Part shown: piece after piece, positions 1-64,000 of the stretch
Layout of the letters: the number at the start of each line of letters is the position of its first letter
How positions within the stretch are numbered: position 1 is the stretch's first letter
Assembly (NCBI GenBank): GCA_035540635.1
Contig: DATLGH010000021.1
Span: forward strand, 1 to 64,000
Source: Egibacteraceae bacterium
GTDB lineage: Bacteria > Actinomycetota > Nitriliruptoria > Euzebyales > Egibacteraceae
Length of the DNA: 64,000 nucleotides
Direction of reading: 5' to 3'
Program-made: the position numbers and the translations under genes
Notes under the pieces: model-generated
Databases searched by the model: none
The model's input: the letters and a program-made list of their open reading frames with translations, nothing else
Told to the model about the DNA's origin: nothing

Positions 1-379
1 CGGCCGGCGAGTCCCACGGGCCTGCGCTCGTCGGCATCCTCGAAGGGCTGCCGGCCGGTGTGCCCGTCGACCGTGCGGGGATCGCCCGCCAGCTCGAGCG
101 CCTCCGGGTCCCCCGGGGGGTCCACGCCCATCACCTCGGTCCACTTCGACCACTCGGCGTTGTGGATCACCAGGGCCACCGGGGAGCCGATGGTCGCGCC
201 GTGGCGCACGCCGCCGAGGATCTCGAAACGATCCGACTCGAAGCTCATCCGCGGTGACCTGCCGTGCCCGAGGCGGCGGCGCTCGAGCTGGCGGGCGATC
301 CCCGCACGGTCGACGGGCACACCGGCCGGCAGCCCTTCGAGGATGCCGACGAGCGCAGGCCCGTGGGACTCGCCGGCCG
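1..379. repeat. Perfect 102-bp inverted repeat at the window edge
   Basis: Bases 1-102 are the exact reverse complement of 278-379, with 175 bases between the arms. The right arm encodes the true N-terminus of chorismate synthase. The left arm repeats it backwards at the very start of the window. This is what a fold-back chimera at a contig end looks like. A genuine palindrome cannot be excluded, but the left arm destroys the expected chorismate synthase sequence. Confidence 0.95.
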
Positions 380-398
380 TGAGGTAGCGGAGGGTCAT
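1..398 (-). CDS. aroC: Chorismate synthase, N-terminal part (truncated)
   Basis: Chorismate synthase converts 5-enolpyruvylshikimate-3-phosphate to chorismate, the last common step of aromatic amino acid synthesis, with reduced FMN as cofactor. The start ATG is at 396-398 and the protein begins [19 protein letters not shown], the family signature with the conserved GESHG. Around residues 35-75 come an RRLGHGRS-like stretch, an RHG, and an EWSKW motif close to actinobacterial AroC. Genuine sequence stops at about base 103. The last 34 codons (1-102) come from the inverted repeat and lack the PRPGHAD motif expected next. The gene follows the pilMNOP genes on the same strand with a 46-base gap. 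In many actinobacteria aroK and aroB come next, which here would lie outside the window. Confidence 0.93.
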
Positions 399-444
399 CG
401 GGGCGAGAGCCTACTCCCCGCTCCCGGCTCTGCCGGGGGCGCGG

Positions 445-999
445 CTACCGCCGGATCTCCTCGCCGGCGCACAGCGCGAAGCGCTCGTCGCCGGCCTCCA
501 GGGTCACGCACTGCTCCTGGATGTCCACCACCCTGAACCGCTCCGCGAAGGCCGCTCCCACGGCAGCGACGTGCGGGGTGCCGTTGACGGCGAGATGGGC
601 GTGGGGCAGGCCCGCGTCGTCGGGGGTGACCGCGACGAGGCGCACGCTGTCCTGCGGGCCGCCGCCGCCGCTGGTGGCGTCCGCGGCGGGGGCCGTCGCC
701 GGGGCGGGGGCGGCGACCGGCGCCGGCGCGGCGGCGGTCACGAGCTGTTCGAAGGGATCGCGGACCCCGGTCAGCGCCGCGTCCTCGGGCTGGCGCTCGT
801 CGTCGGGGTCCTCGCCCTCCGCGACCGGCGCGGGGTCGGCCGGGGCGCGCACGGGCAGCTCGACCGCCTGACCCCCGTCCGCGTCGGACAGCAGGAGCGG
901 CTTGACGACGAACTGGAAGGCCCCCGCCGCAACGACGATGACGCCGAGCACGGCGAGCAGCTTGCGGTTGACCGGGCTGCTTTCGGGTGCGGCGCTCAT
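445..999 (-). CDS. PilP-like pilus alignment-complex protein
   Basis: 184 residues with a short cytoplasmic N-terminus, one membrane helix at about 13-33, a long Ala/Pro/Glu-rich linker, and a compact C-terminal domain from about 105. That domain resembles the PilP/GspC homology region and contains one Cys pair. The inferred role is to complete the PilMNO inner-membrane platform, coupling the cytoplasmic motors to the growing pilus. The ATG at 997-999 overlaps the pilO stop by 4 nt, so the two are probably translationally coupled. There is no lipobox, unlike proteobacterial PilP, which fits a cell without an outer membrane. Assignment rests on gene order, topology and weak domain likeness. 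It could equally be called a hypothetical pilus membrane protein. Confidence 0.6.
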   Translation of the reverse strand: MSAAPESSPVNRKLLAVLGVIVVAAGAFQFVVKPLLLSDADGGQAVELPVRAPADPAPVAEGEDPDDERQPEDAALTGVRDPFEQLVTAAAPAPVAAPAPATAPAADATSGGGGPQDSVRLVAVTPDDAGLPHAHLAVNGTPHVAAVGAAFAERFRVVDIQEQCVTLEAGDERFALCAGEEIRR

Positions 1000-1646
1000 G
1001 ACGGGTTGTCCTCCTCGGACCCCGGCGCGTCCTCGGCGGCGCCACCGGGCGCGGCGCTCGGGTCGTCGGGTGCAACGGTCGACGCGGCGGGCACGATCGC
1101 GAACAGGGAGCCACCCCACGTCGTGGCGAGGCTCGGGAAGCTGCGCTGTCCCTCCTGCAGGTTGACGCTCTCGGTCAGGACCGCCCGGGGCATGTCCCGC
1201 TCCATCCGGCGGAAGAAGTCCACCGTCGGGAAGTAGGAGCCTTCGACGACCATGCTGACCGCGACGCTCGCGAGCGCCGTGGCGGGGTCGCCGGTCTCGG
1301 GCGCCCCGACCACAACCGTCGGCTCACCGAAGGTCACCGAGGTGATCGTGACGCCGGCGGCGTCGGCGATGTCCTGGAACTGGCGGGTGACGTCGGGCTG
1401 CGCGATGCCGATGGGCACGTAGTCGGCGATGCGACGCACCACCGACGTGATGCGCTCCTCGTCGTCACGGATGTCCTCCAGCCGGGCGATCTCGGTGCGC
1501 AGCTGGCTCTGCTGCTGCAGGAGCTCGTCGGTCTGCGTCTCGTAGGCCTGCTGCTCGGCGAGCGCAGGCTTGTACAGGGCGAACCAGTAGCCGGCGGTGA
1601 GCGCGAGCGCCACGAGCACGCCGATCAGGGGGGCGCGGTGTCTCAC
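996..1646 (-). CDS. pilO: Type IV pilus assembly protein PilO
   Basis: 216 residues. A membrane helix at about 6-26 is followed by a Gln/Glu-rich coiled coil (about 30-65) and a PilO-type ferredoxin-like region with the typical IADYVP element just after the coil. The C-terminal tail is acidic and Pro/Ala-rich. PilO pairs with PilN in the membrane and links the PilM/PilC platform to extracytoplasmic parts of the pilus machine. It overlaps pilN upstream by 4 nt and the PilP-like gene downstream by 4 nt. Length and topology are normal for the family. Confidence 0.85.
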   Translation of the reverse strand: MRHRAPLIGVLVALALTAGYWFALYKPALAEQQAYETQTDELLQQQSQLRTEIARLEDIRDDEERITSVVRRIADYVPIGIAQPDVTRQFQDIADAAGVTITSVTFGEPTVVVGAPETGDPATALASVAVSMVVEGSYFPTVDFFRRMERDMPRAVLTESVNLQEGQRSFPSLATTWGGSLFAIVPAASTVAPDDPSAAPGGAAEDAPGSEEDNPS

Positions 1647-2401
1647 GGGGTCTCCTCCAGGGGCAGGCCGTCGGCGTAGCGGTTGGTGTACGCGCCGCGG
1701 TCGAGGGCCACCGACCCGTTGAAGTTCATGACCGGCTTGTCGGCGACCTGCGCCTCGGCGGCCGTGGTGAGGAACGTGTTGAAGAACGCCGGTACGCGGT
1801 CGAAGTCCACGAGCACCCTCTCGACGCCGGGGGCGTAGCCGTTGACCGAGTAGCCGGCGAACTCCATCCGGCCGATCGACTCCCCGAAGCGGATCTCCCC
1901 GGCCGCGGCTACCTCCTCCTCGGCCTTCGCGGCGGTGAAGGTGAGGCTCGTCAGCGAGGCGTTCGCGGGGAAGGCGACGGCCAGGTCACCGAGCACCCGC
2001 GCGAAGGCGATCTCCCGCTCCATCGCCGAGGCGAGCAGCGCGTTGCCGTACTCGAGCCGCTCGGCGAGCTTGCGGTAGTCGTCGAGCTCGGCGACCGCCG
2101 TCTCGAGACGCGTGATCTCCGCCTGGGCCTCGTCGCGCGCCTGCTCGGCGCGGTCGACGTCCTGCAGGCGCAGGACGTAGCCGGCGCCGAGCAGGGCGAC
2201 GAACAGCATGACGGCGCCGACCGTGTACTGGCTGACACGGCGCGCCCGGATGCGTTCAGCCAGCTCCCGCGGGAGCAGGTTGACGCTGACGCTCGTCGAG
2301 GCGGCCTTAGACCTCCGCCGCGCCGACGGCGAGGCCGATGGCGACGGCGAGGTAGGGCTCGGCTTCGACGAGCTGCGCGGGGTCGAGATCGACCTTGCCA
2401 A
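1643..2401 (-). CDS. pilN: Type IV pilus assembly protein PilN, TTG start inside pilM
   Basis: PilN is a bitopic membrane protein whose cytoplasmic N-terminal peptide (here VNLLPRELAER, residues 40-50) docks into the groove of PilM. A membrane helix at about 59-79 and a coiled coil at about 80-120 follow, then the extracytoplasmic domain. The core is clear but its start is odd. After the pilM stop there is no ATG, GTG or TTG before the docking peptide. The only initiator is TTG at 2399-2401, preceded 7 nt earlier by AGGAG. This overlaps pilM by 95 nt and adds a basic Ser/Pro-rich leader of about 35 residues before the PilM-binding motif. Translation from a non-standard codon nearer the motif is the alternative. 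Confidence 0.85.
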   Translation of the reverse strand: MARSISTPRSSSKPSPTSPSPSASPSARRRSKAASTSVSVNLLPRELAERIRARRVSQYTVGAVMLFVALLGAGYVLRLQDVDRAEQARDEAQAEITRLETAVAELDDYRKLAERLEYGNALLASAMEREIAFARVLGDLAVAFPANASLTSLTFTAAKAEEEVAAAGEIRFGESIGRMEFAGYSVNGYAPGVERVLVDFDRVPAFFNTFLTTAAEAQVADKPVMNFNGSVALDRGAYTNRYADGLPLEETP

Positions 2402-3344
2402 TTTTCAGCTCCTGCATGGGATGGCCGCGGTCGACCGGCAGGCCGAGCGCGAAGGACAGGCGTTCCTGGAGGTTCGGCAGCTGGGCCCCGCCGCCTGAGA
2501 GCACGACCCGGTGGACCGGGATCGCCTCGGGCTGGGCCGAGTAGAAGTCGAGCGATCCGCGGATCTCCTCGACGAAGCGGTCCGCGCGTTCGGCGACGAG
2601 GCGAGCGGCCTCGTCGTGCCCCGCCGCGGCCGCCTTGGTGGCCTCCGCCTCCTCGTGGCTGATGCCGAGGGCGGTGGTGAGCGCGTCGGTGATGGCGTTG
2701 CCGCCCATGAGCAGGATGCGCACGAACTTCGGGATGCCGTTGTCGTGCACGACGATGTTCGTGACGGCGCTTCCGACGTCGAGCAGCATCTCGCCCTCAC
2801 CGGCGCCGAGCAGCCGCTCGGGTGCGAGGCTGCGCAGCATCGCGAACGCGTCGAGGTCGACCTGCACGGGCGTGAGGTTCGCGGCCCGCACGCACTCGGT
2901 CATCGCCTCCACCATGGTCCGCTGCGCGGCGACGAGCAGGATCCGGCTGAAGCGGGCACCGTCCTCGGTCTCGTAGTTGTCGAGGACGTGGAAGTCGAGG
3001 ATCGCCTGCTCGACGGGGATCGGGATGAACTCCTGCGCCTGGAACGGCAGCGAGCTGCGCAGCTCCGGCTCCGGCAGGTAGGGAAGGTCGACCTGGCGCA
3101 CGACGACCTGCTGGTTGGCGAGGCCGAGCGCGACCTTGCGCCCCTTGAAGCCGTGGGCGGACCAGAGGCTGCGCACCGCGTCGGTGACGGCCTGGCCGTC
3201 GACGACCTCACCGTCGCAGACCGCTCCCGGCGGCAGCGGCGCCTGACCGATGCGCTCGAGGGCCGCGGGGCCGCGGCCGCCGGCGCTGACCTGCACCGCC
3301 CGCACGGCGGACGAACCGATGTCGAGACCGATGGTGGAGGGCAT
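2307..3344 (-). CDS. pilM: Type IV pilus ATPase-fold protein PilM
   Basis: 345 residues with an actin/FtsA-like fold. It opens with MPSTIGLDIGSSAVRAVQVS, the phosphate-1 loop of this superfamily, and has a late LSGGGAQLP adenosine-binding element near residue 290. The middle contains the PYLPEPEL and FQAQEFIPIP segments typical of PilM. It is cytoplasmic, binds the PilN N-terminal peptide, and joins the PilB/PilT motors to the membrane platform. The start at 3342-3344 is chosen because homology begins there. The open frame extends upstream without similarity, and the SD there is weak. First gene of the pilM-N-O-P block. Confidence 0.93.
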   Translation of the reverse strand: MPSTIGLDIGSSAVRAVQVSAGGRGPAALERIGQAPLPPGAVCDGEVVDGQAVTDAVRSLWSAHGFKGRKVALGLANQQVVVRQVDLPYLPEPELRSSLPFQAQEFIPIPVEQAILDFHVLDNYETEDGARFSRILLVAAQRTMVEAMTECVRAANLTPVQVDLDAFAMLRSLAPERLLGAGEGEMLLDVGSAVTNIVVHDNGIPKFVRILLMGGNAITDALTTALGISHEEAEATKAAAAGHDEAARLVAERADRFVEEIRGSLDFYSAQPEAIPVHRVVLSGGGAQLPNLQERLSFALGLPVDRGHPMQELKIGKVDLDPAQLVEAEPYLAVAIGLAVGAAEV

Positions 3345-3423
3345 GGTCCAGTCATCGTCGCCCGCCAGCACTTCCTTTAGCGCTGCGGTGCCCTGCCGCC
3401 CAAGCGAACGGGTGTGGCCGCGG

Positions 3424-3639
3424 TCAGCCGGGCTGCGCCTCGTCGGGGCGCACCGTGGCGGCGGCGTCGAGATAGGCGTCGAGGTCCTTGCCCCGGATGC
3501 GGTAGTTCTTGCCGACGCGGATGGCGGGGAGCTCACCCGCCTTGATGAGCCGGTACACCGTCATGTTCGACACCCGCATGTGGTCGGCCACCTCGGCGAC
3601 CGTCCACAGACGGTCTCCGGCCATCGCGCCATTCGGCAT
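3424..3639 (-). CDS. Excisionase/BldC-like helix-turn-helix protein
   Basis: 71 residues. A MerR-type helix-turn-helix (about 11-35, WTVAEVADHMRVSNMTVYRL) is followed by a short wing and a RIRGKDLDAYL helix, the pattern of the excisionase-like HTH_17 family that includes actinobacterial BldC. AGAGGAA lies about 8 nt before the chosen ATG at 3637-3639; a second in-frame ATG follows five codons later. It lies between pilA and pilM on the same strand, about 80 bases before pilM, so it may control pilus genes or simply share their transcript. No recombinase or phage gene is nearby, so an excisionase role is unlikely. Confidence 0.85.
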   Translation of the reverse strand: MPNGAMAGDRLWTVAEVADHMRVSNMTVYRLIKAGELPAIRVGKNYRIRGKDLDAYLDAAATVRPDEAQPG

Positions 3640-3808
3640 CCCTTGGTTCCTCTCGCATGCGCCGGAGGGCCGGCCCTTCCCCGGCGACGGCCCGCCCCTC
3701 CGCCGCTCTCGTGTGTGGTGGACGCCCCTTTGCCAGGCTCGTGCGCACCGGCACATCCTGAACACTAGGCTCACTACCCGTCAAGCACAACGCCCACGAC
3801 GCACGACG

Positions 3809-3839
3809 AAGGGGAGGAGCCCAGTGGGCTCCTCCCCTT
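3809..3839 (-). terminator. Strong hairpin after pilA
   Basis: A perfect 14-bp inverted repeat (arms 3809-3822 and 3826-3839) with a 3-nt loop, 44 bases beyond the pilA stop. There is no T-tract on either side, as in many actinobacterial terminators. It would end pilA transcripts and allow abundant pilin without equal expression of the downstream genes. Confidence 0.8.
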
Positions 3840-3882
3840 GTCGCGCGACGGCGTACGTGTGCTGTACGCGGTGCTCGGCTGA

Positions 3883-4290
3883 CTAGGGTGTCGTCACGCG
3901 CGTGACCGACCCGTCGGCCGAGTCGAGCACGAAGGTGTCTCCACCAGACTGGTGGTTGGCCGTGATCGTGTAGGTGTCTGCGGTCGTCGTGGCGGTCAGG
4001 GTAACGAGCGCGGAGGCCCGGAAGCCCTCAGCCGTCAGCTGTGCCTCGGCGCCGCAGTCAAGCGGGCTGTTGTAGTTGCCGCCCTGGCCGACGGCGCAGG
4101 ACTCGATCGCGATGGCAGCGTTGCGGGCGTTGCTCTGGGCGTCGGCCTCCCAGCCACGCTGGCGCTGGTTCAGGAAGGTCGGGATGGCGATTGCTGCGAG
4201 GATGCCGATGATGATGACGACGACGAGGAGCTCGATGAGGGTGAAGCCCTCTTCCCCGTCCTCCATGCGCTTCTGGATCCAACTGATCAC
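3883..4290 (-). CDS. pilA: Major type IV pilin (type IVa prepilin)
   Basis: 135-residue prepilin. A charged 15-residue leader ends in Gly and is followed by FTLIELLVVVIIIGILAAIA, with Glu at mature position +5, so prepilin peptidase would cut G15|F16. The hydrophobic helix continues into a small globular domain. A likely disulfide-bonded loop lies between the Cys of IESCAVG and of PLDCGAE. The GTG at 4288-4290 is chosen because GGAGG sits 6 nt upstream and the leader length is right; longer readings run into the riboswitch. Expression is predicted to depend on the cyclic-di-GMP aptamer at 4327-4430 and a hairpin over the SD, and a strong hairpin follows the gene. It appears to be the main filament subunit, because the other pilin-like genes of the locus look like minor pilins. 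Confidence 0.95.
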   Translation of the reverse strand: MISWIQKRMEDGEEGFTLIELLVVVIIIGILAAIAIPTFLNQRQRGWEADAQSNARNAAIAIESCAVGQGGNYNSPLDCGAEAQLTAEGFRASALVTLTATTTADTYTITANHQSGGDTFVLDSADGSVTRVTTP

Positions 4291-4293
4291 ACT

Positions 4294-4306
4294 GCACCTC
4301 CGGTGC
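4294..4306 (-). promoter_or_regulatory. Hairpin sequestering the pilA ribosome binding site
   Basis: On the minus strand GCACC-GGA-GGTGC folds into a 5-bp hairpin that contains the GGAGG SD (4297-4301). A second TGCACC copy about 10 nt further upstream could pair with the same GGTGCA. This is a plausible translational expression platform for the adjacent aptamer. Which state exposes the SD cannot be decided from sequence. Confidence 0.6.
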
Positions 4307-4326
4307 GCTTGACGGTGCAAGACACT

Positions 4327-4430
4327 CCAGCCGCAGCGCTTCGCGAGGCAGCCCGGCGGACCGATCAATGAGGACGGTCCCGTGGCTTTGCGTCCCCGCC
4401 TTACGGCGGGTTTGCCTTTTCTGCGTCTGG
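4327..4430 (-). promoter_or_regulatory. Cyclic-di-GMP class I riboswitch (GEMM) in the pilA leader
   Basis: The pilA leader carries the GEMM core: AAAAGGCAAACC, a hairpin CCCGCC-GTAA-GGCGGG with a GNRA tetraloop, then GGGACGCAAAGCC. The outer helix is CCAGACGCAG (4421-4430) with CTGCGGCTGG (4327-4336), 9 of 10 bases paired. A second arm has stem GGACCG/CGGTCC. The base matching the ligand-contacting G20 of the Vibrio Vc2 aptamer is G, which favours cyclic-di-GMP over the cGAMP variant; this alignment is from memory. The aptamer ends about 26 nt before the pilA SD, so pilin synthesis should respond to cyclic-di-GMP. Confidence 0.9.
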
Positions 4431-4513
4431 TTCCCTTGCTTACCCTCAGTGCGTCGTCACTCCCCGCCCCGCCCTTGAGCCGCACGGAAGAAATCATCGG
4501 TGAATGCCGGGGA

Positions 4514-4540
4514 TTGCGCGCCGGCGTGGACCACTACGAT
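4514..4540 (+). promoter_or_regulatory. Probable promoter giving a leaderless HEPN mRNA
   Basis: TACGAT (4535-4540) lies 6 nt before the HEPN ATG, with a TTGCGC 15 nt upstream of it. Transcription would start at or next to the start codon. It fires away from pilA, within the shared upstream region. Confidence 0.45.
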
Positions 4541-4546
4541 GGCGTC

Positions 4547-5008
4547 ATGGCGCTCCTCGACGAGGCGGAGGGCAGGCGCTGGCTGGCGGCCGCGCGTGAG
4601 CACCTCCGTGCGGGCCGGCACGCGCGAGCCGGGGGCTTCCATGCGCACGCGGTCCTCGCCGCGGAGCAGGCGGCCCAGTGCGCGCTGAAAGCCATGCTGC
4701 GCGCGACGGGCAGCGTGGATAGTGCCCGCGGCCATTCCCTGCCCGAGCTGCTGTCCGCCGCGGCGCGGCGCTCGGGGTTCGTGGTCGACGAACGGTTGGC
4801 GGATCGCCTCGGGGAGCTCTCCGCCCACTACCAGCCCACTCGTTACCCTGACGCCCTGGCGTCCGGTACGCCCGGCGACCACTACGGGACTGAGGCCGCA
4901 GAACGTTTTCTCTCTGCGGCTGGCGAGATCATCGACGCGGCGGCCAAACATCTCGATCGGCTGCGTGTGGCGGCGCAGGAGGATGGCGATGACACCCACG
5001 CCGGCTGA
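4547..5008 (+). CDS. HEPN-domain protein of an MNT/HEPN pair
   Basis: 153 residues, almost all helix, matching the sacsin-type HEPN domain (PF05168-like). Markers are an N-terminal Trp-rich helix, FHAHAVLAAEQAAQCALKA, a GHSLPELL turn and YQPTRYPDAL. Proteins of this kind pair with minimal nucleotidyltransferases. Some pairs are toxin-antitoxin systems in which HEPN is an RNase and its partner AMPylates it. The clear R(x4-6)H RNase motif is not evident at the usual place, so toxicity is uncertain. The start is set by homology and by a -10 box 6 nt upstream; there is no SD. It overlaps the nucleotidyltransferase gene by 20 nt and points opposite to all pilus genes. Confidence 0.82.
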   Translation: MALLDEAEGRRWLAAAREHLRAGRHARAGGFHAHAVLAAEQAAQCALKAMLRATGSVDSARGHSLPELLSAAARRSGFVVDERLADRLGELSAHYQPTRYPDALASGTPGDHYGTEAAERFLSAAGEIIDAAAKHLDRLRVAAQEDGDDTHAG

Positions 5009-5375
5009 GGTCATCGCCCGCCGGCGGGCCGAGCAGCAGGCGCTGGTCGCACGCGCCGCCCGTTTCGTCGTCGCGCTCGACGAGACTCTCGTCGTCCGCG
5101 GCGCCGCGGTGTTCGGCTCCGTGGCGAGGGGCGACTTCAACGACCGCAGCGACATCGACGTGCTCGTCGTCGCCGAGCGCCTCCCCGAGGATCCCGCCGA
5201 GCGCCAGCTTGTCGTCGGCTCGCCCGCGCCGGGCGGCGTGGAGGCGGTGGTCTGGAAGCCAGAGGAATGGCGTGACCGGCGGGCCCGCCGCGATCCCGTG
5301 GCGGTGGATGTCGAGGCTCACGGGATCTGGCTGAGCGGTTCCATGGAAGACCTCGAGGGCGGCGCCGGGCGGTGA
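4989..5375 (+). CDS. Minimal nucleotidyltransferase (MNT) partner of HEPN
   Basis: 128 residues. The DNA polymerase beta-type motif GSVARGDFNDRSDIDVLVV (about 41-59) gives the GSxxRG helix and the two metal-binding Asp residues of SDIDV. Members transfer nucleotides, and in MntA/HepT pairs the enzyme AMPylates the HEPN toxin. AGGAGG (4977-4982) lies 6 nt before the chosen ATG at 4989; an ATG two codons earlier abuts the SD and is less likely. The gene overlaps the HEPN gene by 20 nt and ends 1 nt from the convergent pilC stop. This tight fit between pilC and pilA suggests an insertion into the pilus locus. Confidence 0.88.
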   Translation: MTPTPAEVIARRRAEQQALVARAARFVVALDETLVVRGAAVFGSVARGDFNDRSDIDVLVVAERLPEDPAERQLVVGSPAPGGVEAVVWKPEEWRDRRARRDPVAVDVEAHGIWLSGSMEDLEGGAGR

Positions 5376-5376
5376 G

Positions 5377-6600
5377 CTACTGGATGAGGTCGAAGATCTT
5401 GAACATCGGCATGTACAGGGAGATGACCATGCCGCCGACGAGGCCGCCGAGGACGCCGATCATGAGCGGCTCGAGCATGGCGGTGAGCGACTCGGTCATC
5501 GCCTCGACCTCGGAGTCGTAGAAGTCGGCGATCTTTCCGAGCATGACGTCCATAGCGCCGGTGTCCTCGCCGACGGAGATCATCTGCACCACCATGGGGG
5601 GGAACACGGCGTGCCGCGCGAGGGGCCCCGCCACGCTCTGGCCCTCCTTCACCGACATCTTCACGTCGTTGGCCGCGTCGCCGATGACGCCGTTGTTGAC
5701 GGTGTCCGCGGTGATCTCCAGAGCCGTGAGGATCGGGACGCCGGCCCGCAGCAAGGTTCCGAAGTTGCGCGCGAAGCGGGCGAGGGCGAGCTTGTGGAAG
5801 AGCGTTCCGAAGACGGGGAGCTTCAGCTTCGCGCGGTCGAGCTGGTGGCGGACCTCCGGGTGCTTGCGGGCCTGCACGAAGCCCTTCCACGCGAGCGCCG
5901 GCGTGAAGATGATGAGGTACCAGTAGCTGCGCAGGATGCGCGAGGCGAGCATGAGCACGCGCGTCGGCAGCGGCAGCGTCCCGCCGAGGCTGTCGAACAT
6001 CGCCACGAACGTCGGCACGATGAACGTGAGCATGATGCCGACGAGCACGACCGCCATGATGAGGACCACGACGGGGTAGGTCAGCGCCGACTTGACCTTG
6101 CGGCGCAGGTTGAGGTCCTTCTCGAGCGTGTCGGCGATGCGCAGGAGCACCTGGTCGAGCATCCCGGCCGTCTCGCCGGCCCGCACCATCGCGACGTAGA
6201 GCTTCGGGAACTCCTCGTGGTCGGCGAGCGCCTCGGACAGCGACCGGCCCGTCTCGATGTCGTTGCGGACCTCGCCGATGACCTCCTTCAGCCTCGCGTT
6301 CTCCGCCTGCTCGGCGAGGATGTTGAGCGACCGGATGAGCGTGAGCCCGGAGCTGATCATCGTGGCGAACTGGCGGGAGAAGACCGCGAGGTCCTTCAAC
6401 CCGACCTTGGGACCGAATCCGGGGATCCTGATCTCGGTGGCAAGAGTCCCACTCTTTACCGCAGCGACCGACACGGGCACGTAGCCCATCTCGCGCAGCT
6501 TCGCGGCGACGACCTGAGGGTCGGGGCCCTCGAGCGTGCCGCTGTGCGTCTTGCCGGAGCGGTCGCGGACGGTGTAGCGGAACTCGGTGGCGGTCGCCAT
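5377..6600 (-). CDS. pilC: Type IV pilus inner-membrane platform protein PilC
   Basis: 407 residues with two type II secretion system F domains. Each has a cytoplasmic helical bundle and membrane helices (near 175-200, 225-245 and 375-400). The N-terminus FRYTVRDRSGKTHSGTLEG and the motifs GVPILTALEI and GMLDQVLLRIA are typical. PilC is the rotor that PilB and PilT turn to extend or retract the pilus. The length equals that of the family. It lies 10 nt after pilT, with ATG at 6598-6600, and its stop nearly touches the convergent nucleotidyltransferase gene. Confidence 0.96.
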   Translation of the reverse strand: MATATEFRYTVRDRSGKTHSGTLEGPDPQVVAAKLREMGYVPVSVAAVKSGTLATEIRIPGFGPKVGLKDLAVFSRQFATMISSGLTLIRSLNILAEQAENARLKEVIGEVRNDIETGRSLSEALADHEEFPKLYVAMVRAGETAGMLDQVLLRIADTLEKDLNLRRKVKSALTYPVVVLIMAVVLVGIMLTFIVPTFVAMFDSLGGTLPLPTRVLMLASRILRSYWYLIIFTPALAWKGFVQARKHPEVRHQLDRAKLKLPVFGTLFHKLALARFARNFGTLLRAGVPILTALEITADTVNNGVIGDAANDVKMSVKEGQSVAGPLARHAVFPPMVVQMISVGEDTGAMDVMLGKIADFYDSEVEAMTESLTAMLEPLMIGVLGGLVGGMVISLYMPMFKIFDLIQ

Positions 6601-6610
6601 GGATGGTCCC

Positions 6611-8167
6611 TTACGCCTTGCCGCACAGGCGGTTGAAGTCGGCGACGTTGTTGCACTTCTCGAGGGCTGCGGAATGGCTGACCTTGCCCGCGGCGACGAG
6701 GTTGGCGAGGGACTGGTCCATGGTCACCATGCCGTGGGCCTTGCCGGCCTGGATCGCCGAGTACATCTGGTGGGTCTTGCCCTCGCGGATGAGGTTGCGG
6801 ATCGCCGGGGTGGCGACCATGACCTCGCACGCCGCCACCCGCCCGTGCCCGTCGGCGGTCTTCAGCAGCTGCTGGCAGACGACGCCCTGCAGGGCCCCGC
6901 CGAGCATGACGCGGATCTGCTCCTGTTGCTCGGGAGGGAACACGTCGACGACGCGGTCGACCGTCTGCGGCGCGTCCTGGGTGTGCAGCGTGCCGAACAC
7001 GAGGTGACCGGTCTCCGCGGCGGTGAGCGCCACCTGGATGGTCTCGAGGTCGCGCATCTCGCCGACGAGGATGACGTCGGGGTCCTGGCGCAGCACGTGC
7101 TTGAGCGCCTGGGCGAAGCTCAACGTGTCCGTGCCGAGCTCACGCTGGTTCACCACCGACCGCTTGTGGCTGTGGAGGAACTCGATCGGGTCCTCGACCG
7201 TCATGATGTGGGCGGCCCGCTCCCGGTTGATGACGTCGATGAGCGCGGCGAGCGTCGTGGACTTGCCCGACCCGGTGGGACCGGTCACGAGCACGAACCC
7301 CCGGGGCAGGTGCGCGAAGTTCACGATCTGCGGGGGGATCCCGAGGTCCTCGATGGACTTGATCTCGAACGGGATGACGCGCATCACCGAACCGATCGCG
7401 TCCCGCTGCTGGAAGACGTTCACGCGGAAGCGGGCGAGCTTCGGCACCGCGTAGGAGACGTCGAGCTCGAGCTCGTTCTCGAACCTCTCCCGCTGCTTCT
7501 GCGTGAGGATGCCGTAGAGCATCTTCTGCAGCTCGTCGGAGGTCATGACGGGGTAGCCGTCGAGCGGCTGCAGCTCGCCGTTGACCCGGATCATGGGCGG
7601 GACCCCGGCGGTGAGGTGGAGGTCCGAGCCGCCGTTCTTCAACAGCTCGGCGAGGACCGCGTCGAGGTCGACGGCCTGCTCCTGCTCGAAGGCGAGCAGG
7701 CCCGGTGCCGGCTCGGGGGCCGCCGGCGGCGCCGGGGGGTGGTGGTCGAGCGCCTCGATCGCCGCCGCGAGGTCGCTGCGGACGGCGAGCGCCGGCACCG
7801 CCTGCAGTCCGGTCAGGGACGTCACCTGGTCGAGGGCCGTGGTGTTGCTGGGGTCGGCCATCGCGACGATCACGTCGTGGTCCTGGCCGAACGCGACCGG
7901 GAGCGCGCCGAGCTCACGGATCACCTCCGGCGGCAGCAACGCCGCGGCCCGCGGGTCGACCGCACCGGGCGAGGTGTCGGCGAAGGCCATGCCGAGGTGG
8001 CGCGCGACGGTCGCGACGACCTGGGCCTCGGTCACCGCCCCCATCGCCACGAGGGTGCGGACGAGGGACGCGCCGTCGCCGCCGGTGGCGTGCGCGCTGG
8101 CGGTGCGCAGGGTCGGCTCGTCGACGAGTCCCTGGGCGAGGAGGAGCTGACCGAGTCCTATGCTCAT
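6611..8167 (-). CDS. pilT: Retraction ATPase PilT with an extra N-terminal domain
   Basis: 518 residues. Residues about 170-518 are a full PilT: LLKNGGSDLHLTAGVPP, Walker A GPTGSGKST (296-304), Walker B LVGEMRD (367-373), and the retraction signature AIRNLIREGKT (455-465) found in PilT but not PilB. The first 140 residues are unusual for PilT. They resemble the MshEN/GspE N-terminal domain that PilB carries and are joined by a Pro/Ala-rich linker (143-155). The Arg of the MshEN cyclic-di-GMP motif (RLGxxL) is missing in both repeats, so binding is doubtful. It lies 39 nt after pilB and 10 nt before pilC. Confidence 0.94.
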   Translation of the reverse strand: MSIGLGQLLLAQGLVDEPTLRTASAHATGGDGASLVRTLVAMGAVTEAQVVATVARHLGMAFADTSPGAVDPRAAALLPPEVIRELGALPVAFGQDHDVIVAMADPSNTTALDQVTSLTGLQAVPALAVRSDLAAAIEALDHHPPAPPAAPEPAPGLLAFEQEQAVDLDAVLAELLKNGGSDLHLTAGVPPMIRVNGELQPLDGYPVMTSDELQKMLYGILTQKQRERFENELELDVSYAVPKLARFRVNVFQQRDAIGSVMRVIPFEIKSIEDLGIPPQIVNFAHLPRGFVLVTGPTGSGKSTTLAALIDVINRERAAHIMTVEDPIEFLHSHKRSVVNQRELGTDTLSFAQALKHVLRQDPDVILVGEMRDLETIQVALTAAETGHLVFGTLHTQDAPQTVDRVVDVFPPEQQEQIRVMLGGALQGVVCQQLLKTADGHGRVAACEVMVATPAIRNLIREGKTHQMYSAIQAGKAHGMVTMDQSLANLVAAGKVSHSAALEKCNNVADFNRLCGKA

Positions 8168-8206
8168 GTGGGGAACCGTCGGCGCGCCGCCGCGCCGCCT
8201 TGAGCG

Positions 8207-9892
8207 TCACACCACCACACGCGCGATCTCCTCCAGGGTCGTGAGCCCCAGGAGCACCTTCATGAGGCCGTCCTCGCGCAGGCTGCGCATGCCCTGGGCA
8301 CGGGCGGTCTTGGCGACGTCCTCCGTAGACGCGCGCGCGACGATGAGCCGCTCGATCTCCTCGCTGACGAGCATGACCTCGTGGACCGCGAGACGGCCCC
8401 GGTAGCCGGTGCCGCTGCAGCTCGCGCACCCGACGGACCGGTAGAGCAGCGGCAGCTCCCGGTCGTCGACCGCAAGCCCCGCCGCGCGCAGCTCGTCCCA
8501 GGTCGGCTGGTAGGGCTCCTTGCACTTCCCGCACAGGCGGCGCGCGAGGCGCTGAGCGAGCACGCAGTCGACCGCTGAGGCGACGAGGAAGGGGTCGATC
8601 CGCATCTCGGTGAGGCGCGTCACGGCGGAGGGGGCGTCGTTCGTGTGCAGCGTCGACAGGACGAGGTGGCCGGTGAGCGCGGCCTCCATCCCGATCTGGG
8701 CGGTCTCGTGGTCGCGCATCTCGCCGACGAGCACGACGTCGGGGTCCTGGCGGAGGATGGAACGCAGCGCCGAGGGGAACGTCAGCCCGCCCTTCGGGTT
8801 GATCTGGACCTGGCTGATGCCCGCCAGGCGGTACTCGACAGGGTCCTCGACGGTGACGCAGTTCACCTCCGGCCGGCTGATGATGTTCAGCGTCGCGTAC
8901 AGCGTCGTCGACTTTCCCGACCCCGTCGGCCCCGTGACGAGGATCATGCCGTAGGGCTTCGTGAAGCTGCGCTCGTAGCGCGCGTAGTTGTCGTCGTGGA
9001 AGCCCAGGTCGGACAGCCGCAGGAGCACCGACGACTTGTCGAGGATGCGCATGACGACCTTCTCGCCCGCCACCGTCGGCAGGGTCGACACACGCAGGTC
9101 GATGCTCTTGCCGCCGGTCTTGAGGCTGATCCGCCCGTCCTGGGGGATACGCCGCTCGGCGATGTCGAGCTCGGCCATGATCTTCAGGCGACTGACGACG
9201 CCCGCGTGGATCTTCTTGCTCTGCGTGGTGACCTCGTGCAGGACGCCGTCGACCCGGTAGCGCACCCGCAGGTCGTGGTCCTGCGGCTCGATGTGGATGT
9301 CGGAGGCGCGGTCCTGGACCGCCTGGGCGATGAGGGCGTTCACGAACTTCACGATGGGCGCGTCGTCGACGACCTCGTTCAGCGCGTCGAGGTCGTCACC
9401 GCTCTCGTCGCCCTCGAGCTGGTCGACCACGTCGAGGACCGAATCGCCCGACCGGGCGTAGCGGTCGATGGCGGCCGCGATGTCGGTGCGGGTCGCCACG
9501 ACCGGATGGACGTCACGGTCGGTGCTCGTGCGGATGTCGTCGAGGGCGAGCACGTTCGACGGGTCGCTCATCGCCACGACGAGGCGCCCGTCGGGGTCGT
9601 AGGCGATCGGCAGCACCCCGTAGCGACGGCACAGCTGGGCCGGCAGGCTCGCCGCGGCGAGCGTGTCGACCTGCCGGTCGGTGAGGTCGACGAACTCGAG
9701 CCCGAGCTGCTGGGCGAGCGCCGCGACGAGACCGGCCTCCGTGCACATCCCGAGCTCGATGAGGACCCGCCCGAGCGACTTCCCGGCGCGCTGCTGCTCC
9801 GCGCGCGCCCGGTGCAGGTCGGCCGGGGAGAGAAGGCCCGCGGCGAGGAGCACCTCGGCGAGCTGCTGCTGCTGGGTCGTCGAGGCTGGCAT
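8207..9892 (-). CDS. pilB: Pilus extension ATPase PilB
   Basis: 561 residues. The MshEN domain (about 8-140) holds two copies of the LxxxLxxxGL...LxxALxxQ pattern. The catalytic core has Walker A GPTGSGKST (321-329), an Asp box, Walker B LVGEMRD (388-394) and a His box. A zinc site is formed by Cys454, 457, 489 and 492, as in GspE/PilB. It powers pilin addition at PilC. The second MshEN repeat keeps LG but has Ser where cyclic-di-GMP binders have Arg, so binding is uncertain. The start ATG at 9890-9892 overlaps the previous stop by 1 nt. Confidence 0.96.
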   Translation of the reverse strand: MPASTTQQQQLAEVLLAAGLLSPADLHRARAEQQRAGKSLGRVLIELGMCTEAGLVAALAQQLGLEFVDLTDRQVDTLAAASLPAQLCRRYGVLPIAYDPDGRLVVAMSDPSNVLALDDIRTSTDRDVHPVVATRTDIAAAIDRYARSGDSVLDVVDQLEGDESGDDLDALNEVVDDAPIVKFVNALIAQAVQDRASDIHIEPQDHDLRVRYRVDGVLHEVTTQSKKIHAGVVSRLKIMAELDIAERRIPQDGRISLKTGGKSIDLRVSTLPTVAGEKVVMRILDKSSVLLRLSDLGFHDDNYARYERSFTKPYGMILVTGPTGSGKSTTLYATLNIISRPEVNCVTVEDPVEYRLAGISQVQINPKGGLTFPSALRSILRQDPDVVLVGEMRDHETAQIGMEAALTGHLVLSTLHTNDAPSAVTRLTEMRIDPFLVASAVDCVLAQRLARRLCGKCKEPYQPTWDELRAAGLAVDDRELPLLYRSVGCASCSGTGYRGRLAVHEVMLVSEEIERLIVARASTEDVAKTARAQGMRSLREDGLMKVLLGLTTLEEIARVVV

Positions 9893-11202
9893 CACTGCTC
9901 CTGCCATCGCGTGACGAAGTACTGGCCGGTCGAGATGCCGTCGAGCAGGTCCTCGTCGTAGTGGAACTCCCAGCCGCCCTGGTTGAGCACCACCCGGCAC
10001 GCGAGCGCCCCGTAGATCTCCACCTGCGCGTTGGACTGCTGGTTGCCGCACGAGGCGTCGGGGGCGTAGATCGCCGCGGCGATCTTCGCGTGCTGGCGGA
10101 TCTGCACCGCGGCGAGCACGTTGCTGCCGGACGCGGTCTCGTCCTTCGCGAGGGTGAAGATCTGCAGGCGCCGGGCGGCCGGGCGGTTCGGGGCGGCGGG
10201 GAACCCGCCAGCGCAGGCGTTGCAGGCCACGCGCACCGCCCCCTCGACCTTGATGCGGTCGCGCACGACGACGACGAGGCCGTTGTCCGCGGTGACCGTG
10301 GTGGGCAGCCGCGTGTTGACGTCGAACACGAGCTCCCCGAAGCAGTGGTAGGCGCCGATCTCGGGGTGCGAGGCGGGGCTGGTCGGCGCGAACACCGCCT
10401 GTCGGTTGCTGCCCGATCCGGTGGCATGGTCAGACGCCTTCCACGTCGGGAAGCCCGCGCACCCGGCGAGGAGATCCTCGACGAGTGGGACCGACCCACG
10501 GATGTCGAGCGGCTCGTCGACGTTCTCGCGGAAGGGCGTCCGGCAGAACTGCGAGGTCGCCTGGGTGCACCGGGCGGGGCCGTTGTTCTCCGGGTTGGCC
10601 CAGTCGTGCACCCGCACACGGTCCGCGTAGTTCGACGTCGCGCTCGACGAGCCGACCTCGATGTTGCCGTTCGAGGCGATGATCCCGAAGCAGCTGATCG
10701 ACGACGGCGGCGAGCAGCGTGTCTGCGTGCGGCTGTTGTACGAGTCGGCCTTGTTGCCGCCCGTGAAGTTGATCCCGAGGTGCGTGGCAAGCGACGCGTT
10801 GAAGATCGGCCGGTCGGTGAGCTGCGCGACAACCGTCCGTTCCGCCTCGTTGGGGCCCGTCCCGGTCGAGGTCACGACCCATTGCCCAGAGGGTTGCCGG
10901 GCAGCGGTCCAGGCGTAGTCGTAGCCGTTCGCCGTGCCGCTGCCCTGGGCGGTCGCTCCCGTCACGAGGTGGTTGTTCACCCGGAAGGTCGCCTCCTCCA
11001 CGCCGGCTTCGGCTGCATGGAGGACGGTCGTGAACTCGTTGTCGAAGCGCGTGGAACGCTGATCGGCGTTTGTGCGGGCGAACACCACCGTGGTCAGCCC
11101 CGCCATGATGATGGTCACGAGCAGCGCGAGGGGGACCGACCCGCGGTCGGAGGCGAAAGCCCGACGAGGCGCGCTGAGCAGCGGGGAAGGTCGTTCAGGC
11201 AT
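9892..11202 (-). CDS. PilX-like pilus-associated membrane protein
   Basis: 436 residues. One N-terminal hydrophobic helix (about 22-43, after DRGSVPLALL) is followed by a stretch around AAEAGVEEATFRV that recalls PilX N-terminal domains. A long polar, Cys-containing ectodomain follows and ends in a region rich in beta strands. The helix lacks the Gly|Phe and Glu+5 of true prepilins, so it is not an obvious prepilin peptidase substrate. Its place between PilB and two minor prepilins suggests a tip or priming role. It overlaps the upstream minor pilin gene by 8 nt and pilB by 1 nt. The function is inferred from context. Confidence 0.65.
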   Translation of the reverse strand: MPERPSPLLSAPRRAFASDRGSVPLALLVTIIMAGLTTVVFARTNADQRSTRFDNEFTTVLHAAEAGVEEATFRVNNHLVTGATAQGSGTANGYDYAWTAARQPSGQWVVTSTGTGPNEAERTVVAQLTDRPIFNASLATHLGINFTGGNKADSYNSRTQTRCSPPSSISCFGIIASNGNIEVGSSSATSNYADRVRVHDWANPENNGPARCTQATSQFCRTPFRENVDEPLDIRGSVPLVEDLLAGCAGFPTWKASDHATGSGSNRQAVFAPTSPASHPEIGAYHCFGELVFDVNTRLPTTVTADNGLVVVVRDRIKVEGAVRVACNACAGGFPAAPNRPAARRLQIFTLAKDETASGSNVLAAVQIRQHAKIAAAIYAPDASCGNQQSNAQVEIYGALACRVVLNQGGWEFHYDEDLLDGISTGQYFVTRWQEQ

Positions 11203-11833
11203 TGCGCAGCACCACCCGTGTGACGACTTCGATGGGGGGACCCTGGCCGACGTCGCGCCGCACCCGCAGGCCGACCTCGACGATCTCGGCGAGGGCCGCG
11301 GCCGGGGCGGGGCCGCCCACGTACGCGCCGGTGCTGTTCGTGCACCCGGTGACGCACGACCCGTCGGAGGCGCGGTAGGAGAACAGCGGCTGGGAGGCGC
11401 CGTTCACGAGCCCGGCCATGAGCGTGCGCGACCTGTCGCTCGTCGGTGTGCTCGTCAGGGAGGCGGTGGCGTCCCACACCCTGCGGCGCTCGATCAGCCG
11501 GCCGGCCGACAGCGTGTAGGTGTAGCGGATGCGCCTGGTCCCCCGCAGCACGTCCGTCTCGAGCCTCTCCGGGGAGGCCGCGATCAGGGCGGTGTTCACC
11601 GCGTCGCGCGAGTCCGCGGCCCGGACGTGGCGGCCGACGCCGATCATGGTGTGGTGGATGGCGGTCAGCGCCTGCACCCGCGACTCCGTGTGACGGGTGA
11701 CTCGATGCGCCGACACGACGCCGGTGAGCACGATTCCGCCGATCACCGCCATGAGCAGGGTGACGACGAGCAGCTCGACGAGCGTGATGCCCTCTTCCCC
11801 GCGCAGCCGGGACGCGCCGCTCACAGGGCGCAC
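11195..11833 (-). CDS. Minor prepilin, PilW-like
   Basis: 212 residues with a class III prepilin signal: a basic leader ending EEG, then ITLVELLVVTLLMAVIGGIV, with Glu at +5, so the cut is after Gly15. The ectodomain is polar with one Cys pair (SCVTGC). Minor pilins of this type prime filament assembly together with PilV- and PilX-like partners. It overlaps the upstream PilV-like gene by 13 nt and the PilX-like gene by 8 nt, so the three are likely coupled. The W-type label is by gene order. Confidence 0.8.
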   Translation of the reverse strand: MRPVSGASRLRGEEGITLVELLVVTLLMAVIGGIVLTGVVSAHRVTRHTESRVQALTAIHHTMIGVGRHVRAADSRDAVNTALIAASPERLETDVLRGTRRIRYTYTLSAGRLIERRRVWDATASLTSTPTSDRSRTLMAGLVNGASQPLFSYRASDGSCVTGCTNSTGAYVGGPAPAAALAEIVEVGLRVRRDVGQGPPIEVVTRVVLRNA

Positions 11834-12990
11834 TCCTCGTCGACGGTGACCGATACCGCGGAGGCCGCGGTCGCGGTCGCGCCGTCCGATCCCCTCACGC
11901 CGGTGACGGTGACCGTGGTCGAGCCGCCGTAGGAGCCGCCCGGGATCTCCGCCTCGAGCGACGATCCGGACTGCGTCGCCTCGACCATGCGGGCCTTAGT
12001 CGTGCCACCGCTCCACGACACGGTGACGACGTCCTCCTCGACGAGGCCGTCGATGTGCATGGCGACCCGCACCGGTGGGGTGGGTTGGCTCGGGGCGACG
12101 CAGACGGAGGTGGGTGCGACGTCGAGGCTCGTGACCGCAACAGGCTGCAGGAAGCGCACGAGCGTCGTGCCGAGCACCTCCTGCTCGTAGGGCGTCGCCC
12201 GGGTCGCCACGAACGTGAACAGGACGTCGCCGTTCGGGAACGTGTGCCCGTGCGCGCCGGTGACCGCACCGGCCCAGTTGAGGCGGTCGGTGCTGCCGAG
12301 CGACTGGACGGTGTTCGCGCTCGCGCCCCGTTGGACGTAGCGCGCGACCACGAAGTCGGCCTTGGCCGACGTGAGCGAGGCGAGGTCGAGCTGGCCGTTG
12401 CGGGCGGCGTCGAGCGTGCCGTCGGCGTTGAGGTAGACGAGGGTGGGGCGCACCTCGAGCAGGCTCAGGACGAAGTCGCTCGGCGTCTGCTCGTCGGGGT
12501 TCGGGGTGCGCAGCGACTCGACGGTGATGCTTCGCGGCACCCCCCGGTCGGACCAGTCGACCGCGACGACGAGGCGCTTGTAGTCGCCGACCTGGCTCGT
12601 CTGCGTGTTGTCGATCCAGGTGATGGAACGGCGGACGGTGAAGACCACCCCGCCGCGCGGGGCGATCGTCTCGACCGGCAGCGGCGCGCGCGTCGCTGCC
12701 GGGCGTCGGGCTTCGAGGACGACGGTGCCGGCGGGCATGGCTTGACCGAAGTTGTCGTCGCCGTAGAAGCCGACGCGGTCCCAGGGCAGCACGCGCAGGT
12801 TCTCGAGCTCCTCGTTGGCCAGGGCGGTCGCTTTCGTCCGCCCCTCCGCCTGCTGTAGCGCCCCCAGGGCGGTGGTGAAGAAGCCCGCTGAGGCGCTCAT
12901 GACGACGCCGAGGATGGCGAACGCCACGAGCATCTCCACCAGGGAGATGCCGTCGTCGCCGGCGAGGCGACGACGGAGGGTGGTCTTCAT
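11821..12990 (-). CDS. Minor prepilin, PilV-like, with a large ectodomain
   Basis: 389 residues. The prepilin signal GDDG|ISLVEMLVAFAILGVV (Gly14 cut, Glu at +5) is followed by the ANEELENLR stretch common in PilV/PulI-type pseudopilins. The ectodomain is unusually long. Its C-terminal 100 residues contain two Thr/Ser/Val-rich segments that look like an immunoglobulin-like beta-sandwich, a plausible adhesion module. The ATG at 12988-12990 sits 9 nt after GGAG. First of the minor pilin trio; 74 nt separate it from the GTPase gene upstream. Confidence 0.82.
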   Translation of the reverse strand: MKTTLRRRLAGDDGISLVEMLVAFAILGVVMSASAGFFTTALGALQQAEGRTKATALANEELENLRVLPWDRVGFYGDDNFGQAMPAGTVVLEARRPAATRAPLPVETIAPRGGVVFTVRRSITWIDNTQTSQVGDYKRLVVAVDWSDRGVPRSITVESLRTPNPDEQTPSDFVLSLLEVRPTLVYLNADGTLDAARNGQLDLASLTSAKADFVVARYVQRGASANTVQSLGSTDRLNWAGAVTGAHGHTFPNGDVLFTFVATRATPYEQEVLGTTLVRFLQPVAVTSLDVAPTSVCVAPSQPTPPVRVAMHIDGLVEEDVVTVSWSGGTTKARMVEATQSGSSLEAEIPGGSYGGSTTVTVTGVRGSDGATATAASAVSVTVDEECAL

Positions 12991-13064
12991 GGACGGGCGC
13001 TCCGGGTCAGGGTCGGTCGTGTCCCTCTGGCTATCGGCCGTTCCCGCCTCCCGGTTGAGCGACG

Positions 13065-13646
13065 TCACACCGCAGCCGTCGCCTCCACCTCGTCGAGCAC
13101 CGCCAGGAGGAGCTCGACGAGCAGGCCCTTCACCGACTCCCGGTCGCGCGCGTCGCACATGACGACGCGGACGGACGGTGGTGCCCCGATGCGGCGCCGG
13201 ACCGTCTCGACGTCGGCCGGGGTCAGGGCCGCGCACTTGTTGAGGCCGACGACGTAGGGCACCTGCGCGATGTCGCGGAAGAACGCGAGGATGTCTGCGG
13301 CCTCGGCGATGCTGTCGTCGCGCTGGGCGTCGACGAGGACCACGAACCCGAGCATCCCCTCGGCGAGGATCTGCCACATGAAGTCGAAGCGCTTCTGCCC
13401 GGGCGTGCCGAACAGGTAGAGCACGAGCTCCGGGTCGATGGTGATGCGCCCGAAGTCCATGGCGACGGTCGTCTGACGCTTGCGCACCCTGTCGGCGTCG
13501 GTGACGTCCCGCTCCGTTGACAGGACCGCGACCTCGCTGATCGTGCGGATGAGCGAGGTCTTGCCGGCCGCGAAGGGTCCGGTGACGACGATCTTGACCG
13601 ATCGGCTCGCGTCACGGCCCTTGCGCTCGGTCGCCTGGGGGCGCAT
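13065..13646 (-). CDS. Ras-like GTPase of the MglA/CvnD type
   Basis: 193 residues. The P-loop is GPFAAGKTS (23-31). The switch II motif reads GTPGQ (80-84), where most small GTPases have DTPGQ or DTAGQ. The base-recognition motif is NKCA (136-139) instead of NKxD, so nucleotide specificity or rate may differ. Homologues are the CvnD proteins of actinobacterial conservons and, more distantly, MglA, which sets cell polarity of type IV pili in Myxococcus. AAGGGGG lies 4 nt before the ATG at 13646; a GTG one codon earlier is possible. It directly follows the roadblock-domain gene, its expected regulator. Confidence 0.88.
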   Translation of the reverse strand: MRPQATERKGRDASRSVKIVVTGPFAAGKTSLIRTISEVAVLSTERDVTDADRVRKRQTTVAMDFGRITIDPELVLYLFGTPGQKRFDFMWQILAEGMLGFVVLVDAQRDDSIAEAADILAFFRDIAQVPYVVGLNKCAALTPADVETVRRRIGAPPSVRVVMCDARDRESVKGLLVELLLAVLDEVEATAAV

Positions 13647-15637
13647 CACACCCCCTTGACGCCGTCGATGAGCCGGAGCAGCAGCCCCTTGCTCACATCC
13701 TGGTCCCTGGTGAGGCGGCGCGCGGCCGCGGCGCCGTCAGGAGCGCGGGGGGCGGGAGGCGCCTCGACGGGGTCGTCGAGGCCAAGGGCGGCCAGCTCGC
13801 GCGCCATGGACGCCCGGTCGACGTCGCGGGCTGCGGCGAGGGGTCGCGGTTCGGGCACCGCCACTGGGGCCGCCTCGGAGCGCTGCGCTGCGGAGGCCGC
13901 CGTGACGACCGGGGGCTCCGCCGCGAACCCGGCGTGCTGCAGCCGCTGGCGCAGCGTCGTGAGGCGCTCGCGGGCGGGGTCGTCGCCCGGGAACGGGGCG
14001 GCGGGCCCCGCCGGTCCGCCGACGGCCCCGGCGGGCTCCTCACCAGCCGCCGGCCCGGTGGGCGGCTCGCCGGTGAAGCCCTCCGGGGTCGCCTCGTCCG
14101 CCGGGGAGGGCACCGGCTCGAGCGTCTCCTCCCCGGGCAGGCCCACCGGCTCGGCGGGGCTCAACGGCTCCTCGGTCGGGTCCTGCGCCATGAAGAAGGC
14201 CAGCGGGTCAGGGTCAGGAGCCTCGTGGCGGTCCGGGGGACCCACCGGGTCCCGCGTCGCCAGCTCCACGGGGACCGGCACCGGCAGCCGGGTCGCCTCG
14301 TCATCGAGCAGGCCGACCGGCTCGATGAGCCGCTCCGCCGGCATGGCCGCCGGCTCGGCAGCCCCGACATCGGCGGGCGACGGGTGGACGATGCCGGAGG
14401 GCTCCGGCGTGGGGGTGCGCGCCTCGCCCTCGTCGAGGCGCCGCAGCGCCTCGTGACGGGCGCGGGCCGGGGACCACGACTCCGTGCCGGAGCGGACCGT
14501 CAGCAGGCCGGCGTCGACCAGGCCCGCGACGATCTGGGCGGTCCTGAACTCTCCCTGCCCGGTCAGCTCCGCGAGGTCCGCGGCGGAGCGGCCGCCCTCC
14601 ACCATCGCGACGAGGCGCCACTGCGCGGCGTCGAGGGCGACCGTCCCGGCGCGCAGGTCGGTGGTGAGTGCGACGACGGAACCCGGCGGGGGCAGGAGTC
14701 GGGCGATACGCTCCCACTCGTCGAGGCGCCGGGTGCTCTCGGCGATGAGCTCGTCGACCACCACGGTCACGAGACCCGGAGCGGTGGCCGGCGCCGAGTC
14801 GAAGGCGAAACCGCCGTCCTCGACGCGCATGAGCGTGAAGACCGCGTCGGCGATCTGCTCGCGCACGACCTCCCGGAGGGTCTCCTCGGCGCCGGCGCGG
14901 TCACCTGTCAGCTCTCCCGCGAGCGACGCGAGGTCGCCGCTGCGCTGCGCGGCGAGCACACGGTCGAGGCCCGCCGGGTTGATGACGCCGCGGTCGAGCA
15001 GGCGCGCGCCGAGCTGCAGCCGCCCGACGTCGGACACCGCGAAGCACACCGCGCCCTCGTCGAAGTGCACCTGTCCCTCGCCGTGGCTGACGGCGACGCG
15101 GAGGACGCCGGTCTTGCCGGTGAGGGCGAGCAGACGGAAGACGTCGGGGAGGCGGAACTCGTTCAACCGGCCTTCGAGCATGTCGCGCCCGCTTCCTACT
15201 CGACCCAGGGCGCGAACCCGGCGTCGACCGGGGCTGCGCCGTTGGGCGGCCTGCTCGACCGGCTGGGCGAGGATCGTGCCGATGACCTCCGCCGACCGGC
15301 GCATCTCGTAGATCATGAAGCCGATCTTGGCGGACCGGCCGGTCACCGCTGCCAGGACCGCCTGGTCACGGGCGGACATGAGGAAGACGAACCCGAACTC
15401 CCCCTCCACGAACAGCTGGCGCATCTCGCCTCGCCCGAGCCCGACAGCCGCCTGCTCGCCGAGGGAGAGCAGCGCCGCCGACATCGCGCCCACCCGGTCC
15501 TCCTCCATGCCCTCCGGCAGCGCGGAGACCATCGCGAGGCCGTCGAAGCTCACCACCGCGGCGGCCTCGACGTCGGGTGACGTCTGGAGGAAGTCGTTCA
15601 GCGCCGCGGCGAGCCGCTCGGCCTTCGTGTCGCTCAT
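13646..15637 (-). CDS. Roadblock/LC7 - DUF4388 fusion with a long acidic tail
   Basis: 663 residues. Residues 1-125 form a roadblock/LC7 domain (AAVVSFDGLAMVSAL, FVFLMSARDQAVLAAVTG), the fold of MglB-type GTPase regulators. Residues about 153-310 form a DUF4388/PATAN domain (MLEGRLNEFRLPDVFRLLAL). A winged-helix-like segment follows at about 335-395. From 400 to 610 the chain is low-complexity Pro/Glu/Ala, ending in a short ordered tail. In most genomes the first two domains are separate genes. Met153 (codon at 15179-15181) has AGGAAG upstream and could initiate a second, shorter product. GAGG lies 5 nt before the ATG at 15637. The GTPase start overlaps its stop. It probably regulates the adjacent GTPase. 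Confidence 0.85.
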   Translation of the reverse strand: MSDTKAERLAAALNDFLQTSPDVEAAAVVSFDGLAMVSALPEGMEEDRVGAMSAALLSLGEQAAVGLGRGEMRQLFVEGEFGFVFLMSARDQAVLAAVTGRSAKIGFMIYEMRRSAEVIGTILAQPVEQAAQRRSPGRRRVRALGRVGSGRDMLEGRLNEFRLPDVFRLLALTGKTGVLRVAVSHGEGQVHFDEGAVCFAVSDVGRLQLGARLLDRGVINPAGLDRVLAAQRSGDLASLAGELTGDRAGAEETLREVVREQIADAVFTLMRVEDGGFAFDSAPATAPGLVTVVVDELIAESTRRLDEWERIARLLPPPGSVVALTTDLRAGTVALDAAQWRLVAMVEGGRSAADLAELTGQGEFRTAQIVAGLVDAGLLTVRSGTESWSPARARHEALRRLDEGEARTPTPEPSGIVHPSPADVGAAEPAAMPAERLIEPVGLLDDEATRLPVPVPVELATRDPVGPPDRHEAPDPDPLAFFMAQDPTEEPLSPAEPVGLPGEETLEPVPSPADEATPEGFTGEPPTGPAAGEEPAGAVGGPAGPAAPFPGDDPARERLTTLRQRLQHAGFAAEPPVVTAASAAQRSEAAPVAVPEPRPLAAARDVDRASMARELAALGLDDPVEAPPAPRAPDGAAAARRLTRDQDVSKGLLLRLIDGVKGV

Positions 15638-15736
15638 GGGATCCTCGGGGTGCTCGGGGGGAGTCCCCGAGAGCATCGGCAGGTGCCCGCCCGGCCTTGA
15701 CCCCGCCTGCTGCCGCCTCGTCGGCGGCTCAGGAGG

Positions 15737-16546
15737 TCATCGCCCGAGGGCGGCGAGGGCCGCCGCCCGCATGGCCTCGAGGGGGGCCGCGCCGCCGGTC
15801 CACCGCTCGAATGCGCGCGCGGCCTGTGCGACGAGCATGCCGGTCCCGTCGTGCGCCTCGGCCCCCGTGGCCCGGGCCGCCGCGAGGAACGGCGTGTCGG
15901 TGGGCCCGTAGACGAGGTCGAGCGCGACCTGGCCGGGCCCGAGGCGCATGAACCGCTCGGGCAGCGCCTCGCCCTGCAGTCCGAGGGGGGTGGCGTTCAC
16001 GACCACGTGCGGGTCCGTGACGGGACCGGTGTCCGCGCCGAGCCGCCGGGCGAGTGCGGCCACCTCGCGCGCGGCGTCCTCCCGGCGGGCGACGACCTCC
16101 ACGCGCGCGCCGAGGCGCCCGAGCGCCACCGCTGCCGCCCGCGCGGCTCCACCGGCTCCGAGGATCACCGCTGTCGCGCCCGCGTCGAGGCGCAGCTCCT
16201 GCTCGAGCACGCTCTGGAGTCCGGCTGCGTCGGTGTTGTCGGCGAGCAGCCGGTCGCCCTCCCAGAACAGCGTGTTCGCCGCACCGACGGCCTCCGCCTC
16301 GGGGGTGCCGGCGTCCACGAGGCCGAGGACCGCACGCTTGTGCGGCACGGTGACGTTCGCGCCGAGGAACGCGAGCGCGCGCAGCCCCCGCACCGCCTCC
16401 GCCAGCCGCTCCGCGGCGACGTCGCAGGCGAGGTACGCGGCGTCGACGCCCGCCGCGGAGAATGCCGCGGTGTGGATCTCGGGCGAGATGCTGTGCGCGA
16501 CCGGGTGTCCGAGCAGGCACACGAGCCGCGTGCGCGACGTCGTCAC
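15737..16546 (-). CDS. aroE: Shikimate dehydrogenase
   Basis: 269 residues, normal length. It reduces 3-dehydroshikimate to shikimate with NADPH. The substrate site is seen in GHPVAHSISPEIH (Ser residues), NVTVPHK (catalytic Lys) and NTDAAGL (Asp). The cofactor loop is GAGGAARAA, and NATPLGL follows. It is divergent from the M23 peptidase gene with only 60 nt between them. Together with aroC at the other edge of the pilus locus, it shows that the pilus genes sit inside an old aromatic gene neighbourhood. Confidence 0.96.
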   Translation of the reverse strand: MTTSRTRLVCLLGHPVAHSISPEIHTAAFSAAGVDAAYLACDVAAERLAEAVRGLRALAFLGANVTVPHKRAVLGLVDAGTPEAEAVGAANTLFWEGDRLLADNTDAAGLQSVLEQELRLDAGATAVILGAGGAARAAAVALGRLGARVEVVARREDAAREVAALARRLGADTGPVTDPHVVVNATPLGLQGEALPERFMRLGPGQVALDLVYGPTDTPFLAAARATGAEAHDGTGMLVAQAARAFERWTGGAAPLEAMRAAALAALGR

Positions 16547-16570
16547 GACAGACCACCCGTCGGGAAGCCG

Positions 16571-16599
16571 TTTACCCGCACGCCCGTGTGTCCTAGGCT
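16571..16599 (+). promoter_or_regulatory. Promoter of the M23 peptidase gene
   Basis: TTTACC (16571-16576) and TAGGCT (16594-16599) are 17 nt apart. The -10 ends 7 nt before the ATG, and no SD is present, so the message is probably leaderless. Confidence 0.55.
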
Positions 16600-16606
16600 G
16601 TGGTCG

Positions 16607-17623
16607 ATGTCAACAAGAGTCATCTACATGATCCTAGTGTTGTCTGCAGCCCTCGCGGCCGGCGCGGGAGCGGCAACACTCGGCGGGTCCGGCCACGAGC
16701 CCGTGCTCGACATCACCTTCCCGATCATCGGGCCTGCCGAGGTCGCCGACGACTACGGGGCCCGCCGGTCGGGCGGCGCTCGGGCGCACCGGGCCACCGA
16801 CGTCTTCGCGCCGATGGGCACACCGGTGCACGCGGTGGCCGCGGGCAAGGTCAGCTGGATGCCCGGCCGGCACCCCACGGCGGGCTACGCCCTGCACATC
16901 CGCGACGACGCGGGGCGCGTGTACGCCTACTACCACCTCGGTCCCCACACCGGCACCGCGGCGCAGGCGTACGCGCGGGGTGTCGCCGAAGGTGTCCGGG
17001 TGGCTCGCGGCCAGGTGATCGGCTACGTCGGAGACTCGGGCAACGCCGCCGGAGGCCGACCGCACCTGCACCTGGAGATCCACGACGACCGGGTCGTCGA
17101 CCCGCACGGCACGAACCGGCTCAATCCCTATCCCTCGCTGGCCGAGGCGCGGCGACGGGGCGACTACCCGGGCGCAGGGTCGACGTCGCGCGGCGGCGCT
17201 CGCGCGGGCGTGCTGCGGCTCGGCGACCGCGGCCGCGCGGTGGCGGCGTGGCAGGCGGAGCTCAACACCGTGCGCGTGACCGCCCTCACGGTCGACGGGG
17301 CCTTCGGTCCGCAGACGCACCGGGCGACCCGTGAGCTCCAGGAGGCCGCCGGCATCGCCGTCGACGGCGTCGTGGGGCCCCAGACCCGTGCGGCACTCGC
17401 CGCCCGCGCGCCCTCCGCGGGGGTGCTGCGTCGCGGCGACCGGGGCCCCGCCGTGCGCGCCTGGCAGCAGCAGCTGAACGGCGTCCGGGAGCGACCCATC
17501 GGCGTCGACGCGGTCTTCGGCCCGCAGACCGACCGGGCCACCCGGGCGTTCCAGCGCGCCGCCGGCATCGCCGACGACGGCGTCGTCGGTCCCCGGACCC
17601 GCGCCGCGATGTCGCGACGCTGA
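16607..17623 (+). CDS. Exported M23 peptidase with two peptidoglycan-binding domains
   Basis: 338 residues. A signal peptide or anchor (about 5-24) is followed by a LytM/M23 domain (about 38-175). Its zinc ligands are H61 and D65 (HRATD) and H155 within RPHLHLEIH. Two PG_binding_1 repeats follow (about 205-260 and 275-335), each with LRxGDRGxAVxAWQ and DGVVGPxTRAA. It should cleave or remodel peptidoglycan cross-links outside the membrane. The order catalytic domain first, binding repeats last is clear. The ATG at 16607 is set by the signal peptide and the promoter just upstream. Confidence 0.93.
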   Translation: MSTRVIYMILVLSAALAAGAGAATLGGSGHEPVLDITFPIIGPAEVADDYGARRSGGARAHRATDVFAPMGTPVHAVAAGKVSWMPGRHPTAGYALHIRDDAGRVYAYYHLGPHTGTAAQAYARGVAEGVRVARGQVIGYVGDSGNAAGGRPHLHLEIHDDRVVDPHGTNRLNPYPSLAEARRRGDYPGAGSTSRGGARAGVLRLGDRGRAVAAWQAELNTVRVTALTVDGAFGPQTHRATRELQEAAGIAVDGVVGPQTRAALAARAPSAGVLRRGDRGPAVRAWQQQLNGVRERPIGVDAVFGPQTDRATRAFQRAAGIADDGVVGPRTRAAMSRR

Positions 17624-17661
17624 CGCGGGAAGGGGGGGTCAGGCGCCGTCCCCGCGGTGCC

Positions 17662-18720
17662 CTATTCGGCGCGCCGCTGGCGCGCCTCGCGCACCTTCGC
17701 GTTGTGCTCCTCGAGGGTTCGGGAGAAGCCGTGCTCTCCGGTCTCGGGGTCGACGACGACGTAGTACAGGTAGTCCTCGTCAGCGGGGTCCGCCGCGGCG
17801 CGGATGGCGGACTCCCCCGAGCCCGATATGGGGGTGGGGGGCAGGCCGTCGTAGCGGTAGGTGTTCCAGGGGGAGTCGATCTCGAGATGCCGGTTGAGCA
17901 CCCGGTCGAGGTGCTCGCCGTGGGCGTAGATGACCGTCGCGTCAATCTGGAGCCGCATGGGCCGCTCGAGCCGGTTGTGCAGCACCGCGCTGACGAGCCG
18001 CTGCTCGTCGGGGAGCCGCGCCTCCCGCTCGATGAGCGACGCGAGGATGAGCACCTCGTAGCGCGTGAAGCCCTCGGGCACGTCGACCGACTCGAGGATG
18101 TCCTCCGTGCGCTCCACGAGGCGGTCGAGGACGTCCTCGGCGGTGGCGTCGGTACGAAACTCGTAGGTGTCGGGGAACAGCAGCCCCTCGTACTGCGCGA
18201 AGTCACGCGGCCCCTCGGGAAGGCCGCTCGGGACCCAGTCGGGTAGCGGCACGCTCGTCAGGGCCGCTTCGAGCTGCGACACGGTGAAGGGCGAGCCCTC
18301 CGCCTCGGCGATGCGCTCGAGCGTCTGGGTGACGGTGCGGCCTTCGGGGATCGTCACGCGGAAGCTGTCCGCCCGCCGCTGGCCCTCCCCCGCGGCGAGC
18401 TCCTCGAGCGCGGCGTCGGTTCCCATCCCGGTCCGCAGCCGATAGGTGCCCGTGCGGATGCGCTCCGCCCGCTCGTCGAAGCGGGCGGCGATCTTGAACG
18501 CGACCGCGGAGCGCACGACGCCCGCGTCGGCGAGGATGTCGCCGACGGCCGACGCGCCGATGCCCTCGGGGATCTCCACCGTCACCGGCTCGCCCTCCCC
18601 GGAGCCGCCGCCCGTGAGCGCCCCGAGGGCGGCCACGCCAGCGGCGAGCAGCACGCCGACGACGACGAGTGCGAGGAGGAACCCCTTCGAGCCCTTCGAC
18701 AATGCCATGGTGCGCGTCAC
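17662..18720 (-). CDS. mltG: Endolytic murein transglycosylase MltG
   Basis: 352 residues. A membrane anchor lies near residue 20, followed by a LysM-like region (VEIPEGIGASAVGDIL) and the YceG domain with FPDTYEF and the catalytic Glu of LASLIEREA. It cuts nascent glycan strands at the membrane and sets their length. GTG at 18720 overlaps the ruvX stop by 4 nt; ATG at 18708 is an alternative start. Order alaS-ruvX-mltG-aroE is standard in actinobacteria, although here the M23 gene separates mltG from aroE. Confidence 0.94.
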   Translation of the reverse strand: MTRTMALSKGSKGFLLALVVVGVLLAAGVAALGALTGGGSGEGEPVTVEIPEGIGASAVGDILADAGVVRSAVAFKIAARFDERAERIRTGTYRLRTGMGTDAALEELAAGEGQRRADSFRVTIPEGRTVTQTLERIAEAEGSPFTVSQLEAALTSVPLPDWVPSGLPEGPRDFAQYEGLLFPDTYEFRTDATAEDVLDRLVERTEDILESVDVPEGFTRYEVLILASLIEREARLPDEQRLVSAVLHNRLERPMRLQIDATVIYAHGEHLDRVLNRHLEIDSPWNTYRYDGLPPTPISGSGESAIRAAADPADEDYLYYVVVDPETGEHGFSRTLEEHNAKVREARQRRAE

Positions 18721-19142
18721 TCCCTCGGTCTGCGCTGAGCGTCCAACCATCCCTGCAGGACGATGGCCGCGGCGACCTGATCCCGTTCGGTCCGGCGCTG
18801 CCCCCGACGCCTGCCCGCTGCGAGGAGCACCCGCTCGGCCTCGGCCGAGCTCAGGCGCTCGTCCCACAGGCTGACCTGCAGCCCTTCGTCGCCGAGCGCG
18901 CGGGCGACGGCCCGTGCGCGGGCGGTGGACGCGGTGTCTCGCCCGGACATACCCCGCGGGAGGCCGACGACAACCCGCCGGCAGCCGTGCTCCGCCGCCG
19001 CAGCGGCCACGGCGGCGGCGAGCGCCGCGGGCTCCTCGGCCGCCGGGATGGCGCCCACCGGCGTCGCGACGACCTCGCCCGGGTCACTCACCGCCAGCCC
19101 GACGCGCACCGTACCGACGTCCACCCCGAGGACCCGGCCCAT
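18717..19142 (-). CDS. ruvX: RuvX/YqgF Holliday-junction resolvase-like nuclease
   Basis: 141 residues with an RNase H-like fold. Motifs are LGVDVGTVRVGLAVSD, VVVGLPRGMSG, the WDERLSSAEAE segment and a terminal DQVAAAIVLQGWL. YqgF family members act in pre-16S rRNA maturation and may resolve recombination intermediates. The acidic residues of the active site (first and last motifs) are present. It abuts the alaS stop with no gap and overlaps mltG by 4 nt. Confidence 0.95.
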   Translation of the reverse strand: MGRVLGVDVGTVRVGLAVSDPGEVVATPVGAIPAAEEPAALAAAVAAAAAEHGCRRVVVGLPRGMSGRDTASTARARAVARALGDEGLQVSLWDERLSSAEAERVLLAAGRRRGQRRTERDQVAAAIVLQGWLDAQRRPRE

Positions 19143-21803
19143 CTAGCGCTGCAGCGCCTCGCGCGCCGCCCGCCGCGACGCCTCGATCGCCTCGGCCAGC
19201 CGCGCGCCGTGCCGCCCGCCGGCCTGCGCGGTGTCGCCCTTGCCTCCCGCGCCTCCGCCGACGGCGCGCGCACCGGCAGCGAGCACGTCGCGGGCCGCGA
19301 GCCGACCGGCGAGGTCGGGCGTGACCGCGGCGAACAGCTGGGCGTTCCCGTCGGGGGTGGCGCTGCCGAGCACGACGACGCCCGAGGCCATGCGGTTGCG
19401 CAGGTCGGTGGCGAGGAGCTTCAGGCTGTCGCGGTCGGCGCCCTCCACGGTCGCCGCGAGCACCTGCGCGCCGTCCACACGCTCCGCACGCTCGAGCAGC
19501 GACCCCGCGCTCGCCATGAGCGCCTGCCGGCGGACCCGCGCCATCTCCTTCTCCGTCGCGCGGAGGCGCTCCAGGAGGTCCGCGACCCGCCCGGGCAGCT
19601 CGTCCGTCGACACCTTCAGCATGCGGGCGACCTCGTCGGCGATGAGCCGCTCGCGCGAGAGGTACGCGAAGGCCTCCGGTCCGGTGACCGCCTCGATGCG
19701 CCGGAGGTTCGCGGCGATCGACCCCTCGCTCAGGACGGTGAACATCCCGACCTCCGCCGCGTGGCCGACGTGCGTCCCCCCGCACAGCTCCCGGGAGAAG
19801 TCGCCGATCTCCACGACCCGCACGTGCTCGCCGTACTTCTCCCCGAACAGGGCGATGGCGCCGAGGCGCCGCGCCTCCTCCTGGGACGTCTCCACGGTGC
19901 GGACCTCGGGGTCGGCGGCGATACGGGTGTTCACCCGCTCCTCCAGCTCGGCGACCTGATCGCGGGTGACCGCCTCGAAGTGGGGGAAGTCGAACCGGAA
20001 CCGCCCCGCGTCGATCGCCGACCCGGCCTGCGCCGCGTGGTCGCCGACGACGTCCTTGAGCGTGGCATGCAGGATGTGCGTCGCGGTGTGCCCGCGCCGG
20101 ATCGACGCGCGGCGGGCCCGGTCGATCTCCGCGTGGGCGTCCTGGCCGGTGTGGACCTCGCCCGCGGCGACGCGGGCACGGTGCACGACGAGCCCGTCGA
20201 CGGGCGCCAGGGTGTCGAGCACCTCGATGCGGCCCGTGTCGGTCGTGATGATCCCGTGGTCGCCGAGCTGGCCGCCGCCCTCGGCGTAGAACGGCGTGGT
20301 CGGCAGCACGACCTCGAGCTCGTCGCCCTCCTCCGCGTGCTCGACGAGCCCGGAGGTGGTGAGCAGCGCGCCCAGCCGGGTGTCGGCCGCCTCGTCGGTG
20401 TAGCCGACGAACCGGACCGGGCCGACCGTGCCCGCGGCCAACCGGTAGGTGTCGAGATCCGGTCCGCGCCGCTCGCCGCCCCCGGCGCCCGCGGCCCGCG
20501 CACGGGCACGCTGGGCCTCCATGTGCTCGGCGAACGCGTCGCGGTCGAGCTCGAGGCCATGCTCCGCCGCGATCTCCAGGGTGAGGTCCACGGGGAAGCC
20601 GTAGGTGTCGTGCAGCGCGAAGGCGGTGTCGCCGGGCAGCTCCGCCGCGCCCTGCTGCTTCGCGTGGGCGATGGCCTGGTCGAGCATCGACAGACCCGTC
20701 CGCAGCGTGCGAGCGAAGCCCTCCTCCTCGGCTCTCGCGACGCGGCTGATGAGCTCGGCCTGCTCCCGCAGCTCCGGCCACGCATCCCCGAGGGTGGCGA
20801 TGACCGATTCCATCATCGCCGGCATGATCGGGCGCTCCTGACCGAGGATGCGGGCGTGCCGCACCGCGCGCCGCAGCAGCCGACGCAGGACGTAGCCGCG
20901 CGCCTCGTTGCTCGGCAGCACCCCGTCGGCGATGAGGAAGCCGGCGCAGCGTGCATGCTCGGCGATGACCCGCAGGGACACGTCACGGGGGTGACGATCC
21001 GCGGTGCCGCCACCCTCGTAGGCGACACCGGTCACCTCCGCCGCCCGTTCGAGGATCGGGCGCAGGACGTCGGTCTCGTAGACGTTCGGCACGTCCTGCA
21101 GGAGCACGGCCATGCGCTCCAGGCCCATGCCGGTGTCGACGTTCTGCCGCGGCAGCTCACCGAGGAGCCCCCCGGCGTCGTCGCGCTCGAACTGCATGAA
21201 GACGAGGTTCCAGTACTCCATGAACCGCGACTCGTCGACGACCGGGCCGCCGTCGCGGCCGTGGTCGCGGCCGCGGTCGTAGTAGAGCTCGGAGCACGGG
21301 CCGCAGGGCCCTGCCGCGCCGGTCGACCAGAAGTTGTCCTCCTTGCCGCGCCGCTGCACCCGATCGGGGGCGATGTCGGTCTCGGACAGCCACAGCTGCT
21401 CCGCCTCGTCGTCCTGGGTGTAGACCGTGGCCCAGATCCGTTCGGGGTCGAAGCCGAACCCCTGGGGCGGGGGGGACACCGAGATCTCCCAGGCCCAGCT
21501 GATCGCCTCGCGCTTGAAGTAGTCGCCGAAGCTGAAGTTGCCGAGCATCTCGAAGAAGGTGAGGTGGCGGGTGGTCATCCCGACGTTCTCGATGTCGACG
21601 GTCCGGGCGCACTTCTGCACGCTCGCCGCCCGAGGGTGGCGCGGCGTCGCCTCGCCGAGGAAGTACGGCTTGAACTGGACCATGCCGGCGACGGTGAGCA
21701 GCAGGGTCGGGTCGTTGGGGATGAGCGACGACGACGGCCACACGCGATGGTCGCGTGCGGCGAAGAAGTCGAGGAACGTGCGGCGGATGTCGGTCGAGCG
21801 CAT
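19143..21803 (-). CDS. alaS: Alanine-tRNA ligase
   Basis: 886 residues, full length. It has the class II catalytic core at the N-terminus (RSTDIRRTFLDFF, TFFEMLGNFSFGDYFK), the tRNA-recognition and editing domains (GHTATHILHATLK, then CGGTHV, giving the zinc ligands), and a C-terminal DHHA1/oligomerisation domain with a Gly-rich GGGAGGKGDTAQAGG. It attaches Ala to tRNA-Ala and removes mischarged Ser or Gly. The start ATG is at 21801-21803, six nt after the small membrane protein gene. Confidence 0.98.
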   Translation of the reverse strand: MRSTDIRRTFLDFFAARDHRVWPSSSLIPNDPTLLLTVAGMVQFKPYFLGEATPRHPRAASVQKCARTVDIENVGMTTRHLTFFEMLGNFSFGDYFKREAISWAWEISVSPPPQGFGFDPERIWATVYTQDDEAEQLWLSETDIAPDRVQRRGKEDNFWSTGAAGPCGPCSELYYDRGRDHGRDGGPVVDESRFMEYWNLVFMQFERDDAGGLLGELPRQNVDTGMGLERMAVLLQDVPNVYETDVLRPILERAAEVTGVAYEGGGTADRHPRDVSLRVIAEHARCAGFLIADGVLPSNEARGYVLRRLLRRAVRHARILGQERPIMPAMMESVIATLGDAWPELREQAELISRVARAEEEGFARTLRTGLSMLDQAIAHAKQQGAAELPGDTAFALHDTYGFPVDLTLEIAAEHGLELDRDAFAEHMEAQRARARAAGAGGGERRGPDLDTYRLAAGTVGPVRFVGYTDEAADTRLGALLTTSGLVEHAEEGDELEVVLPTTPFYAEGGGQLGDHGIITTDTGRIEVLDTLAPVDGLVVHRARVAAGEVHTGQDAHAEIDRARRASIRRGHTATHILHATLKDVVGDHAAQAGSAIDAGRFRFDFPHFEAVTRDQVAELEERVNTRIAADPEVRTVETSQEEARRLGAIALFGEKYGEHVRVVEIGDFSRELCGGTHVGHAAEVGMFTVLSEGSIAANLRRIEAVTGPEAFAYLSRERLIADEVARMLKVSTDELPGRVADLLERLRATEKEMARVRRQALMASAGSLLERAERVDGAQVLAATVEGADRDSLKLLATDLRNRMASGVVVLGSATPDGNAQLFAAVTPDLAGRLAARDVLAAGARAVGGGAGGKGDTAQAGGRHGARLAEAIEASRRAAREALQR

Positions 21804-21809
21804 CGTGGC

Positions 21810-22142
21810 TTACCTGCTGAAGGGCGGCTGTTCGGTCGCTCCCCATTGTGGTGCCTGCGCGGCCCGCGGCCCATCTGCGCTCCAGCCGGGCACGTCCCGA
21901 CCGCCTTCCACCACCCGGTAGGCGGCGCGCAGCTCGGCCTCTCTGGCCGCGGCCGCCGCGCGCCCCGCCGCGAGCGCTTCACGGACCCGCGACCCGAGAG
22001 CGCCCGCACGGTCGCCGGCACTCGCGGCGATCGCCTCCGGGCGCAGACGTTGCTGGGTCCGCTCGACCTTGCGGACCGCGTAGATGCCGAGCGCGACCCC
22101 CGCGCCGAGTCCCGCAGCGGTGAAGAACACCCTCCGCAGCAC
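21810..22142 (-). CDS. Small membrane-anchored protein between DUF948 and alaS
   Basis: 110 residues from GTG at 22142. One N-terminal membrane helix (about 5-22) is followed by a basic, then Ala/Arg/Glu-rich helical region and an unstructured tail. A protein of this size and topology sits between a DUF948 gene and alaS in many actinobacteria (DUF6167-like). The function is unknown. The start is 1 nt beyond the DUF948 stop. CGGAGG follows the GTG closely, so a second GTG three codons on is an alternative start. Confidence 0.7.
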   Translation of the reverse strand: MLRRVFFTAAGLGAGVALGIYAVRKVERTQQRLRPEAIAASAGDRAGALGSRVREALAAGRAAAAAREAELRAAYRVVEGGRDVPGWSADGPRAAQAPQWGATEQPPFSR

Positions 22143-22143
22143 G

Positions 22144-22593
22144 CTACGACGCCTTCTTCGCCCGGCGGGCCGTGCGCAGCGCGACGCTCGTGCCCGACGC
22201 GAACGCGAGCGCCTTGATGAGCGGGTTGGCGATCGCCGCGTGCACGACTTCGGCGATGCTCTCACCGGTGGCCGAGATGTGCTGGACACTCGCGACGATG
22301 GTGTCGACGCGGGCCAGCTCGGTGTTGACCCCCGCGACGGTCTCGTTCACGCCGCTCAGCAGCGGCACGGTCTGCGCGGTGACCTGCTCGACGCTGCGGG
22401 TGAGCTCGCGCACGGTGCCGACGAGGGTCAGCAGCAGCGCCATGAGCCCGACCATGGACCCGCCGAAGGCGACGGCGGCGATGATCGCCGCGACGCCGAA
22501 GAAGCTCGCGTCGAGCAGGATGCCGGCCGCCACGAACCCCGCGGCCACGACGAGCACCACGACGACGGACGCCAGGACGCCACGAGACCTCAT
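22144..22593 (-). CDS. DUF948 membrane protein
   Basis: 149 residues. Two hydrophobic segments at the N-terminus (about 6-27 and 30-60) are followed by an amphipathic, heptad-like region (VRELTRSVEQVTAQTVPLL) typical of DUF948, and a basic end rich in Lys/Arg. The ATG at 22591-22593 follows GGAAGGG by about 8 nt. It is probably co-transcribed with the next small gene and alaS. Members are general-stress-like membrane proteins of unknown role. Confidence 0.82.
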   Translation of the reverse strand: MRSRGVLASVVVVLVVAAGFVAAGILLDASFFGVAAIIAAVAFGGSMVGLMALLLTLVGTVRELTRSVEQVTAQTVPLLSGVNETVAGVNTELARVDTIVASVQHISATGESIAEVVHAAIANPLIKALAFASGTSVALRTARRAKKAS

Positions 22594-22708
22594 GGTCGTT
22601 TCCCTTCCTGGTGCAGTCGACGACGCTGTCGCGGCGCGGCCCGCCGCGCGGCAGAGCCTAGCGGACACACCGGTGGAGGTGGCGGGACGGGCGCGGGCCC
22701 TGCCGCGA

Positions 22709-22736
22709 CTGCACAGCACCCGTCTGCCGCCATACT
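22709..22736 (+). promoter_or_regulatory. Probable promoter, leaderless
   Basis: CATACT (22731-22736) ends 6 nt before the GTG at 22743, with CTGCAC (22709-22714) 16 nt further upstream. There is no SD. Confidence 0.4.
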
Positions 22737-22742
22737 GGCGCC

Positions 22743-23441
22743 GTGAGCTGCCGAACCACCGCCCGGTGCGGGCGCGCCGTCGCCGTGTGCGCCACTACCC
22801 TGTGGGTGCTGCTGCTCGGCGCCTCTTCGGCGGCAGCGCACCCGTTCGGCCCTCCGCCGACCGCCCTCGTGTCGGCGTCCGGACATCAGGTGGTCGTGGA
22901 GTGGGGCGCCCCCACCGACGACGCCCTCGTCGTCGGGATGGCGCTCGGGGTCCTTGACGACACGAGCCTCGAGCGCTACCTCGAGGGTCCCGTGCAGGTG
23001 GCGCCGCCCGCCGCCAAGGAAGCGGAGCTGTCCGCGTCGGCGGAGCTCGTCGACTACCTGCTCGACCGGATCGTGGTCACCCAGGACGGCCGGCGCTGCG
23101 ACGCCAGCGTCGCGCCGATCGACAGCTTCCTCACCGACGGCGCCCGCGTCATCCACCAGTGCCCCCGACCGGTGACGGTGGTCGACCTGCGCATCGCGAT
23201 GCTCCACGACGTCCACGACGCCTACCGCACGTTCGCCGTCACCGAGGGGACGGGCACGCCGGCCCAGTCGGTGTTCACCGTGGAGCGCGCCGAGCAGCGC
23301 TGGGACTTCACCGCCTCGCCCGCTTCCGGGGCCGCCGCACGCCCCGCACGCCGGGCGTGGCTCGTGCCCGTGCTCGCGACCGTCCTCGGGCTCGCGGGCG
23401 GCGCGCTTGCGTGGAGGCGCCGGTCGGGGCAGCGGTCGTGA
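22743..23441 (+). CDS. Exported membrane-anchored partner of the NicO transporter
   Basis: 232 residues. A Sec signal ends near residue 33 (SSAAAHP). A beta-rich extracellular domain with two Cys (about 102 and 125) follows, then a C-terminal membrane helix (about 205-225) and an Arg-rich tail. I do not recognise a named family. Its stop overlaps the NicO gene by 4 nt (GTGA), so the two are made together and it probably helps metal binding or transport outside the membrane. Exported proteins of this layout next to NicO genes are common in actinobacteria. Confidence 0.7.
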   Translation: MSCRTTARCGRAVAVCATTLWVLLLGASSAAAHPFGPPPTALVSASGHQVVVEWGAPTDDALVVGMALGVLDDTSLERYLEGPVQVAPPAAKEAELSASAELVDYLLDRIVVTQDGRRCDASVAPIDSFLTDGARVIHQCPRPVTVVDLRIAMLHDVHDAYRTFAVTEGTGTPAQSVFTVERAEQRWDFTASPASGAAARPARRAWLVPVLATVLGLAGGALAWRRRSGQRS

Positions 23442-24256
23442 TCAGCGCTGGTGCGCTCGCGCTGGCCCAGGCGGAGCTCGGCTGGCTGGAGGAGCACTTC
23501 GTCCGGCTCATCGACGCCGACCGCGTCGGCCTGCCGTTCGCCGCGCTCGCGCTCGCGGTGGCGGTCGGCATCGGCATGGTGCACGCGCTCGCGCCGGGCC
23601 ACGGCAAGGCCGTCATCGCCGCCTACCTCGTCGGATCACGCGGGCGCCCGCGAGACGCGCTCACGCTCGGCGGGGTCGTCGCGGCGATGCACACGGGCTC
23701 GGTGCTCGTGCTCGGCCTTTCGCTGTACCTGTTCACCCGGGCGGCCGCCGGGGCGGACCGGCTCGCGCCCGTTCTGAGCCTGCTGGCGGGCCTGCTCATC
23801 GTCGCGGTCGGCGCGGGCCTCGTGCACCGCCAGGTGCGCCTGCACCGGTGCGCACACGTCCGCACGTCCGGGGAACGCGCGCCACACCACCACGACCACG
23901 ACCACGGCCACGACCTGCCCGAGGAGGTGTCGCCGCTGTCCCGGCGCGGCCTCGTGCTCCTCGGCGTGTCGGGGGGCCTGCTGCCGTCACCGTCGGCGTT
24001 CCTCGTCCTGGCCACCGCCCTGTTCGTGGGCCGGGCCGCGTTCGGCCTGCTGCTCGTCGCGGCCTTCAGCGTCGGCCTGGCGGCGTCGCTGACGGCGATC
24101 GGGCTCGCGACGCTGCGCGGGCGCGACCTGCTCGCCCGCCGAGCCGTCCGCAACCCGCGCCTCGCCCGCGTCACGGGCGTCCTGCCGCTCGTGTCGGCCG
24201 TCGCCGTGCTCGCCGGGGGGCTGTGGGTGACCACCCTCGCGGCCCTGCGCCTGTAG
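23438..24256 (+). CDS. NicO/RcnA-type nickel-cobalt transporter
   Basis: 272 residues with six or more membrane helices. It holds the family motif MVHALAPGHGKAVIAAYLVG and a His/Asp-rich cytoplasmic loop (HHHDHDHGHD, about residue 152) expected to bind Ni or Co. A second conserved stretch is GVSGGLLPSPSAFLVL. It most likely exports nickel or cobalt. GTG at 23438 overlaps the preceding gene; GTG at 23411 is an alternative start. Confidence 0.88.
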   Translation: MISAGALALAQAELGWLEEHFVRLIDADRVGLPFAALALAVAVGIGMVHALAPGHGKAVIAAYLVGSRGRPRDALTLGGVVAAMHTGSVLVLGLSLYLFTRAAAGADRLAPVLSLLAGLLIVAVGAGLVHRQVRLHRCAHVRTSGERAPHHHDHDHGHDLPEEVSPLSRRGLVLLGVSGGLLPSPSAFLVLATALFVGRAAFGLLLVAAFSVGLAASLTAIGLATLRGRDLLARRAVRNPRLARVTGVLPLVSAVAVLAGGLWVTTLAALRL

Positions 24257-24297
24257 GCTCGGCCGGCGCCGCAGCGGGGCGTGCGACGCCGCCCGGG

Positions 24298-24459
24298 TCA
24301 GCCGCTGGGGGCCTCGTCGTCCATGGAGTCGTCGCCCTCCCAGGCCCGGTCGACGTCCCAGGCCTCGTCGACGTCCTCGGCGTCGTCGACGCCCTTTTCG
24401 TCGGGCTCGATGTGCTCGAGCGGGTCCCGCTCGTCGTCGAACTGCGGCGTGTCGTCCAT
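24298..24459 (-). CDS. Small acidic protein
   Basis: 53 residues starting MDDTPQFDDERDPLEHIEPD and ending DDEAPSG. About 40% of residues are Asp or Glu, with two Trp. There are no membrane segments and no recognisable domain. It lies in the gap between the NicO gene and the dodecin gene on the opposite strand. Codon use is normal (GC-rich third positions), which supports coding. Function unknown; it could be a disordered acidic chaperone-like or DNA-mimic protein, but nothing in the sequence decides. Confidence 0.5.
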   Translation of the reverse strand: MDDTPQFDDERDPLEHIEPDEKGVDDAEDVDEAWDVDRAWEGDDSMDDEAPSG

Positions 24460-24526
24460 CCCACAGGTTTAGCACCTCCTGAAGGCGTGGAGGTTCAGGT
24501 GCGAACCGACCGAAAGGAGATTGGGC

Positions 24527-24736
24527 ATGGCTGTCGCCCGTGTGACGGAGATCACGAGCACCTCGCCGACGAGCTTCGAGGATGCGATCCAGAAGGGCCT
24601 CGAGCGGGCCACCCAGACGCTGCGCAACATCGAGGGCGCATGGGTGAAGGAGATGGAGGTCCGGATGCGGGACAACGAGATCACCGACTACAAGGTGAAC
24701 CTCAAGGTCACGTTCGTGCTCGAGGATCCCTCGTAG
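24527..24736 (+). CDS. Dodecin (flavin-binding dodecamer)
   Basis: 69 residues. The pattern VTEITSTSPTSFEDAIQKGL, then TLRNIEGAWVKEMEV with the flavin-stacking Trp, then YKVNLKVTFVLED, is diagnostic of dodecin. These dodecamers store or buffer riboflavin and FMN. AAAGGAGA (24513-24520) lies 6 nt before the ATG at 24527. A strong hairpin follows the stop. Its last 29 nt overlap the convergent glycosyltransferase gene. Confidence 0.95.
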   Translation: MAVARVTEITSTSPTSFEDAIQKGLERATQTLRNIEGAWVKEMEVRMRDNEITDYKVNLKVTFVLEDPS

Positions 24737-25907
24737 GACGGGCGTCTGGTTGCCCCGGCGGTGCGGTTCGGGGCAACCGCACGTTCGTGTGCCCGCGGAG
24801 CGGTTCTCCCAGGCGTCGGGCCCGCCACCGGCGCGGTGTCGTCGCCAGGTGGCGGACCGCCGCCACCGCGAACGCCGCACCGCTGTAGAAGTGGTAGAAG
24901 GCATGCCACGGCATGGTCCGCACCGCGAACCAGGCATCCCGCCGCTCGGCGAGGAACCGCCACAGAGGCCAGTCGAGGGCTAGGGCGGCGAGGCAGAGAG
25001 CGACGGCCCAGCCGGCGGCCGCCGCCGACGCGGTGACGAGCGCTGCGGTCGCCATGGCCGTGGCCGCTCCGGTCAGCGCCACCTTCACGCGGGCGGCCAC
25101 ATCGACGTTGAGATCGTTCTGCATGTGGCGGGTCAGCAGGATGAGCTCGCTCCAGGGCAGCGCGCGGAAGAAGACGTCGGCGCGGAGCAGCGACCGCCAC
25201 CCCCAGCGCTTCATGTGCGTCACCTGGAGCGTCTTGACGACGTGGATGCTTCCCCCGGCCGCGCGCAGGCGGTAGCCGAACTCGATGTCCTCGATGCAGG
25301 GCCGGTCGTAGGACTCGAGGAAGCCGCCGAGCGCGTCGAAGGCGTCGCGCCGCACGAGACCGCACGCGCCCCAGAACGTGTGCCCCCGCACGCGGGCGCG
25401 CTGGTGCATGAAGTGGTTGAGGAGGTTCTTGTACTGCGAGGCGAAGTTCGTCTCGGGGGGAGCGTCGTCGTACGAGCCGATGACCGCCTGGACGTCAGGG
25501 CGCGCCGCGAGGTAGCTCGCCGCCTCGGCGATGACCGTGGGCCGTGCGAGCACGTCGGCGTCGAGGAAGAACACCACATCGCTGGCCGTCGCGGCCGCGC
25601 CGAGGTTGCGGGCCACGGCCGGCCCGCACCGGTGCGGTGTGCGCACCACCCGCACACCCTTCGCCCGGGCGAGGTCCCCTTCACCGTGGTCGGTGCCGTC
25701 GACGACGACGACCACCTCCGCGGGGCGGGGGCGCATGCGCGCCACCGCGTCCAGACAGCGGGCGAAGGCGGGCCCCCCGCGGTGCACCGGGATCACGACG
25801 GCGATGCTCGGCGTCGTCACCGTCCGCTGCGTGAACCGCTGCCCGACGGGCGCCGCGGCGGGCGCCGGCAAGCTCTCGGCAGGACGCACGGAGAAGGCTC
25901 CGATCAT
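24708..25907 (-). CDS. GT2 glycosyltransferase with C-terminal membrane helices
   Basis: 399 residues. The GT-A fold domain (about 35-270) shows IAVVIPVHRGG, the metal-binding FFLDADV and a late IEDIEFGYRL (the ED/DxE acceptor-site motif). Hydrophobic helices near 280-330 anchor it to the membrane. It should transfer a sugar from a nucleotide donor to a lipid-linked acceptor on the inner face. The last 20 residues are Arg/Pro-rich and are encoded by the dodecin terminator region, so they may be dispensable. First gene of the glycan cluster; the start ATG at 25907 is divergent from the GT-C gene. Confidence 0.85.
   Translation of the reverse strand: MIGAFSVRPAESLPAPAAAPVGQRFTQRTVTTPSIAVVIPVHRGGPAFARCLDAVARMRPRPAEVVVVVDGTDHGEGDLARAKGVRVVRTPHRCGPAVARNLGAAATASDVVFFLDADVLARPTVIAEAASYLAARPDVQAVIGSYDDAPPETNFASQYKNLLNHFMHQRARVRGHTFWGACGLVRRDAFDALGGFLESYDRPCIEDIEFGYRLRAAGGSIHVVKTLQVTHMKRWGWRSLLRADVFFRALPWSELILLTRHMQNDLNVDVAARVKVALTGAATAMATAALVTASAAAAGWAVALCLAALALDWPLWRFLAERRDAWFAVRTMPWHAFYHFYSGAAFAVAAVRHLATTPRRWRARRLGEPLRGHTNVRLPRTAPPGQPDARPTRDPRART
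24748..24778 (+). terminator. Terminator hairpin after dodecin
   Basis: Perfect 10-bp arms GGTTGCCCCG (24748-24757) and CGGGGCAACC (24769-24778) with an 11-nt loop, 11 bases beyond the dodecin stop. No T-tract. It lies within the 3' end of the convergent glycosyltransferase frame. Confidence 0.7.
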
Positions 25908-26053
25908 CGGACGGCAGGCGCGCCATCGAGGCGGCACGGGACGCTGGCAGCCTAGTCGGTCGCGGCCCGGTTTCGCCACATCCGCACCCCATGCGCGTCC
26001 GACGTCCACCCGCCCCCCGGTCGGGTCGGCATACGATCCGAGGCCACCTTCCT

Positions 26054-27565
26054 ATGGACGTCGCCGCCGACCCTGTCCGCCGCCCCCCTCGCGGGGGCAC
26101 GTTCTCCGACGCGCGGAGCGCCGCGGCGGCCGGCCGGCGGCGCGCGGTGGTCGCCGTCGCGCTGCTCGCCGCCTACGTCGCACAGCTCGCCGTCGCCGCC
26201 ACCCGTCACGAGCCCTGGTTCGACGAGGCGCAGGCGTGGCTGCTCGCGCGGGACAGCGGTGTGTGGGAGCTGCTCACCCAGCGCCTGCGCTACGAAGGCA
26301 CACCGGGCCTGTGGCACCTCCTGCTCGTCGTGCCCGCCCGGCTGGGGCTGCCGTACGCGACAGCGCACCTGATCGCCCTGGTGGCGGCCACCCTCGCCGC
26401 GGTGCTGCTCGTGCGCTCCAGCCCCTTTCCCCGCTGGCTGGTCGGGCTGCTGCTGTTCTCGTTCGTCCTCGGCTACCAGTACGCGGTGGTCGCTCGGAGC
26501 TACGTGCTCGTGGCCCCCCTGCTGTTCGCCCTGGCCGCGATCTACCCCCGCAAGGCGACGGCGGTGTGGCCCTTCGTCGGCCTGCTCGCACTGCTCGCCA
26601 ACGTCAGCGCCCACGGCACGCTCATCGCGGCCTGCATCGCGGCCGTGCACCTCCTCGACGTCGTGCGCTCCCGCAACGCCCTGTCCCGCCGGGCCCTCGC
26701 CCACCACGCGGCGGCGCTGGCGTCGCTCGCCGTGGCCGGCCTGCTCGTCGTGGCCCAGCTGTGGGTCCCCGACGACCACCTGCCGCGCGCGGGCTACGTG
26801 CCCCCCGGGGGCGCCGACCTCGTCGCGGTGATGGCGACGACGGCCAACCGGGCACTGGCCGACCACGGGCTGCTCACGTGGGCAGCCATCGTCGTGTCGG
26901 CCTGGTGGTTCGCCCGGCGGGGGACCCTGCTCGTGTGGCTGCTGCCCACGGTCGGGCTGCTCGCGTTCTTCGCGAGGGTCTACCAGAGCGCCTGGCACGA
27001 CGGTCTGCTCGTGCTCGTGTGGGTGTTCGCCCTGTGGGTGAGCTTCACCGCGGCCCCCATGGCCGGACGCCTCGACCGCGGGCTCCGGACGGCCCTGCTC
27101 GCCGTGACGGCCGCCGTCCTCGCCGTGCAGGTGACCTGGTGGGCGCAGACCTGGTACCACGACGTCACGCAGCCGTACTCGGGGAGCCCCGCGCTCGCGG
27201 CGTACCTCGACGAGCTGGACCTCGATCGTCGGGTGGTGTGGGGGCGGGAGTTCCACAGCCTCGGCGTCCTGCCCTACTTCCCGGCGAACATCTACGACAA
27301 CCTTCACGGCGGTGATGCGCGCGCCTACCTCAGCTGGCAGCGCCCCTATCCGCTGGTGGACGACGACGAGGCGATACGCGAGGCCCTGCCCGACCTCGTG
27401 GTCTGGGGTGTGAAGTTCCCCGGTCACGAGCACGTCACCGTCCTCGACACCTACGACGTCGAGGCCTTCTTCCCCGGCGAGATCTTCTACAAGGACCGGG
27501 TCCTCGAGCAGGACGCGTTCTACCTCCTGCGCCGCAAGGACCCCGGGCAGGGCGCCGGGCGGTGA
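26054..27565 (+). CDS. GT-C-like polytopic membrane protein, copy 1
   Basis: 503 residues with about ten membrane helices. A short loop after the first helix holds RHEPWFDEAQAWLLARD, which carries the acidic residues expected for a GT-C catalytic loop, and LRYEGTPGLWHLLL follows. The C-terminal 110 residues form an exoplasmic domain (YFPANIYDNLHGGDARAY). Such enzymes use polyprenyl-phosphate sugars outside the membrane. It is closely related to the protein at 40527-42086. A -10-like TACGAT (26032-26037) precedes the ATG at 26054. Its stop overlaps a flippase gene by 4 nt. Confidence 0.75.
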   Translation: MDVAADPVRRPPRGGTFSDARSAAAAGRRRAVVAVALLAAYVAQLAVAATRHEPWFDEAQAWLLARDSGVWELLTQRLRYEGTPGLWHLLLVVPARLGLPYATAHLIALVAATLAAVLLVRSSPFPRWLVGLLLFSFVLGYQYAVVARSYVLVAPLLFALAAIYPRKATAVWPFVGLLALLANVSAHGTLIAACIAAVHLLDVVRSRNALSRRALAHHAAALASLAVAGLLVVAQLWVPDDHLPRAGYVPPGGADLVAVMATTANRALADHGLLTWAAIVVSAWWFARRGTLLVWLLPTVGLLAFFARVYQSAWHDGLLVLVWVFALWVSFTAAPMAGRLDRGLRTALLAVTAAVLAVQVTWWAQTWYHDVTQPYSGSPALAAYLDELDLDRRVVWGREFHSLGVLPYFPANIYDNLHGGDARAYLSWQRPYPLVDDDEAIREALPDLVVWGVKFPGHEHVTVLDTYDVEAFFPGEIFYKDRVLEQDAFYLLRRKDPGQGAGR

Positions 27566-29130
27566 GCGGGCCACCACCGCTGCCCTCGGCAGAGCCGCCG
27601 AGTGGGGTCGACCCCGTCGTCGACGCGGCGCTTCCCGGCCTGCGGGGACGCTCCGCGCGCGGCGGAGCGCTCCTGCTCGGCGCCCAGGCGGTGCTGTTCA
27701 TCGCGGCGCTCGCGTCCACGGCGGTGCTCGCCCGGGTGCTCACCGTGCGCGACTTCGGTCTGTTCTTCATGGTCGCCGTGCTCGTGAGCTTCGTGAGCAG
27801 CTTCCGCGACTTCGGCTTCCCCATGGCGACCGTGCACGCCCCTCACATCGAGCAGCGCGCGGTGAGCGCGCTCTTCTGGCTGAACGCCCGCCTCAACGCC
27901 GCCCTGCTCGTCGCCATGGTCGCGCTCGCTCCGCTGCTCGCGTGGTTCTTCCGCGAGCGCCAGCTCGTCGCGATGACCGTCGTGCTGGCGGCGAGCCTGA
28001 CCGCCAACGGGCTCACGAAGATCCACCTCGGGCTGCTCCGCCGCGAGCTGCGCTTCGCCGCGGTGACGGCGATCACCGTCACCGCGGCGCTCGCCGGCGT
28101 CGCGGTGGCGATCGTCGCGGCGCTCGCGGGCGCCGGCTTCTGGGCCCTCGTCCTCCAGCAGGTGGTCCAGCACGTCGGCGAGACGGTCGGGCTCTGGACC
28201 GCCTGCCGCTGGCGCCCGAGCGGGCCCGCCCGCGCCCCGCACGGTGACGAGGCGTACACGGCACTGCGCCGCTACGGCGGTGACGTCACCGTGGCCCGGG
28301 TGCTCACCCACGTCGCCCAGAACCTTGACGCCGTGCTCGTCGGGCGGTTCGTCGGCACGGTGGCGCTCGGGCTCTACCAGAACGCCTACCGCTGGGCCAC
28401 CGTGCTGCTCGAGCAGCTCTACACGCCCTTGCAGGCCGTCGTGGTGGCGACGCTCAGCCGGGTGCGCGACGACACGGAGCGCTACCGCTCGCACTTCCGC
28501 GCCGTCGTGCGCGCGGTGATGGCCGTCGTCGTGCCCGCCCTCGTCCTGCTGTTCCTCGAGGCCCGTGCCTTCGTCCTCGTGCTGCTCGGTCCCCAGTGGG
28601 TCGAGGCGATCCCCCTGTTTCGGATCCTGCTCGTCGGGGCGCTCGCCGCCAACGTGCCCTTCGTGCTGAAGTGGGTCTACTACTCCGAGGGGCAGACGCG
28701 CCGGCAGCGGAGCTGGGCCTTCATCGCCACGCCGGTGACGGTGGTCGCCGTAGCCGCCGGTGTCGCGGGGGGCGCCACCGGGGTGGCGGCCGGCTTCGCC
28801 GCCTCGCAGGTCGCGCTCACCTACCCGGCGGTCCGCTACTGCCTCGCCCGCTCGGGACTCCGCGAGCGGGACTTCTGGTCGGTCGTGTGGCGCCCCGCCG
28901 TCACGTCGCTGCTCGCTGCGGGCGCGGTCGTCGCCGCCCAGCGCGCGGGGCTCGTCTGGGACCGCCAGCTCTACCACCTCATCGCCGCGACGCTCTTCTT
29001 CGGGGCCGCCTACGCGGGCTCCTGGGTCATGACGCCGGGCGGGCGCACCGAGCTGGCGGCGATGTGGCGGGTCGTCACCGCGTTGCGGGACAGCGGCGAG
29101 GAGCTCGGCGACGCACCTGCTCAGAGGTAG
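27562..29130 (+). CDS. Oligosaccharide flippase (Wzx-like, MOP superfamily)
   Basis: 522 residues with about 12-14 membrane helices in the polysaccharide-biosynthesis flippase pattern. It starts GALLLGAQAVLFIAALASTA after a short cytoplasmic lead and has conserved FGLFFMVAVLVSFVS and PFVLKWVYYSEG regions. It moves lipid-linked glycan to the outer face. GTG at 27562 overlaps the GT-C gene by 4 nt (GTGA), so the pair is coupled. It ends overlapping the convergent GT2 gene by 10 nt. Confidence 0.88.
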   Translation: MSGPPPLPSAEPPSGVDPVVDAALPGLRGRSARGGALLLGAQAVLFIAALASTAVLARVLTVRDFGLFFMVAVLVSFVSSFRDFGFPMATVHAPHIEQRAVSALFWLNARLNAALLVAMVALAPLLAWFFRERQLVAMTVVLAASLTANGLTKIHLGLLRRELRFAAVTAITVTAALAGVAVAIVAALAGAGFWALVLQQVVQHVGETVGLWTACRWRPSGPARAPHGDEAYTALRRYGGDVTVARVLTHVAQNLDAVLVGRFVGTVALGLYQNAYRWATVLLEQLYTPLQAVVVATLSRVRDDTERYRSHFRAVVRAVMAVVVPALVLLFLEARAFVLVLLGPQWVEAIPLFRILLVGALAANVPFVLKWVYYSEGQTRRQRSWAFIATPVTVVAVAAGVAGGATGVAAGFAASQVALTYPAVRYCLARSGLRERDFWSVVWRPAVTSLLAAGAVVAAQRAGLVWDRQLYHLIAATLFFGAAYAGSWVMTPGGRTELAAMWRVVTALRDSGEELGDAPAQR

Positions 29131-29975
29131 ACGACCCGCTGACGGATGCTGCCCTGCACCTGACCGACCGCGATCCCCACGTCGTACAGCCACCGGCCCC
29201 AGCCAGCCCGGTCCCGCACGAGCGGCAGACGGACCACGAAGCTCAGCCATTTGAGCACCACCCAGGGCAACGGCCGCCGGGGCATGCCGCTCGACCGGAA
29301 GGCCCGGTAGTAGGCGGCGCTCGACCGGCCGTAGCGCCGGGCCTGGCGGAAGATGCCCGCGAGGTCGGTGCGGTAGCGGTAGTGCACGACCGCGTCGGGT
29401 ACGAACCGCAGGGGCACCCCGGCGAGCTGCACCCGCCAGCAGAAGCCGACGTCGTCGCCGTAGCGCCGCCCGGTGGGGAACCCACCGACCGCGTCGAACA
29501 CCGACCGCACGACGCCGAGCGTGCCGCCGAACGCCCACGGCAGGAAGCCGAACACGTCGTTGAGGTCACGCTCCTGCTCGACGAGCCGCGTCCGGGCGAC
29601 CCAACCGGTGTTGAGGGTCCGCGTCTCCAGCCGCGCGGCGACGAAGTCGCTCCGCTCGAGGGCGGCGGCCATAGCCTGGAGGTAGCCGGCGCCCGCACGG
29701 TCATCGGCGTCGAGGAAGAGCAGCGCCTCGCCCGAGGCCGCCGCCGCCCCGGCGTTGCGGGCGTGGGCGACCCCCGAAGCGCCGGCCGCCACGATGCGCA
29801 GGGCGGGCAGCCGGGAACGGAACGAGGCGGCGACGGCCCGCGTCGCGTCGGTGGAGGCGTCGTCGACGACGACGACCTCCCAGGCCCCCCGGTAGTCCTG
29901 GTCCGCCAGGGCGGTGAGCTGACCCCCGAGGAGCCGCTCCTCGTTGTGGCAGGGGATGACGACGCTGAGGCGCAC
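29121..29975 (-). CDS. GT2 glycosyltransferase
   Basis: 284 residues. GT-A domain with LSVVIPCHNEE, VVVDDASTDAT, the DxD-type FLDADD (about 90) and the acceptor motif GDDVGFCWR. The C-terminal part is Arg-rich with amphipathic helices, suggesting membrane association. ATG at 29975; the next gene on the strand begins 10 nt after its upstream neighbour ends, so both are likely in one transcript with 29986-30981. Sugar specificity is unknown. Confidence 0.88.
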   Translation of the reverse strand: MRLSVVIPCHNEERLLGGQLTALADQDYRGAWEVVVVDDASTDATRAVAASFRSRLPALRIVAAGASGVAHARNAGAAAASGEALLFLDADDRAGAGYLQAMAAALERSDFVAARLETRTLNTGWVARTRLVEQERDLNDVFGFLPWAFGGTLGVVRSVFDAVGGFPTGRRYGDDVGFCWRVQLAGVPLRFVPDAVVHYRYRTDLAGIFRQARRYGRSSAAYYRAFRSSGMPRRPLPWVVLKWLSFVVRLPLVRDRAGWGRWLYDVGIAVGQVQGSIRQRVVYL

Positions 29976-29985
29976 GGCGGCGGCT

Positions 29986-30981
29986 CTAGATGCTGAAGCG
30001 GTCCGGGATGGCGTCGGGGCGCACCGTCGCGACGAGGTAGCCGGCCATCCTCACCGCCGCGTAGGTCATGCTCAGGGCGAGGACCGCGGGGACGCCCGTG
30101 CCGTCCAGGCCGACGTGGGTGCGGTAGCGCAGGATGCGGAACAGGCCGCGACCGGTCTCCAGGGCGTTCTGCGCGACCCCGCGCGCCAGGACGAGCGCCG
30201 GGGCGTCGTGACGCCGCCGGACCTCGACCGCGCGGTCGTGCCCGTCGTAGAGCGCCCGGACGAGGAAGTGGCGCAGGCCGTTCGGTGGGGGGTGGGCGAC
30301 CTTCGCCCGCGGGTTGCACCAGACGGTGATGCCCTCGTCGCGAAGCATCATCGACAGGGTGGTGCAGGCGCCCCGCGCCCGCCCGTCACCGGTCGGGAAG
30401 GGATGGGCGGCGAGGGTCGCGCGCCGGAAGGCGACGCTGTTGGCGTAGAACTGCCGGGCGGGTCGCACGGGCCCGTGCTCGGTGCGCAGCGGGAAGAACC
30501 ACGTCAGGGCGAACATCTTCGAGTAGAGGGACGTCGCCTCGATGTAGGGGTTGCTGCCGACGACCTCGACGTCGGGGCGGGAGAAGGGTTCGAGAAGGTT
30601 GGCGAGCCAGCCCTGCTCGGGGACGACGTCGCTGTCGAGGAACACGACGATGTCCCCCCGCGCCCGGCTCGCCCCCGCGTTCTTCAGGTCGTAGTAGTGC
30701 AGACCCCGCACCGCGATGAGCTCGACGCTGACCGCTTGGTGGCGGTCGAGGCGGCTCGCGGCGACGGCACGCTCCACCATCGCGCGGTCGACCTCGCCGT
30801 CGTCGAAGAGCACGAGCGCCTCCGCCGGCCAGCCGAGGTCGGCCACCTGCCGGCCCAGGGTGGTGAGCATCCGCAGCGCCCGCTCCGCCTCGGCGAGGAG
30901 CACGTTCTCCCACTCGATGACGATCGTGAGCCGCGGCGTGGTCGCGTGCGCCTCCTGCGTCGCGGCGGCGGTGGCCGTCAC
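29986..30981 (-). CDS. GT2 glycosyltransferase
   Basis: 331 residues. The frame opens with a short Ala-rich lead and LTIVIEWENVLLAEAERAL, an altered version of the usual nucleotide-binding strand. FLDSDVVPEQGW gives the DxD motif. GDGRARGACTTLSMMLRDEG is the acceptor region. Two hydrophobic segments occur near the C-terminus. GTG at 30981 is selected because GGGAGGG lies about 8 nt before it. The frame is open far upstream, but that part is antisense to the dehydrogenase and not coding. Confidence 0.82.
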   Translation of the reverse strand: MTATAAATQEAHATTPRLTIVIEWENVLLAEAERALRMLTTLGRQVADLGWPAEALVLFDDGEVDRAMVERAVAASRLDRHQAVSVELIAVRGLHYYDLKNAGASRARGDIVVFLDSDVVPEQGWLANLLEPFSRPDVEVVGSNPYIEATSLYSKMFALTWFFPLRTEHGPVRPARQFYANSVAFRRATLAAHPFPTGDGRARGACTTLSMMLRDEGITVWCNPRAKVAHPPPNGLRHFLVRALYDGHDRAVEVRRRHDAPALVLARGVAQNALETGRGLFRILRYRTHVGLDGTGVPAVLALSMTYAAVRMAGYLVATVRPDAIPDRFSI

Positions 30982-31173
30982 GGGCGATCCCTCCCTTCGT
31001 GGACGGCGGCAAGCGTAGCGCCGGCGCGGGCGAACGCCCCGGCGCGCAGGCCGGCGAGCAGGCGCTTGTGCTCGCGTGCCGACCGCGAGGACGGCGACGA
31101 GCGCGAGGACGACCGGGCGCACCATGACCGGCCTGCAGGGTGGCGCCAACTGGTGCCCCGGCCGCTGCCGGGT

Positions 31174-31179
31174 GATACT
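31174..31179 (+). promoter_or_regulatory. -10 element before the dehydrogenase operon
   Basis: GATACT lies 9 nt before GTG at 31189, in the divergent gap. Spacing fits a leaderless or near-leaderless message. The -35 region (about 31151) is weak. Confidence 0.4.
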
Positions 31180-31188
31180 GCCGGGGTC

Positions 31189-32403
31189 GTGAGCATGGTG
31201 CATCCCCCTCGCCCCTTCCCCTGTGATGTCGTCGTCGTCGGCGGCTGTGGACACGTCGGCCTGCCACTGGGCATCGCCCTCGCCGACCGCGGACTGCGGA
31301 CGGTCCTCTACGACACGAGCGAGCCGAGCGTCAAGCTTGTGAACGACGGGGTCCTGCCGTTCAGCGAGGAGGGCGCAGGCCCCCTGCTCGAGCAGGTCAC
31401 GGCGAGCGGGCGCCTTTCGGCTTCGAGCGACCCGGCGGTCGTCGGCACCGCCGAGCACGTCGTCGTCGTCATCGGCACGCCGGTCGACGAGCACCTCAAC
31501 CCCGATCCGCGCGCCATCCCGCGCGCGCTCGGGGGGTGTGCGGAGCACTTCACCGACGGGCAGGTCCTCATCCTTCGCAGCACCGTGTACCCGGGCGTGA
31601 CGGCCCTCGTCGAGGAGATGATCGCGGCCCTCGGCTGCGACATCGACGTCGCCTTCTGCCCGGAGCGCATCGCCGAGGGCCGGGCCATGACGGAGCTCTA
31701 CACGCTGCCCCAGCTCGTCGCCTCGCGCACCGACCGGGGCCGGCAGCGGGCAGCGCAGCTGTTCTCCACGCTCACCGACGACATCGTGCACCTCGATCCG
31801 GAGGAGGCGGAGCTCGCGAAGCTGTTCACCAACACCTGGCGGTACATCAAGTTCGCCACCGCGAACCAGCTCTACATGATGGCCAACGACTTCGGCCTCG
31901 ACTACGAGCGCATCCGCTCGGCCCTGGCCCACAACTACCCGCGGGCGGCGGACCTGCCGGGCGCCGGGTTCGCGGCCGGACCCTGTCTGTTCAAGGACAC
32001 GATGCAGCTCGCGGCCTTCAACAACAACAACTTCACGCTCGGGCACGCCGCGATGCTCGTCAACGAGGGGCTTCCCCTCTACGTCGTGGCGCGTCTCGAG
32101 GAGCGCTACCCGCTGCGGGAGATGACCGTGGCGATTCTCGGCATGGCGTTCAAGGGCGACTCCGACGACATCCGCTCGAGCCTGTCCTACAAGCTCAAGC
32201 GCATCCTCGAGTTCAAGGCCGGCCGGCTGCTCTGCAGCGATCCGCACGTGACCGTGGACGCGGACCTCGTACCGCTGGAGACGGCCATCGAGGAGGCCGA
32301 CCTGCTCGTCATCGGCGCACCCCACTCCGCGTACCGCTCCCTGCGCACCGACAAGGCCGTCGTCGACATCTGGAACCTCATCGGCCAGGGTGTCCGGGTG
32401 TGA
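31189..32403 (+). CDS. Nucleotide-sugar dehydrogenase (UDP-glucose/ManNAc type)
   Basis: 404 residues (402 if ATG at 31195 is used). A Rossmann domain (VVVVGGCGHVGLPLGIALADRG) is followed by a central helix and a C-terminal domain. The catalytic Cys is in AAGPCLFKDTMQL, with Lys in the same motif. FKGDSDDIRSSLSYKL matches the WecC/UDP-ManNAc dehydrogenase branch, but the exact sugar cannot be set by eye. It oxidises a UDP-hexose to the uronic acid with two NAD. The next two genes overlap by 4 nt each, so the three form an operon. Confidence 0.9.
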   Translation: MSMVHPPRPFPCDVVVVGGCGHVGLPLGIALADRGLRTVLYDTSEPSVKLVNDGVLPFSEEGAGPLLEQVTASGRLSASSDPAVVGTAEHVVVVIGTPVDEHLNPDPRAIPRALGGCAEHFTDGQVLILRSTVYPGVTALVEEMIAALGCDIDVAFCPERIAEGRAMTELYTLPQLVASRTDRGRQRAAQLFSTLTDDIVHLDPEEAELAKLFTNTWRYIKFATANQLYMMANDFGLDYERIRSALAHNYPRAADLPGAGFAAGPCLFKDTMQLAAFNNNNFTLGHAAMLVNEGLPLYVVARLEERYPLREMTVAILGMAFKGDSDDIRSSLSYKLKRILEFKAGRLLCSDPHVTVDADLVPLETAIEEADLLVIGAPHSAYRSLRTDKAVVDIWNLIGQGVRV

Positions 32404-33164
32404 GCCCCCGCGTCTCCATCGTCCTCCCCGTCTACGACGAGGGGGAGGACATCGTCCCCATCCTGGACCGGATCTTCGAGGGTGTCACGCTGCCCTGCGA
32501 GGTGCTCGGCGTCTACGACACCGAGGACGACACCACCGCGCCGGTCCTCGACGCCTACGCGGACAAGGACCCGCGGGTGATCCCGACGCTGAACACCTAC
32601 GGTCGGGGGCCGGCGAACGCGATCCGCTTCGGCATCGACCGGGCGCGGGCGCCCTGCGTCGTCGTCACGATGGCCGACGGCAGCGACGATCCCCGCCAGA
32701 TCGACGACCTGGCCCGGCTCGTCGAGCGCGGCGTCGTCGTCGCGGCGGCGTCGCGCTACGCCCCGGGCGGTCAGCAGGTCGGCGGGCCACCCCTCAAGGG
32801 CTTCCTGTCCCGGCTGGCCGGGCTCACGCTGCACTGGCTGTGTCGCCTCGGCACCCGGGACGCGACGAACTCCTTCAAGGCCTACCGGACCGCGTTCGTG
32901 CGGCAGGTCGGCATCGACAGCCGGGGAGGCTTCGAGATCGGACTGGAGCTGACAGCCAAGGCGCGCCGGCTGCGGCTGCCGATCGCCGAGATCCCCACGA
33001 TCTGGCTGGAGCGCCAGGTCGGCCTGTCCAACTTCAAGCTCGCGAAGTGGATCCCCCACTACCTGTACTGGTACCGCTTCGCCTTCGGCCGCCGCCTGGA
33101 CCTCGACGGGCTGCGCGCCGCGACCGCCGGGCTGCGGGCCGCAAACGACAAGGAGCGGACATGA
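32400..33164 (+). CDS. GT2 glycosyltransferase, polyprenyl-phosphate type
   Basis: 254 residues. VSIVLPVYDEGEDIVPIL and the MADGSDDPRQI motif place it with dolichol/undecaprenyl-phosphate hexosyltransferases. TNSFKAYR and GFEIGLELTAKA are the downstream motifs. No C-terminal membrane helices are seen. It would make a polyprenyl-phosphate sugar, the donor used by GT-C enzymes such as those in this cluster. GTG at 32400 overlaps the dehydrogenase stop; its own stop overlaps the epimerase ATG. Confidence 0.88.
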   Translation: MSPRVSIVLPVYDEGEDIVPILDRIFEGVTLPCEVLGVYDTEDDTTAPVLDAYADKDPRVIPTLNTYGRGPANAIRFGIDRARAPCVVVTMADGSDDPRQIDDLARLVERGVVVAAASRYAPGGQQVGGPPLKGFLSRLAGLTLHWLCRLGTRDATNSFKAYRTAFVRQVGIDSRGGFEIGLELTAKARRLRLPIAEIPTIWLERQVGLSNFKLAKWIPHYLYWYRFAFGRRLDLDGLRAATAGLRAANDKERT

Positions 33165-34189
33165 CGGACAGGGTGCTCGTGAGCGGCTCGGCGGGCTTCA
33201 TCGGCGGCTACCTCGTCGAGGAGCTCCTCGGCCGGGGCTACGAGGTCGTCGGCCTCGACAACTTCTCGAAGTACGGCCGCGTCGCGAAGTCCTACGACGA
33301 CCATCCGCGCTACCGCTTCGTCGAGGGTGACGCCGCCGACACCGCGGTCGTCGCCGACCTGCTCGCCGAGTGCGACCACTTCGTGGCGGGCGCCGCGATG
33401 ATCGGGGGCATCTCCTACTTCCACGCCTACGCCTACGACCTGCTCGCCACGAACGAGCGGATCACCGCCGCGTCCTGCGACGCGGCGATCGCGGCGCACC
33501 GCCAGGGGCGCCTGCGCAAGGTCACGTACATGAGCTCGTCGATGGTGTACGAGTCGACGAGCTCCTGGCCCTCCGCGGAGGGCCAGGAGCGCGAGATCCC
33601 GCCGCCGCTGTCCTCCTACGGCTTCCAGAAGCTCGCCGTCGAGTACTTCGCCCGGGCGGCGTACGACCAGTACGGCCTTCCCTACACGATCGTGCGGCCG
33701 TTCAACTGCGTCGGCGTCGGTGAGGCCCGGGCGCTCGGCGGAACGGAGGTCCTGTCGGGAAACGTCAAGCTCGCGATGAGCCATGTCGTCCCCGACCTCG
33801 TCCAGAAGGTGCTCAAGGGCCAGGATCCACTGCACGTGCTCGGCTCCGGCGAGCAGGTCCGCCACTACACCTACGGCGGCGACCTCGCGCGCGGCATCGT
33901 GACGGCGATGGAGCACCCCGACGCGCTGAACGAGGACTTCAACCTGTCGACCGCGGAGTCCACGACGGTCCTCGAGCTCGCCGCGCTCATCTGGCGCAAG
34001 ATCAAGGGCCCCGACGTCCCGTTCCGCTGGGTCTCCGAACCCGGCTACGCCCACGACGTGCAGCGGCGCATCCCGGCCACCGAGAAGGCCAAGCGCGTGC
34101 TCGGCTTCGAGGCGACCACGAGCCTCGACGAGATGCTCGACGAGGTCATCCCGTGGATCAGCCAGGCGGTCGACGAGGCACGGATATGA
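33161..34189 (+). CDS. NAD-dependent nucleotide-sugar epimerase/dehydratase
   Basis: 342 residues of the extended SDR family. The cofactor loop is SGSAGFIGGYL, with the SSSMVYES segment and catalytic YGFQKLA (Tyr-x-x-x-Lys). The substrate loop is PFNCVGVGEARALG. It epimerises or dehydrates an NDP-sugar made by, or used with, the dehydrogenase two genes upstream. The ATG overlaps the GT2 stop by 4 nt. Its 3' end overlaps a convergent GT-C gene by 32 nt. Confidence 0.9.
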   Translation: MTDRVLVSGSAGFIGGYLVEELLGRGYEVVGLDNFSKYGRVAKSYDDHPRYRFVEGDAADTAVVADLLAECDHFVAGAAMIGGISYFHAYAYDLLATNERITAASCDAAIAAHRQGRLRKVTYMSSSMVYESTSSWPSAEGQEREIPPPLSSYGFQKLAVEYFARAAYDQYGLPYTIVRPFNCVGVGEARALGGTEVLSGNVKLAMSHVVPDLVQKVLKGQDPLHVLGSGEQVRHYTYGGDLARGIVTAMEHPDALNEDFNLSTAESTTVLELAALIWRKIKGPDVPFRWVSEPGYAHDVQRRIPATEKAKRVLGFEATTSLDEMLDEVIPWISQAVDEARI

Positions 34190-35918
34190 GGCGGGGGGCG
34201 GTCGCCTCCGCGCCCTCGTCACGCTCGAGCAGGTACAGCGACGCGTCCTGTCCCCACTGCGGGTAGCCGCGGACATCCACGATCGTGTACCCGTGCAGGG
34301 GGTGGCCCGCGACGACGAACCGTGAGTCCGTCGCGGGCGCGAAGAGGTCGCCCACCCACCACGGCCCCTGCGGCGTGCGCTGGGTGATCCCCAGGTCCCG
34401 CGACAACTCGTAGAGATGGTAAGCGTCCCAGCTGTAGCCGGCGTCGAGCTCGGTGAGCGCGACCCCGCTCGCGTGGGCGTTCCGCGCGAGGTCCCACACC
34501 GCGTGCTGGAAGCGCAGGTGGTCGCGGGTCCCCTGGACGGACAGCACGGCCCCGAGGACGACCGCGGCCCAGGCCACCGGTACGAGCATCCGCACGTCGC
34601 GCAGCGCCCACAGCGTGAGCGCGATGGCTAGGGGCGCGATCGGCACGAGATAGCGGTCGAAGGACAGGTAGGAGTCGGCGAACAGCAGCGAGGGAACGGC
34701 CGTCGCGACCGCCTGGACCGTGATCATGACGGCGACGAGCCCCGCCGGCCCCCGCCAGGCGGCCTCGTCACCACGGGCCGTCCGTGCCCCGAGGGCCACG
34801 GCGAGCACGAGAGCGCTCGCGGCGCATGCCGCGGTGAGGGCGATCTCCCCGCCGGCGCCGAGGACCGTCGGGCGGCCGCCGATGATGTCGGACGGTCCGA
34901 GCCCCCAAGGCCCGAGGAACTGCGGAACCGAGGGCATCGCCCAGCGCGAGAACCCGGCCAACCCACCGCCGACGATGGCCGCGCACGCCGCGACGAGGAG
35001 CCAGCCACGGCCGCTGGCCCGCCGGGCGAGAAGCGCGACGGCCCCGAGCGCCCCGACCACGAGAGGAACGACGAAGAGGCCGGTGTACATCACGTGGATG
35101 TACGCCATGCGCCCGACGTGGAGCAGGAGGTCGTCCCATCCGGCGTCGCGTATGGCCTCGCGGAACAGCTCCTGCGTCGCGGACTCGCCGACCACCGCCG
35201 AGCCGAAGAGGGTGAAGGCCAAGGCGGTCAGGGCGGGCACCACGGCGACGCGAGCGAGCGTCGCCGCACCTGAGCGGTCGGGCCGCACCCGGCCGGTCAC
35301 GAGGAGGAAGGCGACAACGCCGACGGGCACGAGCACGCCGGTCGCACGCTGGAGGTAGGCGAGCGCCGCGGCGACCGACCCCCACCACAGGAAGCGGTCC
35401 GCACGGGCGTCCCCCCGCAGGCCGCGCGCGTAGCACGCGACGGCCACGACGACGAAGCCCGCCGAGTACAGGTCGGTCATGAAGGTGTAGCTCAGCGCGA
35501 AGACGAGCGGGCTGAACAGGAACGCGGCCGTACCGAGCGCACTGCGCTCCCGCCCGACCTCGAGCGCCCGGCAGAGGCCGTACAGCCCCGCGGCGGTGAG
35601 CCCGACGAACGTCACCGTCGCCAGCCGCGCAGCGCCGAACACGTTGTCGGTCATGGCCGCGAAGGGCGCCGCCCACAGCACCTGGAAGACGGCGGACGGC
35701 GCGGAGATCTCGAAGATGACGAGGCGGCCCTCGTCGAGGAGGATCTCCAGGGAGCGGGTCCAGATCCAGTCGTCGTTCACTGCGGCGGGAACCATGACCG
35801 GGACGAATGGCAGGACCGCGGCGTACGCGCCGAGGACCACGGCGAGCAGCCAGTGACGCCGGACCAACGCCACCCCCCCGGGGGTGGACGTGCGCAACCG
35901 CTGGAGGGGCCAGAGCAT
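34158..35918 (-). CDS. GT-C-like polytopic membrane protein (DAGY family, copy 1)
   Basis: 586 residues with about 12 membrane helices. The first external loop has an acidic pair in VNDDWIWTRSLEIL. A C-terminal exoplasmic part contains LDAGYSWDAYHLYELSRDL. This pattern is shared with the proteins at 55043-56821 and, less closely, 57100-58845. ArnT/PMT-type catalysis on polyprenyl-sugar donors is inferred. ATG at 35918 is chosen to clear the divergent promoter region; ATG at 35987 would overlap the opposite gene. The exact transfer reaction is unknown. Confidence 0.75.
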   Translation of the reverse strand: MLWPLQRLRTSTPGGVALVRRHWLLAVVLGAYAAVLPFVPVMVPAAVNDDWIWTRSLEILLDEGRLVIFEISAPSAVFQVLWAAPFAAMTDNVFGAARLATVTFVGLTAAGLYGLCRALEVGRERSALGTAAFLFSPLVFALSYTFMTDLYSAGFVVVAVACYARGLRGDARADRFLWWGSVAAALAYLQRATGVLVPVGVVAFLLVTGRVRPDRSGAATLARVAVVPALTALAFTLFGSAVVGESATQELFREAIRDAGWDDLLLHVGRMAYIHVMYTGLFVVPLVVGALGAVALLARRASGRGWLLVAACAAIVGGGLAGFSRWAMPSVPQFLGPWGLGPSDIIGGRPTVLGAGGEIALTAACAASALVLAVALGARTARGDEAAWRGPAGLVAVMITVQAVATAVPSLLFADSYLSFDRYLVPIAPLAIALTLWALRDVRMLVPVAWAAVVLGAVLSVQGTRDHLRFQHAVWDLARNAHASGVALTELDAGYSWDAYHLYELSRDLGITQRTPQGPWWVGDLFAPATDSRFVVAGHPLHGYTIVDVRGYPQWGQDASLYLLERDEGAEATAPRLISVPRRPPG

Positions 35919-35985
35919 TCGCAGGACTATAGCGAGCGCTTCCACCCTCCGGCCGTGCTTGCTCGGCGTCGGCGCTGACGTCACC

Positions 35986-37557
35986 ATGGCGCCCTCGGAC
36001 ACCGGCTTTGAACCGGAGGATCTCACGCGCGCCACGCAGTCAGCCAAGCTGCCGCCGGTGCTCGCCGTCGGCGCCTTCGGGCTGCTGCTGCTCGGCTGGG
36101 TCGTCGGCAACCCGCCGCTCGCCGGACCCGACGAGTCGGGCCACTACGCCCGTGCGCTCGGCATCACGACGGACGGCCTCGTCGGCGCCTCCGTCAGCGG
36201 CTACGCACCGCCCGACCTCGACCCGTTGCAGCGGGCCATCGTCGCCCAGGCCGTCCGCGAGGTGACGCTGCCGCCCGGTCTCGCCCCCCAGGACCGCTCG
36301 TGCTTCCTGCACCGCCCCGCCGAGTCGGTGGCGTGCCTCGACCGGGCCCCGCCTGCGCCTGCCGAGCCGGTCGCCTGGGTGACCAACGTCGGCACCTACC
36401 AGCCCGCCTTCTACGTTCTGCCGGGTTACCTCGCGCGCCTCGGACCGACTCCCGAGGTCGCGGCGGGTATCGGCCGGGGCGTCAGCGCAGCCACCGCCCT
36501 GGCCTTGCTCGCGCTGGGTATCGCGGCGCTGTGGCGCCCCGGCGCGGGAGGCCTGCCGCTCGTCGGGCCACTCGTGGCGGTCACGCCGATGGTGGTGTTC
36601 ACGGCGGCGGCCCTGAACCCGAGCGGACCTGAGATCGCGGCGGGCTTCGCCCTGGCGGCCGGGCTGCTCCGCATGGCCCGGGATCCCGCACCGCCCGCCT
36701 GGGTGTGGGGCGTGACCGGTGTGGCGGGCGCCGCGCTCGTCCTCGGGCGTTCCATCGGCCCGCTGTGGCTGGCGGTGCACCTGCTCGTGTTCCTCGTCGT
36801 GAAGGGACCCTCGGCCACGGTGGGGCTCGTGCGCACCCGGCCTGCTCGTGCCGCGGCAGCGGCCGTGGTCGTCGGGGTCGCCCTCGCGGGCAATCTCGCG
36901 TTCGAGGCGGCCTACGGGCTCGAGGTGAGGGTCGACCCGCGACCGCTCGGACCGAGCCTCGTGGCCGCGTGGGAGTTCACCCGCGAGGCGATCATCCGGC
37001 ACGCGGTCGGCGTCTTCGGCCATCTCGATGTGCCACTGCCGAGCGTCCTGTACTGGACGTGGTGGTCACTGACCGCCGGACTGTGGGGACTCGCCCTCGT
37101 CGTCGGGACCATGCGCCAGCGGACGGCCCTCGCCTTGTCGAGCGCGGGGGTGCTCATGGCCCCGGTGCTGCTCGAGACCCTCGTGCTCCGCCACCACGGC
37201 TTCCACATCCAGGGCCGCCACGTGCTCCCGATCCTTGTGATCGTGCCGTTGCTCGCCGGTGAGATCGTCGCCGAGCGCCGGGCGCGGCTGCCGCGCCGAT
37301 CCGCCGCAGTGGTGCCGGCGGTCACCAGCCTCACCGTCGCCGGAGTGCACGTCCTCGCCTGGTACACGAACGGCCGGCGCGCGGCGGTGGGAATCCCGGG
37401 CTCGTGGGCGTTCCCGCTCGGACCGGAGTGGGCCCCGCCGGGTAGCTGGCTGCCCTGGCTGGCGGTGGTCGTCACCGGGTCGGCCCTGCTCGCGGTGGCG
37501 GCGCTCACCGCCACGGCCACAGGCCGCCGCGATCACGCCGCGTCGTCGGTCCCCTGA
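35986..37557 (+). CDS. DUF2142-type polytopic membrane protein
   Basis: 523 residues with about 11-12 membrane helices. GNPPLAGPDESGHYARALGI carries the acidic residues after the first helix, and the loop before helix 2 has paired Cys. Long helices follow. DUF2142 proteins occur in surface polysaccharide clusters and are thought to be GT-C enzymes. It begins divergent from the DAGY-family gene. Its stop overlaps the convergent flavoprotein gene by 25 nt. Confidence 0.78.
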   Translation: MAPSDTGFEPEDLTRATQSAKLPPVLAVGAFGLLLLGWVVGNPPLAGPDESGHYARALGITTDGLVGASVSGYAPPDLDPLQRAIVAQAVREVTLPPGLAPQDRSCFLHRPAESVACLDRAPPAPAEPVAWVTNVGTYQPAFYVLPGYLARLGPTPEVAAGIGRGVSAATALALLALGIAALWRPGAGGLPLVGPLVAVTPMVVFTAAALNPSGPEIAAGFALAAGLLRMARDPAPPAWVWGVTGVAGAALVLGRSIGPLWLAVHLLVFLVVKGPSATVGLVRTRPARAAAAAVVVGVALAGNLAFEAAYGLEVRVDPRPLGPSLVAAWEFTREAIIRHAVGVFGHLDVPLPSVLYWTWWSLTAGLWGLALVVGTMRQRTALALSSAGVLMAPVLLETLVLRHHGFHIQGRHVLPILVIVPLLAGEIVAERRARLPRRSAAVVPAVTSLTVAGVHVLAWYTNGRRAAVGIPGSWAFPLGPEWAPPGSWLPWLAVVVTGSALLAVAALTATATGRRDHAASSVP

Positions 37558-39107
37558 CCGGCGGTCAGGCGCTGCGGGAGCAGCCGGCCGGCGGTGTCGT
37601 GGTCCTCTCCGGCCTCCTCGTGGTACTCCGCGTCGGTGTTGACGTTCCACGGGTCCCACTGCTCGCCGAGGAGGTTCCGGGCCGCGAGCATCGCGGTCAT
37701 CATCGAGTGGTCCTGGTTGTTGTACTTGTGCATGCCGTTGCGCCCGACGAGCTGGAGGTTGCGGAGGTTGTCGCGGATCCATCCCCACACCGTCGCGACG
37801 TTGTCCCGGTAGTGCTCGTCGTAGACCGGATAGGCCTTGCGCATACGTACGGTGGTGCCGTCGACGATCTCCTCGGGCCGGGCGAGCCCGATGCGGGCGA
37901 TCTCTCGGCTGCCGAGCGCGCGCAGCGCGTCGTCGTCCATCTCCCACAGCGTGTCGCCCTCGGTGCAGAAGTACTCGAGTCCCAGCGCCGTCTGGCTGGG
38001 GTCGGGGACCATGAACGGGCTCCAGTTCTTGAAGTTCTGGACGCGCCCGAGGTGCACGGCCGGGTCGTGGATGTAGATCCAGTTGTCGGGGAAGAGGTCG
38101 GGCCGGTCGACCACGAGGACGACGGTGAGGAAGTCGCGGTAGCGCAGGGCGTTCGCCGCCTCGATCACCTGCTGCGGTGGGGTGGGGTCGATCATCCCGA
38201 CGAGGTCGCGGATCGGCAGCGTCGAGATGAAGTCGGTCCCCGCGTACGCCTTGGATCCGTCGCTCGCGTCGACGAGCACCTCGCACACCCGCCCTCCGGC
38301 GTGACGGATGCCGACGACACGTTCACCCATGTGCACGTCGTTGCCCGCTGCCCGCACCTGCTCGGTCGCGCGCTCCCACATCATCCCGGGGCCGTACTTC
38401 GGGTACTCGAACTCCTCGATGAGGGTCTTGATGACCTCCCCGTTCTTCTTCCCGGCCCCACCACGGCTCGCCAGCACGGCGTTCTTGACCGCTTCGACGA
38501 GCGAGAGGCCCTTGATGCGCTGGGCCGCCCAGTCCGCGGAGATCTCCGAGCAGGGCATACCCCAGACCTTCTCGGTGTAGGTCTTGAAGAAGATCGAGAA
38601 CAGCCGGTTCCCGAAGCGGTTGACGATCCAGTCCTCGAAGCTGTTTTCGGGCTTGCGGGGGAACGCCTTCGCTTTGCCGTAGCTCAGCACGCAGAGGACC
38701 GACGTGGCCAGCCCGAGCTTGCGCAGGGCGTCGAAGGCCCGAAGCGGGTACTGGAAGAAGCGCCCGTTGTAGTAGATCCGTGACAGCCGGGGGACGGTCA
38801 GCCAGTCGTCGTCGTCGAGGATCTCGTGCCAGACGACCCGGACGTCGTCGGCCTTCGTGAAGAACCGGTGCCCGCCGATGTCGAAGCGGAAGCCCTTGTA
38901 GGAGGCGGTGCGGGCGATCCCCCCCACCGTCTCGGGGTCGGCTTCGAGGACCTCGACCGGCACGCCCGCCCGCGTGAGCTCCCACGCGGCGGTGAGGCCG
39001 GCGGGGCCGGCCCCCATGACGACGACGCGGCGCCCGTCTCCTCCCGCTCCGGCGTGCGCGTCGGCGCGTGGGGAGGTGCTCTGGGTCGCGGTCGGTTCGG
39101 ACGTCAT
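37533..39107 (-). CDS. UDP-galactopyranose-mutase-like flavoprotein
   Basis: 524 residues. An FAD-binding Rossmann loop VVVMGAGPAGLTAAWELTRAG (about 28-48) and GGHRFFTK (compare GPHIFHT in UGM) place it in the UDP-galactopyranose mutase/amine-oxidase superfamily. GRNGMHKYNNQDHSMMTAML near the C-terminus is the FAD-binding end motif. It could make UDP-galactofuranose or a related furanose. It differs enough from Glf that another NDP-sugar or carotenoid-type reaction cannot be excluded. A Ser/Thr-rich lead of about 25 residues precedes the fold. Confidence 0.78.
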   Translation of the reverse strand: MTSEPTATQSTSPRADAHAGAGGDGRRVVVMGAGPAGLTAAWELTRAGVPVEVLEADPETVGGIARTASYKGFRFDIGGHRFFTKADDVRVVWHEILDDDDWLTVPRLSRIYYNGRFFQYPLRAFDALRKLGLATSVLCVLSYGKAKAFPRKPENSFEDWIVNRFGNRLFSIFFKTYTEKVWGMPCSEISADWAAQRIKGLSLVEAVKNAVLASRGGAGKKNGEVIKTLIEEFEYPKYGPGMMWERATEQVRAAGNDVHMGERVVGIRHAGGRVCEVLVDASDGSKAYAGTDFISTLPIRDLVGMIDPTPPQQVIEAANALRYRDFLTVVLVVDRPDLFPDNWIYIHDPAVHLGRVQNFKNWSPFMVPDPSQTALGLEYFCTEGDTLWEMDDDALRALGSREIARIGLARPEEIVDGTTVRMRKAYPVYDEHYRDNVATVWGWIRDNLRNLQLVGRNGMHKYNNQDHSMMTAMLAARNLLGEQWDPWNVNTDAEYHEEAGEDHDTAGRLLPQRLTAGQGTDDAA

Positions 39108-39222
39108 GGCTGCGCTACCCCTCGTCGTCGGCGGTGGGGAGGTCATCGGGTCCGAGCGGCGGTGCACGGGACGGCGCGCGCCAGCGGACGTCTCGGGCGA
39201 GATGACGCACGAGGACGCAATG

Positions 39223-40530
39223 CTACGAGTCGTCCGATGCGGCGGCAAAGGCCCGCGCCCTCCCGCGGGCGCTCGCGAGCACCGCCACGAGCAGGCTCAG
39301 CAGCGCCACCAGCTCGCCGATCATGAACGCGATCGCCACCCGCAGCGTGGGGGTGCCGGCGAGGACGGCGACGAGCGTGACACCGGCGGCGAGGCCGGCG
39401 AGCCACGGCGCGACGAGGCGCGACTCCGCGCGCATCCCGATGAGGAGCTGGTTGAGCAGCAGCGCCCCGCAGGCGAGCAGCACCGTCGCCGCGGCAGTCG
39501 CCGCGAACCAGGAGGGCGGCCGGAAGCTGGCGCCGAAGAGCAGCGCGATGACGGGCGGCCCGAGCCACCACGTCACGGCGGCGCCCAGGGCCGCAACCAG
39601 GAGCGTGGCGCCGCCGAGGACGAGTGCGATCCGGCGCAGCCGCGCCCACTCTCCCCGCCGCGCCATGCGGGTGAGCGGGGGCAGCACCCGTGACAGCATG
39701 CCGCCGACGGCGAAGACGAGCGGCACCCGCGCGGCGGTGACGGTGACGAAGAACACCGACACCTCGCCTGCTGCGGCGCCGAGCAGGATCAGCACGAGCG
39801 GGCCGGCGGCCAGCAGGCTCTGCGACGCGGCGTTCGCGAGGGTCGTCGAGGCGAGGAAACGGGTCGTCGACGACTCCGGTGGCGGTGGCGGCGCCGGAGC
39901 CTCTCCCTCCGCCGCTTGGGGCCTGCGTCGCTCGCGCAGGAACCACGCGAGCACGATGCCGGGCCCGAGGGGCATCACCCAGGCGAGCGCGGTCGGCGTG
40001 GCGACGACGCTCAGCACCGCCAGGGTGACGAGCAGGCGCGCGACCGACTCACCGCCGGTGACGATGCCGTAGGAGCGGAAGCGCCCGACGCCAGCCAACC
40101 AGCCGCGCAGCATGACGAGGACGCCGTAGCTCAGCACGAGGAGGGCCGCGACGGCGGCCAGCTCGCCGAGGCCGCCGAACAGCGCCTCACGGTAAGCGAA
40201 GGTCAGGCCGCCGATGAGCGCGGCGATCACGGTGAGCCAGGCGGTCACGGCCGCGGTCTGACGCCGGACGACCCCCGGGGCCCCGTCTGCAAGGGTGACG
40301 GCCCGCGTGAGGTTGGCCTCGACCGAGAGCAGGACGATGGCGATGATCAGGTACTGGATGGTCCACAGCACCGAGATGGGCGCGTAGGCCTCCTCACCGA
40401 GGCTGCGGGTGCCGGCGATCTGGAACAGGTAGGCGGCGACCCCGGAGACGAGCGAGCCGAGGACCACCCAGGTCGTCGCACCGGTCCGCCGACCGGCGCC
40501 GCGCAGCAGGGGCGGGGCGGTGATCCTCAC
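39223..40530 (-). CDS. Flippase-like membrane protein (second MOP type)
   Basis: 435 residues with about 12 helices. It starts WVVLGSLVSGVAAYLFQIAGTRSLG, the classic Wzx-like first helix followed by a small-residue turn. Its sequence is not close to the flippase at 27562, so it is a different subfamily. GTG at 40530 overlaps the GT-C gene stop (GTGA), giving the same coupled GT-C/flippase arrangement as at 26054-29130. Confidence 0.8.
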   Translation of the reverse strand: MRITAPPLLRGAGRRTGATTWVVLGSLVSGVAAYLFQIAGTRSLGEEAYAPISVLWTIQYLIIAIVLLSVEANLTRAVTLADGAPGVVRRQTAAVTAWLTVIAALIGGLTFAYREALFGGLGELAAVAALLVLSYGVLVMLRGWLAGVGRFRSYGIVTGGESVARLLVTLAVLSVVATPTALAWVMPLGPGIVLAWFLRERRRPQAAEGEAPAPPPPPESSTTRFLASTTLANAASQSLLAAGPLVLILLGAAAGEVSVFFVTVTAARVPLVFAVGGMLSRVLPPLTRMARRGEWARLRRIALVLGGATLLVAALGAAVTWWLGPPVIALLFGASFRPPSWFAATAAATVLLACGALLLNQLLIGMRAESRLVAPWLAGLAAGVTLVAVLAGTPTLRVAIAFMIGELVALLSLLVAVLASARGRARAFAAASDDS

Positions 40531-42086
40531 CGGTCGGCTGTCCGCCGCAGGATGACGAACGCGTCCCGCTCGACCACCCGGTTCTTCCAGAAGACGTCGC
40601 CGTCGAAGGCGGCCGCGACCTCGTAGCCCCGGATGTTGGGGATCCGCCGCTGCCGGGGGAACTTCACGCCCCACACGATGGTGTCGGGCTGCGCGTCGAG
40701 GATGGCGCGCCGGCTCTCCTCGAGCAGCGGCGGGTCCGACCAGTGCCAGTACGCGGCGTCGCCGGCCGCGTAGTTGTCGAAGATGTTGCGGTCGAAGTAG
40801 GGCTGGATGCCGAAGGCGTGGAAGCCCGTTGCCCATACCGTGCCGTCCACGAGGCGCTCGTCGGCGAGGTAGGCCGCCGCGGCGGGGCTCGCGGAGTACG
40901 GACGGACGACGTCGTGCGAGGCCGAGTTGGCCCACCACACGGCGTGGACGACGAGGACCCCGGAAAGGGCCGCCAGGCCGACGAGGCGGGCCCACCGGCG
41001 GGTCAGGTCGTCGGCCGGCCAGCGCTCCAGCGACACCCAGTACACGAAGACCCACACGAGGAAGGGCACCCCGTCGTGCCAGTAGTTGTGGTACTTCACG
41101 ACCGAGAGTCCGAGCAGCGCTGCGGTCGGCAGCACCCACAGCGCGAGGGTCCCCGCCCGGTGAAACCACCATCCGGACATCGCCACGGCCAGCCCGGAGA
41201 ACAGAAAGCTGCCGGTCAGCGCGCTGTTGTAGACCCTCGCGCCCGTCGGCAGCCACGTGACGACGTCGAGGTTGGTGTCCCCCCCGATGAGCAGGTCCGG
41301 CGGCGGCCAGAGCTGGGCGACGAGGAGCGCGCCGAGAGCGGCGAGCCCGGCCGCGGCCTGCACGTGGCGCCTGGCCAGAGCGGGGTGCATGTGGTGGCGC
41401 TCACGCCACCGCTCCCACAGGTGCAGGGCGGCGAGAGTCCCGGCGATGAGCAGGCCGTGGACGCTGACGTTGGCGAGCAGCACGAGCAGCACGGTCAGTC
41501 GGGTCACCCGCGTCGCCCGGTCCGGCCACACCCTGGCGAGCAGGAACAGCAGCAGCGGCAGGAGGACGTAGCTCCGGGCGACCACGGCGTACTGGTAGCC
41601 GATCACGAACGAGAAGAGCAGCAGCGCCGTGACCGGGAGGGGGAACGGTCCGTGGCGGACGAGGACGTAGGCGCCCCCGAGCGCGACCGCAACGGCGAGG
41701 GCCTGCATGCTCGCGTAGGGTGCACCGAGCTTCGCGAGCGGCAGGAGCAGCAGGTGCCACAAGCCCGGGGTGCCCTCGTAGCGAAGCTGGCCGGCCAGCA
41801 GGTCCCACAGGGACAGGTCGCGTGCGAGCAGCCACGCCTGAGCCTCGTCGAACCAGGGCTCATGACGGACCGCCACGACGACGAGCTGGGCCGCGTAGGC
41901 GGCGAGCAGCACCCAGCGCCAGGCCGGGTGTGCCCTGGACCGCCCCCGCGCGAGGCGGTTCACGGGGCCGGGCAGCCCCTCGACCACCCGGGCGGTGCGG
42001 GCACCGGCCCACCGGGGCACGAACGGTGGGGCCTCTGCCACGGAGTACGCCCCCATGCCGGAAGCGCCCGAACGGCTTGCGGTCAC
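40527..42086 (-). CDS. GT-C-like polytopic membrane protein, copy 2
   Basis: 519 residues. RHEPWFDEAQAWLLARD and LRYEGTPGLWHLL are identical or nearly identical to the protein at 26054-27565, and the C-terminus has the matching YFDRNIFDNYAAGDAA. The two are recent paralogues or sister enzymes. A GTG start at 42086 is preferred because AGGGCGGG lies just upstream; ATG at 42056 is possible. It follows the methyltransferase by 28 nt and overlaps the flippase gene. Confidence 0.75.
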   Translation of the reverse strand: MTASRSGASGMGAYSVAEAPPFVPRWAGARTARVVEGLPGPVNRLARGRSRAHPAWRWVLLAAYAAQLVVVAVRHEPWFDEAQAWLLARDLSLWDLLAGQLRYEGTPGLWHLLLLPLAKLGAPYASMQALAVAVALGGAYVLVRHGPFPLPVTALLLFSFVIGYQYAVVARSYVLLPLLLFLLARVWPDRATRVTRLTVLLVLLANVSVHGLLIAGTLAALHLWERWRERHHMHPALARRHVQAAAGLAALGALLVAQLWPPPDLLIGGDTNLDVVTWLPTGARVYNSALTGSFLFSGLAVAMSGWWFHRAGTLALWVLPTAALLGLSVVKYHNYWHDGVPFLVWVFVYWVSLERWPADDLTRRWARLVGLAALSGVLVVHAVWWANSASHDVVRPYSASPAAAAYLADERLVDGTVWATGFHAFGIQPYFDRNIFDNYAAGDAAYWHWSDPPLLEESRRAILDAQPDTIVWGVKFPRQRRIPNIRGYEVAAAFDGDVFWKNRVVERDAFVILRRTADR

Positions 42087-42114
42087 TGGCCCGCCCTGTG
42101 GGGGGTGGGCCCGC

Positions 42115-42810
42115 TCACCGCGGGGAGGGAACCGCGTCGATGAAGCTCTGCTGTCCGAACACCCGCCAGAGGAGCGGCACACGAAGGTAGACGCGCAGGA
42201 GCCGGGCGGAGGCCGGCAGCCGTCCCTGGGTGGTGTAGGGCAGGAACCGCACGATCACCTCGCGCACGGCGAACCCGTTCGTCTCGAGCGCCTCGGTGAG
42301 GCTGCGGTCGTCGAGTGGCGTGATGTGGTCGAAGAACATCCAGTAGTCGCGGGCGCAGAAGCGGATGTTCGGCTGGAGGATGAGCAGTCGCCCGGTGGGC
42401 CGCAGCACCCGACGGACCTCCCGCAGGGTGCCGACGATCTGCTCGCGGGTGATGTGCTCGAAGAAGTTGCTGGCGAACACCACGTCCACCGACGCGCTCG
42501 CGACGGTGCCGAGGTCGTCGGAGGGCGTGCAGATGACCTCGACGTCTCCGGCGGCATGCTGCCTGCAGTCGGCGTTGAGGTCGACGGCGATCTTCCTGCG
42601 CGCGCGGACGACGTTCGTGAACTCGCAGTAGCCGGCGCCGATCTCCAGGAAGTCCGCGTCGGCGGGGACGAAGCGGCTGAAGAAGTCCTCGTAGAGGACC
42701 TGCCACATCTGCGCGCGTGCCTCGGGGTCGCTGAAGCGGCGGCGGTACATGCGCCCGAGGTCACCACCCTCCGGGGCTCGGGACCCGGCCTCTTCCTCGT
42801 GCAGGACCAT
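42115..42810 (-). CDS. SAM-dependent methyltransferase
   Basis: 231 residues, class I fold. Motif I is [14 protein letters not shown] (about 56-68), followed by [16 protein letters not shown] (motif IV/post) and [17 protein letters not shown] sugar or lipid-linked glycan is a likely substrate given the context. GGGAGG lies just before the ATG at 42810. Possibly a terminal O-methylation enzyme that caps the chain. Confidence 0.85.
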
Positions 42811-42907
42811 GCGCCTCCCTTCGACAGGGGCGCATCCTACCCACCAGAGGCCTGGCCTGGGGTCCGGGCTATGCTTCGTGACCGTTCCGACTCGCGGAGA
42901 GTTGCCG

Positions 42908-43606
42908 GTGCCCATGTTGAGTCTCGTCATGCCGGTCCACAACGAGGGGGCGACGTTGCGCACCGCCCTCGAACGGCTCGGCAAGGTCGACATGCCGGTG
43001 CCGTGGGAGCTCATCATCTGCGACGACGGCTCGACGGACGGGGCCGTCGACGCCGTCTCCCGGGACTGGGTGTCCGGCGCGGTGCGGGTGCGGGTGACCC
43101 GCGCTCGGGTGAACCGGGGGAAGGGAGCGGCGCTGCGGCGCGGCTTCGCGCTCGCCGAAGGCGACATCCTCGGGGTGCAGGACGCGGACCTCGAGTACGA
43201 CCCCGCAGACATCCCCCAGCTGCTCCGCCCGATCCTCCACGGCGACGCCGGTGTGGTGTTCGGCACCCGCCAGTTCGGCGCCCACGCGGCCTACTCGTTC
43301 TGGTACGTCGTCGGCAACCGTCTGCTGACGCTCGTGGCGGGCGCGCTGTTCGACCGCTACATCACCGACGCCTACACCTGCTACAAGTTCTTCACCCGGG
43401 ACCTCTACGAGGGCACTGATCTCACCGCCACCGGCTTCGAGATCGAAGCGGAGCTCACCGGCGGGCTGCTCCGGCAGAAGCCCCGCGTGTTCGAGGTGCC
43501 GATCACCTACACCGCGCGCAGCCGCGAGGAGGGCAAGAAGATCCGCGCCGCTGACGGCTGGACCGGCCTGGTTCGGCTCGTGCGGGTGCGCGTGCGGGGC
43601 CGCTGA
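42908..43606 (+). CDS. GT2 glycosyltransferase, polyprenyl-phosphate type
   Basis: 232 residues. [29 protein letters not shown] and [13 protein letters not shown] are dolichol-phosphate-mannose-synthase-like. [11 protein letters not shown] and GFEIEAELT complete the pattern. No membrane tail. It likely makes undecaprenyl-phosphate sugar donors for the GT-C enzymes. GTG at 42908 has GGAGAG 6 nt upstream, and a TATGCT -10 lies at 42870-42875; ATG at 42914 is an alternative. Confidence 0.88.
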
Positions 43607-43643
43607 CCTCGCCTCCCCGTCCCGCTCCCGGGCTGTGCGTCTC

Positions 43644-43649
43644 TATCCT
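43644..43649 (+). promoter_or_regulatory. -10 element, leaderless GT2 mRNA
   Basis: TATCCT ends 7 nt before the ATG at 43657, with no SD. The same hexamer precedes rfbF at nearly the same distance. Confidence 0.45.
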
Positions 43650-43656
43650 TCCCGGC

Positions 43657-44712
43657 ATGTGGCCAGACGTGTCGGTGCTGCTGCCCGTCCTCGACGAGGC
43701 GGCCACGATCGACGCGTGCCTCGCGTCCCTGACGGCCCAGGACTACCCCGGACGGCTGGAGGTCGTCGTGGCCGACGGCGGCTCGCGGGACGGCACCGGC
43801 GAGCGCCTCGCGGCGTGGAGCAGGAGCAACCCGGCAGTGCGCGTCGTGGACAACCCCGCCCGCCTGCAGTCCGACGGCGTGAACGTCGCGGCACGGCGGG
43901 CCGGCGGGGAGATCCTCGTGCGCGCCGACGCGCACACCACGTACGCGCCGGACTACGTTCGCCGTTCGGTCGAGGCGCTGCGCTCCACCGACGCGGTGGC
44001 CGTCGGCGGGCTCCTGCGCCCGGAGGGCACGACTCCCTTCGGGCGGGCGGTTGCCGCCGCGATGCGCTCGCCACTGGCGGTCGGCCCGGGCCGCTTCCAC
44101 CACGCCCGGCTGCGCCAGACGGTCGACACCGTCTACCTCGGGGCCTTCCGCGCCGCCGACTTCCACCGTCTCGGCGGCCCGCGCAGCCTGCCGTCAGGGG
44201 TTGCCGAGGACGCCGACCTCTACTACCGCTGGCGGCGCGCCGGCGAGACGGTGCTCCTCGACCCCGCCATCCGCTCGACCTACCGGCCCCGGGAGTCCCC
44301 CGCCGCGCTGTGGCGCCAGCACGTGCGCTACGGGCGGGGCAAGGCCGAGATGCTGTGGCTGAACCGCCGCCTGCCCTCCTGGCGGCCGCTCGGCCCCGCG
44401 GGGCTCGTGGCCGGCCTCCTCGCCGGTGGTCTCGCGGCCGCCTCAGGGCGCCCGCGCCCGCTGCGGCTCCTGGTGGGAGCGTGGTCCGCGGTCGTCGTGG
44501 CGGCGGCCGCCGGCTCAGCCCGCTCCCCCGCCGCCGCCCTGAGAGTGGCCGCGGCCACGGCGATCATGCACCTGGGCTACGGCCTCGGGCTGCTTCGCGG
44601 TCTGCTCGCGGGTCCGGGGGCGGTCGCCGCGGTCGCGCGGTCAACGGTGGACCGCCACCCGTCGGATGCAGGAGAGCCCGGCCCCGCGGGTGACGGGGCC
44701 GGGCTCGCCTGA
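43657..44712 (+). CDS. GT2 glycosyltransferase, ExoA-like
   Basis: 351 residues. VSVLLPVLDEAATIDACL, VVVADGGSRDGTG and VRADAHTTYAPDYV resemble succinoglycan-type ExoA enzymes. EDADLYYRWR is the acceptor region. Two or three hydrophobic helices lie in the last 110 residues. The final ten residues are encoded by a terminator hairpin (44674-44706), so the tail is probably not functional sequence. Start ATG at 43657. Confidence 0.86.
   Translation: MWPDVSVLLPVLDEAATIDACLASLTAQDYPGRLEVVVADGGSRDGTGERLAAWSRSNPAVRVVDNPARLQSDGVNVAARRAGGEILVRADAHTTYAPDYVRRSVEALRSTDAVAVGGLLRPEGTTPFGRAVAAAMRSPLAVGPGRFHHARLRQTVDTVYLGAFRAADFHRLGGPRSLPSGVAEDADLYYRWRRAGETVLLDPAIRSTYRPRESPAALWRQHVRYGRGKAEMLWLNRRLPSWRPLGPAGLVAGLLAGGLAAASGRPRPLRLLVGAWSAVVVAAAAGSARSPAAALRVAAATAIMHLGYGLGLLRGLLAGPGAVAAVARSTVDRHPSDAGEPGPAGDGAGLA
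44674..44706. terminator. Bidirectional terminator inside the GT2 3' end
   Basis: A perfect 13-bp repeat, arms GAGCCCGGCCCCG (44674-44686) and CGGGGCCGGGCTC (44694-44706), with a 7-nt loop. It serves the plus-strand GT2 and the convergent beta-helix gene whose stop is at 44739. No T-tract. Confidence 0.75.
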
Positions 44713-44738
44713 GACCGCTGACGCGCCGAACGGCCTTG

Positions 44739-46550
44739 CTACGACGCGTTGCCGCCGTGGCCGCGGTTGTGCTCCTGGCCTCCGCCGTCCTGGCGGCCCG
44801 GCGCGTCACCCGACCTTCCGGGACCCTCGCCGGCCCCGGTGCCACCCCTGGCCACGCACGGCTGGTTCACCGTGCCGAACCAGTTGCGGAACCAGTTGTT
44901 CGTCCAGGCGGGGCTCTCCCCCGGCACGGAGCCGCAGTTGGGGTTGGCGTCCTCGCCGTCGAACTCGCCGTTGCCGCGGCCCCGGTTGTCCATCAGCGAG
45001 GCGCCCGCCCCCGGAGCGACGTGCCGCCGCTCGTTGAGCGTGTTCGTGATCACGTGGATGGTCACCGGCCCGGTCTGGGTCAGGTTGTAGAGCTCGAAGC
45101 CCACCCGGTACTGGGTGGACAGCACCGGGATGCTCTGCGGCCCGACCGAGCCGAAGTTGTGGGTGGTGCGGCCGGGGGTCTGGCCCTCGTTGAACATGAC
45201 CACGGCGCTGGCGCCGGCGGCCACGGCGTTGGCGACCTTCGCCACGAACGTGCAGGTGCCGCGCTGGATGAGCGCCACGTCGCCCGCCTGGAAGCCTGCG
45301 TTCGTGAAGTCGGACCTCTCGCACGCGCTGGTGGAGGTGTCCACCGGGTTGGGGTTGCTCGTCGCCGTGGCGTTGGGGTGCAGGGCGATGTCGATGGCCA
45401 CGAGGCGCGCGGTCACGTCGCCGCTGCCCGAGCCGGGCATGACCTGGTAGTCGGTGCCCTCGACGTAGGGCGGCAGGTCGGGCGTGACCACGTCGAGCAG
45501 CGTGGGCCCGAGGTTTCTGAACGTCTGGGCGAACAGCGGGCCGCCGAGGAAGATCCCCGACAGGCCGTTGTCGTTCACCGCGTTGCGGTTGATCGTGTTG
45601 CCCCGTGAGTTTGACCCCACGAAGATGCCGTCGGCCTGGTTGCCCGTCGAGGTGTTGCCCACGATCGTGGTCTCCTGGGCGGGGCAGACCACAGCCGACG
45701 GTCCCTGACGCAGGATGTTGATGCCCGAGGCGATCGAGGTGCCGGCGGTGCCGCTGACCTTGTTGTTGGTGACGATGTTGCCCCGGTTGTAGGGCTCGGG
45801 CGGATTCGTCGGGTTGAGGTTGCACACGGTGCCGTGCAGGCCGATGCCGGCGAGCAGGCCGTTCTCGACGACGTTGTTGTCGACCCGGTTGCCCTCCGCG
45901 CCCGGGCCCTCGATGCGGATGCCCTCGTCCTGGAAGCGGTTGCCGCAGCCGGTTTGCCCGACCGGGGTGACGATGTTGTTGTCGCGCACCCGGTTGCTGC
46001 GGATCAGGTTGTTGTCGGAGTCGCCGATGATCGTGATGCCGCCGAACGGGCCGTTGTTGATGACCTGGTTCTGCGTGATGGTGTTGTTGCTCGAGTCTTG
46101 GACGGCGATGCCGTCACCGAGCAGGCACGGCGGGCGGGTGAAGTCGTTGATGTTGTCCCTGGCGACGATCTGGCGGACGGTGTTGCCCGCGCCGCCTTCG
46201 ACGAGCACGCCGGCGTCGAAGCCGGTCACGGTGCCGTTACGCACGGTCACGCCGCTGACGTCGGCCAGTCGGATGCCCGCGTGGTTGCCGTCGCCGTTGG
46301 CCGCGAAGACCCTGAAGCCGTTGAGGTCGAGGGTGATGCCGTCCGCGTCGACGACGAGGCCGTCACCCGGGCAGGGGCCGACGTCGCCGTGCAGGGTGGT
46401 GCTCGCGCTGATCGTGGTCCCGCAGGCGACGTGGTCGGCGGCCGCGGGGCCGACGAGCGCCGTCGTCATGAGCAGTGCCGCGGCCAGTGCCGTGGCAAGA
46501 GCCGCACTGAAGCGCCGTGAAGGCGCAGCAGAAATTCCGTCCAGGTTCAT
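44739..46550 (-). CDS. Secreted beta-helix protein with a PA domain
   Basis: 603 residues. A signal peptide (about 1-38, ending AAADHVA) is followed by right-handed parallel beta-helix repeats (about 60-330), with rungs such as GIRLADVSGVTVRNGTVTGF and NDNGLSGIFLGG, the NosD/pectate-lyase-like type. A protease-associated (PA) domain (about 400-500) has ALIQRGTCTFVAKV and AGASAVVMFNEG. The end is Gly/Asn-rich. It is exported and might modify or bind glycan. GAGGGA lies 4 nt before the ATG at 46550. A PA domain fused to a beta-helix without a protease domain is uncommon. Confidence 0.85.
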   Translation of the reverse strand: MNLDGISAAPSRRFSAALATALAAALLMTTALVGPAAADHVACGTTISASTTLHGDVGPCPGDGLVVDADGITLDLNGFRVFAANGDGNHAGIRLADVSGVTVRNGTVTGFDAGVLVEGGAGNTVRQIVARDNINDFTRPPCLLGDGIAVQDSSNNTITQNQVINNGPFGGITIIGDSDNNLIRSNRVRDNNIVTPVGQTGCGNRFQDEGIRIEGPGAEGNRVDNNVVENGLLAGIGLHGTVCNLNPTNPPEPYNRGNIVTNNKVSGTAGTSIASGINILRQGPSAVVCPAQETTIVGNTSTGNQADGIFVGSNSRGNTINRNAVNDNGLSGIFLGGPLFAQTFRNLGPTLLDVVTPDLPPYVEGTDYQVMPGSGSGDVTARLVAIDIALHPNATATSNPNPVDTSTSACERSDFTNAGFQAGDVALIQRGTCTFVAKVANAVAAGASAVVMFNEGQTPGRTTHNFGSVGPQSIPVLSTQYRVGFELYNLTQTGPVTIHVITNTLNERRHVAPGAGASLMDNRGRGNGEFDGEDANPNCGSVPGESPAWTNNWFRNWFGTVNQPCVARGGTGAGEGPGRSGDAPGRQDGGGQEHNRGHGGNAS

Positions 46551-46734
46551 AGGTTCCCTCTTTCTGTGCCCGACCGACCGCCCCGTAGCGGTCTTCCCCA
46601 TTTGTGTGGTGCGTGCCGCAGCGGCATTGGATCACACAGCCAGGTTTCGGGTAAGTGCGTCGAGCACTGACGCGAAGCTGGCGTTCGCGCCTCGGTCACC
46701 TGGGTGGGCCTTGACGTGAATGGCCGCGCGATCG

Positions 46735-47517
46735 TCAGTCGTCGAACTCGACGACGGCGATCTGCCGATAGGCGGGCGTGCCGTTGGCACGGGCGAGCGC
46801 CGACGACAGCCAGGTGAGCGCAACCCACGCGACCTTGTCAGGCAGGCGCCGGCGGATCCAGCGGTTGACCACCCACGTGCGCACGCGGAGGTTGGCGTTG
46901 GGCACGAGGGTGACGTTGCCGCGGCGATCCCATTGGCGCATCGCGGCGTCGATCGCCGCACGCAGGTCGTCCGCGCGCGGGAGCCCGTACTCGAGGTGCT
47001 CGAGCAGGTAGCGGTAGTCGACGCCACGAACCTCGCGGAAGAGCGCCGCCACGGCGCGGTCGTGCTCCTCGGCGGCGGGCCCGCAGGGCACCGCCACGAC
47101 GAGCAGCCGGCCGGCGATGCGGACGAGCTCCGCGATCGCCCCCGGTCGCACCTCGGCGGGCATGTGCTCGAGCATGTCGACGGAGATCACGCACGGCCGG
47201 GACCGGTCGTCGAACGGGGTCTCGACAACGGACGCGTCCACCGGGGTCAGCAGGGGATGGGGCGCCGGCAAGAAGCTGGTGTCGACCCCGGTGATCGGCG
47301 CGCGCAGGTAGGGGGCGATGCCGGCGGGGCCGGAGCCGACGTCGGTGACGTGGTCGCGCATACCCCGGGACCGGATGAGCCGCACGATCGGCAGGTAGCG
47401 CATCGCGACGTCGGGGTTCCAGTCGTGCCGGCGTCCGAGCAGCAGCTTTGCCATCACCGCCTCCGCGGGCGTGCGTTCGTCACGCTCGATGGCTGCCCTG
47501 GCGGCGTCGTCGTCCAC
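46735..47517 (-). CDS. SAM-dependent methyltransferase
   Basis: 260 residues. VTDVGSGPAGIAPYLRAPIT is motif I and CVISVDMLEHMPAEVRP the acidic post-motif; AGRLLVVAVPCGPAAEEHD follows. A C-terminal helical extension is basic. GTG at 47517 starts the longest homologous frame. It is divergent from rfbF with 110 nt between them, so it may be regulated with the sugar genes. The substrate is unknown. Confidence 0.82.
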   Translation of the reverse strand: MDDDAARAAIERDERTPAEAVMAKLLLGRRHDWNPDVAMRYLPIVRLIRSRGMRDHVTDVGSGPAGIAPYLRAPITGVDTSFLPAPHPLLTPVDASVVETPFDDRSRPCVISVDMLEHMPAEVRPGAIAELVRIAGRLLVVAVPCGPAAEEHDRAVAALFREVRGVDYRYLLEHLEYGLPRADDLRAAIDAAMRQWDRRGNVTLVPNANLRVRTWVVNRWIRRRLPDKVAWVALTWLSSALARANGTPAYRQIAVVEFDD

Positions 47518-47613
47518 CCGGCGAGCCTACCGAACCGGACGGCCACCGCCGTCGCATCCTCGCCGCGGCCAGCCGGCACCCGGCCGGTTCCGGTGCGACG
47601 GCGGAGCGGCTGG

Positions 47614-47619
47614 TATCCT
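47614..47619 (+). promoter_or_regulatory. -10 element of the CDP-sugar operon
   Basis: TATCCT ends 8 nt before the rfbF GTG at 47628, without an SD. Leaderless transcription is likely. Confidence 0.5.
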
Positions 47620-47627
47620 CTGCGCCC

Positions 47628-48443
47628 GTGCCCGTGGAGAGCGAGTCGTCATCGGCGCGGCGTGCGCCCTCCCTGCAGTGCGCCATCCTCGCGGGCGGGC
47701 GCGGCACGCGCATCGCCGAGGAGTCGCACCTGCGACCCAAGCCGATGATCGAGATCGGGGGGCGGCCGATCCTGTGGCACATCATGAAGTCCTACGCCGA
47801 GCACGGCGTCTCCGACTTCGTCATCTGCCTGGGCTACCGCGGTTACATGATCAAGGAGTACTTCGCCAACTACTTCCTGCACGCCTCCGACGTCACGATC
47901 GACATGCGGACGAACACCTGCGTGTACCACGACAACCGCAGTGAGCCGTGGCGCGTCACGCTCGTCGACACGGGCGACCGTACGCAGACAGGCGGCAGGA
48001 TCCGGCGCATCAAGGACTACCTCCACCCGGGCCAACCCTTCTGTCTCACCTACGGCGACGGTCTCGGTGACGTCGACATCGCCGCGGAGATCGACTTCCA
48101 TCGGGCACACGGCAAGCTGGCGACAATGACCGTGGTGCAACCACCGGCGCGCTTCGGCGCCTCGCTCATCGACGGTGACGAGGTGGTGGGGTTCGAGGAG
48201 AAGCCGCAGGCCGACGGCGGCTACATCAACGGCGGCTTCTTCGTGCTGGAGCCCGGGGTGCTCGACCTCATCAGCGGGGACGACACCGTCTGGGAGCGTG
48301 GGCCCCTGGAGCGTCTGGCCGCCGCCAACGAGCTCGCCGCCTGGCGCCACGCCGGCTTCTGGCAACCGATGGACACGCTGCGGGAGAAGGAGCTGCTCGA
48401 GTCGCTGTGGGTGAGCGGGAAGGCCCCGTGGAAGACGTGGTAG
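47628..48443 (+). CDS. rfbF: Glucose-1-phosphate cytidylyltransferase
   Basis: 271 residues. CAILAGGRGTRIAEESHLRP (nucleotide loop), KPMIEIGGRPILWHIM, GYRGYMIKEYF and TYGDGLGDVD are specific for the RfbF/CDP-glucose pyrophosphorylase family. It makes CDP-glucose from CTP and glucose-1-phosphate. The lead of about 16 residues before the fold suggests the start could be the GTG at 47634. Head of the CDP-sugar operon, followed by the C-methyltransferase after 39 nt. Confidence 0.95.
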   Translation: MPVESESSSARRAPSLQCAILAGGRGTRIAEESHLRPKPMIEIGGRPILWHIMKSYAEHGVSDFVICLGYRGYMIKEYFANYFLHASDVTIDMRTNTCVYHDNRSEPWRVTLVDTGDRTQTGGRIRRIKDYLHPGQPFCLTYGDGLGDVDIAAEIDFHRAHGKLATMTVVQPPARFGASLIDGDEVVGFEEKPQADGGYINGGFFVLEPGVLDLISGDDTVWERGPLERLAAANELAAWRHAGFWQPMDTLREKELLESLWVSGKAPWKTW

Positions 48444-48482
48444 CCGCGCGAGCGATCGTGCCGACGCGGCGAGCGACGCCCG

Positions 48483-49709
48483 GTGCCTGACTGCCGGTCC
48501 TGCGGCACGCCGCTCGTCCACACGGTCGTGGACCTCGGTCACACGCCCCTGGCGAACTCCTACGTCGAGCCGGAGGCCGCCGGTGAGCCCGACGTCCGCT
48601 ATCCCCTCCATGCGCGGGTCTGCCACCGGTGCCTGCTCGTGCAGGTCGACGACGTCGTCCCGCCGGAGGAGATCTTCACCGACTACGCCTACTTCTCGTC
48701 CTACTCCGACAGCTGGGTCGAGCACGCTCGGCGCTTCGCCGAGCACGCGCGGCGGCGGCTGTCGCTCGGCCCCGACAGCCTCGTGGTCGAAGTCGCGAGC
48801 AACGACGGCTACCTGCTACGCCACTTCCTGGCGGCGGGCACCCGGGTGCTCGGCGTGGAGCCGGCCGTGAACGTCGCGAAGGCCGCCGAGAGCGCAGGGG
48901 TGCCGACGGAGGTCCGCTTCTTCGGTGAGGCGACCGCCAGAGACCTCGCCCACCGCGGCATGGCCGCCGACCTGCTCGTCGGCAACAACGTCCTCGCACA
49001 CGTCCCGGACCTCAACGACTTCGTGCGCGGTCTGCGCATCCTGCTGAAGCCGGCCGGCACGATCTCGATGGAGTTCCCCCACCTGCTCCACCTCATCGAG
49101 CAGGTGCAGTTCGACACCATCTACCACGAGCACTTCTCGTACCTGTCGCTGCTCGCCGTCGAGGCAGCGTTCGCGCGGCACGGGCTGCGGGTGTGGGAGG
49201 TCGAGGAGCTGCCCACGCACGGCGGCAGCCTGCGCATCCTCGCCTGCCACGCCCACGACCCCCGACCGGACGGTCCCGGGCTCGACCGGGTTCGCGCTCG
49301 GGAGGCACGGGCGGGCCTCGGCTCGCTCGACACCTACGCCGGCTTCGCCGACCGGGTGGCCGCATGCTGCCAGGAGCTGCGCGGGTTCCTCGACACGGCC
49401 GCGCACGCCGGCAAGCACGTGGCCGCCTACGGCGCCGCCGCGAAGGGCAACACGCTGCTGAACTGCTGCGGCATCGGCACGGACCGCGTCGGGTACGTCG
49501 TCGACCGTAGCCCTCACAAGCAGGGGCGGCTGCTGCCGGGCAGCCGCCTGCCGATATGCGCTCCGGAGCGCATCGCGGAAACCCGGCCCGACTACCTGCT
49601 CGTCCTGCCCTGGAACCTGGTCGACGAGATCACCGAGCAGATGGCGGAGATCCGGGAGTGGGGCGGGCGGTTCGTCGTCGCGATCCCCTCGACACGCGTG
49701 CTGTCGTGA
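48483..49709 (+). CDS. NDP-sugar C-methyltransferase (TylC3/TcaB9 type)
   Basis: 408 residues. An N-terminal zinc domain has Cys4, Cys7, Cys47 and Cys50. The SAM motif is VVEVASNDGYLLRHFL (about 101-116). The catalytic cluster Y-H-E-H (214-217, in TIYHEHFSYL) matches the conserved Tyr/Glu/His of C3-methyltransferases acting on 4-keto-6-deoxy sugars (from memory of TcaB9). A C-terminal Rossmann-like domain completes it. It adds a methyl branch to the sugar ring, probably at C3. The stop overlaps the next gene (GTGA). Confidence 0.9.
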   Translation: MPDCRSCGTPLVHTVVDLGHTPLANSYVEPEAAGEPDVRYPLHARVCHRCLLVQVDDVVPPEEIFTDYAYFSSYSDSWVEHARRFAEHARRRLSLGPDSLVVEVASNDGYLLRHFLAAGTRVLGVEPAVNVAKAAESAGVPTEVRFFGEATARDLAHRGMAADLLVGNNVLAHVPDLNDFVRGLRILLKPAGTISMEFPHLLHLIEQVQFDTIYHEHFSYLSLLAVEAAFARHGLRVWEVEELPTHGGSLRILACHAHDPRPDGPGLDRVRAREARAGLGSLDTYAGFADRVAACCQELRGFLDTAAHAGKHVAAYGAAAKGNTLLNCCGIGTDRVGYVVDRSPHKQGRLLPGSRLPICAPERIAETRPDYLLVLPWNLVDEITEQMAEIREWGGRFVVAIPSTRVLS

Positions 49710-50236
49710 GGTTCCGGGAGACGGCGCTGGCCGGCGTGCTCGTCGTGCAGCCCGAGCCGGTGAGGGACGAGCGCGGGCTCTTCGCCCGCACCTGGGACCG
49801 GCAGCTCTTCGCGGCACGTGGACTCGAGACCGCGCTTGCGCAGTGCAGCGTGTCGTTCAACCGCCGCCGCGGCACTCTGCGTGGGATGCACTTCCAGGCG
49901 GCGCCCCACGGGGAGGCGAAGCTCGTGCGCTGCACGGCGGGTGGCGTGTACGACGTCGTCATCGACCTGCGTGCGGGATCACCGACGCGGGGCAGGTGGC
50001 ACGCGGTGGAGCTCACCGCGGAGAACCGGTACGGGTTGTACGTGCCACCCGGCTGCGCGCACGGGTTCCTGACCCTCGTCGGCAACACCGAGGTCTTCTA
50101 CCAGATCTCGGAGTTCTACCACCCGGAGGCTTCCCGGGGCGTGCGCTGGGACGATCCCGCATTTGCCGTCGTGTGGCCCGAGCGGCCGGCCGTGCTGTCG
50201 GAGCGCGACGCGACGTATCCCGACTATGCCGGCTGA
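49706..50236 (+). CDS. RmlC-like sugar 3,5-epimerase
   Basis: 176 residues, cupin fold. TLRGMHFQ carries the catalytic His, and VPPGCAHGFLTL and VFYQISEFYHPE the Tyr region of dTDP-4-dehydrorhamnose 3,5-epimerase. In this operon it probably acts on the CDP-4-keto sugar, after C-methylation, at C5 only or C3/C5. GTG at 49706 overlaps the methyltransferase stop by 4 nt. Confidence 0.92.
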   Translation: MRFRETALAGVLVVQPEPVRDERGLFARTWDRQLFAARGLETALAQCSVSFNRRRGTLRGMHFQAAPHGEAKLVRCTAGGVYDVVIDLRAGSPTRGRWHAVELTAENRYGLYVPPGCAHGFLTLVGNTEVFYQISEFYHPEASRGVRWDDPAFAVVWPERPAVLSERDATYPDYAG

Positions 50237-51119
50237 GCGCGGCACGGTCCTCGTCACGGGAGCAGCCGGCTTCATCGGCCGACAGGTCGTTGCGACGCTT
50301 CGGGAGCGCGGAGACGACGTCGTCACCGCCGCTCACCGTTGGGACGGCATCGCCGAGATCGACGACCTCCTCGCGGGCCGCAGGCTCGACCGCTGCATCC
50401 ACCTCGGCTGGTACGCCCACCCGCGCGACTACCTCACCGCCGTCGAGCCCAACGCCGACTCCCTGATGGCGACCCTCGCCCTTGCCGATCTCGTCGAGCG
50501 GCAGGGCGCGAACGCGCTCGTGGTCGCGGGCAGCTCCGCGGAGTACGGACCCGCGGCCACGGCGCTGTCCGAGGACGCACCCCTCGCGCCGTCCACCGTC
50601 TACGGCGCGGCGAAGGCGATGGGGCACGCGCTGCTGCGACGCCGGCAGGCGCGTACCCGTGTCGCGTGGGCCCGGCTGTTCAACGTCATCGGCAGGGGCG
50701 AGCATCCGTCGCGGGTGGTGCCCCTCGTGGCCCGCTCCCTGCTCGCGGGGCGACCGATCGGCTTGAGCCCCGGCACGCAGGTTCGCGACTACATCGACGT
50801 GCGCGACGTGGCCGCAGCGCTCGTCGCGTTGGCCGACTGCGCCTGCGCCGGCGCCTACAACGTGTCGACGGGAAGAGGCGTCGCCCTGCGCGCCCTGCTC
50901 GAACAGCTCGCCCGCCATGCCGGCGGGCCCGAGCTGCTGCGTTTCGGTGAGCGGGCGTTCGCCCCCGACGAACGCGAGGTCGTGGTCGGCGACCGGTCGC
51001 GGATCTTTCGGGACACCGGCTGGGAACCGCGCGTGTCGATGGAGGAGCTGGCCGCCGACGTGATGCGCTACTGGAGGGACCGGGACGCCGGCGACGACGC
51101 CGGGGGAGCCCCACGGTGA
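50226..51119 (+). CDS. NAD-dependent sugar reductase/epimerase
   Basis: 297 residues, extended SDR. GAAGFIGRQVV is the cofactor loop. GSSAEYGP holds Ser, and YGAAKAMGH is the YxxxK pair. Likely the final 4-keto reductase of the CDP-deoxy-sugar route. ATG at 50226 overlaps the epimerase stop by 11 nt; the stop overlaps the next GT2 gene (GTGA). Confidence 0.9.
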   Translation: MPAERGTVLVTGAAGFIGRQVVATLRERGDDVVTAAHRWDGIAEIDDLLAGRRLDRCIHLGWYAHPRDYLTAVEPNADSLMATLALADLVERQGANALVVAGSSAEYGPAATALSEDAPLAPSTVYGAAKAMGHALLRRRQARTRVAWARLFNVIGRGEHPSRVVPLVARSLLAGRPIGLSPGTQVRDYIDVRDVAAALVALADCACAGAYNVSTGRGVALRALLEQLARHAGGPELLRFGERAFAPDEREVVVGDRSRIFRDTGWEPRVSMEELAADVMRYWRDRDAGDDAGGAPR

Positions 51120-51961
51120 CGGTGTCGGTGTGCACGCCTGTGTACAACGGCGAGCGGTACATCGGCGACACGATCCGCTCCGTTCTCGCCCAGGACTACA
51201 AGGACCTCGAGCTGATCGTCTCCGACAACTGCTCGACGGATGCGACCGTGGAGGTCGTTCGCGGATGCGCGGATCCGCGCATCCGTCTCGTGCGCAACGA
51301 GCGCAACATCGGGGCCATAGCCAACTGGAACCGGGTCCGGCAGCTCGCGCGGGGCCGGTACGTGAAGCTCCTGCCGGCCGACGACGTCCTCTACCCCGAC
51401 TGCCTGTCGACGCAGGTCGGGGTGCTCGACGACGCCGCGCACCGTACGGTCGCGCTCGTGTGCGCCAAGCGCGACATCGTCGACGAGGCCGGCGGCCTAC
51501 TGTGGCCCGCTCGCGGGCTCGGGGGGATGACCGGGCCCGTCAGCGCACGCGAGGCCATCCGCCGGTGCGTGCGGGCGGGCGCAAACCTCATGGGTGAGCC
51601 TGCGGCCGTCCTCGTGCGCGCCGATGCGCTGGCCCGAGCGGGGCCCTTCGACGACCGGCTGCCGTACATGATCGACTTCGAGCTGTGGTCGCGCGTGCTC
51701 CGCCACGGCGACCTCTACGCGGTCCGCCGGGCCCTGTGCACCTTCCGGGTCACGAGCACCTCGGAGAGCGTCGCCGTCACCGCTCACCAGGGAGCGCAGG
51801 CGCGCGCGCTCCTGCGTCGGCTCCGCGCCGAGGGCGCCTTCGGTGTCACGGCCGCCGACCTGGCGCTGGGCCTCCCGCGGGCCTCGCTCGCGCCCTACCT
51901 GCGCCGGCTCGCCTACCTGGAGGTGCGCCGTCGGCGGGCGATGACCCGCAAGCGCGCCTGA
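51116..51961 (+). CDS. GT2 glycosyltransferase
   Basis: 281 residues. VSVCTPVYNGERYIGDTIRS, VSDNCSTDAT, LPADDVLYPD (DxD) and MIDFELWSRVL are the GT2 motifs. No membrane helix. As the last gene of the CDP-sugar operon, it is a strong candidate to transfer the branched deoxy-sugar. GTG at 51116. Confidence 0.88.
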   Translation: MTVSVCTPVYNGERYIGDTIRSVLAQDYKDLELIVSDNCSTDATVEVVRGCADPRIRLVRNERNIGAIANWNRVRQLARGRYVKLLPADDVLYPDCLSTQVGVLDDAAHRTVALVCAKRDIVDEAGGLLWPARGLGGMTGPVSAREAIRRCVRAGANLMGEPAAVLVRADALARAGPFDDRLPYMIDFELWSRVLRHGDLYAVRRALCTFRVTSTSESVAVTAHQGAQARALLRRLRAEGAFGVTAADLALGLPRASLAPYLRRLAYLEVRRRRAMTRKRA

Positions 51962-51985
51962 GTACGGGCCTCCGGCACGCCGCGG

Positions 51986-52978
51986 TCAGGAGCCGAGCAG
52001 GTCCCGGTACCACGCGACCGTCTCGCGCAGGGCATCCTCGAGCGTCCAGGCCGGCCGCCACCCGAGGCGGTCGCGTGCCTTGCTCGCGTCGAGGAACTGG
52101 TCCCTGATCTCCCCCGACGCCTCGTTCAGCACGAGCGGCTCGACGTCTTCCCGGCCCATCGCCTGGCAGACCGCGTCGTACATCGCGAGCACCGACCGGG
52201 GCGACTCGTCGCTGACGTTGTAGTCCTCCCCCGCCGCGCCGGCCTCCGTCACCGCCTCGGCCACCTGCAGGTAGGCGGCCGCGACGTCGTCCACGTAGAG
52301 GTAGTCGCGCAGGAAGGTGCCGTCCGAGCGGATGAGCGGCTGCTCGCCCCGGATGAGGGACCTGATCGTTCCGGGCACGAGACGGGACCAGTTGAGGTCG
52401 CCGGGACCGTAGATGTTGCCGCAGCGCACGACCGCCACCGGCGTCGCGTAGGTGTGGAAGTACGACTGCGCGATGAGGTCCGCGCACGACTTCGACACCT
52501 CGTACGGCGCCCGGCCCCGCAGGGGGTGGCCCTCCCGATACGGCAGGTCGGGATGGTCGCCGTAGGCCTTGTCGCTGGAGGCGACGACGACGCGTCGCAC
52601 GAGCCCCCCGTGGTGGCGTGCCGCCTCGAGCACGTGCCAGGTGCCCCGGATGTTCGTCTCGAAGGCCTGGAGGGGGGCCCGCCGGGCGCTCCCGACGATC
52701 GTCTGGGCCCCGAGGTGGAAGACCGTGTCGACCTCGTGGTCGGTGATGGCGCGCTCGACGGCGGCGTAGTCCTCGAGCCGGCCGTTCACCACGTTCACCC
52801 GCGCGACGAGCCCGCTGCGGTACAGCTCGGACTGCGGGTCGACGTCGCGCACGAGCGCGACGACCGACGCGCCGGCCTCGACGAGCCGGCGGCTGAGGAG
52901 GGCGCCCACGAGGCCGGAGGCTCCCGTGACGAGCACATGCTTCCCCGACCAGAAGGTGCCCGTCCCCACGGAGCTCAT
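51986..52978 (-). CDS. rfbG: CDP-glucose 4,6-dehydratase
   Basis: 330 residues, extended SDR. FWSGKHVLVTGASGLVGALL is the typical RfbG lead. SSDKAYGDHPDLPYREGHPL has the SDK-x-Y signature, YEVSKSCADL gives YxxxK, and LRDYLYVDDVAAAYL the nucleotide-sugar contact. It dehydrates CDP-glucose to CDP-4-keto-6-deoxyglucose, the precursor for the genes at 48.4-51.1 kb. The ATG overlaps the GtrA stop by 4 nt, so it lies on the opposite strand from rfbF in a separate transcript. Confidence 0.92.
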   Translation of the reverse strand: MSSVGTGTFWSGKHVLVTGASGLVGALLSRRLVEAGASVVALVRDVDPQSELYRSGLVARVNVVNGRLEDYAAVERAITDHEVDTVFHLGAQTIVGSARRAPLQAFETNIRGTWHVLEAARHHGGLVRRVVVASSDKAYGDHPDLPYREGHPLRGRAPYEVSKSCADLIAQSYFHTYATPVAVVRCGNIYGPGDLNWSRLVPGTIRSLIRGEQPLIRSDGTFLRDYLYVDDVAAAYLQVAEAVTEAGAAGEDYNVSDESPRSVLAMYDAVCQAMGREDVEPLVLNEASGEIRDQFLDASKARDRLGWRPAWTLEDALRETVAWYRDLLGS

Positions 52979-53442
52979 GGGCCGGGCCTCGGCGCCGCAT
53001 CATGGGGTAGGGACGGGGCGGGCGCCGGCCGCCGGAACGAGAAGCGCTTGTGCCCGAGATAGGTCGCGACCGCCATCACCGCCACGAGGAGCCACTGGGC
53101 GGCCAGGACGTGCATCCCGACGAGCTCGACGAGGAGGGGCAGGAGCGCCAGGTTGGCCGCGAGCGCCCCGAGGTGGACGGACACGTAGCGGGGGAAGTCG
53201 CGCACGAGGTTGCCCTTCACCCGGAACACGATGGTGCGGTGGAGCAGGTAGGCCACCACCGTCGCGGCGGCGTAGGCGGCCACCAGCAGGAGGGTGTAGT
53301 GCACGCGCCCGGCCCCGAGGAGCACGAGGACGGCGAAGAGGAAGTACCCGAAGGCCGTGTTGAACCCCCCGACGACGAGGAAGCGGGCCCGCTCCGAGGC
53401 GTAGAGGGCGCGCCAGCTGATCGGCCGTCCGGGCAGTCTCAC
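52975..53442 (-). CDS. GtrA-family membrane protein
   Basis: 155 residues, four membrane helices. RFLVVGGFNTAFGYFLFAVL opens the GtrA fold; YLLHRTIVFR is the cytoplasmic loop. GtrA proteins move polyprenyl-phosphate sugars across the membrane for outside transfer. GTG at 53442 overlaps the previous stop (GTGA). Next to two GT-C genes, this gives a donor-flipping step. Confidence 0.9.
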   Translation of the reverse strand: MRLPGRPISWRALYASERARFLVVGGFNTAFGYFLFAVLVLLGAGRVHYTLLLVAAYAAATVVAYLLHRTIVFRVKGNLVRDFPRYVSVHLGALAANLALLPLLVELVGMHVLAAQWLLVAVMAVATYLGHKRFSFRRPAPAPSLPHDAAPRPGP

Positions 53443-55046
53443 CGGACCAGGCCCTCGTGCGGCTCGGCGCGGCCGGGGAAGTAGACGAGGCGTGCCGACT
53501 CGTAGAACCCCCTCCCCTCCCCCACGATCGGGCGGGCTGTGGCGCGCAGGTCGCCGAGCCGGTCGGCGAGGGCCTCGCACTTGGCGCCCAGCGTCTGGTA
53601 GCTCTCCTGCCATACCAGCCACACGCCCCCGAAGTCGCCCGCACGTCGGTGCACGCGGTCAGCGAACGCCGCCGCGCTCGCCCGGCGGTTGCGGGCGGCG
53701 TAGTCGGTCCAGTCCACGCGGACCGCGGCCCCCTCATCGGGAAAGCGCACCTGCGCGAGGCCGTCGCGCACCAGCCGGTGGTGCGCTGGTCCGAGCTGGT
53801 CGGGGCAGTAGACGATCACGTCGCCGTCTTCGGCGTGCGCGTTGATGGCCGCGGCCACGATGCCGGCCTGCGTTCGCTGCTCGGTGATGTTGGGAATCCC
53901 GCCGGCGAGTCCCAGCACGACGGCCACTGCCAGGGCGCCGCGATACAGGGGGCGGTGGGTCAGCACACCCAAGCCCATGGCCACGAGCAGCAGGAAAGGC
54001 CCGAGCACGACGGCGGCGTAACGCGCGTGGTAGGCGCTGCCCACCACCATGCTGACGCCGATCGCCAAGGCGAGCGTGCCGAACACGACGCCCGCGAGCT
54101 GCGTGGCCGTGGGGCGGGGACGCAGGTCGAACTGCAGGCGACGTGTCGCGACCTGCGTGCCGAACAGCGCCAACGCGCAGGCGCCGAAGAACACCATCAC
54201 GAGGGGGATGCCGAAGTCGTTGACGCCACCCGCGAACGTGACGATCGCCGCCGCGACGGCGGACGGCCGCCCCGTCTCGCCCCACGGCGTTCCCGTGTGG
54301 GCGAGCTGGACGAGGAAGCTCGGCAGCCACGGAAGGAAGAGCAACCCACCGGCGGCGACGGCGCCGAGGGCGGCGAGCGAGGAGGCGCGGCCGACCCGGG
54401 CTGCGGCACGGACGAGCAACAGCAGGACGACCGTGGCGAGGAGGAACAACGCCCAGTAGTGGGTGAGCGCCAGCATCCCCGACAGGAGCGCCACCGCGAC
54501 GAGGCGCGGTGCCGTGGGTCGTTCGAGAGTGGCGGTCAGGGCCAGGAACCCGAGCAGCGTGAAGACGACGAGCAGCGTGTACATCCGCGCCTCGGTCGCG
54601 TAGCGGACCGCGTAGGGGGAGCTCGCCAGCAGCAGCAGCGCCGCCCATCCGACCCGGGCTGCCCCGAGCCGCTTCCCGCAGAGCCAGATCAACGGGAGCG
54701 CGCCCACGCCGAGCACCCCGGACAGCGCGCGCACGGCGAGATTGCCGTCCCCGAAGGGGACCATCCATGCGTGCAGGAGGACGTAGTACAGGGGCGGATG
54801 GCCGTCCTGGCGCAGCGCGGCGAACAGCTCGGGCAGGGGCAACGCGGCGATGTTGACGCTGAGCGCCTCGTCGAGCCAGAGCTCGGAGGTCGTGAGGAAC
54901 CGCAGGGCGACGCCGGCGACGATCGCCGCGGCCGCGGCCAGCCGAACGGACCACACCGCCAGGGGCCGTCCGCGCTCACCCGACTCCGTCGGCGAGCGCT
55001 TCGCCGCCCGCGAGTCCGGCACGGCGGGCCGTGAGGACACGCTCAC
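53439..55046 (-). CDS. GT-C membrane glycosyltransferase (GT39/ArnT-like)
   Basis: 535 residues, about 10-11 helices. LWLDEALSVNIAALPLPEL after the first helix holds the acidic DE of the PMT_2/GT39 catalytic loop, and RQDGHPPLYYVLLHAWM follows, a common GT-C motif. The last 120 residues are an external domain. It transfers a sugar from a polyprenyl carrier. GTG at 55046 overlaps the upstream gene (GTGA). Confidence 0.82.
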   Translation of the reverse strand: MSVSSRPAVPDSRAAKRSPTESGERGRPLAVWSVRLAAAAAIVAGVALRFLTTSELWLDEALSVNIAALPLPELFAALRQDGHPPLYYVLLHAWMVPFGDGNLAVRALSGVLGVGALPLIWLCGKRLGAARVGWAALLLLASSPYAVRYATEARMYTLLVVFTLLGFLALTATLERPTAPRLVAVALLSGMLALTHYWALFLLATVVLLLLVRAAARVGRASSLAALGAVAAGGLLFLPWLPSFLVQLAHTGTPWGETGRPSAVAAAIVTFAGGVNDFGIPLVMVFFGACALALFGTQVATRRLQFDLRPRPTATQLAGVVFGTLALAIGVSMVVGSAYHARYAAVVLGPFLLLVAMGLGVLTHRPLYRGALAVAVVLGLAGGIPNITEQRTQAGIVAAAINAHAEDGDVIVYCPDQLGPAHHRLVRDGLAQVRFPDEGAAVRVDWTDYAARNRRASAAAFADRVHRRAGDFGGVWLVWQESYQTLGAKCEALADRLGDLRATARPIVGEGRGFYESARLVYFPGRAEPHEGLVR

Positions 55047-56821
55047 CGGGACCGGTCCTCGCGCCGCAGGACGTAGAGGTGCACCGGGCCACGGTGCAGC
55101 ATCGACGAGTAGCCGACGCGCTCGACAGGTTCGTAGCCCGGCTCACGGTGGCTCGCCACGACGTAAGTGGAGTCGGTGGCCGGCGCCAACGTCTGCGTCC
55201 ACCAGGGGCCGCGTCGTGTCCGCGGCTTCATGTCGCGCGCCGACGGGTCGTGCACGTGGTAGCCGTCCCAGGCGTATCCGGCGTCGATCTTCGTTGGCGG
55301 GACGCCCTCGTCGGTGAGCCGTTCCGCGAGCTCCCAGACCGTGCTCTGGAAGACCAGCAGGTCCCGCGTCCCGACGGCCGAGTAGACCGCGAGGCAGCCG
55401 GTGAGCACCCAGGCGACGACGAGCCTGGGCTGCACCCCCTGCACCGACCACAGAGCCAGGCCGACGGCCAAGGGCAGCAGCGGCAGCAGGTAGCGGTCGA
55501 AGGACACGAACGACTCGATGACACTGAGCGACGGGAGCACGGCCGCGACCGCCTGCACCAGGAGCAAGGCGAACACGAGCCCGGCCACGTCTGCGCGGCG
55601 CACCCGCTTGCCGAGCGTGCCGACGAGGGAGACCGTGAGCAGCAGCGCGGCGTAGGCGCAGGCGGTGGTCAGCGCCGCAGCCCATATCCGGCCGAACGCC
55701 TCCGGGCGACCTCCGACGAGGTCGGCGGGGCCGGTCCCCGCCCGGTTGAAGAACTGCCCGACGTAGGGCATGAGGCGACCGTTGCCGAAGCTCGTCAGGC
55801 CGCCGAAGAGCAGGAGCAGTCCCAGGGCGACGACCGTCCAGCCGCGCGCGGTCAACCGGCTCACGAGCCGGGGGATGCGACCGGCTGCGGCGGCCATGGC
55901 GGGCAGCGCGAAGAACCCCGCGTACATCACCTGGATGAACGCCAGTCGTCCCGCGACCAGCGCGGTGTCCCCCCAGCCCGCGCCCAGCGCCGCCCGCATG
56001 AACGCCGCCTGCGCCGACGCGACCCCGCCCGTGTACGACGCGATGACGAAGAAGGCGGCGGTCGACAGCAGCGGCACCGCGGCGACACGGGCGACGGCAA
56101 GGGCCCCGTGGCGGTCGGGGCGGGCCCGACCGGTCAGGACGAAGAACGCCGCGACGGCCAGCGGGATGAGCACGCCCGTGCTGCGTTGCAGGCACGCCAG
56201 CGTCGCGGCGACCGAGCCGGCCCAGAGGAACCGGGTGGCCCGCGGGTCGTCGCGCAGGCCGCGGGCGTACAGGTACGCCGCGAAGACGAGGAGGCCGGTG
56301 AAGTACGGGTCGGTCATGAAGGTGTACGCGAGCGCGAAGCCGACCGGGTTGAAAAGGTAGAGGGCCGAACCGAGCGCGCTGGAGGGCCGTGCGAGGCCGA
56401 GCTGGCGGCACAGGCCGTAGAAGGCCCAGCCGCTGAGGGCGACGAACACCACGGTGGCGAGGCGCAGAGCGCCGAACGTGTTGTCCGTCAGCGCGCCGAA
56501 CGGTGCGCCCCAGAGGATCTGGAACAGGGCGCTTGCGCTTGCGACGTCGAGGATCTGCAGGCGCCTATCGGCAAGGAGGATCTCCACGGACCGGGCATAG
56601 GCCCAGTCGTCGCTGATCGCGACGGGAGCCAGGGTCGGCAACAGGGCCGCAGTGGCGAGGAAGGCGCCGAGGACCGCGGCGAGCTGCCAGTGGCCGCGGA
56701 GCAGCCCCCTTACGGCGGCAACCCGCCGCAGCGGTCGGCGGTGCGGGCGCTGCCCGCTCGCGCGGGGCGCGGGAGGTGCGGCAGCCGGCTCCGCCGCCGC
56801 CTTCCCGCTCACGCCCGCCAC
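55043..56821 (-). CDS. GT-C-like membrane protein (DAGY family, copy 2)
   Basis: 592 residues. VAISDDWAYARSVEILL and DAGYAWDGYHVHD match the protein at 34158-35918 throughout, including DNTFGALRLATVVFVALSG and YTFMTDPYFTGLL. About 12 helices and an exoplasmic C-terminus. GTG at 56821; a 278-bp gap follows with no obvious gene. Probably first of the overlapping group 56821 to 51986 on this strand. Confidence 0.78.
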   Translation of the reverse strand: MAGVSGKAAAEPAAAPPAPRASGQRPHRRPLRRVAAVRGLLRGHWQLAAVLGAFLATAALLPTLAPVAISDDWAYARSVEILLADRRLQILDVASASALFQILWGAPFGALTDNTFGALRLATVVFVALSGWAFYGLCRQLGLARPSSALGSALYLFNPVGFALAYTFMTDPYFTGLLVFAAYLYARGLRDDPRATRFLWAGSVAATLACLQRSTGVLIPLAVAAFFVLTGRARPDRHGALAVARVAAVPLLSTAAFFVIASYTGGVASAQAAFMRAALGAGWGDTALVAGRLAFIQVMYAGFFALPAMAAAAGRIPRLVSRLTARGWTVVALGLLLLFGGLTSFGNGRLMPYVGQFFNRAGTGPADLVGGRPEAFGRIWAAALTTACAYAALLLTVSLVGTLGKRVRRADVAGLVFALLLVQAVAAVLPSLSVIESFVSFDRYLLPLLPLAVGLALWSVQGVQPRLVVAWVLTGCLAVYSAVGTRDLLVFQSTVWELAERLTDEGVPPTKIDAGYAWDGYHVHDPSARDMKPRTRRGPWWTQTLAPATDSTYVVASHREPGYEPVERVGYSSMLHRGPVHLYVLRREDRSR

Positions 56822-57099
56822 CTGTGCGCCGGACCGAGCCCCGCCACGAGGATGCGGAGCGCCACGTGGTGGGTCGCGAACCCCTCGGCCATGTCGCCGG
56901 ACGCGGTGGGAGCGGACGTCATGGACAAGCGACCCCTCGACAGCGGGCTGCGATCACCCGAAGCAGGCGCGCGGCACGGCCAGTGTCGAGGCCCGGCGCG
57001 CCGACGCGCTGCCCGGCGAATGGTAGTGGCCTTCCTCGGCTGCGGCAAAGGCCGCCGTTCGTCATGGATGGTGGAGCCGCGCCGTCGCGGCGCCCCCGG

Positions 57100-58845
57100 T
57101 CAAGGCGAACGTGCCCCGCAGGCCCGCGGGTTGCGGTACACCCACAGCTCACGGTCACCGGCGACGATGAAGGCGCGGTGCGGACGCCGCTCCAGCTGCT
57201 GCAGCCAGGGCTCGGCGCGGGCGGACGCCGACACGACGCCACAGCTGCCGGCCCGGGGGAAGGCGGGCATGTAGGGCCCGGCCGGGGGCAGCCACGCGGG
57301 CGGCACGCCGGGCTCGAGAACCCTGCCGGGATAGTGCCAGCCGACCCATTCGAACCCCGCGTCCACCTGCTCCGCGGGGATGCCGTGCCGAACCGCCGCC
57401 TCTCCCGCCCGCCAGCGCGCCACGTCGAAGGTGAGCTCCTCCACCACCGTGGCAAAGGCGAGGACGCCGAGCGCGACGAGCGCCGACGCGGCGGCGCGCC
57501 GACGCGTCCGCCTTCCCGGACCGCGCGCCACGAGGAGCACGGCGAGCGCCAGGGCCGGACCCCACAGGTAGCGGTCGAAGGGGAACCCGCCAATCAGCGC
57601 GTACGCCCCGAGGGCCCCCACCGACAGCAGCGCGAAGCCCGCGAGCGCGACGGCCGCCGGTGCGGGAGGGGACAGCGGCCTCGAGGCGGCCCCGGCCACC
57701 CCGGCGGCGAGCCACAGGGTGAGCGCCGCACCGGCCAGCATGGCGGCGATCACGACAGCGGCCCACACCGGCGGCGGGAACAGCACACCCCGGTTGCCGA
57801 GCAGGACGCCGTGCTCCATGGACCCGAACGGGGTGAGCGCGTTGCCGGCGAGCAGCACGGTGGGCGACGCGCGTGCCAGGTCGACGAGCACAGCTGCGAG
57901 GCCGGCGACGAGCACGGCGGCGACGGCCGCACCCGCCACGACGCGGCGTCCACCCCGGAGCCTGTCCCGCACCTCGCGCCAGTCCGCCAGGCACAGCGCC
58001 GGGATGAGCGTGAACGCGAGCGTGAAGTAGCCGGCGACGCCGAAGGCGGCGACCCGCAGCGGGGAAAGCCCGACGGGCACGTCGGGCCGGCCGCCGAGGC
58101 CCGCGCGCCACCACAGGATCGCGACCGCCGCCGCCACGACGAGCGCACCGAGGGCCGCCAGCCCCCGCAGCCGCCGGCGTTCGGCCGCCCGGGCGGCATG
58201 CACCCCGTGGGCGAGGAGCACCGCCAGGGGGGCCGCGAGCGCGAACTCGCGGATGCTGAACCCGTACACCCCCACGGTCAGCGCGGCGACGAGCCACACC
58301 CCGCGGGTCCGCGGGGGGCGCTCCAGCGCCGTCACCCCCCACAGCAGGCAGGCCACCTGGGCGGCGAAGGCGGTCGTGTCGGTCATGAAGCCCGTCGCGT
58401 ACAGGGCGTAGCCGGGAAGCACGGCGACGAGGGCGGTCACCACGAGCGCTGAGGGCGGGGCGAGCAGCCGGCGGGCCAGCAGGTGGACACCGACCAGCCC
58501 GGCCGCGCCGGCAGCCGCCTGGGCGAACGTCAGCGTGCGCAGGCTGGGACCGAGCAGCGCCAGCCACGGCTGCGCGTAGAGCAGGTGGCCGACGAGCGTC
58601 ATCGGACCCCAGCCGGTCAGCTCCAGCTCGCCGGTGCGGGCCAGGGTGAGCGCCGCCCGGGCGAACGCCCAGGCGTCGTTGCGGGGCACGGCGTCGGCGC
58701 CGGTGGCGAGCGTGAGGGCCAGCGGCACGCCCACGGCGGCGAGGACGACGCCGGCCACGGCCAGGCCCCCGGAGATCCGGCGCTCGGGGCGCTCGCGGGG
58801 TGCGGCGCGGGACGCGGTGCCGGCCGCATCGGCGCGAGCGGGCAT
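57100..58845 (-). CDS. GT-C-like membrane protein (DAGY family, distant)
   Basis: 581 residues. About 11 helices. VPRNDAWAFARAALTLAR holds the acidic loop, and DAGFEWVGWHYPGR the C-terminal motif equivalent to DAGYxWDxYH. Sequence identity to the other two is clearly lower. The start ATG at 58845 has a TATAGT box 6 nt before it, so the message is leaderless. Its last ten residues are in the exoplasmic tail. Confidence 0.75.
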   Translation of the reverse strand: MPARADAAGTASRAAPRERPERRISGGLAVAGVVLAAVGVPLALTLATGADAVPRNDAWAFARAALTLARTGELELTGWGPMTLVGHLLYAQPWLALLGPSLRTLTFAQAAAGAAGLVGVHLLARRLLAPPSALVVTALVAVLPGYALYATGFMTDTTAFAAQVACLLWGVTALERPPRTRGVWLVAALTVGVYGFSIREFALAAPLAVLLAHGVHAARAAERRRLRGLAALGALVVAAAVAILWWRAGLGGRPDVPVGLSPLRVAAFGVAGYFTLAFTLIPALCLADWREVRDRLRGGRRVVAGAAVAAVLVAGLAAVLVDLARASPTVLLAGNALTPFGSMEHGVLLGNRGVLFPPPVWAAVVIAAMLAGAALTLWLAAGVAGAASRPLSPPAPAAVALAGFALLSVGALGAYALIGGFPFDRYLWGPALALAVLLVARGPGRRTRRRAAASALVALGVLAFATVVEELTFDVARWRAGEAAVRHGIPAEQVDAGFEWVGWHYPGRVLEPGVPPAWLPPAGPYMPAFPRAGSCGVVSASARAEPWLQQLERRPHRAFIVAGDRELWVYRNPRACGARSP

Positions 58846-58851
58846 CGGGTG

Positions 58852-58857
58852 ACTATA
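58852..58857 (-). promoter_or_regulatory. -10 element TATAGT before the GT-C gene
   Basis: On the minus strand TATAGT ends 6 nt before the ATG at 58845; TTGCCG lies 19 nt upstream. The best -10 in the window. It overlaps the stop codon of the next gene upstream. Confidence 0.6.
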
Positions 58858-59785
58858 GCCGTCCCGCCGGCCGCCGCGGCAAGGCCCACAGCACCCGCAG
58901 CGCCCGGCGGTGCTGGTCCCGCCGCAGCCGAGCGCCCTCCCTGTCACTGAACGGCGGCAGGGACCAGGCGACGAGTCGCGCGAGCTGCCCCCCGCCGAGG
59001 ATCGCCAGCACGGCCGAGCGCGCGGGCACGGGCAGCCAGCGCCGGAGGAAGCGGCGCGTGGAGCGGTGGAACACCTCGACGAGGCGCGGGTCGGAAGGGC
59101 CGGCGGAGCGCCCGCGGTCGTGGGTGACCTCGGCGGCGGGCACGAGCCACGAGCGGTGCCCGGCCAGACGGGCACGCAGCTGCCAGTCGACCTCCTCCCA
59201 GTACAGGAAGTAGCCCTCGTCGAAGGGTCCCACCGACTGGAGGGTGGCCCGGGGAACGAGGAGGGAGCAGCCGCTGAGGATCGGGCCGTGCTCCTCCCGG
59301 TCGTAGGACCGCCAGCGGGGCCACAGCCGTGCCGGCCAGCGACCGACGGGGGTGGACTCCGGCACGAGGGCCTGCTCACCGAGCAGGTTCCACACCGTCG
59401 GCAGCCCGTGGCGGCTCGGTTGCAGGCGGCCGTCGGGGTAGCGCACGATCGGTCCGACGATGTCGCCGGGATGGCGCGCCGCGGCGGCGACCAACGCGTC
59501 GACGGCGGGCGGGGTGAGCACGACGTCGGGGTTGACGAGCAGGACGAGGTCGCCCGTGGAGGCCGCCGCCCCGGCGTTGACACCGGCGGCGAATCCGTCG
59601 TTGCGGTCGCGGCGGATGACGATGGCGTCGGGGACGAGCCGCCACGCGACCGCGACCGAGTCGTCGTCGGAGGCGTTGTCGACGACGACGACCTCGTCGA
59701 CCGCCTCGCGCAGGGGCGGCAGCAGCGCCGGCAGGCGCGCCTCCGAGCGGTAGGTCACGACGACGGCTGACACCCGGGCGTTCAC
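58853..59785 (-). CDS. GT2 glycosyltransferase, rhamnosyltransferase-like
   Basis: 310 residues. VSAVVVTYRSEARLPALL, VVVDNASDDDSV, NAGAAASTGDLVLLVNPDV and YFLYWEEVDWQLRAR match WbbL-like rhamnosyl/GT2 enzymes. Arg-rich C-terminus. GTG at 59785 overlaps the flippase stop. Likely a nucleotide-sugar to lipid-linked acceptor transferase on the inside. Confidence 0.88.
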   Translation of the reverse strand: MNARVSAVVVTYRSEARLPALLPPLREAVDEVVVVDNASDDDSVAVAWRLVPDAIVIRRDRNDGFAAGVNAGAAASTGDLVLLVNPDVVLTPPAVDALVAAAARHPGDIVGPIVRYPDGRLQPSRHGLPTVWNLLGEQALVPESTPVGRWPARLWPRWRSYDREEHGPILSGCSLLVPRATLQSVGPFDEGYFLYWEEVDWQLRARLAGHRSWLVPAAEVTHDRGRSAGPSDPRLVEVFHRSTRRFLRRWLPVPARSAVLAILGGGQLARLVAWSLPPFSDREGARLRRDQHRRALRVLWALPRRPAGRL

Positions 59786-60990
59786 GGGGTGCCCCGTGGT
59801 TGGTCGATGGCCTGCCGCGCCCGCACGGCCCGCAGGGTGAGGGCGAACAGCGCCGCCTCGGACACGAGCGTGGCTGTCGCCGCGCCGGCCGAGGCGTACC
59901 GGGGGATGACGAGGACGTCGAGCAGGACGTTCGCCCCGAGGGTCACCGCGACCGCCGAGGTGAACGCCCGGCTGCGTTCGGCGGTGGCCAGCGCGGTGAA
60001 CAGCCAGTAGGAGCCGGCCGCCGGAGCCGCCGAGAGCGCGACGGGCCACATCACGCCGGCGGCGACGTCGACACCGACCAGCCCCGGCAGGAGGGCGAGC
60101 CCCGCAACGGCGGCTACGGCGGCAGCGGCGGCGGTGGCCCCGACCACCACGACGCAACGCCGTGCGGCGACCGCGAACATGGCCGCGTCACCGGACTCCT
60201 CGCGAACGGCGGCCAGCCACGGGATCGCCGCGGCGGCCAGGGCGGCCGTGCCAAGGCCGAGGGCCTGCAACGCGAGGGCGGCCGCGCTGTAGTGCGCGAC
60301 CTCGAGGTCCCCGGTGAACCAACCGAGGATGATGACGTCGACGCGGGCGAACAGCTGGCTCGCCGCTGCGGCCAGGAGCAGCGTCAGCCCCTCCCCGAGC
60401 AGACCTCGCCACGCCGTGTGGGCGCCCCGCGCCCGGACCCGCAGCCGGGCGAACGGCAGGACCGCGCAGACGGCGGCGAGCGTGCCCCAGAGCACCGCGT
60501 CGAAGTCGAGGGGCGCGACGAGGGCGAGGAGCACCGGGGCGAGGCGGGCGACGGCGAGCATGCCCTCGACGCGCGACTCCAGGCCCGAGTCCCCCAGGCC
60601 GCGGCGGACGACGCCAGCCGACGTCGCGGCGGGCCCGAGAAAGAATGCGAGGAGGAACGCCGCCTCCGCCGGCCGGGCGACGCCCACCGCGGCGGGCAGG
60701 CCGGCGAGCACGAGGGCTATGACCCCCTGCACGACCACGAGCTGGGCCGTAAGCGCGTCGGCCTGCGCGGGGTCCCGGGCTGCGCGACGGGGAGCGGCGG
60801 TCTTCAAGCCGACCTCGACGAGGACCACACCGACCATGCCGTAGGCGGAGAGCAGGCTGTAGCGACCGAAGGCCGCCGCGCCGAACAGCTGCGCGACGAG
60901 CACGAGTCGCGGGATGGCGAGGGCAGCGGCGAGGCCCCTGCCGAGGGCCAGCTTCGTGGCCTGGCGCAGGACGTCGCCGAAGGCGGTCAC
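59782..60990 (-). CDS. Flippase-like membrane protein (third)
   Basis: 402 residues, about 12 helices. LRQATKLALGRGLAAALAI and LLAAAASQLFARVDVIILG are Wzx/MATE-like. A different subfamily from the other two. GTG at 60990 overlaps the GT2 stop. Coupled to GT2 genes on both sides. Confidence 0.82.
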   Translation of the reverse strand: MTAFGDVLRQATKLALGRGLAAALAIPRLVLVAQLFGAAAFGRYSLLSAYGMVGVVLVEVGLKTAAPRRAARDPAQADALTAQLVVVQGVIALVLAGLPAAVGVARPAEAAFLLAFFLGPAATSAGVVRRGLGDSGLESRVEGMLAVARLAPVLLALVAPLDFDAVLWGTLAAVCAVLPFARLRVRARGAHTAWRGLLGEGLTLLLAAAASQLFARVDVIILGWFTGDLEVAHYSAAALALQALGLGTAALAAAAIPWLAAVREESGDAAMFAVAARRCVVVVGATAAAAAVAAVAGLALLPGLVGVDVAAGVMWPVALSAAPAAGSYWLFTALATAERSRAFTSAVAVTLGANVLLDVLVIPRYASAGAATATLVSEAALFALTLRAVRARQAIDQPRGTP

Positions 60991-61913
60991 GGACGGTGCA
61001 GCCCCGTTGCCAGGCGGGTCAGCCGGGCCAGCGCCCACGCCGACAGCACCGCGCCGTCGGCCGGGGCGTGACGCCCACCCTTGGCGGCGGCGCCGAGAGC
61101 GACGACGCCGGCCCCGCTGGCGGCCAGCCAGGCGGCGGCCGGTCGCAGGGAGCACCGGCGCGCGGCGGACCCCCCGGCGGCGGCACCGACGACGAGCCAG
61201 GCGCCTGCGGTCGCGACGAGCGCCCGGCCACGCGGCGACGTCGCCGCCCACCAGCCCGGCGTGGAGGCGTGCCAGCGCTCGCGGCGCACGAAGGCCGCAA
61301 GGGTGCCGGGGAAGCCGTGGTGGGTGGCGCCCATGCCGGGCGCCCGCGCCAGCCGCGCGCCCGCCGCCCGCAGCTTGTGGCTGAGGTCGACGTCCTCGGC
61401 GGTGCGCCGGCTCTCCGTGAAGCCGCCGACGGTGTCGAACGGCTCACGGAGGACCATGAGGTTTGCCGACCACAGGGGCGAATCGGTCCTCGCCAGCCGC
61501 GACTCGAGCGCCGACCAGCGGCGCGCCACCCATGGCGCGCCGTCGGGCGCGCGCAGGCGGTTGCCGACCGCGTCGGCGTCGCGCAGCGCCGCGAGACCGG
61601 CCGCGAGCCAGCCGGGGTGGGCCTCGCAGTCGGCGTCGAGGAACCCGACCACCTCGGCGTCGCCGGCGGCGCGGACGCCGGCATTGCGGCGGGCGGCGAT
61701 CGTCCCGCCGGCATGGTGGACCACCTCGGCGCCCGCGGCGCGCGCGAGCTCGGCGCTGCCGTCGGTCGAACCGCCGTCCACCACGATCACCTGGTCGGGT
61801 GCCGGCTCCTGGGCTAGCAGCGACGCGACGCAGCGCGCGACGGTGGCGCGCTCGTTGCGGCACGGCACCACGACGACGACGCGGGGACGGTCTGTGGTCA
61901 CGTCCTGACGCAT
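60987..61913 (-). CDS. GT2 glycosyltransferase
   Basis: 308 residues. VVVVVPCRNERATVARCV, VVDGGSTDGS, GFLDADCEAHP and RTAEDVDLSHKLR are clear. The C-terminal part is Ala-rich with one or two hydrophobic segments. It begins the 61.9-57.1 kb minus-strand group. ATG at 61913. Confidence 0.87.
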   Translation of the reverse strand: MRQDVTTDRPRVVVVVPCRNERATVARCVASLLAQEPAPDQVIVVDGGSTDGSAELARAAGAEVVHHAGGTIAARRNAGVRAAGDAEVVGFLDADCEAHPGWLAAGLAALRDADAVGNRLRAPDGAPWVARRWSALESRLARTDSPLWSANLMVLREPFDTVGGFTESRRTAEDVDLSHKLRAAGARLARAPGMGATHHGFPGTLAAFVRRERWHASTPGWWAATSPRGRALVATAGAWLVVGAAAGGSAARRCSLRPAAAWLAASGAGVVALGAAAKGGRHAPADGAVLSAWALARLTRLATGLHRP

Positions 61914-62006
61914 CGTTCCGATGTCGGACGTTGGCTAGAGTGACGCCTGCTCGAACGCAGCACTCCGCGAGGCGACGTTGCGCCGGCTCCCGCTGCCGTG
62001 ATCGTC

Positions 62007-63026
62007 ATGGCGACCGAGACGTCGCGACGCACGAAACCAAGGCGACGTGTGATGCAAGACTGCGAGACCCTGGCCGTCGTCATTCCGGTGTACAAGGGCG
62101 CGTCCTCCCTCCCGGCGGTGGTGGAGGAGATCATCGCACTGTCCGCCACGCTCGGAGACCGCCAGCTCGAGCTGACCGAGATCGTGCTCGTGCACGACGG
62201 AGCCGTCGACGAGTCCGCGCGGGTGATCCTCGAGCTGGAGCAGGCCTCGGCGCTCGTACGCCCCGTGTGGCTGTCGCGCAACTTCGGTCAGCATGCGGCG
62301 ACGTTCGCGGGCTGCGCGAGCACGACCGCGGACTGGGTCGCCACCATGGACGAGGACGGGATGCACGACCCAGCGGCGATGACCGCCATGGTGGAGACCG
62401 CACGCGTGGAGGGCCGCGACCTCGTCTACGCGCTGTCGCCCTCGACGCCGCACAGCCGGTGGCGCGCAGCCACGAGCGCGGCGGCGAAGCGGGTCGCCGA
62501 GCGCCTGCTCGGCGTGCCGGGGGCATCGCGGTTCTCGAGCTTCCGGATGATGGACGGGCGCATCGCCCGCGCCCTCGCCGCCTATTGCGGGCACGGCGTG
62601 TTCTTCGACGTCGCGGCCCTGTGGGTCTTCTCGTCGAGCGGCACCGTCGAGCACGCTTTCCGCGCGGAGCTGCGGGAGGACACCTCGGGCTACCGCCTGC
62701 ACAGCCTCCTGACCCACTTCCGCCGCCTCACCGTCACCGCCGGCGCCCGGCCGCTGCGGATCGCCGCCGGCCTTGGCCTCGTCGCGACCCTGCTCGGGTT
62801 CGCCGGCGCCCTCTACGTCGCGGTCGCTCGCCTGTCGGGTGCCCTCGTCGTCCCCGGCTGGGCTTCCGTCATGGTGGTGATGATCGGCTTCTTCGGCCTC
62901 GTGCTGTTCGTGCTGGGGGTCATGGCGGAGTACCTCAGCGCGGCGCTCGGGATGGTGAGCGGACGTCCCCCCTACCTCATCGTCGGCCAACCGCCGAGGA
63001 GCGCGCGCAGCTCGCCGCCGCGATGA
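62007..63026 (+). CDS. GT2 glycosyltransferase with membrane helices, ArnC/GtrB-like
   Basis: 339 residues. LAVVIPVYKGASSLPAVVEE, WLSRNFGQHAATFAG, TMDEDGMHDPAAM and two C-terminal helices (about 245-305) are typical of undecaprenyl-phosphate sugar synthases. It would supply a polyprenyl sugar to a GT-C enzyme or for GtrA flipping. The start is taken at ATG 62007; GTG at 61998 and ATG at 62052 are possible. The stop overlaps the next gene (ATGA). Confidence 0.85.
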   Translation: MATETSRRTKPRRRVMQDCETLAVVIPVYKGASSLPAVVEEIIALSATLGDRQLELTEIVLVHDGAVDESARVILELEQASALVRPVWLSRNFGQHAATFAGCASTTADWVATMDEDGMHDPAAMTAMVETARVEGRDLVYALSPSTPHSRWRAATSAAAKRVAERLLGVPGASRFSSFRMMDGRIARALAAYCGHGVFFDVAALWVFSSSGTVEHAFRAELREDTSGYRLHSLLTHFRRLTVTAGARPLRIAAGLGLVATLLGFAGALYVAVARLSGALVVPGWASVMVVMIGFFGLVLFVLGVMAEYLSAALGMVSGRPPYLIVGQPPRSARSSPPR

Positions 63027-63961
63027 CGCTGGTCTCGGTGGTGGGGGCAGGAGGGCTCCTCGGCCGTGCCCTCTCCGAAGCCGCGGCCCGGCGGGGGGCC
63101 GGTCTCGTGCGCTTCACCGGGCTCGACTGGCGTGCTCCCCGCTTGGCCGCGGCCGCCATCGCCGAGGGAAGTCGTGGGGCCCTCAGCGCCGGCCCACCCC
63201 CGAGGTGGACCGTCGTCTGGTGTGCGGGCATCGGTGGCGTCGGCGCCGACGAGCACGGTCTCGACGTCGAAACCGACCTGTTGCGGCGCACGGTGCACGC
63301 GGTGCGCGCGCTCGCCGACGGGCACGCGATCCCGACGGTGTTCTCCTTCGCGAGCTCGGCCGGCGCCGTCTGGTCGGGCTCGCGGGTCGCCACCCTCAGT
63401 GAGGGCTCTCCCCCGGCCCCCTGGCACGACTACGGCCGCGCGAAGCTCGCTCAGGAGCGGGCCGTCGCCGAGGAGGTCCGAGGGTCCCCTCACCTCCGCG
63501 CCCGTCTGGCGCGCATCTCCAACCTCTACGGTGCGCAGCCATGGCAGCACGCACCGAAGGGTCTCGTCGGCCACCTCGTAGGCAACGCGCTGAAGCGGGT
63601 CCCGACGCCCATCTACGTGCCCCTCGACACCCAACGCGACTACATCCACGTCGACCACGCGGCAGGCATGATGCTGGCGGACGCGTGGTGCTCGTTCGAC
63701 CGGCGAGCGGGGTCCGTCGGGGTCGACCTCGTGGCCAGCGGCCAGTCCCACACCATCGCGGCGGTGACGGCGACGCTGAGCCACGTTCTGCAGCGCCGGG
63801 TCGCGCTCATCGTCGGCTACTCCGCGCTGGCCGCGCGCCAGCCCCGGATACTCGCCTTTCGCAGCGCCTGCCGGGATCTCGCCGCGCTGAACCCCACGTC
63901 GCTGCCGGACGGGATCCGGCGGGTGGTCAACGGGCAGCTGGCCGGGACCGCTCGGGCGTGA
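63023..63961 (+). CDS. NAD-dependent epimerase/reductase
   Basis: 312 residues, SDR fold. VGAGGLLGRALSEAA is the cofactor loop, SFASSAGAVW the serine region and YGRAKLAQE the YxxxK. RDYIHVDHAAGMML is the usual substrate end motif. It overlaps the GT2 stop by 4 nt and ends 39 nt before the window edge. Role: modification of an NDP-sugar; specificity unknown. Confidence 0.88.
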   Translation: MTLVSVVGAGGLLGRALSEAAARRGAGLVRFTGLDWRAPRLAAAAIAEGSRGALSAGPPPRWTVVWCAGIGGVGADEHGLDVETDLLRRTVHAVRALADGHAIPTVFSFASSAGAVWSGSRVATLSEGSPPAPWHDYGRAKLAQERAVAEEVRGSPHLRARLARISNLYGAQPWQHAPKGLVGHLVGNALKRVPTPIYVPLDTQRDYIHVDHAAGMMLADAWCSFDRRAGSVGVDLVASGQSHTIAAVTATLSHVLQRRVALIVGYSALAARQPRILAFRSACRDLAALNPTSLPDGIRRVVNGQLAGTARA

Positions 63962-64000
63962 CCCGCCGCCTGCGCGCCCGCTCAGCGAGGAAGCCGACGG

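What the first reader, a model, noticed from the sequence alone, without database searches (positions are those of the whole stretch)
4294..4430. Cyclic-di-GMP riboswitch controls the major pilin
The pilA leader holds a full GEMM aptamer (GNRA hairpin, GGGACGCAAAGCC, closed outer helix 9/10) about 26 nt before the pilA SD. The SD itself sits in a 5-bp hairpin that could act as a translational switch. This gives direct second-messenger control of pilin synthesis in an actinobacterium; such control is known for clostridial pili. The strong terminator after pilA would isolate its expression.
Basis: partly seen in the sequence, partly recalled or inferred. Interest (0 to 1): 0.85.

Follow-up and report, generated by a model that had tools for sequence, protein, structure and literature searches.

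The report
C-di-GMP riboswitch on WhiG-promoted pilin gene
The gene for the main pilus protein of this actinobacterium carries an RNA sensor for the signal molecule c-di-GMP, and the gene also appears to be started by a promoter whose own regulator is controlled by c-di-GMP, a pairing that recurs before c-di-GMP riboswitches in many families of this bacterial phylum.

Summary
Confirmed: the minus-strand pilA leader holds a complete c-di-GMP-I (GEMM) aptamer at 4424-4343 (RF03167, 69.2 bits, gathering score 59; RF01051, 67.0 bits), the only one in the genome. It has the canonical c-di-GMP contacts G20/A47/C92, so the 'GGC' label rests on overall score, not on the G47 of that model. The same layout precedes pilA in 18 leaders of the class Nitriliruptoria.

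New: a flagellar/WhiG-type promoter (TMAA-N15/16-GCCGATA) sits just upstream of most GEMM aptamers in Actinomycetota: 85/117 score >=9/11, against 1/117 on the antisense strand. 143 of 154 GEMM-bearing genomes also encode RsiG, the c-di-GMP-armed anti-sigma of WhiG, against 104 of 242 others. This genome has WhiG and RsiG, and its pilus cluster carries five pattern matches. pilA may thus be controlled by c-di-GMP twice: at promoter choice and in the leader RNA. The window's own promoter is weak (8/11), a flagellar FliA could also read it, and nothing was tested at the bench.

The parts
4453..4478 (-). Flagellar/WhiG-type promoter candidate: -35 TCAA (4478-4475), N16, -10 GACGAC (4458-4453)
   Evidence: 8/11 matches in this locus alone; same spacing and position as 9-11/11 matches in relatives
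4435..4439 (-). GCAAG at the predicted 5' end of the transcript, complementary to CUUGC 4321-4317
   Evidence: In 8 leaders of the family; helix 8-9 bp in G002, G017, G018 (p <= 0.015 each), 5 bp here, not significant alone
4343..4424 (-). c-di-GMP-I (GEMM) riboswitch aptamer; P1 G4424-C4343, C4423-G4344, A4422-U4346, G4421-C4347
   Evidence: RF03167 69.2 bits, RF01051 67.0 bits
4416..4416 (-). Position equivalent to G20 (contact to G-alpha): G
   Evidence: Alignment by motif
4389..4389 (-). Position equivalent to A47 (stacks between the two guanines): A; the RF03167 consensus has G here
4348..4348 (-). Position equivalent to C92 (pairs with G-beta): C
   Evidence: alignment; importance of the residue from PMC9049102
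4327..4336 (-). CUGCGGCUGG, can pair with CCAGACGCAG (4430-4421) and so compete with P1
   Evidence: Free minimum-energy fold; forcing P1 costs 8.7 kcal/mol
4314..4321 (-). CUUGCACC, can pair with GCAAG (4439-4435) or with the SD region GGUGCA
4294..4306 (-). SD hairpin GCACC-GGA-GGUGC; SD GGAGG 4301-4297
   Evidence: identical in G002, G017, G018
3883..4290 (-). pilA, major type IV pilin, GTG start, 135 aa
   Evidence: Pfam N_methyl 28.5 bits over cut-off; EEGFTLIELLVVVIIIGILAAIAIP
3804..3842 (-). Strong hairpin after pilA, no U tract
   Evidence: not reported by the terminator scan
15675..15700 (-). Promoter candidate TCAA-N16-GCCGAT, 37 nt before the Roadblock/DUF4388 gene at the head of the pilus cluster
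13033..13058 (-). Promoter candidate TCAA-N16-GCCGAT, 42 nt before a minor pilin gene
8178..8203 (-). Promoter-like match 10 nt before a pilus ATPase gene (doubtful: too close to the start codon)
3354..3379 (-). Promoter-like match 9 nt before pilM (doubtful: too close to the start codon)

Best explanation
The pilA leader is a c-di-GMP-sensing riboswitch of the known c-di-GMP-I (GEMM) class, in a transcript that starts from a flagellar/WhiG-type promoter. In this phylum WhiG is held by the anti-sigma RsiG when RsiG is loaded with c-di-GMP, so the same messenger most likely acts twice on pilin: first on whether WhiG can start transcription, then, in the finished leader, on ribosome access to the pilA SD through competition between P1 and downstream strands. 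Shown here: the aptamer, its canonical contact residues, its conservation before pilA, the class-wide and phylum-wide promoter signal, and WhiG and RsiG genes in this genome. Inferred: ligand binding, that WhiG rather than FliA reads the promoter, and translational control. The sign of the riboswitch here is open; for some relatives with terminators an OFF switch is suggested.
For: Aptamer; residues. Conservation before pilA. Promoter: 34/47 class leaders score >=9/11 (dinucleotide shuffles mean 0.74, max 4 in 300 sets; spacer peak at 16); 44/70 leaders mostly of other classes score >=10/11 (shuffles 0.18); pooled controls 85/117 upstream against 1/117 antisense, 1/73 far upstream, 2/113 downstream. 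Pilus cluster: all five pattern matches of the 64 kb window lie on the minus strand just before pilus gene starts, with 54 in the whole genome. WhiG: 270 bits to TIGR02479, best PDB match is Streptomyces WhiG of the RsiG complex, 329 bits, next to rpsB/tsf/pyrH. RsiG: PF22802, two motifs, aligned over its length to 6pfj RsiG. RsiG/GEMM co-occurrence 143/154 against 104/242, odds ratio 17. RsiG-WhiG control of pili in Rubrobacter: PMC8325347.
Against: The window's own -10 is poor (GACGACG, 8/11, a score that about 15% of shuffled leaders reach). The genome also has a second FliA-like sigma (169 bits) on a contig with FlgK-like and FlhF-like sequences, which could read the same promoters. RsiG motif 2 has L for Q. 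Co-occurrence is not corrected for phylogeny beyond a per-family count (33 of 36 GEMM families have RsiG). Folding does not give a clear ON or OFF state for the window.
Confidence: 0.66

Rival explanations
1. An ordinary c-di-GMP riboswitch on pilA, transcribed by the flagellar sigma FliA or another sigma; RsiG-WhiG plays no part and the promoter likeness is a general flagellar/pilus regulon signature.
For: A second FliA-like sigma and flagellar-type genes in this genome; WhiG and flagellar sigmas share promoter specificity (PMC8325347).
Against: RsiG is present in 143 of 154 GEMM genomes. Rubrobacteria and Coriobacteriia have no flagellar genes (PMC10746217), yet RsiG-WhiG is reported to direct pili in Rubrobacter.
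Confidence: 0.25
2. A GEMM relative with changed ligand (the 'GGC' variant family, or cGAMP).
For: The best-scoring Rfam family is c-di-GMP-I-GGC; a few actinobacterial GEMM RNAs carry A20, as cGAMP-sensing ones do (the link of A20 to cGAMP is from my own knowledge).
Against: The window has G20, A47 and C92; the position where the RF03167 consensus has G is A here. RF01051 scores nearly as high (67.0).
Confidence: 0.06
3. The aptamer is a decayed remnant and the SD hairpin alone sets a constant pilin level.
For: The promoter is weaker than in relatives; a HEPN-nucleotidyltransferase pair lies just upstream that the sister species lacks at this place.
Against: Full-length aptamer among the highest scores of the class, all contact residues kept; the insertion lies upstream of promoter and aptamer.
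Confidence: 0.05

Closest known systems
c-di-GMP-I (GEMM) riboswitch, Rfam RF01051 / RF03167, clan CL00126
   Same: Sequence, three-helix fold, G20/A47/C92, 5' leader position, control of surface and pilus genes
   Different: A canonical A47 in a sequence that scores best with the G47 'GGC' model; sits behind a flagellar/WhiG-type promoter
c-di-GMP-II riboswitch Cdi-2-4 of Clostridioides difficile pilA1 (PMC6200980)
   Same: c-di-GMP riboswitch in the leader of the major type IV pilin
   Different: Unrelated aptamer class; transcriptional ON switch; no RsiG-WhiG layer
[quoted passage not shown]
   Same: Same promoter type, WhiG and RsiG, pilus genes as targets
   Different: No riboswitch is mentioned there; RsiG here has two motifs, the second imperfect
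cGAMP riboswitch of Geobacter pilM (PMC9262584)
   Same: GEMM aptamer before a pilus gene, strand competition with the aptamer
   Different: Different ligand, acts by termination, different phylum

Membership tests
c-di-GMP-I riboswitch (RF01051) | Covariance-model score over the gathering score | tested here: met
   67.0 bits against 35
c-di-GMP-I riboswitch (RF01051) | Contact residues G20, A47, C92 | tested here: met
   G4416, A4389, C4348
c-di-GMP-I riboswitch (RF01051) | Binds c-di-GMP and changes expression | not testable with these tools
   Needs in-line probing and a reporter
c-di-GMP-I-GGC (RF03167) | Covariance-model score over the gathering score | tested here: met
   69.2 bits against 59
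c-di-GMP-I-GGC (RF03167) | G in place of A47 (model consensus GCGAA; that this is what the name denotes is my inference) | tested here: not met
   Window has GCAAA
cGAMP riboswitch | A at position 20 | tested here: not met
   G20
Translational riboswitch | SD in a structure that changes with ligand | tested here: inconclusive
   SD hairpin present, no clear change when P1 is forced
WhiG/flagellar promoter | -35 TAAA and -10 GCCGATAA at the right spacing | tested here: inconclusive
   8/11 in the window; 9-11/11 in most relatives at the same place
RsiG anti-sigma (PF22802) | E(X)3S(X)2R(X)3[Q/H](X)3D motif, once or twice | tested here: met
   Motif 1 intact; motif 2 lacks Q; aligned to 6pfj RsiG
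WhiG | Full-length homology to the WhiG of the RsiG complex | tested here: met
   329 bits to 6pfj_A

The most novel reading that the evidence does not exclude
Across Actinomycetota, c-di-GMP-I riboswitches are as a rule embedded in the WhiG regulon, so that genes for pili and other surface proteins are read by c-di-GMP twice, by a protein (RsiG-WhiG) at initiation and by RNA in the nascent leader: a two-checkpoint filter for one messenger, either a double lock or, if the riboswitch is ON, a band-pass.
Probability: 0.5. Interest if true: 0.8.

Novelty: new variant of a known kind. Interest (0 to 1): 0.66.

Why it matters
A c-di-GMP riboswitch before a pilin gene is a known kind of thing. That such riboswitches in much of a phylum sit behind the promoter type of a sigma factor gated by the same messenger is not in the literature I could search. 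If true it explains part of what the WhiG switch does outside sporulation, and gives a directly testable example of one second messenger checking the same gene at two levels.

Tried and rejected
First pass on locus orientation read minus-strand loci backwards; redone. A DNA pattern for RsiG with GRID fixed found none in 30 genomes, which wrongly suggested that RsiG is missing; the Pfam profile found it, the motif reading QARID or HGQLD here. The idea that 5' GCAAG pairing with CUUGC frees the SD on ligand binding is attractive and strong in G017/G018/G002, but the 5-bp version in the window is not better than chance and folding gave no clear sign. A third c-di-GMP input through MshEN domains of the two pilus ATPases: domains present, but RLG is lost in both motifs of each (QLA/SLG and GLG/SLV by eye), so not claimed (motif from PMC5013675). 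The 2017 variant-riboswitch paper is not held, so the meaning of 'GGC' is inferred from the model consensus.

Full report
WHAT WAS CHECKED. The window is on contig C21 of a 3.46 Mb draft genome. The closest named pilA relative is an Egibacteraceae genome, which places it in or near the class Nitriliruptoria, phylum Actinomycetota (inference from that match). cmscan of the 64 kb against Rfam 15 returns a single hit: RF03167 c-di-GMP-I-GGC, minus strand 4424-4343, full length, 69.2 bits (gathering 59), E 2.8e-14. RF01051 scores the same place at 67.0 bits. No second copy exists in the genome.

LIGAND RESIDUES. Mapped on the Vc2 numbering (my mapping; importance of the residues from PMC9049102), the window has G20 (4416), A47 (4389) and C92 (4348). 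The RF03167 consensus reads GCGAA where the window reads GCAAA. The window is thus filed under GGC by score while carrying the canonical A47. In 119 aptamers surveyed most have G20 and A47 (the automatic call at position 47 failed on some unusual sequences); A20, the cGAMP-type residue, occurs in six, not in the window.

CONSERVATION. In the order, 22 aptamers in 16 of 30 genomes; in the class, 36 of 66 genomes. Eighteen of the 49 class leaders sit directly before a type IV pilin gene. The others precede mostly exported or surface proteins (by eye). In the phylum, 154 of 396 sampled genomes have RF01051 hits, and further pilA leaders appear in other families and in named MAGs: a Solirubrobacterales, a Nanopelagicales, a Micrococcales and an unclassified Actinomycetota MAG.

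THE PROMOTER. Reading the leaders side by side showed a recurring CTCAAG-N-GCCGAT about 25 nt before the aptamer. The known flagellar/WhiG consensus is TAAA and GCCGATAA (PMC8325347). Scored as TMAA-N15/16-GCCGATA (11 positions; the C option in the -35 came from these leaders, the rest is independent), 34 of 47 class leaders reach 9 or more; shuffles give 0.74 on average and never more than 4 in 300 sets; the signal is confined to spacers 15-16. In 70 further leaders of the phylum 44 reach 10 or more against 0.18 expected. Pooled, 85 of 117 upstream segments reach 9 or more, against 1 of 117 antisense, 1 of 73 further upstream and 2 of 113 downstream. The window itself reaches only 8, with GACGACG as -10 at the conserved spacing and place. 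In the window the looser pattern TMAA-N16-GMCGAY occurs five times, all on the minus strand, all just before pilus gene starts; the genome has 54 in 3.46 Mb, so about 0.2 would be expected in this 12.3 kb. Two of the five lie only 9-10 nt from a start codon and are doubtful. Another copy precedes a diguanylate cyclase gene at C25:4282.

THE SIGMA AND ITS ANTI-SIGMA. The genome encodes WhiG beside rpsB, tsf, pyrH and frr (neighbours named by eye), most like the Streptomyces WhiG crystallised with RsiG, and a two-motif RsiG whose second motif lacks the glutamine. Eight GGDEF matches are present. Of 154 GEMM-bearing genomes 143 have RsiG, against 104 of 242 without GEMM (odds ratio 17; per family 33 of 36 GEMM families have RsiG). 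A second FliA-like sigma lies on a contig with sequences that I read as flgK and flhF, so FliA is a live rival for this genome.

HOW IT LIKELY WORKS. Step 1 (inferred from PMC8325347): at low c-di-GMP, RsiG releases WhiG, which starts the pilus genes. Step 2 (inferred): the nascent leader folds the aptamer; P1 competes with CUGCGGCUGG, which pairs with the same GCAG in the free minimum-energy fold; forcing P1 costs 8.7 kcal/mol. Step 3 (not resolved): the effect on the SD. The SD hairpin GCACC-GGA-GGUGC is real and kept in three relatives, replaced by UCCUC-ACG-GAGGA in G020 and missing in G001, so sequestration of the SD is a fair guess, but the model predicts partial occlusion in both states. 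In several low-GC relatives an intrinsic terminator lies between aptamer and gene, and in two pilA families its 3' arm is complementary over 9-10 nt to the aptamer's 5' strand, which would make ligand an OFF signal there. If the window shares that sign, c-di-GMP would shut pilA at both levels; if it is ON, as for C. difficile pilA1 (PMC6200980), the two layers oppose each other and pilin would peak at middle levels.

WHAT IS KNOWN. Searches for papers that join RsiG with riboswitches return only reviews and an unrelated study; the Rubrobacter paper does not mention riboswitches. The library is open-access only, so prior notice elsewhere cannot be excluded.

VERDICT.

Noticed in passing
window 4553-5375 (+): HEPN (PF05168) and nucleotidyltransferase (PF01909) gene pair, a toxin-antitoxin-like module, between pilC and the pilA promoter; in the sister species G001 the pilC stop lies right before the pilA promoter.
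   Followed up: partly
L094, L099, L108, L109, L110, L117, L149: A second group of GEMM leaders in the class, not before pilA, shares GACGGAGC before and GCUCCGUC after the aptamer, an 8-bp enclosing helix.
   Followed up: partly
L243, L231, L233, L238, L098: Actinobacterial GEMM aptamers with A at position 20, one of them before pilA (L243): possible cGAMP-type specificity.
   Followed up: no
L205, L209, L217, L227: pilA leaders of other families have an intrinsic terminator after the aptamer whose 3' arm is complementary over 9-10 nt to the aptamer's 5' strand.
   Followed up: partly
window 6611-8167 and 8207-10051 (-): Two pilus ATPases with MshEN domains whose RLG c-di-GMP contacts are degenerate.
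   Followed up: partly
L198 (G000:C25:4282-4307): Flagellar/WhiG-type promoter match before a diguanylate cyclase gene, as reported for Rubrobacter.
   Followed up: no
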